Shown: one piece after another, positions 1 through 22,911 of the stretch
Position numbering within the stretch: position 1 is the stretch's first letter
Layout of the letters: every line of letters begins with the position of its first letter
Origin: a virus
DNA length: 22,911 nucleotides
Virus record (IMG/VR): IMGVR_UViG_3300023202_000310
Coordinates: 1 to 22,911 of that record
Strand: one strand, 5' to 3'
Translations under genes and position numbers: made by a program
The notes under the pieces: generated by a model
Seen by the model: only the letters and a program-made list of their open reading frames with translations
What the model was told of the DNA's origin: nothing
Databases searched by the model: none

Positions 1-5
1 TCATC

Positions 6-31
6 ATGGGTATCCTTGAAATGATACCCAT
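6..31. repeat. 9-bp inverted repeat at window edge
   Basis: ATGGGTATC (6-14) and GATACCCAT (23-31) are exact reverse complements around an 8-nt loop. There is no T-run after either arm, so it is not a typical intrinsic terminator. It lies beside a transposase fragment and may be part of an insertion-sequence end; that is inference. Confidence 0.5.
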
Positions 32-71
32 TCGGGGCTGAAGGGCGTATCCACACCATCACAGAAGTGTC

Positions 72-137
72 CAGCTTCTCCGCCGCAGACCAGCGCCGAC
101 GGCGACCGCCATCGGTGATGATTTCAATCACAGACAT
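72..137 (-). pseudogene. N-terminal fragment of an IS66/IS3-type transposase OrfA
   Basis: Read on the minus strand from an ATG at 137 with a GAGGAGG ribosome binding site upstream (near 165-175), the sequence encodes MSVIEIITDGGRRRRWSAAE followed by KL. This matches the usual start of small HTH-containing OrfA/TnpA proteins of IS66-like elements, where a basic GRRRRWSxxEK stretch leads into the helix-turn-helix. After about 22 residues the similarity stops (next residues DTSVMVWIRPS), so the gene is truncated, probably by another insertion whose TGTCC-like end lies at the junction. The family call rests on this short N-terminus, so IS66 versus IS3 is not settled. Confidence 0.5.
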
Positions 138-149
138 AAGCACGTGCTT
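138..149. repeat. 12-bp perfect palindrome AAGCACGTGCTT
   Basis: The palindrome lies between the presumed ribosome binding site and the start codon of the truncated OrfA gene. Function unknown. The rest of 150-277 shows no gene I can support. Confidence 0.35.
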
Positions 150-277
150 AAGGATAGCCTTAAGCCTCCTCGGTCAGGCCAAGGTGTCCGGTCGAAATGG
201 GGGCCAGTTCACAGATAGAACAGGAAGCCAATGTTACGCCGTCCTTTCGGCGCTCCGCAATAGAGGGGAAAATCCAT

Positions 278-1291
278 TCAAAGTGATACATTTTTGCGAG
301 TATCCAACTTTTTTCGAACACCATCTATGGCCTCTAGCTTGATCGCCCAGTACCCGTCGAACGGCGAACTTAGGTCAAGAAGCGTCATGAAGATCGATGT
401 ATAGAATGTTGGTAATAAAAACACATAAACATAATCGATATTGATTCTCCCTGTTGCTTTACCGAAGAATGACAAAACCATGGTTGTCGACATCAAGAAC
501 ATGATTACTAATATAAAAGGTGACATTCGTTTTTCGATACAAACAGCTCGTTTGCTTCTAAGAGTCGAAACTCGAGTGAGTGCTCTCATTATTTCTTCCA
601 GTGCGATTTCGTCATTCTTGTCGCCAATCTCTAACTTCGATACTACTGAAATTCCCTCCTCAAGTATTACTTCATTCCTAGCAGCAGTTACCACCCTTCC
701 GTCTTTCAGAATATTTTCTACGTACTCTGATAGAAGTGAGCGTAGCTTATGAATTGGTGCGTCGTTAGCTTCAGGGGCGCCGCCCGACATGAAATACTCT
801 GCAAAATCTGCAATTGACCTGATTACACCTGCTTCTTCGTACAGAATATGCTTCAACTCATCAAAATCAGACAAACCTTTCCAAAGAAGGAACGCGGCGC
901 AAATCGCGTATAGAACAGTTACAGAATCCTTGAATATCGGGTTTACCTGAAAAAGAGCTTGGCCGATCCCATCACGAGAGCCGCCAAAGTCTTCAATACC
1001 ATGTTGTTTAAGGTAGCTCGCTAGGCCATTGACATCCCCACTGTCCAACATTTGCGGGAAATAGTGAAACAGTGCCACACAAAAAAGGCCAACTGAAATC
1101 GGAAAAAGTATCCGCACGTTCACTGTATACGAGAGATTGCTCGTCCGAGGCAGAAAAGTCAGAACAAGCGGAAAACCAATCGCAAGCACAACATACCAAG
1201 TAGCAACGCCCGCAATTTCTGCGATCCATGCGGTTCCTAAGACTATGGCGAGATGTATTCCATATATTGATTTTACCCTTGTAATCTTCAT
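278..1291 (-). CDS. Six-TM membrane protein, DUF4239 (bestrophin-like) candidate
   Basis: A 337-aa protein if started at the ATG at 1291; an in-frame ATG at 1303 adds four residues. GAGA/GTGAG just upstream of 1291 is only a weak Shine-Dalgarno. Hydrophobic segments lie near residues 11-27, 31-47, 60-78, 122-138, 257-276 and 286-305. A charged, Glu-rich helical region (about 145-250) sits between the fourth and fifth. This layout, plus the ending LLDLSSPFDGYWAI after the last segment, resembles the DUF4239 'bestrophin-like' family, which typically ends in D-x-PFxG. I see no enzyme motif. The gene is visibly AT-richer than the prophage and lies alone among transposase fragments, which suggests transfer. 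It could equally be an unrelated membrane protein of an accessory module. Confidence 0.6.
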   Translation of the reverse strand: MKITRVKSIYGIHLAIVLGTAWIAEIAGVATWYVVLAIGFPLVLTFLPRTSNLSYTVNVRILFPISVGLFCVALFHYFPQMLDSGDVNGLASYLKQHGIEDFGGSRDGIGQALFQVNPIFKDSVTVLYAICAAFLLWKGLSDFDELKHILYEEAGVIRSIADFAEYFMSGGAPEANDAPIHKLRSLLSEYVENILKDGRVVTAARNEVILEEGISVVSKLEIGDKNDEIALEEIMRALTRVSTLRSKRAVCIEKRMSPFILVIMFLMSTTMVLSFFGKATGRINIDYVYVFLLPTFYTSIFMTLLDLSSPFDGYWAIKLEAIDGVRKKLDTRKNVSL

Positions 1292-1303
1292 CTCACGTCT
1301 CAT

Positions 1304-1735
1304 TCAATTTTTGACTATATGTCTGAGGAATTTATTGCACAAAACTCACGTCTTAATCATAACCGGAAAACTACGAGTATTACCAGCGCGACGGTTGAGC
1401 CCACGCTATCGATGAAACAGGTAAGCATTGGCGGTCGTCGCGCATCAAAAGTCCGGCCCAATAACTATACCAAACTTCATTATGCCGCTCATACTTCAGG
1501 AGCTGAAAACCGTTACCCACCATCAATCCCAACTTCGCAAAGTCCGCTCGCTGCGCATTGCGGACCTCGGAATCCCGCGCAGCGAATTTCCGCTCCCCGC
1601 CCTTCTTTGACGTTTGCCGCATGGCCACGCATGCCGGCGAACGATAAATCGCGTCAGTTTCCTGTCAAAGGCGCTCCAGTGCGGTGACCATTTGCGGCGA
1701 CAAGAACGAATTGTTATAGTCATTGTGCTCAGATC
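1304..1735. other. Gene-poor spacer
   Basis: About 430 bp upstream of the six-TM gene. Short overlapping open frames exist on both strands, but none has a convincing start, ribosome binding site or family resemblance. Composition changes from AT-rich (1304-1380) to GC-rich. It probably holds decayed mobile-element or phage sequence, but I recognise nothing specific. Confidence 0.4.
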
Positions 1736-1938
1736 GGTGGGGCCGCTTTCCTGCATTCACCGGCCTTGAGCGCCAGGGCGAAGGCGGTTGCCCTTCGGCT
1801 TTTTCCAGATCAATCAGAAATTTATGGCCTCCGATAGATCCGCAATCCGGATCGTATATTCGACTTGGCGCGCGGGCGGCCGCGAAAGAATGTCAGGTCC
1901 GACCAATGGCCATTATCGGCATCGGCCACCAGGCCGAT
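1736..1938 (-). repeat. Direct repeat copy 1 (3' end of head gene gp30)
   Basis: Nearly identical to 4076-4278 at a constant offset of 2340 bp, with 8 mismatches counted over about 200 bp and no indel. On the minus strand it encodes the last ~38 residues of the F-type head protein, through the same stop codon (1822-1824), plus about 85 bp of downstream sequence. Within the coding part the frame is preserved with one Gly-to-Asp change. Both copies lose similarity just left of the GGTGGGG block. Confidence 0.9.
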
Positions 1939-1944
1939 CTCGAC

Positions 1945-2071
1945 ACCTGGCCGACCCACTACAGACCCACTACAGACCCACTACAACATCGAACGCCCGC
2001 ATCTGGGCTATCGAAACATGGGGCGACGACCCATCGAAACCGTCATGTCATTCGTAAGTCAAGAAGGTTAA
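1945..2071 (+). pseudogene. C-terminal fragment of an rve-type (IS3/IS481) transposase
   Basis: The plus-strand frame ends in HYNIERPHLGYRNMGRRPIE, then TVMSFVSQEG and a TAA at 2069-2071. The YNxERPHxGYR...GRxP pattern is the typical end of retroviral-type integrase domains in IS3/IS481 transposases. Only ~40 residues remain and the DDE core is absent. AGTGGACA follows the stop, in keeping with the TGTCCACT-like ends of such elements. The fragment interrupts a copy of the phage head gene. Confidence 0.65.
1953..1985 (+). repeat. Three tandem 11-bp units GACCCACTACA
   Basis: GACCCACTACA occurs three times head to tail (1953-1963, 1964-1974, 1975-1985) inside the transposase fragment. An 11-bp unit shifts the reading frame with each copy, so expansion here would itself disrupt the frame. 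Confidence 0.85.
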
Positions 2072-2201
2072 GTGGACATATTGATATAGCGCCGCTGCAA
2101 CAAAACCCAGCCCCGACCAGACTGAACGCGCGACCTCTTTATCCGTTTCAGTTGATTTGTATCAAAACACAACCAAGTCATTATCCCGATCCCGTTGAAA
2201 A

Positions 2202-3254
2202 TTACGGACGTTGTGAGAGCAGAAAAATTGCCACCGTAATTATCAAGCCCATTACGCCGATGACCAACCCAACAAAATAATCATAGATCTTGAGGCGCCT
2301 GGAGCAGCCGTCAATTAGTGACTGAAATATACCAATTGTCGGATTGTACTCGTTCTCAGGAGAATAGTTTTGGCTTTTGTCATAGATTTCCCAAAGAACT
2401 CTGGACAACGTATTGGCATGGTAAAAATAGCAAATTGCTTTTTTCAACAGGCGTATTTTACGAAAGATATGCTCCATCACGTTATAATAGTAATGCACAG
2501 ATAACAAAAAAATCAAAATAATTGGAATTGAAACAACTAAAAATTTTGTAATTAAAGTTCCGCTCAGGCCAATAGCAGCAGTGATATATAAAGAAAAACC
2601 ACCGAGCGCTGGAACGCCAAATATCAGTAGCTTTCCAATTTCACTTTGTCGAATTAGATCAGTTCTCCAAAATCCTGCATGTTCATCGATTGATTTTACC
2701 ATTGAGCACGTACGATCAAAAATTTTGTTGTACAATTTTTTCGTGACGAGAAGGCCTTTTTCATCGGTGACAGATCCAGTCGACCTTTTCAAGGCACGCA
2801 CTTCTGACAAATATCGAGAATCCAGGCAAACCTCAGCGAGGCTGCTCTTTTCTGTCCATGTATCATCCTGGATACAATGACGTTCTTTGTAATGATTAAC
2901 AAATTGGTCGGAAAATGGGTCTTCGACTAGAACCGGACTTAAGCGAAATTCGTCTCGATTAGTTGCTCTGCCGGAACGATGGAGTAGGTGACAGTGTTTT
3001 GTCCGCTCCTTAATTTCAAACGAAATTTGGCGAGCTACGTGCAATATAGAAGTGGGAGGTTGAGCATCTTTTGTTTTGATCTGGAATACAATAATTCCAT
3101 CGTTCAGAGCGCAATATCGAAAGCGGGCGGAAAAATCATCAGAGACTTCAAATTTGTCCCATTCTTGATCGCGTAATATCTTTTTCTGAATTGGAATGGA
3201 CGGAACAGGCCGCCAGTCAACAAAGGTGAACTGATTCCCGATTATGTCTGTCAT
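2202..3254 (-). CDS. 350-aa protein with soluble N-terminus and three TM segments
   Basis: Started at the ATG at 3254; a GTG two codons upstream (3260) is possible, and neither has a clear Shine-Dalgarno. Residues 1-205 are predicted soluble, mixed charged, with several His and Cys residues (for example HCHLLHRSGR at 88-97). Hydrophobic segments follow at about 209-232, 236-257 and 326-347. The loop between the second and third segments is long and basic to aromatic (EHIFRKIRLLKKAICYFYHA). I recognise no family. It lies 27 bp downstream of the 165-aa gene on the same strand, so the two are probably co-transcribed. Both are AT-rich, unlike the phage genes around them. A soluble domain tethered by membrane helices occurs in some phage-defence effectors, but I see no motif that establishes this. 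Confidence 0.75.
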   Translation of the reverse strand: MTDIIGNQFTFVDWRPVPSIPIQKKILRDQEWDKFEVSDDFSARFRYCALNDGIIVFQIKTKDAQPPTSILHVARQISFEIKERTKHCHLLHRSGRATNRDEFRLSPVLVEDPFSDQFVNHYKERHCIQDDTWTEKSSLAEVCLDSRYLSEVRALKRSTGSVTDEKGLLVTKKLYNKIFDRTCSMVKSIDEHAGFWRTDLIRQSEIGKLLIFGVPALGGFSLYITAAIGLSGTLITKFLVVSIPIILIFLLSVHYYYNVMEHIFRKIRLLKKAICYFYHANTLSRVLWEIYDKSQNYSPENEYNPTIGIFQSLIDGCSRRLKIYDYFVGLVIGVMGLIITVAIFLLSQRP

Positions 3255-3281
3255 CGCCACGATCTACCGTTTAAAAGTCAG

Positions 3282-3779
3282 TTACGATTTATCGGTGGTA
3301 TTTAAAATCTTATATGTCTGCGAATCAACAATTATCTGTTTAGGAATGTAATTCTGAATTGTAAGTTCGTTTTCGTAATTTGCGTACCCCATCTTCCGTC
3401 TTTTTTGTTTATCTATTTCATGGACTACCACTCTTAAAATACGATGTCCATTTTCGCGAATTACGACAAGCTCTTCAGACAAAATTCCTTCATCTATACC
3501 AAAAATAATTGTTTCATATTCTTGTTCTGTGAGGCTGGTCTCGTCTAGTATAAATGCTTTTCCTTGCTTCAGTTTTTCGAAAAGGTTTGAAGGGATTTGA
3601 TTCAGGCATTCTTTAGTCAAAGCAAGTTTTGAAAGATCAGCTCCTGCTCCGTTTGGCTTGGCAGCTTTGCATGTTTTAGATGGCGGCATATGGGTTAGCT
3701 CAAAGATATTTTTTGCAGAGAATGTGCGAATCGTTTGCTGACATAAACAGCTGAACGCATTGATTCTATCAGACAACAT
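3282..3779 (-). CDS. 165-aa soluble protein of unknown function
   Basis: First gene of the two-gene AT-rich cassette. The longest form starts at the ATG at 3779; an internal ATG at 3689 (MPPSKTC) is an alternative that would give 135 aa. Neither start has a good ribosome binding site. No hydrophobic segment is visible. The C-terminal half (EELVVIRENGHRILRVVVHE, then basic IDKQKRRK) looks like a small alpha/beta fold with a charged helix. I do not recognise the family. The stop is 27 bp before the start of the three-TM protein, which suggests joint expression and perhaps a joint function (cytosolic partner plus membrane partner); this is inference. Confidence 0.65.
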   Translation of the reverse strand: MLSDRINAFSCLCQQTIRTFSAKNIFELTHMPPSKTCKAAKPNGAGADLSKLALTKECLNQIPSNLFEKLKQGKAFILDETSLTEQEYETIIFGIDEGILSEELVVIRENGHRILRVVVHEIDKQKRRKMGYANYENELTIQNYIPKQIIVDSQTYKILNTTDKS

Positions 3780-3911
3780 ATTTTGCGAGGTGTAAATACT
3801 GAGTTACCAGCTTACTCTACGTTCTCTGCTAAGAGGCCATCCGGGAATTAAGGGTTGAGGGAAAGGGGCGGTTGTGATTCACCGGCTTTTGCAGAAACTC
3901 GGAGGATCAAA
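3780..3911. other. Spacer upstream of the two-gene cassette
   Basis: About 130 bp between the cassette and the IS5-like fragment. It should contain the cassette promoter (minus strand), but no strong -35/-10 pair stands out. The right part (about 3850-3911), running up to a GGAGG ribosome binding site, is probably the left end of the truncated IS5-like element. Confidence 0.35.
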
Positions 3912-4013
3912 ATGGCCTGGACCCCTTTCACTCGCGCCGATCATGACAGAAGTCGGCTCCGCTACACAAGTGACATGACGGATGCGGAATTTGAGCGGAT
4001 TGCCCCGCTTCTG
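3912..4013 (+). pseudogene. N-terminal fragment of an IS5-family transposase
   Basis: From an ATG at 3912 with GGAGG seven bases upstream, the frame encodes 34 residues beginning MAWTPFTRADHDRSRLRYTS and continuing DMTDAEFERIAPLL. This is the characteristic start of IS5-family (IS427-like) transposases. The next codons (IFGLMNTRLI and a stop) no longer fit the family, so the gene was cut at about 4013. The break is immediately next to the repeat holding the end of the phage head gene. That fits a model in which insertion-sequence activity removed the phage late region. Confidence 0.7.
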
Positions 4014-4075
4014 ATATTCGGGCTGATGAACACGCGCCTGATCTAGTCAATTTCTTTAATTGCCATTGCCAATCT

Positions 4076-4278
4076 GGTGGGGCCGCTTTCCCGCATTTAC
4101 CGGTCTTGAGCGCCAGGGCGAAAGCGGTTGCCCGTCGGCTTTTTCCAGATCAATCAGAAATTTATGGCCTCCGATAGATCCGCAATCCGGATCGTATATT
4201 CGACTTGGCGCGCGGGCGGCCGCGAAAGAATGTCAGGCCCGACCAATGGCCATTATCAGCATCGGCGACCAGGCCGAT
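4076..4278 (-). repeat. Direct repeat copy 2 (intact gp30 3' end)
   Basis: Partner of 1736-1938 in the same orientation. It contains the 3' end of the intact head gene and ~85 bp beyond its stop. The pair brackets the two-gene cassette and the IS5 fragment, so recombination between the copies would delete about 2.3 kb. Confidence 0.9.
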
Positions 4279-5394
4279 GGTCCGGCCCTTGCTGATTTTA
4301 ATCAGCTTGATATAGCGCCGCCGCAACACGACGCGTCTCGACTTTGTCGATTGCGCCCAGCCAACCCAGATTTCGGCCGGGTCGGAGACCAGTTCCGGAA
4401 TAAGCGGGAAATAGCGCTCGCGGCCATCCTGGCGGGTTTCATTATCAAGCAGGTGATCGACGATGGCCTGGTTAAGGCTGACCCGGTCGCCAAGCGGGTC
4501 GGCGACAATCAAATCATCGCCGCCCAACGCGTCGCGCAATGCCTGGCGAAAGCCTTTCTCATTTCCGGGCCGCACGCCTTTCCCCGGACCGCGTTTTGGC
4601 GTATCGAGCGGCAACGGATCAAGCGTGATCTGAAGCTCGCCCGGCGCGCTCAGCGCTTCCCAGGGGCCATGGGCTTCCTGCGCCCGCGTCGCCGTGGCGC
4701 GGCCAAAAGCGGCTTCACCGACATTATAGGCAAAACCGGGGGCGATGCCTTTCGGCGCCTGGACAATGACCGGTCCGGATGGCGTTTGAATCGTGTGATC
4801 GACCAGCGGACTTGGCGGCGCGCGTTTGGAAATCTTCAGCCCATAACGTTTCAGATCGCGTTCATTCAGCGATTGCACCTGGCACCGGCATCCCCAACCG
4901 TTGGGTGAAAAATGGCTGCGCCACCAATTATGATCCACCGGCAAAACCACGTCATGCCATTTGGCGTGCTCGGGCCGGCTGTATTTTTGCTTCAATTCCG
5001 GGTCGGCATGGACATATCGCAAATACGGCCGCTGCGCCTTGACCCGCTGGATTTGCGCCCATTTGCCCGCCGCATAGGCATTTCGCAAATTGGTATTGAA
5101 AATCACCCGGGACCGCCAGCCGCGCGATCCCTTGTAGCTCCAGCCATGTGTCTCAATGATTTTATCAAAGTCCTGGCGGAATTGTTCAAGCGTTGTGCCG
5201 TCTTCGATGGCGCGGTTTACCGCATCGTGAAAATCGCTGAGCAATTGCTTGTTCTGCGCCCCGGCAATGACAAAGGCGCGGGCATGCATGCCTTGCCAGA
5301 TATCGCTCCAGGTCTCTGTCGGCAGGTCGATCTTGTCGCGCAGGAACGCAATCGCTTCGGTTGGATTTGCCGCAAACGGCCTAACATCTGGCAT
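4162..5394 (-). CDS. Mu F-type head morphogenesis protein with C-terminal PBECR-like nuclease domain
   Basis: 410 aa from the ATG at 5394, with GGGGA eight bases upstream (GGGGATTAAAGATG); a TTG at 5412 is less likely. Residues about 30-175 match the phage Mu F/SPP1 gp7 head-morphogenesis domain. They include the conserved H-x-x-W...LPVDHNWWRSHFSPNGWGCR block (about 143-171), which is typical of minor head proteins that sit at the portal. Residues about 285-408 look like a PBECR2 domain (phage barnase/EndoU/colicin/RelE-like nuclease), with R-x-R-Y-F-P-L-I-P near 326-333, DPAEIWVGW at 338-346 and the ending LTFFRG...RSGLRIYRR. In many Mu-like phages such nucleases are fused to this protein. 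It follows the portal gene after an unusual 122-bp gap and is the last phage gene present. Confidence 0.85.
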   Translation of the reverse strand: MPDVRPFAANPTEAIAFLRDKIDLPTETWSDIWQGMHARAFVIAGAQNKQLLSDFHDAVNRAIEDGTTLEQFRQDFDKIIETHGWSYKGSRGWRSRVIFNTNLRNAYAAGKWAQIQRVKAQRPYLRYVHADPELKQKYSRPEHAKWHDVVLPVDHNWWRSHFSPNGWGCRCQVQSLNERDLKRYGLKISKRAPPSPLVDHTIQTPSGPVIVQAPKGIAPGFAYNVGEAAFGRATATRAQEAHGPWEALSAPGELQITLDPLPLDTPKRGPGKGVRPGNEKGFRQALRDALGGDDLIVADPLGDRVSLNQAIVDHLLDNETRQDGRERYFPLIPELVSDPAEIWVGWAQSTKSRRVVLRRRYIKLIKISKGRTIGLVADADNGHWSGLTFFRGRPRAKSNIRSGLRIYRRP

Positions 5395-5516
5395 CTTTAA
5401 TCCCCGAAACAAGCGGGTAAAAAGACCGCCGAAGGTGGAAAGCGCGACTGCGCGCCGACCGGTCAGGTCGCCCCCGCGGAGGCTTCAGCTTTGCTGAATT
5501 GCAGCGAGCGAAATAA
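5395..5516. other. 122-bp gap between portal and head gene
   Basis: Almost all other genes in this operon overlap or nearly touch, so this gap is unusual. One minus-strand frame is open across it, but it lacks a start and looks like a shadow. GC-rich short inverted sequences are present; no function is evident. Confidence 0.4.
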
Positions 5517-7133
5517 TCAGGCATCGGACGAATCCGCTTCGTCGCGCCCCGACAATTCCGCAAAGGCCAGTGCGGCGCGCAAGGCGCCGGCAAGTTGGTC
5601 CTGTGGCAGATCGGGCGATAATCTGAGCAAAGCCGCACGCACGTCTTCCAGCGTTTCGGCGCCGCGCACCAGCTCGGCGATTTTGTTGATCGTGATATCC
5701 GTTGCGCCCTGCGCCTGCGCTTCGAGTTCCTCGCGCAGCGCGTCCAGGCCGTCAGGCTGCCCCGCCCCCAAGGTATCGGCAATGGCGGCCTGCCGCGCCT
5801 GTGTCGCTGCCTCGGCATCAATATCGTCAAGCTCGCCTGGTTCCGCGGTTGCGGTTTCAGACCCCGCTATTGGCAAGTGCGCAGGTGGCGGCGCCAGGAT
5901 ATCGGCGTCATCGTCTGGCACCGGCAAGCCGACAAGTTCATTCATGTCGGATTTAGCGACGCGCAACCCCAGCGGCACAAGTTTTTCAACCGCGTCGACC
6001 ACTGGCCCGAGTTCAATTTCATCGCGCCGTCCGATGCGAATTTTCGGATATTGTTTTTGCGGGCCGGAATCCAGTTGCACCCATGGCCGCACCAGATCGC
6101 GGTTTAGGGTCGCAGATAGCTCCTTGGCGTCGGCGCGTTCGATATCCTCCTGGACCTGGCGGTGTTCCTTGCTGACCGCGTGGCCGCCCGATATCGCATC
6201 CGTTGTCGTCGTTTGACCCAGCACCACTTTGGAGATTTGCTGATCCAGCCAGTCGGCGCGTTCGCGAAACAGTTGCGAGCCGTTGGTTGTTGCTGGTGGA
6301 TCAATAAAATCGATTAACATGGAATCCGGGATGATCGCCGCGCAATCGCCGGCAATATTTGCCACCGCGCGAAACAAGGTCTCTTTGTCTTCGTCGCTCG
6401 CGCCCGCGCCATATTTGCCGACGCGGATCGGCTGACCGTAACTCTGCACAAAGATCGCCCAGTCGCGTAATGAGAAGGCCTTGAACATCCAGGCCCAGAC
6501 GGCCACGCGGGCGATTCCAGAGCGTATTGGCAAACCGGATTTTGCCTTGATGACCGTCTGGATAAACTTGAACGGCGGTAATGCTTGGTCGCCAGAATCG
6601 GTTCTGAGCAACGGCGTTTTGCCGTCGCTGCGATCGAATGTGAACCAGCGCGGATCGCGCCATTCGAGCCGTTCCGGCTTCCATTGCCCTTCGGACGTAT
6701 CCCAGATGATTTCGGTCATCGAGATGCCTTTGCCGATGGCATCCAGAATATCGAACAATTCACCGCTCAATTCGTCGCGCTCGATCCAGTCACGCACCAT
6801 ATCGGCATGGCGCATATGGTCGGCGTCATCTGATGCCGCATCGACAACGATTTCCAACTGCGACACCGATCGTTTTCGCGTCGAGAGGACCCCGGTATAA
6901 TGGGGGTCGCGTTCTTCAATCAGTTCCGCCAACTCAAAAAACCGCAGCGGGTCGCCCTGGTCCGCCTGGCGCAGGATGACAGCCAGCCGGTCCGGTGTCA
7001 GTCCGTCCGCCGGATAGCCGGATATCACCGAGCGCACACCGGTCAGGGTTGGACCGGCAACGTCCTTTTTCAAAACGCCGCGTTGCAGCGGCCGGCCATG
7101 TTTATCGACGAGTGGCGGTGGGCGATCGGTCAT
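5517..7133 (-). CDS. Phage portal protein, DUF935 (Mu gp29-like)
   Basis: 538 aa, starting three bases after the terminase stop. The portal ring sits at one capsid vertex and is the channel for DNA packaging and ejection. Family signatures are visible: LIEERDPHYTGVLSTRKRSV near residues 71-90, KGISMTEIIWD near 135-145, SGIARVAVWAWMFKAFSLRD in the middle, and the GQTTTTDAISGGHAVSKEH segment that is highly typical of DUF935 proteins. The last ~130 residues are acidic and Ala-rich, a variable tail. Length is in the usual range. Its partners here are the large terminase upstream and the F-type head protein downstream. Confidence 0.93.
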   Translation of the reverse strand: MTDRPPPLVDKHGRPLQRGVLKKDVAGPTLTGVRSVISGYPADGLTPDRLAVILRQADQGDPLRFFELAELIEERDPHYTGVLSTRKRSVSQLEIVVDAASDDADHMRHADMVRDWIERDELSGELFDILDAIGKGISMTEIIWDTSEGQWKPERLEWRDPRWFTFDRSDGKTPLLRTDSGDQALPPFKFIQTVIKAKSGLPIRSGIARVAVWAWMFKAFSLRDWAIFVQSYGQPIRVGKYGAGASDEDKETLFRAVANIAGDCAAIIPDSMLIDFIDPPATTNGSQLFRERADWLDQQISKVVLGQTTTTDAISGGHAVSKEHRQVQEDIERADAKELSATLNRDLVRPWVQLDSGPQKQYPKIRIGRRDEIELGPVVDAVEKLVPLGLRVAKSDMNELVGLPVPDDDADILAPPPAHLPIAGSETATAEPGELDDIDAEAATQARQAAIADTLGAGQPDGLDALREELEAQAQGATDITINKIAELVRGAETLEDVRAALLRLSPDLPQDQLAGALRAALAFAELSGRDEADSSDA

Positions 7134-7136
7134 CGG

Positions 7137-8828
7137 TTATATGCTCCCCCTTAGCCTGGCGCCCAGCGGGCGGCCCCAGCCCCCATTTTTCTCCCATTTC
7201 TGCCGCGACGACTGCAAATCGTCATCGTCTGGGTTTAAATTGTGGTTTTCGCCTTCGCTTCCCGGGCTTTTGTACCCGTATTCGGCGATGTTCTGGCGCG
7301 AAATGTAATAGGCCAATGCCCCGGCAATCGCCGAGTCGCCATGGCGCATCTCCCCATCCTCGCCCTTAAAGCGATGATCGTCCGGCACTTTGATAATGCC
7401 GTTGACATATTGGAGCGACTGGTGATCTCTCAGCACATCGATGTGGCGGGGAATTTCCAAACAAGCGTCGTTGAAGGCTTCAATATACGGCACCATTTCC
7501 ATGCGATACCATTCCTGGCTAAACATCACCTCGTGAATGCATGTCCCATATTTCTGGCGCGCTTTTTCGGCCAGATATTGCCCGTTGCCGCGCGCATCCA
7601 GGGCGCCGCCCGACATGCGCGGCAATCGGTCGACAATGTAGTAGAGAATATCGCGCTGTTGATCGAACGGCACATTTCTAAGCTCGACCAGCAACCGGCA
7701 GCAGCGATCCAGGTTTTGTGCGATTTCGTTGATCCAGATATCGGTCAGATCGCCCGAGCGGGCAAAATCTTCGCCAAAGACATGCTGGCGTCTTACATCG
7801 AGCGCTTCCAATAAGGGTTTGAGTTCCCGCTCACAAAAATCGAGCGCGTCGGCTTTTCGGATATGGTCAGGCGCGTTCTTGAAATCATCGTCGCGGGACC
7901 AGCGAACAATCGGGACATCGACGCTACAGGCCTCGATCTGGATACGGGTCAGCGCCGCGCCCTCGGATTCGGCGGGGATGCAATCGAGTTCCTGTTTCAT
8001 CGCCGCGGTTCGCGGACCATAGGCCGAACGGATTTTTGCTTCCCATTCGGCCTCGGCGTCCGGCGACCATTTGCGGCCCTTGATGATGCAAACCCGCTTG
8101 AAAAGCCCGTTATCGATCGCTGTTTGAAACGGGATAAAATGATGACTGAACGGCGTTTTACTTGCCCTTGTTTCAGCGATCAGTTCGTTGAACGCGTTGA
8201 GCACCCCGTTGTGGGTGGAAATCACGCGGATTTTGCCGCCCCAGATCAACAGCGCGTTGACCGCATCGATGACCTCGCGCACATCCTTGTGAAATGCCGC
8301 TTCGTCGATCACCACCACGCCCTGGAGCCCGCGAATATTCTCAGGCCGGCTGGATAGCGCCTCGATCCGGAAGCCCGACGCAAAGACGACACGAAACGCC
8401 GATATGTCCCGTGTCGTGCCATCGGACCGTTGATCCTTGAAAACGAATTCCTGGATGCTCACCAATTGCCCGGCGACAATGCGGGCGAAGTGCGCCACAT
8501 AGCCAATGAATTCGCGGCCCTTGTCCTTGGTGTCACCAATATAGAAAACATTGTCGCCGCCCGCTTCGCGAGAGGATGCCGCGATCAGGGTATCGTCCAG
8601 CGCTTCGGCGAAGGTCAGCCCGGTTCGCCGGCCCTTCTCGCCAAGCTTTAAATCGCTGTCGTCTTCCAGCCAGCGTTTTTGGTGATCCATCAGAATGCCG
8701 TTGGCAAATGGATCCAAATCATCCGGGATTTCGGCGCCGCGCGGTAATTCGTTGGGCAGTTCCGCGTCGTTGCGCGCCAGAATAGTTGCTGGGTTCAGTT
8801 GGTCGGGCAGCTGCGGGGTTTGCGTCAT
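7137..8828 (-). CDS. Terminase large subunit (Mu gp28-like)
   Basis: 563 aa; its ATG overlaps the stop of the gp27-like gene (ATGA). It is the motor ATPase/nuclease that packages DNA into proheads. The ATPase part shows an atypical Walker A (GEKGRRTGLT, 63-72), Walker B VVVIDE at 171-176 with catalytic Glu176, and a coupling motif STHNG at 204-208. The RNase H-like nuclease part is suggested by GEDFARSGDLTDI (Asp353) and ALDARGNG (Asp410). The ATPase-then-nuclease order and the length fit Mu-like large terminases. No truncation is visible. The small-subunit role is expected from the preceding DUF3486 protein. Confidence 0.93.
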   Translation of the reverse strand: MTQTPQLPDQLNPATILARNDAELPNELPRGAEIPDDLDPFANGILMDHQKRWLEDDSDLKLGEKGRRTGLTFAEALDDTLIAASSREAGGDNVFYIGDTKDKGREFIGYVAHFARIVAGQLVSIQEFVFKDQRSDGTTRDISAFRVVFASGFRIEALSSRPENIRGLQGVVVIDEAAFHKDVREVIDAVNALLIWGGKIRVISTHNGVLNAFNELIAETRASKTPFSHHFIPFQTAIDNGLFKRVCIIKGRKWSPDAEAEWEAKIRSAYGPRTAAMKQELDCIPAESEGAALTRIQIEACSVDVPIVRWSRDDDFKNAPDHIRKADALDFCERELKPLLEALDVRRQHVFGEDFARSGDLTDIWINEIAQNLDRCCRLLVELRNVPFDQQRDILYYIVDRLPRMSGGALDARGNGQYLAEKARQKYGTCIHEVMFSQEWYRMEMVPYIEAFNDACLEIPRHIDVLRDHQSLQYVNGIIKVPDDHRFKGEDGEMRHGDSAIAGALAYYISRQNIAEYGYKSPGSEGENHNLNPDDDDLQSSRQKWEKNGGWGRPLGARLRGSI

Positions 8829-9406
8829 TTTTTGACAACCCCGAGAACTTCGCGCCTGATCTGCGCCACTTGGTCTGCCGAGAGCCCGGCTTGGCTACTG
8901 ACCTTGTGAATCGCGTCTTCGGCCTTGTCGGCGAAATCGGCCATGATCTTGGCGCGGGTTTCGACCGACATCTTCCGGGCCTGTTCAAGCCGCATCAGCG
9001 CCTGCGACGCGGATTTCAGCATGTCGATTGACGCCGACTCGTCGGACAGCGATTGCTCCATGATGACGTCATAAACCAGCGTCTTGATGGTTTCGTTGAG
9101 CAGCGCGCCGATATCGCCGGCTGGGGCCTCATCGAGTTTTTCCGCCATGATCGATGCGACTTCACGGGCTTGCAGAAGCTGCTCACCCGCCGCTGAAACC
9201 GCCAGCGCTTTGCGGTTGAATGCGGTTTTCGAAACCGGATCCAAGCCAAGGGACAGAAGATGATTGTTAAGCTCGATGCGGATATCGTCCTGGGTGCGTT
9301 GCCGCGCCTTCAGGGATTCGATTGCGGCAATGACAAACGGCCGGGCTTCATCGGGAAGCAATTCCAGCGACGACAGGCGCCCGCGTTTCGGTTTAGACTT
9401 TGCCAT
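8825..9406 (-). CDS. DUF3486 family protein (Mu gp27-like), likely small terminase
   Basis: 193 aa from the ATG at 9406, which lies one base past the stop of the preceding gene. The basic start MAKSKPKRGRLSSLELLPDE followed by a long, almost fully helical body is typical of DUF3486/Mu gp27. That protein lies just upstream of the large terminase and is believed to act as its small subunit, recognising DNA. The N-terminal LPDEARPFVIAAIESLKARQ and TQDDIRIELNNHL resemble a DNA-binding helical domain. The rest (EQSLSDESASIDMLKSASQA and onward) is probably an oligomerising coiled region. Confidence 0.88.
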   Translation of the reverse strand: MAKSKPKRGRLSSLELLPDEARPFVIAAIESLKARQRTQDDIRIELNNHLLSLGLDPVSKTAFNRKALAVSAAGEQLLQAREVASIMAEKLDEAPAGDIGALLNETIKTLVYDVIMEQSLSDESASIDMLKSASQALMRLEQARKMSVETRAKIMADFADKAEDAIHKVSSQAGLSADQVAQIRREVLGVVKK

Positions 9407-9407
9407 A

Positions 9408-9707
9408 TCACGCCGCCGGTCCTGGTCGCTTGATGCCGTCGACAATAATCCGGCCCTCAAGATGATCCTGACCCTTGCGCAACAATTCGGCGATCAGGAA
9501 CCCTTCGGTCTCCTGCAGCTTGATCACGCCGACATCGGCCAACCAGCGCAATTGGCTTTTGAGATGATCGCGGGATCGCCTGAAACCGAAAGATTCAGCC
9601 ACCCGGGCAATGATGCTTTCGTTGCTGGTATAATTGGGCGCGTCCAGTAATCCGCGCAGGATCGTCAACCGCAGGTGATGTTGTTCCCATTCGGCAAAGT
9701 CACTCAT
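9408..9707 (-). CDS. Mu gp26-like small protein (VpaChn25_0724 family), winged-helix fold likely
   Basis: 99 aa, overlapping DUF2730 by ATGA. The sequence fits the 'VpaChn25_0724 family phage protein' pattern: HHLRLTILRGLLDAPNYTSN near the start, SRDHLKSQLRWLADVGVIKL in the middle and an ending similar to GRIIVDGIKRPGP. The L-x-x-L-...-G-x-I/V-x-L arrangement suggests a winged helix-turn-helix. In Mu-like phages it always sits between DUF2730 and DUF3486, immediately before packaging genes. Its exact role is not known to me. Confidence 0.85.
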   Translation of the reverse strand: MSDFAEWEQHHLRLTILRGLLDAPNYTSNESIIARVAESFGFRRSRDHLKSQLRWLADVGVIKLQETEGFLIAELLRKGQDHLEGRIIVDGIKRPGPAA

Positions 9708-10036
9708 TTTTTGATGCTCGCCTCCTTGACCAGAAAATCTTCAATGCGCCGGACCGACGCGGCGATGGGGCGAACCGCCTCATTAAGAATCTTGATATCG
9801 CCCTTGAGCTCGACCTGCGCCTTTTCGAGCTGATGCTGGCTTTCCTGAGTCGGTAGATGCTCGAACTCACCCTCGAGTTTTGCCAGGCGCGCTTCCTGAT
9901 CGTTTAGATTCTGGTCAACCTCAGCGAGATGGCTGGAATTAGCGCGCGACCTGCTGGTCAGCCAGGCATAGAGAGAGGTGATCAGCGAAACGACGAGCGC
10001 GGCAATGCCGGCAATGCTTTTGAGTTCGTCAAACAT
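9704..10036 (-). CDS. DUF2730 family phage protein
   Basis: 110 aa, ATG overlapping the Rz1 stop. One N-terminal hydrophobic segment (about residues 8-26, IAGIAALVVSLITSLYAWL) is followed by a long coiled coil (about 38-100) rich in Leu, Glu and Gln. This architecture and the position between lysis and packaging genes identify the DUF2730 family of Mu-like phages. The membrane anchor plus coiled coil looks spanin- or adaptor-like, but no function has been assigned as far as I know. Confidence 0.88.
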   Translation of the reverse strand: MFDELKSIAGIAALVVSLITSLYAWLTSRSRANSSHLAEVDQNLNDQEARLAKLEGEFEHLPTQESQHQLEKAQVELKGDIKILNEAVRPIAASVRRIEDFLVKEASIKK

Positions 10037-10311
10037 CAGAATGATTCCCGGACATCGTCATAGAAATCGATCATGCCGGCATGTTTTCTTTTGCAGGCAG
10101 CGAGCGCATAACGATTCCGGGCCAGTTCAGCGCGGACGTCATGCCCGGCACGCACGCCCGGATCGGCGCAGGCTTGACGCAAATCAGATGGCAACACTGG
10201 CAGATCGATGTCCGCGACCTTACCGCCCGCAACGCTACTGAATGTCGTGCAGGCGCCGAGCGTCATCATCGCCAAGAATGCAACGCTTCGCATCATCAAG
10301 GACGGCTTCAT
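10036..10311 (-). CDS. Rz1: Outer-membrane spanin lipoprotein (Rz1-like)
   Basis: 91 aa. A signal peptide with lipobox L-G-A-C (Cys21, after MMRSVAFLAMMT) predicts cleavage by signal peptidase II and lipid attachment. The gene overlaps the end of the Rz-like gene in another frame by about 77 bp, the classic nested or overlapping spanin layout. The partner Rz-like protein supplies the inner-membrane half; together they would fuse inner and outer membranes at the last step of lysis. The mature part is short with two further Cys residues (ACADPG, AACKRK), which could form a disulphide. Typical Rz1 proteins are Pro-rich; this one is not strikingly so, hence slight caution. Confidence 0.8.
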   Translation of the reverse strand: MKPSLMMRSVAFLAMMTLGACTTFSSVAGGKVADIDLPVLPSDLRQACADPGVRAGHDVRAELARNRYALAACKRKHAGMIDFYDDVRESF

Positions 10312-10558
10312 AGGCTTCCACCTTCCGGTTCAAAATTTCGATTTGCTCGACACGTTGCTGGCTGGCGTCCGATGCCCGGCGCAGAACCGCGTTCGCGGCG
10401 CGGCGCTGCCGGTCCATTTCAGCAATTTGTGCGTTGAGACTGGTCGCTTCGCAGGCCCGCTTGGCGCGCAGGTATCCGGCGCCGTAAACAGCAATGACCA
10501 GCGCAAATATCGCCAGCGGCTTCCAGAAGGTCCGAAGGATGACAAACGCGATTCCCAT
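10235..10558 (-). CDS. Rz: Inner-membrane spanin (Rz-like)
   Basis: 107 aa from the ATG at 10558, which overlaps the endolysin stop (TGATG). One N-terminal TM segment (about residues 10-30) is followed by a helical, coiled-coil periplasmic stretch (NAQIAEMDRQRRAANAVLRR and onward), the usual i-spanin design. The C-terminal coding part overlaps the lipoprotein gene. A longer upstream in-frame start exists but would overlap deep into the endolysin and has no family support. Confidence 0.8.
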   Translation of the reverse strand: MGIAFVILRTFWKPLAIFALVIAVYGAGYLRAKRACEATSLNAQIAEMDRQRRAANAVLRRASDASQQRVEQIEILNRKVEAYEAVLDDAKRCILGDDDARRLHDIQ

Positions 10559-11586
10559 CAGGGCGTCTTCCCTGTGCGGTGGTCTTCGGCGCGCGCCTGG
10601 CCGGAGCGGACAAACTGCCACGTCATGTATCCGACAACCACCAGCAAACCGATCAGCAGAAACGTATTGAGACCGCCGAACGGTTCGGCGATAGGTTCGA
10701 CCTGGGCTTTCAGGGTCTGGAACTGGTCGGAGAATTCCCCGACCGCGCTCATCAGGCCCAGGCTCGTCACCGTCGCGCCAGCACCGCCGCCCTTGAGCGA
10801 CGCGTCGGCGATCCGCGACCCGCCAGTCGCAAGCGCAGCGACATCGACACCGGCGCGCGCCGGGTCGATCTCGCGCGCTTCGGCGTCAATGAAGGCTTCG
10901 TAAGTTGCTGCTCCAACGGCGCCATCGGTGATAAGATCGTTATCGGCCTGAAACGCCAGCACGGCGGCCCGCGTCCGCTTGCCGAAATGGCCGTCGATCT
11001 GGCCGACATGATAGCCAAGGTCGGTCAGGCGGCGCTGCAGGAGTTCGACGGGCAGGCCTTTTGAACCGATCCGCAGGACATGGTCGGCAGACGGCGATAC
11101 GCTCGTTTGCAAGTCCAAATCGTTGCCGGGCGTCACTGAAGCGGCTTCTGGTTTCTTTCCAAGAAACCGGCCCTGCGCATTCAGGGTCAGCACCTTTTTA
11201 TAGTCGATAACCGGGCAGGCTTTCGCGGCCACCTCGCAATGGCCGTGAAAAGTCACTTTGCCGTCATAGGCTTCGTCAATCTGGTGGCAAAGATCGAGCA
11301 GGGCATCGAACTGCTTTTTCGTGAATTTCGATTTGGCGAGGCCATGGAGACAGATGGCGATGGTGGCGCGATTGTTGCCGCCCTGGGCGGCGGGCGTTTT
11401 ATCGATTGATCGCCCGTGCTCTACAAGGCCGCTTTTGCGAATGAAGAAATGATAGCCGATGCCGGACCAGCCGCGCTGTTTGTGCCAGGCATCCATGGTG
11501 GCGGCATTGTCATGGCGGGGATTGTCGGATGCCGAGCAGTGGATGAAAACGCGGGTGACGCGGCGGCCGGGCTTGATGAACCGCAT
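10558..11586 (-). CDS. Endolysin: T7-type N-acetylmuramoyl-L-alanine amidase with PG-binding domain and C-terminal TM
   Basis: 342 aa from the ATG at 11586, with GGAG seven bases upstream. It cuts the amide bond between MurNAc and the peptide stem. The amidase domain (1-135) carries His16, Tyr45, His116, Lys122 and Cys124; the last three share the spacing of T7 lysozyme's His122/Lys128/Cys130. A PG_binding_1 domain follows at about 170-235 (LRIGSKGLPVELLQRRLTDL, GHFGKRTRAAVLAFQ). A Gly/Ala-rich linker leads to a TM helix at about 308-326 and a short charged tail. No signal peptide is visible. No separate holin gene was seen, so the tail anchor may take part in membrane targeting or permeabilisation (inference). 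It is preceded directly by a 16-codon leader ORF. Confidence 0.9.
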   Translation of the reverse strand: MRFIKPGRRVTRVFIHCSASDNPRHDNAATMDAWHKQRGWSGIGYHFFIRKSGLVEHGRSIDKTPAAQGGNNRATIAICLHGLAKSKFTKKQFDALLDLCHQIDEAYDGKVTFHGHCEVAAKACPVIDYKKVLTLNAQGRFLGKKPEAASVTPGNDLDLQTSVSPSADHVLRIGSKGLPVELLQRRLTDLGYHVGQIDGHFGKRTRAAVLAFQADNDLITDGAVGAATYEAFIDAEAREIDPARAGVDVAALATGGSRIADASLKGGGAGATVTSLGLMSAVGEFSDQFQTLKAQVEPIAEPFGGLNTFLLIGLLVVVGYMTWQFVRSGQARAEDHRTGKTP

Positions 11587-11587
11587 G

Positions 11588-11638
11588 TCAGGTCTCCGGT
11601 CCAATCAAGACCAAATTAGCTGATTTGAGAATATCCAT
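11588..11638 (-). CDS. 16-codon leader ORF upstream of the endolysin
   Basis: ATG at 11638, preceded at an 8-base distance by AAGGAG, one of the strongest Shine-Dalgarno sequences in the window. It encodes MDILKSANLVLIGPET and stops one base before the endolysin ATG (TGACATG). Its last codons contain the endolysin's own GGAG site. This arrangement suggests translational coupling or a leader peptide controlling endolysin synthesis. It could also be the remnant of a larger gene. Too short for homology judgement. Confidence 0.45.
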   Translation of the reverse strand: MDILKSANLVLIGPET

Positions 11639-11748
11639 TTTCGTCACTCCTTGTGATTGAGGATGACGCTAAGGGGATAAACGGGATTTTTTACCGGAGA
11701 AGGTCTTCTCCGGGGCAGGTTCTGGGGGCCGGGTTCCGGAAAATCCAA
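11639..11748 (-). promoter_or_regulatory. Likely Mor-activated middle/late promoter region
   Basis: This is the only real intergenic gap between the early genes ending in mor and the lysis genes. In Mu, Mor activates the middle promoter just downstream of its own gene. No consensus -35 is seen, as expected for an activator-dependent promoter. The position is well supported; the exact promoter is not. Confidence 0.4.
11694..11713. terminator. Strong hairpin after mor (possible terminator or regulator)
   Basis: CCGGAGAAG (11694-11702) and CTTCTCCGG (11705-11713) are exact reverse complements. On the minus strand the hairpin is followed by TAAAAAA rather than a T-run, so it is not a canonical intrinsic terminator for the early operon. 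It may instead pause RNA polymerase or serve as an operator-like site. Confidence 0.4.
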
Positions 11749-12147
11749 TCAGTCGAATAGATCGGATTGATCGAGCAGGCTTTCGGCAGTCTTCACCTTG
11801 CCGTTGCGGTGCAGTTGCACCGTCCGCACATGCACGTTGCAGGTTCGGGCAATCGTAGCCTTGGAATGTCCCGCGTCAATCATTTCGTGCATTTTGCGCC
11901 AGATTGCTGCCTTGGTTGCGGACGGTCCCATGGGAACCAGCAATTCAACCCCGCCATGCCCAGTGCCAAGTTCCCGGCCGATTGCCCGGGCATTTTCTAG
12001 CCCGACACATTTGCTCAACCAGTGGTTCGGGCCGGGGCGGGTTGGAAAATAGGCTTGCGTCCCGCCTTTTGCTTTTGCCACCGCCAGCGCCGCGTCACGG
12101 CCGGCAATTTCAGCTATTTCAGCCAATATACCGGGAAGAGCCGTCAT
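11749..12147 (-). CDS. mor: Mor-family transcription activator
   Basis: 132 aa, ATG overlapping the preceding stop (ATGA). Mor switches Mu-like phages from early to middle/late transcription. Family features are the N-terminal dimerisation part (LPGILAEIAEIAGRDAALAV, 4-23; GGTQAYFP, 28-35) and a C-terminal helix-turn-helix at about 95-115 (SKATIARTCNVHVRTVQLHR). It is the last gene before the only sizeable gap in the operon, exactly where its target promoter should lie. Mor and the related C activator share this fold, so the specific role (Mor versus C) is inferred from position. Confidence 0.88.
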   Translation of the reverse strand: MTALPGILAEIAEIAGRDAALAVAKAKGGTQAYFPTRPGPNHWLSKCVGLENARAIGRELGTGHGGVELLVPMGPSATKAAIWRKMHEMIDAGHSKATIARTCNVHVRTVQLHRNGKVKTAESLLDQSDLFD

Positions 12148-12419
12148 GTCGTCTCATCCGGCCAATCAAGCGGGCGGCTGGCCTCGCGCAATTTTTGGTC
12201 GAAAACGTCATTTTCGAGGCGCAGTTGTTCGCGGGTTAATCCATCAATGATCGCCTGATATGCAAACCGTTTCTTTGACCGAATTGGAAGCGAACGGATC
12301 ACGACAGCCAGATTTGCGCGCCGCGCCGCGATCTTTTCGATTGTCGGTTGCCGCGTTTGCTTCGCGCACCATCGATCAAACGAATAATAGTCATATTCGA
12401 TTCCGCGATTTTGACCCAT
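12144..12419 (-). CDS. Small early phage protein, unknown function
   Basis: 91 aa from the ATG at 12419, which overlaps the gemA stop (TGATG). A GTG one codon upstream is possible. Basic and helical (KIAARRANLAVVIRSLPIRS), with an aromatic N-terminus (GIEYDYYSFDRWCAK). No family recognised. Its tight coupling between gemA and mor marks it as a genuine early gene. Confidence 0.7.
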   Translation of the reverse strand: MGQNRGIEYDYYSFDRWCAKQTRQPTIEKIAARRANLAVVIRSLPIRSKKRFAYQAIIDGLTREQLRLENDVFDQKLREASRPLDWPDETT

Positions 12420-12844
12420 CACGACCTCGCCATTCTGCCTTGGGCCTTGAGGCGCGCCTGAATGGATTTCAACATTTCGATGACCTGATTGGCCTTGGCC
12501 GGCGTCAACCAGTCCGGGTTATCAATTCCGGTTTCCTTTTTAACGAGAGCGGCCAATCCTTTGCGCCACGGCAACACCCAGAAACCAAGCCTGTCGAGGT
12601 CTTTGGCAATCGCCCAGACCTTGCGAACCTGCTTGCTTGACGAAGGCTGTTTCCATTCGCCTTTGTTTTCCGGTTTCCATCCAAGACGCCTGAACTCCGC
12701 GATCACCTTTTGCCGCTCAACAGACGTCATGTCCTTTGACGATGTCTTACCCGCCACCCGTGCCAGCATCGCGCGATAATCCGCATCCTCCATCTGCAAT
12801 TCTTTTTTGGCGATATGGATTTGAGCGAGTTGCGCGTTGGACAT
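12419..12844 (-). CDS. gemA: GemA-like regulatory protein (DUF1018, Mu gp16)
   Basis: 141 aa from the ATG at 12844. The start MSNAQLAQIHIAKKELQMED and YRAML are diagnostic of the GemA/DUF1018 family. A GTG at 12868 would add eight unconserved residues and is rejected. The C-terminal part (VWAIAKDLDRLGFW, then LTPAKANQVIEMLKSIQ) is also typical. GemA of Mu affects host gene expression and DNA supercoiling-related functions; the exact biochemistry is uncertain. It lies two genes before mor, its usual place. Confidence 0.9.
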   Translation of the reverse strand: MSNAQLAQIHIAKKELQMEDADYRAMLARVAGKTSSKDMTSVERQKVIAEFRRLGWKPENKGEWKQPSSSKQVRKVWAIAKDLDRLGFWVLPWRKGLAALVKKETGIDNPDWLTPAKANQVIEMLKSIQARLKAQGRMARS

Positions 12845-12848
12845 GTGA

Positions 12849-13073
12849 TCAGTCCCGTTTTCCAGCACCCAATAAGTTGTCGAAGGTGTCCTGAATGAGC
12901 TTGGATTTCAGATTTTGCGGGGCCTGTCTGACCGCGCGAAACAAGGTCTCACCATTGCCGGCACGAACCGCTCCCAGGCTCACGCCATCGGCCGCAAATT
13001 CGAGCAGGTCGGGCTCGTGGTAGATGATCATGGTGGCGCGGACGGCTGCGATATAGGGGCGAGGTTCCTTCAT
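12849..13073 (-). CDS. Small early phage protein, unknown function
   Basis: 74 aa from the ATG at 13073, between DUF3164 (10-bp gap) and gemA (4 bp). A longer in-frame start at 13175 would overlap DUF3164 by nearly 100 bp and gives an unconvincing basic N-terminus. The sequence MKEPRPYIAAVRATMIIYHE and the C-terminal helix QNLKSKLIQDTFDNLLG are not recognised. No membrane segment. Confidence 0.65.
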   Translation of the reverse strand: MKEPRPYIAAVRATMIIYHEPDLLEFAADGVSLGAVRAGNGETLFRAVRQAPQNLKSKLIQDTFDNLLGAGKRD

Positions 13074-13083
13074 CGCACCGGTC

Positions 13084-13743
13084 TCAAACCTTGGCCAGAT
13101 CGATGGTGATCGCCTGCCACTTCGCAGTCGGACCGCTGCGGCGATAGAACCTGATATAGGTCTTGGAACCGACAATCCGGATCGCGTCGCGCAGGGCGTT
13201 CATGGCTTGGTTCCAGCGCGCGTCTTCGATCTCCAGACGCAGCAACATGAACAGTTCCGCCCGGTTGATCTGACCTTCCTTGTCGGTGTTGAAGGCGCGG
13301 GTGATGATGGCGCGGATTTCGGGACGGCTTTCCGCCGCCCATTCGTTCATGCATTCGTCGAGCAGCGTTTTTGCGATCTGCAATTCAGGCCCAAAATCGA
13401 TCCGATCGGCGACCTGCACCTGGACTTTCAGGCATCCATCGTAAGACATTAAGGTCATGTTGCCTTTGCGTCCGCCAATCTTGGTGCCATAGTCTTCGGC
13501 CAATAACGCTTCGAAGGCGCCAATATCCTCAAAACAATGGCCGTGAAACCGAGTGACCTGTGCGTTGAGATCGACAGCGAATTCAATCATCTTGCGCACG
13601 CAATCATCCTCAAGGCGTTTTGCCGGCTTCACCAGTTCAACCGGATCGAGCCCGCCCTTGGCGTTGCGCAGATACCCCTTGCCGTCCAGATCGATAACGG
13701 ATTGGTTGATCACGGATCGATGTTGCAGGTCCTCCAGGGTCAT
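13084..13743 (-). CDS. DUF3164 family protein
   Basis: 219 aa, with a good ribosome binding site (TAAGGAG) ten bases before the ATG. DUF3164 proteins are found in the early region of Mu-like phages. Typical features are an early KGYLRNAKGGLDPVELVKP stretch, the central acidic-helical region, GNMTLMSYDGCLKVQVQVAD near residues 94-113, and the C-terminal YIRFYRR...WQAITIDLAK. The role is unknown; the fold has no clear enzyme motif. Confidence 0.9.
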   Translation of the reverse strand: MTLEDLQHRSVINQSVIDLDGKGYLRNAKGGLDPVELVKPAKRLEDDCVRKMIEFAVDLNAQVTRFHGHCFEDIGAFEALLAEDYGTKIGGRKGNMTLMSYDGCLKVQVQVADRIDFGPELQIAKTLLDECMNEWAAESRPEIRAIITRAFNTDKEGQINRAELFMLLRLEIEDARWNQAMNALRDAIRIVGSKTYIRFYRRSGPTAKWQAITIDLAKV

Positions 13744-13755
13744 TACGTGATCTCC

Positions 13756-14091
13756 TTATTTTTCGCAGAATGTGCCAGGGTCAGTCCGGCCAGCGAACAA
13801 TGCGCGGGCCTGAGCTGTCAGGCGCTCGATCCGATGGTTTATAGGATCACCCTGATCGGCGAGCCGTTGCTCGATCCGCTTGGCGGCGTACAGCACGGAA
13901 CTATGGTCGCGGTTGAAAACACGGCCAATTTCCACGCTCCCGGCCGGGGTCAGTTCCCTGGCCAGATAGATTGCAATATGACGGCACAACACCACGCGCT
14001 GGCTGCACCGCGAGCCGCGCAATTTGATAAAGGGAATGCCGAAATCTCGCGCCGCAAGCTCGCCAATCTGGCGAATTGTCGGGTCACTCAT
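13756..14091 (-). CDS. Stand-alone DnaA domain IV-like DNA-binding protein
   Basis: 111 aa, ATG overlapping the preceding stop. It corresponds only to the C-terminal DNA-binding domain of the replication initiator DnaA: RGSRCSQRVVLCRHIAIYLA at about 25-44, followed by IGRVFNRDHSSVLYAAKRIE (55-74), where RDHSS/V is the DnaA-box recognition signature. The AAA+ domain is absent, so it cannot open an origin alone. It may bind DnaA boxes in phage or host DNA, perhaps to compete with or recruit host DnaA. Known from other Mu-like and lambdoid phages of alphaproteobacteria; function not established. Confidence 0.88.
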   Translation of the reverse strand: MSDPTIRQIGELAARDFGIPFIKLRGSRCSQRVVLCRHIAIYLARELTPAGSVEIGRVFNRDHSSVLYAAKRIEQRLADQGDPINHRIERLTAQARALFAGRTDPGTFCEK

Positions 14092-14357
14092 GCCGCGCCT
14101 CCTTCTGTGTCTTCGTTCAAGGTAGTCCCGTTCCGGAATTTCAAAATCGACACTTTGCCGCTAACAAGGTGTTCGGGCAGGATCGAATTGTGATGGCCGG
14201 TTAGGCCGTGCAGACGTTCTTCCAGACTGCGCGCCTCATGGCCCCAAATCTGAAAAATCATCACCATGTTTTTGACGGCCTCAGGTTCAATCACCATGCC
14301 GTCGATCTCATATTTTGAGTATGTTTCTTCCAGTAATCGGATCGCATCACTCAGCAT
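14088..14357 (-). CDS. Small early phage protein, unknown function
   Basis: 89 aa from the ATG at 14357, with GGGAG at a normal distance (GGGAGTTTAAAATG). This start is preferred to the upstream in-frame one at 14444, which would overlap the preceding gene. It has an N-terminal helix (MLSDAIRLLEETYSKYEIDG) and a middle helix; no recognised domain. Confidence 0.7.
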   Translation of the reverse strand: MLSDAIRLLEETYSKYEIDGMVIEPEAVKNMVMIFQIWGHEARSLEERLHGLTGHHNSILPEHLVSGKVSILKFRNGTTLNEDTEGGAA

Positions 14358-14358
14358 T

Positions 14359-14772
14359 TTAAACTCCCTTCGCTCCGATCCGCGAATGCGGGCAGTCGCC
14401 CCTGCAGGCGCGAAACATCTGGACATTGAGAGGATTAGCCGCACTCAGCTTTCGCGCGCGTTTTTGCCAGTCAAGGCAAGTGTTGGTGGCGATTTCCTGC
14501 CCGAGGCCCGGGCATCTAAGTTTCTCGGCCATCAGCGCGCCGCGCACGGCCTTTTCAACCGCACATAAATCGCCCCTATACTTATCTTTAAGCAGAGACG
14601 AGATCATCGAGTTTGTATAGCCGATGCGTTTGGCGACCTGCGATTGAGAGGTGGCATCGCAGGCTTCCGCCAATACCCTCAGCCAATCTGGAGCGTCATT
14701 GCCCCATGCGGCGGTAAGGTTGGCAACAGACACCGGGATTTGAACCCGTCCACTTGCGGGACCCCTTTTCAT
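14359..14772 (-). CDS. HTH-containing early phage protein with Cys-rich C-terminus
   Basis: 137 aa, overlapping the preceding stop. The middle part AAWGNDAPDWLRVLAEACDA, then SQSQVAKRIGYTNSMISSLL and YRGDL, is a helix-turn-helix resembling XRE-like proteins common in Mu-like prophages. The C-terminus has four conserved-looking Cys residues (RCPGLG, NTCLDW, RACRGDC) that could bind a metal. It is probably a regulator of early transcription or replication; exact role unknown. Confidence 0.75.
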   Translation of the reverse strand: MKRGPASGRVQIPVSVANLTAAWGNDAPDWLRVLAEACDATSQSQVAKRIGYTNSMISSLLKDKYRGDLCAVEKAVRGALMAEKLRCPGLGQEIATNTCLDWQKRARKLSAANPLNVQMFRACRGDCPHSRIGAKGV

Positions 14773-15377
14773 GATGCGTTCTCCTGGTCGATCAGGACGC
14801 CATCAAGGTTGTATTGGTCGCCGGTATTGCCATCGACAACATATCCGGTATTGGGCTGCCAGTAGGGTGATTTGGGTCCATTGTCGCGGATTATGCGCCA
14901 CTTGACGAAGCCGTTTGATGTCGGCGAAGTCCCAGGAACACGGGTTTTCAATTTTGTGACAAACCCAGCGCGACACCAATGCCCGAGATACCGGGCCGCT
15001 GTTGCTTCCGGGTTGTTGTCGTCTTGACGGCGAACCAGGCTGACAAGGTCTTTCGTTGTGGCCTTGCCTTCCGTGCGGAGTGCCGACCAGAGGCGCGCAC
15101 CGAGACTGTTTTCTGAGCGCCTTCTTTTGCCCGTGAGTGGCCCATTGGGGCCGGACGTGATTCTGCGGCCTTCCGCACTCCATTTCCGGCCCGCGTCGGT
15201 GGCGAGGTAGCAACCCGCATAGTCGCGCTTAGCCAGTTTTCGGTGTATCAATCCGCCGACGGCATTGATGATATCGCGCCGTTTATGGCCCGGTAAGGCT
15301 TGATCAAGCTGGTCGATCAAAACACACGTCTCATGCTTCGCGAGTTCGTGCAGGACATGCTCCGAAATCTTGGTCAT
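14769..15377 (-). CDS. Early phage protein with probable winged-helix domains
   Basis: 202 aa directly after the MuB-like gene (ATGA overlap). Residues about 5-65 (VLIDQLDQALPGHKRRDIIN, GLIHRKLAKRDY) and 92-140 (LGARLWSALRTEGKATTKDL, ARYLGHWCRAGFV) look like two winged-helix modules. The C-terminal part is Gly/Asn-rich (YVVDGNTGDQYNLDG). Such proteins follow MuB in Mu-like phages of alphaproteobacteria; no function is known to me. Confidence 0.7.
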   Translation of the reverse strand: MTKISEHVLHELAKHETCVLIDQLDQALPGHKRRDIINAVGGLIHRKLAKRDYAGCYLATDAGRKWSAEGRRITSGPNGPLTGKRRRSENSLGARLWSALRTEGKATTKDLVSLVRRQDDNNPEATAARYLGHWCRAGFVTKLKTRVPGTSPTSNGFVKWRIIRDNGPKSPYWQPNTGYVVDGNTGDQYNLDGVLIDQENAS

Positions 15378-16117
15378 GCCGCCCCCGAATGCCTGGCCAT
15401 CGAATCTTGAACGCTGCGCGCCTTGCCATCGTTGGTCAGAACGTGGCCATTGAGATCAGCCGCACAGACTGGTTTCCCTGTGCGTTTCCCGACGCGTTCT
15501 GCTTCCGCGATATAATTGAGAACTTCGCGCAGGCGGCCCCCTGTATGGCTATGAACAAGTGCGGCCAGATCGTCGGCAATCACGATTTCACAAAGTTCTG
15601 TGCAACACAGACGAACATCATCAATCGAGCATTTCTGGAATTCGGTTACCGCCGCGATCCGCGAATAGATTTGCGGGTATCGCTTGAGGCGTTTATCAAC
15701 GCCTTTCATGCCGCCAATGATAATCGGCACTTCCACTTCGTCCGATAGATCGCGAAACGCCTCGATGATTTCCGGATGCCGCAGGGCGTGTTCGATTTCA
15801 TCGACGATAATATCGCGCTGCTGCATGGCGCAGGCGGTGATCGCTTGATCATAGAGCTTTTCGCGCGTGCGTTCCGGTTGCAGGCCAAGCTCGCTGACCA
15901 GATCGCGCAAAGCCCAGTTCAGGGTCCATCCCGATTTTGCCCGCAACAGGATCGACGTGGTTTGCAACCGGTGCCAGGTTAGCGTCTTGGTTTTTCCATA
16001 ACCCGGCTCACCCATCACCAGATGCCAACTCGCTTCCGGTGCGCCGCGGCGGGACACCTTGTCCCGGCCCGCCAGAAACCGGTCGACATTGGTCACCGAA
16101 ACAAATTTCGCTTCCAT
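15374..16117 (-). CDS. MuB-like AAA+ ATPase, transposition target-selection protein
   Basis: 247 aa, starting four bases after the transposase stop, with AAGGGTG as ribosome binding site. MuB-type ATPases coat target DNA, stimulate the transposase and steer it away from the element's own DNA. Visible motifs are Walker A GEPGYGKT (36-43), Walker B DIIVDE (102-107) and a sensor-like IIIGG near 131-135. There is also a C-terminal helical domain with the HTGGRLREVLNYIAEAERVG pattern of AAA/MuB ATPases. It is shorter than Mu's own B (312 aa), lacking the long N-terminal extension, as in many D3112/B3-like phages. Confidence 0.93.
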   Translation of the reverse strand: MEAKFVSVTNVDRFLAGRDKVSRRGAPEASWHLVMGEPGYGKTKTLTWHRLQTTSILLRAKSGWTLNWALRDLVSELGLQPERTREKLYDQAITACAMQQRDIIVDEIEHALRHPEIIEAFRDLSDEVEVPIIIGGMKGVDKRLKRYPQIYSRIAAVTEFQKCSIDDVRLCCTELCEIVIADDLAALVHSHTGGRLREVLNYIAEAERVGKRTGKPVCAADLNGHVLTNDGKARSVQDSMARHSGAA

Positions 16118-16121
16118 AAAT

Positions 16122-18314
16122 TCACCCTTTCGCCGTTAAAATCCTCAACCTTTGCTGAAATGTTCTGCACGCGGTCAGTTCCGCCAAATAGTTCCGCTGA
16201 ATGTCGTTGAGTTGATCCGGATGCGCGCTGGCAAAGGTGAAAAACGCCAGATCGTCATCCATTTCCGGCTCAGTCGCCGCGCCCGTCTTCGCCGCATGCG
16301 CCTCAATTGTGTGCAGCGGCACCACGTTGTTTTTGCCAAGTTCCTCCCGCGCGCGGGCGGCGGCTTCGATTTCATCCGCGCTTAACGTTTGATCCCGCGC
16401 GATTTCGAGGGCGTCACTGGCCGCTGACAGGTCTTTTGTGTTGTGAATGTCTCGGGCTTGCGGAAACGCGGAAATGTTGCCTGCATCCCGCTCGGCGACA
16501 CGCAATACCGCGTCGATCATGTCGCGCGGCTTCATCGACCGGATTTGCCGTTTCAGAGGTTCAACCTCTTGTTTGATCCGTCGCGCCTGTTCGCGCTGGA
16601 CTTCGAGTTGTGCACTCTTGGGATCGATGCCCAAATGTTCCGGGCAAATCGCTTCCGCTATGAACGCGCCGCCATCTTCCTCAAAACAGTAGATCCGGCC
16701 CATATCCCGCGGGTCATGGCGAATGAAGACGCGGTCGCCTGGATTGAGCGCGCCGGAGATGAAATTCATACCATCGAGGCGTATGCCATATTTGGTAACG
16801 ACGCGGTGGCCGTTCTTGCCGGCAATCGGGGTCAGCAACAAATCGAGCGCGCGCTCGTTTTCGATTTTTCTGATCTTGCCGCTATAACTGGCAGCCTTGG
16901 CGAATGGCGTCTCACCATTCAACCCGCCATGGGCTTTATGCTCATACTTGAGCGAGACCCAGCGGTCGATATTGTCCTGCAACTCTTTTGCCGAAAGATC
17001 GACCTTGAAAACGATTTCTTCCTTTTTGCCCAACCGCTCCGAAAACGCCTTGCGTTCCTCAATCACCTTCCGGTCGGCGACCGAATGGCCTAAAAATCCC
17101 GGCAAAAGCGGCATCATATTGTGCATCAGCGTACCGATATGACGCTCAACCGTGCCTTTTTGCTGTGGTGAAAATGGTGCGGTAATGTGGTGGTGAATAC
17201 CTAAGGAATTAATCGCCCGTTTGGCCTCGTAAGACGTAAAATCCGAGCCGTTATCCGAGCGGATTTCTTCCGGTACACCCCATTCAATAATTGCCCGGCG
17301 TAACAGGCTGACCATCGCTGACGTGCGCGGGGTCCGGCAGACCAAAATCATTATTCTGCGTGAGAAAATGTCGATGACCGCGTAGATATTCATTCGGCCA
17401 TCTATCGTCATGACGTCAGATGGTGAGGCGTCGATTTCCCAAAGCTGATTAAGCCGAACCACATGAACGTTCATATTGGTTCCGCTGAATTTCGCGGATC
17501 CTTTAAACCTGTCGGGATTGGTAATTTTTAGAAGAGCCGTGCGGTTTTCGTTTTTCCATCGGGCGATGAACCGCTGAAACGTGCGGACCGGTGGGATCGA
17601 ACGCGATGAATTGTCGTCGACAACAATCTCGTCACCAAACTTGTCGCGCACGATATCGCGAATATGGTCAGCGGTCAGATGCGGTTGATTGACGATCAGG
17701 GCGCCAATTAACAGAGCCATTTCGCCGCCATGGGAGCGCGCCAGAACGCTTTTGTTGGCGGATTTGTACTTGCCCCCCAGATCATGCTGAAGGCCCTTGT
17801 TGCGGGCCTTGCGCCAGCGCTGCAGGGACGCCGCTGAAACGGACTTGATTTCCGCCTTGACCCATCCCGGAGCCTGTATGGCGCCGGCTTTCCAAGCAAT
17901 CGCAAACTGAAATTCGGCGGCCCGTAGCGACAAATCGCTGACTGCGTGAAAGGTCTCGAAAATTGCCAGCACTTCAAGCCGCGCGTCGCGGCGGATTGAT
18001 TGGATCGGTGTGTAATTTTCTGGTTGAGATTCGCAGAAACTGGATCCAATTTCGCACGGCACCAGGTGTTTATGCCGGCGTAATGCCAGATCGTGACGCG
18101 CATTCGATGGCAGATTGTTGATATGGTATTCAATCCCGCCGCCGCGTCCCGACCGCCGCCGCGCTAGTTTCGGACCCCGCGAGACCCAGTCTTCCCGGGT
18201 GATCATCGCGGCAATTTTACTTTTCGATTTTGGAAGCCCGTTGAGCTTTAGCTTGGCCAAACCGGCACTCGTCAACCAGTCGGAAAGAAGCAGGTTTTCA
18301 CATTGCCGCGTCAT
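16122..18314 (-). CDS. MuA-like DDE transposase
   Basis: 730 aa; ATG overlaps the preceding stop. It is the recombinase that joins phage ends to target DNA. Residues 1-75 form the Mu-type DNA-binding domain (LTSAGLAKLKLNGLPKSKSK, EDWVSRGPKL). Residues ~100-260 are helical end-binding modules with a WRKARNKG segment. The catalytic core (about 285-400) has Asp295 (LWEIDAS), Asp354 (IRSDNGSDF) and Glu390 (KGTVERHIGTL). The Asp354-Glu390 gap is exactly 35 residues, unlike Mu MuA, where it is about 55. A Mu-transposase C-terminal beta-barrel region follows (about 500-560), then a long charged tail likely to contact the ATPase. All three catalytic residues are present, so activity is plausible. Confidence 0.95.
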   Translation of the reverse strand: MTRQCENLLLSDWLTSAGLAKLKLNGLPKSKSKIAAMITREDWVSRGPKLARRRSGRGGGIEYHINNLPSNARHDLALRRHKHLVPCEIGSSFCESQPENYTPIQSIRRDARLEVLAIFETFHAVSDLSLRAAEFQFAIAWKAGAIQAPGWVKAEIKSVSAASLQRWRKARNKGLQHDLGGKYKSANKSVLARSHGGEMALLIGALIVNQPHLTADHIRDIVRDKFGDEIVVDDNSSRSIPPVRTFQRFIARWKNENRTALLKITNPDRFKGSAKFSGTNMNVHVVRLNQLWEIDASPSDVMTIDGRMNIYAVIDIFSRRIMILVCRTPRTSAMVSLLRRAIIEWGVPEEIRSDNGSDFTSYEAKRAINSLGIHHHITAPFSPQQKGTVERHIGTLMHNMMPLLPGFLGHSVADRKVIEERKAFSERLGKKEEIVFKVDLSAKELQDNIDRWVSLKYEHKAHGGLNGETPFAKAASYSGKIRKIENERALDLLLTPIAGKNGHRVVTKYGIRLDGMNFISGALNPGDRVFIRHDPRDMGRIYCFEEDGGAFIAEAICPEHLGIDPKSAQLEVQREQARRIKQEVEPLKRQIRSMKPRDMIDAVLRVAERDAGNISAFPQARDIHNTKDLSAASDALEIARDQTLSADEIEAAARAREELGKNNVVPLHTIEAHAAKTGAATEPEMDDDLAFFTFASAHPDQLNDIQRNYLAELTACRTFQQRLRILTAKG

Positions 18315-18787
18315 AGGTCAGACTCGCTGATTTCCCGATCATCAAGAGCAATCAGCCTGTCGATCTCGGCGCGGTGTTGCACCAATTGCGCGCGATGCAC
18401 GACGCGCTCGCAGAGCGGCATGTATTTGCGGTCCACAACGCCAAACCCAAATTCGCCCGGCAGCAATGTCAACAATTCGAACGCCCCGGTCGCGTGGATC
18501 AGGGCGGCAAAGCGATGAACATTGATCGTATGGCTTTCGCGGGCTTCGGATGCATAGGCATTGAGCGTATTTTCTGTGACCTCTTCACCCAGATATTCGC
18601 TCATTTCCCGCGCAATCTCGGCGCGGGATTTTCCGCAATTCTTGCAGGCTTGCGATATGGCGCGGGCGAAACGCGACGAAATACTCGGTCCCTGTATCGT
18701 GCGCGGGTCCTTATAGGTGATTTCTGCCGAAACGGGCTTAAAGGCAAACAGATCGCCCGTCAGATTATCTTTGGGGCGGCGGCCCAT
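18311..18787 (-). CDS. HTH-like early protein upstream of transposase
   Basis: 158 aa from the ATG at 18787 (MGRRPKDNLTGDLFAF), with AAGGA eight bases upstream; the ATG at 18796 lacks proper spacing. It overlaps the ParB-like gene stop by TGATG. The central part (RAEIAREMSEYLGEEVTENT, LNAYASEARES) looks like a helix-turn-helix. The C-terminus is an Arg/His-rich helix (CERVVHRAQLVQHRAEIDRL). Proteins like this precede A in several Mu-like phages; function unknown. Confidence 0.7.
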   Translation of the reverse strand: MGRRPKDNLTGDLFAFKPVSAEITYKDPRTIQGPSISSRFARAISQACKNCGKSRAEIAREMSEYLGEEVTENTLNAYASEARESHTINVHRFAALIHATGAFELLTLLPGEFGFGVVDRKYMPLCERVVHRAQLVQHRAEIDRLIALDDREISESDL

Positions 18788-19605
18788 CAGAACCATCCTT
18801 GGTTTTTGGCGTGTGTGACGATTTCGTGCCGGTAGGTGTCGAACACATAGGCGCGTGTCGTCGGTGTCATGCGCCCGAGACTGCCGATCGCCGATCGATA
18901 AGTACGGTCAGCGGCGCTCGGCTTCGTTTTGCCAGCAAGATGATCACAAGCCTCACCAACGGATTTGAGGTCGTTGTCATCGGCAAACAACAGATCAAGC
19001 ACCTTCGCCTGATCCGATTTTTCAAGGTTGGCGAACTCAATCAATTGCGCCTGATGGTCGGCAAGCCAGGTGCCTGGGATGCGTTTCCGGGAGGCTGCCG
19101 AGAGGCCTTTCCAGATGGCCGTCGAGCGAAAAAATACCCGCTCGGAAATCCCGACCTTGTCCAGTAATTCAGACCAAACTGCCATTATGGCAGTTTGATT
19201 ATTCTTTTTACGGTCACCGCCTTGTTTTCTTTCCGGATAGAGCTTTTTATAGACCGCATCCAACTCATAAAGGCAGCGCGCGCGGTCCAACGCATTCAAC
19301 TCGTTGCGGATCACGTTTTCGGAGATTTCCTCAAGACGGATATAATCGGCATCTTTGTCGCCATATTTGCGAATGTGAGCAGATATCGTATCCGCGCCGA
19401 TCAACTTCGTGGCAGCCAGCCGGTGAAGGCCCGTTATCAGATCGTAACTACCTTTTACTGGCCGCACCGTGATTGGACTGAGCAAACCTTGCTCGGAAAT
19501 GCTTTCCGCGAGCACCTCGGCCCAGGCATTGTTGAGTGAGCGGGCCCGGTTCTCCGGAATGGTGATTTTGGAAACGGCAATTTCTTGAAATGAATTGGAG
19601 GCCAT
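18787..19605 (-). CDS. ParB/Srx-like nuclease-domain protein
   Basis: 272 aa from the ATG at 19605, two bases after the ner stop; the longer GTG start is disfavoured. Residues 8-80 form a ParB-like N-terminal fold (IAVSKITIPENRARS, SISEQGLLSPITVRP, and the box DLITGLHRLAATKLIG at 55-70). This family binds and hydrolyses CTP in chromosome partitioning, or acts as a nuclease in some phage proteins. The following region (about 95-210) is helical and could include a DNA-binding helix-turn-helix (LDKVGISERVFFRSTAIWKG). The typical parA partner is absent, so partitioning is unlikely; a role in early replication or transposition control is more plausible. Confidence 0.85.
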   Translation of the reverse strand: MASNSFQEIAVSKITIPENRARSLNNAWAEVLAESISEQGLLSPITVRPVKGSYDLITGLHRLAATKLIGADTISAHIRKYGDKDADYIRLEEISENVIRNELNALDRARCLYELDAVYKKLYPERKQGGDRKKNNQTAIMAVWSELLDKVGISERVFFRSTAIWKGLSAASRKRIPGTWLADHQAQLIEFANLEKSDQAKVLDLLFADDNDLKSVGEACDHLAGKTKPSAADRTYRSAIGSLGRMTPTTRAYVFDTYRHEIVTHAKNQGWF

Positions 19606-19607
19606 GT

Positions 19608-19883
19608 TTAAGCCCACTCATTTTTTTGACTGGTCCGACCCTGAGTCGATTTGCTAGAATTATTGTTGGAAGGGAGGTTTTTTTCGTCACGATAAGCAAA
19701 TAGGATATTTGCAGGCACGTCTAAAAAAGCCGCAATGCATCGCTCTGCTTTCGGAAAAGATCGGCCCAGCGCAACAGACAATGAATTGCGCGGCAAGCCT
19801 GCTTTTTCTTCAAGCGAGGTGAGTGTTTGGCCTTGGCGGTTGATTTCCGCCAGAATCGCGTGACGGTCCCAAGAATTTTCCAT
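19608..19883 (-). CDS. ner: Ner-like DNA-binding regulator
   Basis: 91 aa, with GAGG five bases before the ATG at 19883. Residues about 4-65 (WDRHAILAEINRQGQTLTSL, AGLPRNSLSVALGRSFPKAE, RCIAAFLDVPANILFAYR) match the Ner/SfsB (Nlp) helix-turn-helix family. In Mu, Ner is the first early protein and down-regulates both the repressor and early promoters. It is the first gene of the leftward operon, divergent from the repressor. The C-terminal tail is Asn/Ser-rich and likely disordered. Confidence 0.9.
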   Translation of the reverse strand: MENSWDRHAILAEINRQGQTLTSLEEKAGLPRNSLSVALGRSFPKAERCIAAFLDVPANILFAYRDEKNLPSNNNSSKSTQGRTSQKNEWA

Positions 19884-19982
19884 GTGTACCTCAAAGCCGA
19901 ATCGCGTCGGTTTTTTGTGTACCCAATTTCGTAATTACGAATACGACAATTATATCGTATTGTAAACCAGAATGACGCAATA
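19884..19982. promoter_or_regulatory. Divergent ner/repressor switch with operator-like palindromes
   Basis: The 99-bp region contains a perfect 14-bp palindrome TTCGTAATTACGAA (19928-19941) and an inverted repeat AATACGA/TCGTATT (19940-19946 and 19955-19961, 8-nt spacer). A further TCGTATT half-site lies inside the repressor gene (20017-20023). The shared TACGA/TCGTA core suggests one regulator binding several half-sites. On the minus strand a perfect TATAAT -10 box (19954-19949) sits inside the inverted repeat, so binding there would block early transcription. Its -35 is weak. Confidence 0.75.
19949..19954 (-). promoter_or_regulatory. -10 box (TATAAT) of the early promoter
   Basis: A consensus -10 on the minus strand, about 65 bases upstream of the ner start. 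The element 17 bp upstream reads CGTCAT, a poor -35. The box lies in the loop of the AATACGA/TCGTATT inverted repeat, consistent with repression by occlusion. Confidence 0.55.
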
Positions 19983-20375
19983 ATGTTTGAAACAATATTT
20001 AAAAACCGTTTTTCTGTCGTATTAAGCGCAATTGGCAGCCTGAAAAAATCAGCTGAACTCACCGGTGTCAGCTATGAACAGGTGTCGCGGTGGCGCGATC
20101 TGAAATCCCGCCCGCCACTGTTTGCAATTGCTGCTCTATGTCAGGAGGCCGGGGTATCAGTTGATTGGGTGCTCGGCTTGGAAGACACACAGCAGTTGGA
20201 TTCCCAGCTATTGACCAACTGCATTAAGGCCGCTGAAGAACATCTCGATGAGCGGGGCGAGAAACTGGACCCGGAAAACAAAGCAAAGCTGATTTCAAAC
20301 TTGTACGCAATAAGACTGAAAGAAAAACTTGAAAATGCTGAAATTATTAGCCAGTCTATATCCAGCATCGGCTAA
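19983..20375 (+). CDS. Phage repressor-like XRE-family HTH protein
   Basis: 130 aa, the only convincing rightward phage gene besides its neighbour. Residues about 8-66 form an XRE/lambda-type helix-turn-helix (SLKKSAELTGVSYEQVSRWR, then PPLFAIAALCQEAGVSVDWV). The C-terminal half is a Glu/Lys-rich helix, likely for oligomerisation. There is no LexA-like peptidase domain (no Ser/Lys autocleavage motif), so release from lysogeny would not be by RecA-type self-cleavage. It is divergent from ner across palindromic operators. The ATG has no clear Shine-Dalgarno, so translation may be weak or leaderless. Probably the c-type repressor maintaining lysogeny. Confidence 0.82.
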   Translation: MFETIFKNRFSVVLSAIGSLKKSAELTGVSYEQVSRWRDLKSRPPLFAIAALCQEAGVSVDWVLGLEDTQQLDSQLLTNCIKAAEEHLDERGEKLDPENKAKLISNLYAIRLKEKLENAEIISQSISSIG

Positions 20376-20405
20376 TTGGTCTCTTAAATTGTCAGTATCC
20401 GTGTC

Positions 20406-20735
20406 ATGGATGAAGTCGAAGAAATCAGACGGATACTGGCTAAAGCTTCCTCTGCAAATGACAACCGGCGCGCAAACGCGTCACCGTCCATTATAAACAT
20501 CAATGGGCCAATATCGGTTCATGTCGCCGGTCATTTAACTGGCGAAGCGTCTTTTCGTGTGTGTCCAGGAAAACAAAAGAATCAGCGGCCAAAAAACTGT
20601 CAGACCGTTCGCGACGTGCTGGACAGTCTTTCCCCGCCTGGAGCCAGCCGGCCACAATATTTGCGGGTCGCTATTCAGCTGTCCGAACAGGATGAAACGA
20701 CGAAAAAAATGGGGACAGATAAACCCGATGTTTAA
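20406..20735 (+). CDS. Small ORF downstream of the repressor, unknown
   Basis: 109 aa, 30 bp after the repressor on the same strand, probably co-transcribed. N-terminal MDEVEEIRRILAKASSANDN and a central hydrophobic strand IININGPISVHVAGHLTGEA are plausible protein sequence; the C-terminal third is polar. No ribosome binding site is clear and no family is recognised. Its last codons overlap a REP-like element (GGGGACAG at 20711) and a hairpin, so the 3' end may be secondarily altered. Confidence 0.55.
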   Translation: MDEVEEIRRILAKASSANDNRRANASPSIININGPISVHVAGHLTGEASFRVCPGKQKNQRPKNCQTVRDVLDSLSPPGASRPQYLRVAIQLSEQDETTKKMGTDKPDV

Positions 20736-20822
20736 GCGGGCTTAAACAAGGCTTCCACATTGATTTTGTTGGATTAATTATGGTTCTGTCCCGCTTCGCT
20801 CAAACCGTCCCCTTTTGGGGAC
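20711..20822. repeat. REP-like palindromic element
   Basis: GGGGACAG (20711-20718) and CTGTCCC (20786-20792) are inverted, ~75 bp apart. They are followed by GTCCCCTTTTGGGGAC (20807-20822), a perfect 6-bp-arm hairpin with a TTTT loop. Together this resembles REP/BIME-type elements mobilised by Y1-type (TnpA-REP) transposases, which often carry GGGGACAGA-like ends. No Y1 transposase is present in the window. Confidence 0.5.
20729..20748 (+). terminator. Hairpin at the end of the repressor operon
   Basis: TGTTTAAG (20729-20736) pairs with CTTAAACA (20741-20748) around a CGGG loop and overlaps the stop codon of the small ORF. No T-run follows, so termination is only a possibility. Confidence 0.4.
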
Positions 20823-21097
20823 ATTTCAGCAATCCCAAAATTCCCGAAAAATGGCTGAATTCCGCGCATAAACGCGATTTCAAGTAATTTCGAAAACTGA
20901 TCCAGGCACGGTTTCCCAGGGTCGCAACTGTCGCGCTAGAACAACATCAACCAAACAGCGAAAATTTTTGACCAAAGCCATATCGCATTGTTTTTATTTA
21001 GGTAACAACCGCCTGATCCCGCATAATCCCGCCAAATCCCGGTAAAAACAGACCAAAACCCCGCCTCAATCCTTATGTCGTCTCACACTGATTTACA
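20823..21097. other. Phage left-end region, presumed transposase binding sites
   Basis: About 275 bp without a gene between the REP-like element and the broken IS481 frame. On the minus strand it starts 5'-TGTAAATCAGTGTGAG, comparable to the 5'-TG... ends of Mu-like phages. It contains T/A-rich blocks and phased CGGGAT repeats. MuA-type transposases bind several sites within ~200 bp of the end, so this is the expected place for them. Confidence 0.6.
21011..21042. repeat. Phased 10-bp repeats near the phage end
   Basis: On the plus strand GCCTGATCCC, GCATAATCCC and GCCAAATCCC follow each other exactly every 10 bp (21011-21040), then GG. On the minus strand the core reads CGGGAT. A period of one helical turn puts every copy on the same DNA face, as in arrays of cooperative protein sites. 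Confidence 0.8.
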
Positions 21098-21296
21098 TTT
21101 TCTCCAGCGTGAATGGGTTTGTGGCCGGTTCACCACAACCCTCACTGCTGCCAAAGAATCCTAGATCATAGTCGAGAAACGAGATCAGCCAGACCTGGTC
21201 CCCGACTTCCCCCAAACCGAGGATCTGGCCTGCCAAGACTTGGCTAAGATTGATCTTTCGCTTTCCGATACAGATAACGCCGTGCCGGTCCGATCC
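21098..21296 (-). pseudogene. C-terminal fragment of an IS481-type transposase, cut by the prophage
   Basis: The minus-strand frame encodes DRHGVICIGKRKINLSQVLA, then GLGEVGDQVWLISFLDYDLG, FFGS... and EPATNPFTLEKM before a TAA. The block RKINLSxVxAGQxxGxxEVxxxxWLxSFxDYDLGFF...EPxxNPF is the typical C-terminus of IS481-family transposases. These normally continue with several more residues (often ending like LPMSP). Here the frame ends inside the presumed phage sequence (stop formed by TGTAA), so the phage appears to have inserted into an already truncated insertion sequence. The N-terminal part and DDE core are missing. Confidence 0.7.
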
Positions 21297-21334
21297 CGCT
21301 CCGGGACGTGATCTGAGCCCCGCCTGGACCCGAA

Positions 21335-22657
21335 CTAAATGCTGTATCGGGATTGGCTTGAAGCGGCGCGATTGGCCCTTGGCGACCTCTCGTCGACCGG
21401 GTCCGCAAGGGGCGGGCCGGAGGTGATTTGTGTCAGGGCATGATTCGCGGCTTGCAAAAAGCGCATCATCCGGGCGCTGGATTTGATTATGCGCTTGATA
21501 TCGATCCGCGCGCATGCCAGCCGCACCGCCAGCCAGCCGGCCATGGTGCGCGATTGAACATTGTAGGTCATGTCCATGGGTTGCGCGGACCATTCCAATT
21601 TATAGGGTTCGTCCCCGGCGGAGAAATCGAAACAGGTCAACCCGGCGCGGGTTGCAAGTTCCATCAGCTTGGTCAGCAAAACCGTTCCCGGCGAGCAATT
21701 GGCAAACAATTGATGGTTATAGGCCGGAACAAACAGATTCATCGTGTGGCCCGCTACCAGGACCACATTGGCCGCAACCAGAATATCACCGACTTCCAGA
21801 ACATAGACCCGCAGAAAACGCCCGTCTTTTTCATTCCCGACGATGGCCGCCAGATGCCGTTCGATCCGTCCGTCGGCAAAATTGTTGCGCGCGCCCGTCG
21901 CTCTGAGCTGGCTGGTTTTCCAGGCAATTGACGTTCGGATTATCTCCCGTTTCTGTTCCGGATTCCGGATCTGGCGAATCCGCAGGCGACCCGCCTTCTT
22001 CATTCGTTTGGCCTTGTCCCGCAACCGGCGGCGCGACTTGGCACCGCGCAATCCCGCGTAAAAAGCACCCCAATCGCCATCCAGCATGAGGCGATAAGCG
22101 TTACAGGAGAACGGTCGGGCATCAATTTCAGCGAATGGGTTGGCAACACCGTCAATATAGCCGGGCAATTTGGTCAGAACTGCATAATCGATGTTTGAAA
22201 TAAGAGACATCATACCTTGCCAGATCGTCCGCGCCCGTTCGGCATCAAGCGCCGCAAGCCATTCCCGCCCGGCGACCGGCGCATTATAATCGTTGAGAGA
22301 ACTGCCAAGCCAGGCCAGCCGCCGTTGGCCCATGATCCGGTCAGTCGCCAGTGGCACGATCATTCGCAAACACTCGCCCTCGTAAACCAACACGATAACT
22401 GGATCGGCCGCCACCTGACTGAGCCAGGCAAACGACTGAAACGGAGTCAGCACCGCGTCGGCCTCAAAGGTCTGCCAGACATCCCGGATTTCCCGCAGGT
22501 CGTAAGAGACGAAAACCGAAAACCCATCCACCATGCCCACAGATCCCGAAACCATCGGGGCGGATCTGTCGGGAGAGACGGTTTGAGATCTGTTTGCGGT
22601 CATAGACCGAACACCCGTTTCTGCAGTTGCGGAATTCGCCAAACCGGGAGTGAACAT
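21335..22657 (-). CDS. GNAT acyltransferase, CelD/BcsL family (host gene)
   Basis: 440 aa from the ATG at 22657. The Acetyltransf_6 (BioF2-like) fold is recognisable: DVWQTFEADAVLTPFQSFAW at about 60-79 (typical entry), LAWLGSSLNDYNAPV at about 114-128, GAKSRRRLRDKAKRMKKAGR in the middle, and the conserved end segment FDFSAGDEPYKLEWSA. Such proteins transfer acyl groups in exopolysaccharide/cellulose or amino-sugar modification; the substrate here is unknown. The C-terminal ~30 residues (PPLADPVDERSPRANRAASS) look unstructured and run to 40 bp from the IS481 fragment, so the end may have been altered by that insertion. It lies outside the prophage. Confidence 0.85.
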   Translation of the reverse strand: MFTPGLANSATAETGVRSMTANRSQTVSPDRSAPMVSGSVGMVDGFSVFVSYDLREIRDVWQTFEADAVLTPFQSFAWLSQVAADPVIVLVYEGECLRMIVPLATDRIMGQRRLAWLGSSLNDYNAPVAGREWLAALDAERARTIWQGMMSLISNIDYAVLTKLPGYIDGVANPFAEIDARPFSCNAYRLMLDGDWGAFYAGLRGAKSRRRLRDKAKRMKKAGRLRIRQIRNPEQKREIIRTSIAWKTSQLRATGARNNFADGRIERHLAAIVGNEKDGRFLRVYVLEVGDILVAANVVLVAGHTMNLFVPAYNHQLFANCSPGTVLLTKLMELATRAGLTCFDFSAGDEPYKLEWSAQPMDMTYNVQSRTMAGWLAVRLACARIDIKRIIKSSARMMRFLQAANHALTQITSGPPLADPVDERSPRANRAASSQSRYSI

Positions 22658-22869
22658 TGACGATTGAGAACCACAGCCGGTACGATTAAGCTATGCTTAC
22701 GAATATCGTCGGCACGGGCTTTCCAACATTCAAGTTCGAAATTCCCCGCATTAGAAATTTTTACGTCGGTCCAGGCTACACAAAAACCGTTTACAATCGC
22801 TTAGGGACAAAGGACACACGACCGGATTATTGTAATTGATATATTATAATATTATAATATATTGTTTTT
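22658..22869. other. Intergenic region with 24-bp AT palindrome
   Basis: No gene seen. At 22839-22862 an AT-only sequence forms a perfect 24-bp palindrome (centre between 22850 and 22851). It sits just upstream of a possible start codon and contains several TATAAT-like hexamers on both strands, so it may act as a promoter. Confidence 0.6.
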
Positions 22870-22911
22870 ATGAAAATCGGGAAAGACAATATCGAAAACG
22901 CCACCCGGGGA
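22870..22911 (+). CDS. Possible start of a gene running off the window
   Basis: From ATG at 22870 the frame is open to the end and begins MKIGKDNIENATRG. No Shine-Dalgarno is visible in the AT-rich upstream sequence. Only 14 codons are in the window, so the call is weak. Confidence 0.3.
   Translation, partial: MKIGKDNIENATRG

Follow-up and report, generated by a model that had tools for sequence, protein, structure and literature searches.

The two orphan genes on the minus strand of this stretch, one encoding a small and the other a larger protein, are probably genuine genes of outside origin, and the locus that holds them is a rearranged prophage edge, AT-rich and scarred by insertion sequences (IS), without an orderly slot for cargo genes. 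The window, i.e., the whole stretch of 22,911 bp that was analysed, is an IMG/VR virus record of a truncated Mu-like prophage, in which the genes for a Mu-like transposase, a MuB-like ATPase, an endolysin, the terminase, the portal and a minor head protein have been kept. We tentatively favour, at somewhat less than an even chance, the explanation that the pair consists of co-transcribed genes that were acquired horizontally, are very restricted in their distribution and now lie at one edge of a Mu-like prophage whose late genes were lost by way of IS-associated rearrangements. The features of the locus are summarized in Table 1.

Table 1. Features of the prophage edge and its flanks (positions refer to the window)
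Feature	Position	Strand	Remarks
Bestrophin-like membrane protein	278-1303	-	PF14023, Pfam E 3e-17
Direct repeat, left copy	1736-1938		96% identical to right copy
Probable second IS remnant	1939-2080	+	transposase 3' end (presumed), reading ...YNIERPHLGYRNMGRRPIETVMSFV
Large orphan ORF	2202-3260	-	352 aa (GTG 3260) or 350 aa (ATG 3254)
Small orphan ORF	3282-3779	-	165 aa (ATG 3779) or 135 aa (ATG 3689)
IS5/IS1182-family IS remnant (5' part)	3829-4013	+	blastn
Direct repeat, right copy	4076-4278		last codons of minor head gene and 86 bp downstream
Minor head protein	4162-5412	-	PHROG 220; last phage gene before the break
GNAT gene (Acetyltransf_6)	21335-22657	-	distant relatives in Sinorhizobium and Allorhizobium

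Features of the gene pair

The gap between the two open reading frames (ORFs) measures 27 bp if the large one starts at its ATG and 21 bp if it starts at its GTG; an earlier note on this DNA had described two adjacent minus-strand genes 27 bp apart, which is borne out by the ORF coordinates. Neither frame is interrupted anywhere along its length. Among 3000 first-order Markov shuffles of positions 2101-3800, an ORF of at least 165 aa occurred in 23 (0.8%), whereas neither an ORF of at least 350 aa nor the two together occurred in any (0/3000 each). Codon-position bias was above that of shuffled sequences in the 350-aa ORF (p about 0.003) as well as in the 165-aa ORF (p about 0.01). In the latter the bias sits wholly after Met31 (p = 0.001); the first 30 codons yielded p = 0.90 in what is a weak test, comprising 90 bases only. 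Because the coding signal starts near Met31, the true start may be the internal ATG, and the 135-aa product may be a fair alternative form of the small protein. A clear promoter for the pair was not found, promoter-like sites being no commoner than in shuffled sequences, and no convincing ribosome-binding site was recognized by eye upstream of either start. Both results, together with the failure to find a homologue (see below), count against the acquired-pair explanation. A search of the window against Rfam yielded no match.

The GC content is 36.5% in the 165-aa ORF and 40.4% in the 350-aa ORF, compared with 54.6-59.9% in five phage genes (minor head, portal, terminase, transposase and MuB-like). 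The pair is thus far less GC-rich than the phage, as had been claimed, but it shares this trait with the bestrophin-like gene (42.9%), the next gene outward from the pair beyond the left repeat, for which no plasmid relative was found by tblastn and no relative in the pattern scan of IMG/VR. Since this neighbour is AT-rich too, the pair may simply belong to a low-GC host flank. On such an account, which we consider somewhat unlikely, the two would be ordinary fast-evolving or decaying genes in low-GC accessory host DNA, now exposed at the edge of the record, with neither a common function nor any connection to the phage. The AT-rich neighbour, the IS scars and broken phage copy that surround the pair and the lack of relatives among plasmids and phages all agree with this account; full-length open frames with codon-position bias, tightly spaced on one strand, speak against it.

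The small protein has no hydrophobic or transmembrane segment and looks cytosolic. In the large protein a hydrophilic N-terminal part of about 200 aa is followed by a hydrophobic hairpin of two helices (residues 206-259), a charged loop and a C-terminal hydrophobic helix (residues 321-350), so that it looks membrane-anchored on a topology drawn from hydropathy and charge. This matches the previously proposed layout of a cytosolic protein beside a membrane-tethered one. Single-sequence AlphaFold models were unusable for both the small (mean pLDDT 32.2) and the large protein (mean pLDDT 42.5), the latter with modest confidence for the hydrophobic helices.

Prophage setting and junction

The minor head protein is 54% identical to that of the relative L002, in which large open reading frames continue downstream of the minor head gene. 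A Mu-like prophage of Pannonibacter has the virion morphogenesis, protease and major head genes next after the minor head gene; none of them follows it in the window. Leftward from the minor head gene are found 86 bp of the repeat, the IS5 remnant, which stands between the pair and the last phage gene, and then the pair. The pair had been placed in the position of the lost late phage genes. This placement stands insofar as the minor head gene of the related prophage has late genes after it, but the pair is no simple replacement of phage genes. The IS5 remnant flanks it on one side and a duplicated piece of the minor head gene, with a second IS-like remnant, on the other. The minor head protein itself is a fusion of a Mu gpF domain with a nuclease-like domain, PBECR2.

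The IS5 remnant matched annotated IS5-family transposases on plasmids of Rhizobium, Sphingomonas and Rhizorhabdus at 69-75% (blastn). The second IS-like remnant, which by its motif is probably a transposase 3' end, yielded no match in Pfam; 89 bp of it (1990-2078) match a Paracoccus plasmid at 80.9% identity, in a stretch that carries no annotation. It interrupts the minor head repeat on the left side, as it lies between the left copy and positions 2081-2102, where the phage homology resumes (equal to 4307-4328). The two copies of the repeat, each of 203 bp, lie on opposite sides of the pair, and the left copy has kept its resemblance to the minor head gene end of L002. A repeat of this kind may mean that two prophage copies recombined, that a duplication occurred or that the assembly was joined here.

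Taken together, the IS remnants, the repeat and the AT-rich neighbour indicate that the pair is part of a scarred junction rather than an isolated cassette inside the phage. The GNAT gene is probably host flank at the other side of the prophage. Its relatives, together with those of the IS5 remnant (Rhizobium, Sphingomonas) and the Paracoccus stretch, suggest an alphaproteobacterial host.

Homology searches

The absence of a match to any known family, asserted earlier from the letters alone, was upheld for both orphan proteins in Pfam, in NCBIfam and in PADLOC-DB 2.0.0 (no family at E <= 10), and neither protein significantly matched the phage structural families of PHROG. Searches with tblastn gave no match on plasmids for either protein and none on phages for the large one. 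The best match of the small protein on phages (tblastn, E <= 10) was to a Vibrio phage (E = 0.07) and was rejected as chance because it spans the boundary of an RNA polymerase gene and a hypothetical gene. The best match in a PDB sequence search, to a leucine-rich-repeat protein with E = 0.0002 when repeats are summed, is a repeat artefact, single stretches having an i-E of 7 or worse. Scans of genome contigs and IMG/VR viral contigs returned pattern matches but no relatives of either protein; as these scans demand an exact match of eight residues, they exclude close relatives alone and miss distant ones.

The best family match of the small protein was PHROG 5470 (RNA 2'-phosphotransferase, KptA/Tpt1), with E = 0.013 for the whole protein and E = 0.0025 for residues 91-165, a borderline result given that it was picked as the best among 38,880 families. 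A divergent protein of the ADP-ribosyltransferase (ART) fold related to this enzyme is a highly improbable identity for the small protein. The alignment does pair the C-terminus of the small protein with that of the family, and a model built from eight KptA sequences gave the small protein 11.6 bits (E about 0.008), compared with at most 6.9 bits in 1000 shuffles of its own sequence. However, no BLAST alignment was obtained with KptA of E. coli, Pfam reported no match, and a structural model with a pLDDT of 32 is of no use for judging the fold. The small protein lacks the N-terminal LRHxP and the RAxQGHS motifs, which the eight aligned KptA proteins share with small variations, and also the LYHGT motif of the ART lobe; membership in KptA was rejected. 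The C-terminal segment of KptA (GxR ... GxxFY..ENGVWL..VP) aligned weakly with the small protein (E about 0.01), which may have a distant ART-like tail.

Proposed origin and mode of action

According to the acquired-pair explanation, IS-associated rearrangements would have deprived the Mu-like prophage of its late genes, and IS-mediated recombination would have either brought the pair in or left it next to the phage; the two would accordingly be accessory genes and not phage genes. As a membrane-anchored effector or sensor, the large protein would expose its N-terminal residues (about 200) and the charged loop to the cytosol, where the small protein might regulate or neutralise it. Judged from the layout of the two genes, a membrane effector or sensor controlled by the small protein is the most likely way of working, and it is in itself unlikely.

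A module for anti-phage defence or of the toxin-antitoxin type would also fit this layout, in which a cytosolic protein and a multi-helix membrane protein adjoin a prophage and IS remnants; the former would sense infection or hold back its partner, and the latter would damage the membrane once released. Prophage-carried defence proteins are established (PMC8585504), but with no match in PADLOC-DB 2.0.0, no known effector domain in Pfam and no homologues, we regard such a module as doubtful. An undescribed two-gene module for defence or toxin restraint, with a small protein of a new family controlling a membrane effector whose cytosolic sensing domain is also new, appears improbable.

The pair is probably ordinary, though real, at a broken prophage edge. 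Orphan accessory genes are common at the edges of prophages, and the pair alone is therefore no surprise. If homologues showed both genes travelling together, a new functional module would be indicated. What is useful here is a corrected anatomy, i.e., an IS-scarred break beside a duplicated piece of a phage gene, and not an intact cargo position of the phage.

Comparison with known systems

Compared with KptA/Tpt1, the small protein is too short and lacks three motifs of the catalytic region, whereas its last 55 residues or so, the only part covered by the alignment, resemble the family weakly, including one aligned arginine. The Mu-like prophage on plasmid p.BB_1 of Pannonibacter phragmitetus (L008) has the order terminase, portal and minor head protein in common with the window, but differs in the late region, where the window has the IS5 remnant and the orphan pair. 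BstA is a phage-defence gene carried by a prophage (PMC8585504). No sequence relation of the pair to prophage defence genes of this type is evident, and the prophage in the window is broken, with the pair outside the remaining block of phage genes; like those genes, the pair lies in or beside a prophage and is not needed for virion assembly.

Follow-up and report, generated by a model that had tools for sequence, protein, structure and literature searches.

A helically phased GGGAT array at the L-type end of Mu-like transposable phages as a probable packaging site

Introduction

Short repeated words can act as a packaging signal, as in the pac site of phage P1, which is made of hexanucleotide repeats. 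Groenen and van de Putte reportedly located a packaging site of Mu in 1985 (cited in PMC5418689). We take this site to lie roughly 30-60 bp inward of the left end, in which case it would be the same as the array described in this work. Mu packaging starts at the left end, and 50-150 bp of host DNA is found there (PMC5977238). In SPP1 and SF6, as described in PMC4737164, repeats lie near the packaging start, the small terminase (TerS) is a ring whose adjacent helix-turn-helix (HTH) motifs are about one turn of B-DNA apart, as in known TerS rings, and a wrapping model has been proposed. The same account describes recognition of its own genome by the small terminase as poorly defined, and reports that the DNA-binding domain of SF6 TerS has little sequence preference, its binding being barely affected by the direct repeats (PMC4737164). 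A review holds that neither wrapping nor threading accounts for TerS sequence specificity (PMC9611059).

Here, we describe an array at the end of a Mu-like prophage that is tightly conserved, has one unit per helical turn and occurs in many phages. Mu and its left-end packaging were already known; our literature search, which did not reach the founding Mu pac papers, returned no title or abstract describing a phased array at Mu-like ends. Mu and D108 carry the array at the corresponding left end and share with the present phage the TerS family Gp27, but the units of Mu are more degenerate and its MuA matches DDE_2 and HTH_Tnp_Mu_2, neither of which is matched by the MuA studied here. From comparison of sequences, we consider the array to be probably the packaging-initiation (pac) site of Gp27-class Mu-like transposable phages.

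Results

The array and the phage end

The stretch of DNA that was analysed, hereafter the window, is a virus record of 22,911 bases, whose minus strand carries a portion of a Mu-like prophage (Table 1). It encodes the proteins that mark a Mu-like transposable phage, namely MuA, a MuB-like ATPase, Gp27, a Mu portal and Mu F. A Pfam search with the ORF listed as a putative large terminase returned no families. The pairing of Mu F with a PBECR2 nuclease-type domain is also present in L182.

Table 1. Features of the Mu-like prophage and its flank in the window
Feature	Position	Strand	Basis or remark
Mu F fused to PBECR2 domain	4162-5412	- (minus-strand prophage)	
Mu-type portal protein	5517..7133	-	PF06074 E=5.8e-99
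Putative large terminase	7137..8828	-	position between TerS and portal, gene order
Small terminase Gp27 (TerS), proposed array reader	8825..9460	-	PF11985 E=2.3e-35; phrog_426 terminase small subunit
MuB-like AAA ATPase	15374..16117	-	PF13401, PF05621
MuA-type transposase	16122..18314	-	PF00665, PF09299, PF02316
Tentative L2, second transposase site (GCGCGACAG...)	20919..20936	-	151 bp from end; weak match, chosen by eye
Weaker fourth array unit GGTTG	21006-21010	-	
Phased array, three CGGGAT units, exact 10-bp period	21036-21041, 21026-21031, 21016-21021	-	proposed pac site
L-type phage end and putative first transposase site L1 (TGTGAGACGACATAAGG...)	21064..21087	-	
Host flank, homologous to another genome (G342)	21089..21275	-	sets phage end

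The three CGGGAT copies at an exact spacing of 10 bp, which the initial annotation had reported, were borne out: the plus strand reads ATCCCG three times between 21016 and 21041, equivalent to CGGGAT on the minus strand. This helical phasing is unusual, since the four-unit phased score near the end was equalled by only one of 1000 dinucleotide shuffles, and the array has the top phased score of the whole window on both strands. The distance to the phage end needed correction. We place that end at base 21087, because homology between the host flank and another genome begins at 21089 (71% over about 187 bp) and because the terminal sequence TGTGAGACGACATAAGG is similar to the termini of the relatives L094 and L090. 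The end near 21097 (TGTAAATCAG), from which the units had been reckoned to lie about 55-85 bp away, was ruled out, as host homology continues through that position. Measured from 21087, the first GGGAT begins 47 bp inward and the three CGGGAT units lie approximately 46-72 bp inside the phage. An automatic search for L2 picked a weak site (11/20 matching) different from that in Table 1. The flank has two homologous copies in G342 and appears by eye to be the end of a transposase-like gene.

Conservation of the array

Relatives were collected by MuA scans, from which the best 80 of 125 genome loci and the best 80 of 281 viral loci were taken. The resulting set comprised 161 loci including the window, of which six were too short and 155 extended 200 bp or more upstream of MuA. 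With a position weight matrix (PWM) derived from these same array loci, 64/155 loci scored at least 16 in the direction of MuA, compared with 1/155 in reverse. A loose pattern of three phased GGGA words, applied to 2.8 Mb, gave 68 matches in the MuA direction versus five in the opposite direction, with overlaps in longer arrays multiply counted. Among 60 non-redundant arrays, four units were found in 28, three in 11, five in nine and another number in 12, and the consensus is GGGATTAGGC; around these arrays the opposite strand had zero successive GGGA spacings. These strand counts give the array the directionality expected of a pac site.

Many of the loci with a low PWM score seem to have no phage end within the record, and the 97 low-scoring loci were searched for ends with an L1 consensus. 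By eye, an array that is degenerate or short follows the end in L158, L008, L040, L077, L031, L045, L055, L081 and L025, with L062 doubtful, while L034, L046 and L076 have bare R-type ends on the MuA side. Most of the other loci showed no recognisable end. When ends were picked by their first transposase site, with an L1 consensus that itself came from array-bearing loci, 51 were recovered, 48 of them non-redundant. A pair of GGGA words 10, 20 or 30 bp apart was present at 42/48 of these, versus 12/5000 random windows, and successive GGGA spacings were 10 bp in 64 cases, 9 bp in four and 11 bp in one. The six ends without such a pair were L055, L038, L074, L129, L062 and L107, of which L074 and L107 have units that are altered yet, by eye, still phased.

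Besides Mu, the array occurs in phages of the alphaproteobacterial family and in Pseudomonas phages. At the left end of Mu (NC_000929) the units are GGGA at 33, TGGA at 43, GGGAT at 53 and GGGAT at 63, and the array is the top-scoring site of the entire Mu genome, on both strands, as it is of the HS6 genome. Equal phasing was found in D108, Kp4866-3, a Pasteurella phage, a Vibrio phage, HS6 and the Pseudomonas phages Fc02 and JBD67. Thus, the array is present at the ends of related prophages, where its absence would have spoken against the initial annotation. That annotation had also set the array apart from the sites of Mu; it is indeed distinct from transposase sites, but Mu bears the same array.

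Viral contigs contained 66 stretches with exact CGGGAT x3, including L094, and the 65 others were analysed. At E<=0.001, 31 of these records had Gp27 or PF09299 (21 both, although one of these has PF09299 below the cut-off, three Gp27 only and seven PF09299 only) and 34 had neither; 13 of the 34 have identical spacers. The PF09299-only records consist of G010, at 65.9 kb, and six fragments of 5.8-15.2 kb. In G010 (L175), which has no Gp27 and is possibly a remnant, the array and the PF09299 match are about 37 kb apart. Five records without Gp27 or PF09299 (L203, L208, L211, L173 and L226) contain convergent GGGATA-type arrays flanking an AT-rich centre, which look like a different system such as an origin, a partition site or an operator.

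Those 34 records, together with the lack of enrichment of the word CGGGAT in the window (28 occurrences versus 21.3 expected), are what a functionless chance or low-complexity repeat would predict. However, the place, phase and strand of the array are conserved in phages whose sequences have otherwise diverged. A G-quadruplex is also at odds with the fixed spacing of 10, as quadruplex loops tolerate variable length. We regard either explanation as improbable in the extreme; for this family, the shuffle scores of the ends and the count of phased pairs at ends picked by L1 (below and above) already weigh heavily against it.

The array marks one type of phage end

TGTRA opens the L-type ends, and TGTAGC the R-type ends, of HS6, MuM16-1 and the alphaproteobacterial family; Mu starts with TGTAT (L) and TGAAG (R). 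In the alphaproteobacterial family, a second putative transposase site lies about 110-190 bp inward of L-type ends, and R-type ends have tandem sites 22-23 bp apart. In Gp27-positive phages, all 14 L-type ends scored 12.5-17 of 18 for the array, and the 19 opposite ends scored 7-10.5 of 18, the cut between these two ranges being post hoc. By the criterion of shuffle p<0.05, 13/14 L-type ends were positive, the exception being StopSmel (p=0.26), versus 2/19 opposite ends, those of StopSmel (0.040) and the Pasteurella phage (0.026), both without GGGA units (Fisher 2.3e-6). The record termini of Kp4866-3 and the Pasteurella phage may not coincide exactly with the phage ends. Further weak cases are RS1/RC1, in which the array is degenerate and another site tops the genome, and MuM16-1, in which the array is weak and ties with an interior site.

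The Pseudovibrio prophages L046 and L076 have a bare R-type end on the MuA side and an L-type end with a clear array at the distal side. RS1/RC1 also have an R-type end on the MuA side and a degenerate array distally, and we therefore dropped our earlier reading of them as Gp27-positive phages without an array. Because the arrays of L046/L076 and RS1/RC1 are at the distal L-type end, we conclude that the array tracks the end type and not the transposase module. With respect to the transposase module, the L and R ends have changed places in a subgroup made up of L046, L076, L034 and L004/L005 (RS1/RC1), L034 being known from its R-type end alone. When an R end was sought in 14 viral-record regions, it was found in five and in none of the other nine, among which L258 showed a second L-type end instead.

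The initial annotation had proposed a binding array for the transposase. Such a role would suit a position at the phage end adjoining a putative transposase site, but the 19 opposite ends, which are targets of the same transposase, are bare, the best scoring 10.5 of 18, so that the array is not found at both ends. Moreover, the putative L1, L2 and R repeats are separate from the array and do not contain its unit, they vary by clade while the array unit is constant, and the array is found in phages without PF09299. Binding of MuA to the array is thus very unlikely. The suggestion in the same annotation of an accessory-protein array fared better insofar as we regard this as a probable terminase site, the small terminase being a better candidate than any transposition factor.

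An operator for the phage repressor, or for another host or phage regulator, would be repeated and directional and, in the usual gene order, near the repressor, as the array is. Against this, the array of L046 and L076 is at the end opposite the transposase module, that of L169 comes after a head gene and that of L182 is beside a head-gene block; we judge a regulatory role to be highly improbable. We had considered L169 and L182 as carrying an internal pac site of non-transposable phages, and dropped this because both have a MuB-like AAA ATPase, the ORF beyond the array of L169 resembles, by eye, a host enzyme, and the gene order is like that of KS10.

The spacing of putative transposase sites is also helical

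A putative L1-L2 pair matching at least 13/20 bases was found at 50/64 array loci, and 49 remained after an outlier of 61 bp was dropped. Their spacings form clusters with means of 115.7, 127.3, 137.8, 147.4, 159, 169, 180.3 and 192, a step of approximately 10.8 bp (p=5e-5 on 28 unique values). This suggests that the two transposase sites need to be on the same face of the DNA, as expected for transposition. The array appears to sit in the L1-L2 spacer under two constraints; that it lies between L1 and L2 is built into the search, which looked for L1 ahead of the array and for L2 behind it.

The place of the array raises an architectural alternative, in which the phased G/A-T pattern would cause the L1-L2 spacer to bend, or would recruit HU or a different architectural protein, allowing transposase at L1 and at L2 to meet at the L-type end. 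Lavoie and Chaconas are said to have described, in 1993, specific HU binding in the Mu transpososome, in a paper whose title terms HU sequence-independent (cited in PMC3820752). The HU site presumably lies between L1 and L2. In addition to this precedent, the array has helical phasing and falls within the putative L1-L2 spacer in the mapped loci, as imposed by the search for L1 and L2 on either side, and the L1-L2 spacing is itself helically quantised. However, HU is not base-specific and the array is: its bases are fixed, with GGGA on one strand only, which is more than bending requires. Furthermore, four Gp27-less transposable phages are bare at both ends, and Fc02 and JBD67 have the array without the MuA C-terminal domain. 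We consider an architectural role in transposition unlikely, yet the strongest of the alternatives to packaging.

The array is associated with Gp27

Gp27 (PF11985) was found in 50/50 records of the MuA family tested, which offers no contrast within the family; the contrast comes from other transposable phages. Gp27 was not found in D3112, DMS3, RcapMu and KS10, and when the array was sought at both ends of these phages, 0/8 ends had p<0.05. The p values were 0.46-0.96 at the record starts and 0.81, 0.74, 0.996 and 0.091 at the other ends, although the end of the D3112 record looks unlike a phage end. PF11985 is thus present in the window and absent from the four array-negative phages, in keeping with a pac site accompanied by its small terminase. 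Conversely, Fc02 and JBD67 have Gp27 and the array without PF09299. The association between Gp27 and the array at L ends gave a Fisher value of 0.0016, or 0.009 after collapsing close relatives, with a small Gp27-negative set of four phages from about three lineages. Comparison of DMS3 with Fc02 is instructive: the far ends are identical at 98/100 bases and the L ends at 26/100, and the array is in Fc02, the Gp27 phage, only. More generally, L406 (DMS3), L412 (Fc02) and L413 (JBD67) have near-identical far ends and differ in their L ends and terminase type.

A more demanding test, which started from Mu-type Gp27, had a mixed outcome. The scan yielded the best 80 of 127 loci, and 50 of those 80 records were searched with the pattern. 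The strict pattern, with one mismatch allowed, matched 5/50, all in the direction expected from Gp27, and the reversed control pattern had no match in these five records. The controls comprised 14 records with a D3112-type transposase, selected irrespective of Gp27, and four known Gp27-negative phages; among these 18, the strict pattern matched only D3112, in the interior. Of 20 unselected edges of the Gp27 records, four had p<=0.01, of which three follow a TGTA-like end and the fourth, L379, is doubtful, and 16 had no array. Compared with an array-bearing relative, six of the 16 (L377, L378, L382, L384, L390 and L393) begin within the phage; L387-L389, which start at base 1 of mutual alignments, probably do so too, and the remaining seven have no placement. 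For comparison, the array was at 0/6 edges of D3112-type records.

A predicted fold of Gp27 (mean pLDDT 76.9, pTM 0.48) did not match any PDB entry at E<=0.001; the 50 PDB matches listed included no terminase, and the Gp27 sequence had no relative in the PDB. Two Gp27 matches, one of them short, are present in each of the records G103 and L126.

Discussion

The array is phased, has strand polarity, is associated with Gp27 and is restricted to one end type, also where that end lies opposite the early genes. From these properties we infer that Gp27 binds the array, with ring and wrapping geometry, and that packaging starts there. We favour packaging over bending because strand and bases are fixed, because the link with Gp27 holds across transposase types and because the array is absent from Gp27-negative transposable phages.

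We propose the following model for packaging. A ring of Gp27 with one HTH domain per subunit would wrap DNA around itself, such that successive domains read GGGAT, one per helical turn, on a single strand. The strand polarity of the array would fix the direction of packaging. The large terminase would then cut host DNA just beyond the array end, after which the head would fill inward. A word that recurs once per turn on one strand, together with one TerS family, is compatible with a wrapped, base-reading complex. It is conceivable, and we put it forward tentatively, that Gp27 is a sequence-specific, nucleosome-like reader in which a ring of HTH domains takes both the start and the direction of packaging from the register of the DNA. 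If so, the array would be the DNA counterpart that settles the question of TerS specificity. With helical phasing in the array as well as in the L1-L2 spacing, the spacer would also let the transposition and packaging complexes alternate on one scaffold.

An array paired with a single TerS family makes genome recognition by a small terminase directly testable. The array is, in addition, a sequence marker of the likely packaging end, L versus R, in Mu-like prophages, including those with swapped ends.

Two further features of the window were recorded. A protein with a ParB_N domain is encoded upstream of the transposase (18787-19617), and a ParB-like gene occupies the corresponding region of phage StopSmel. 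Finally, GACCCACTACA is present as three perfect tandem copies at 1953-1985.
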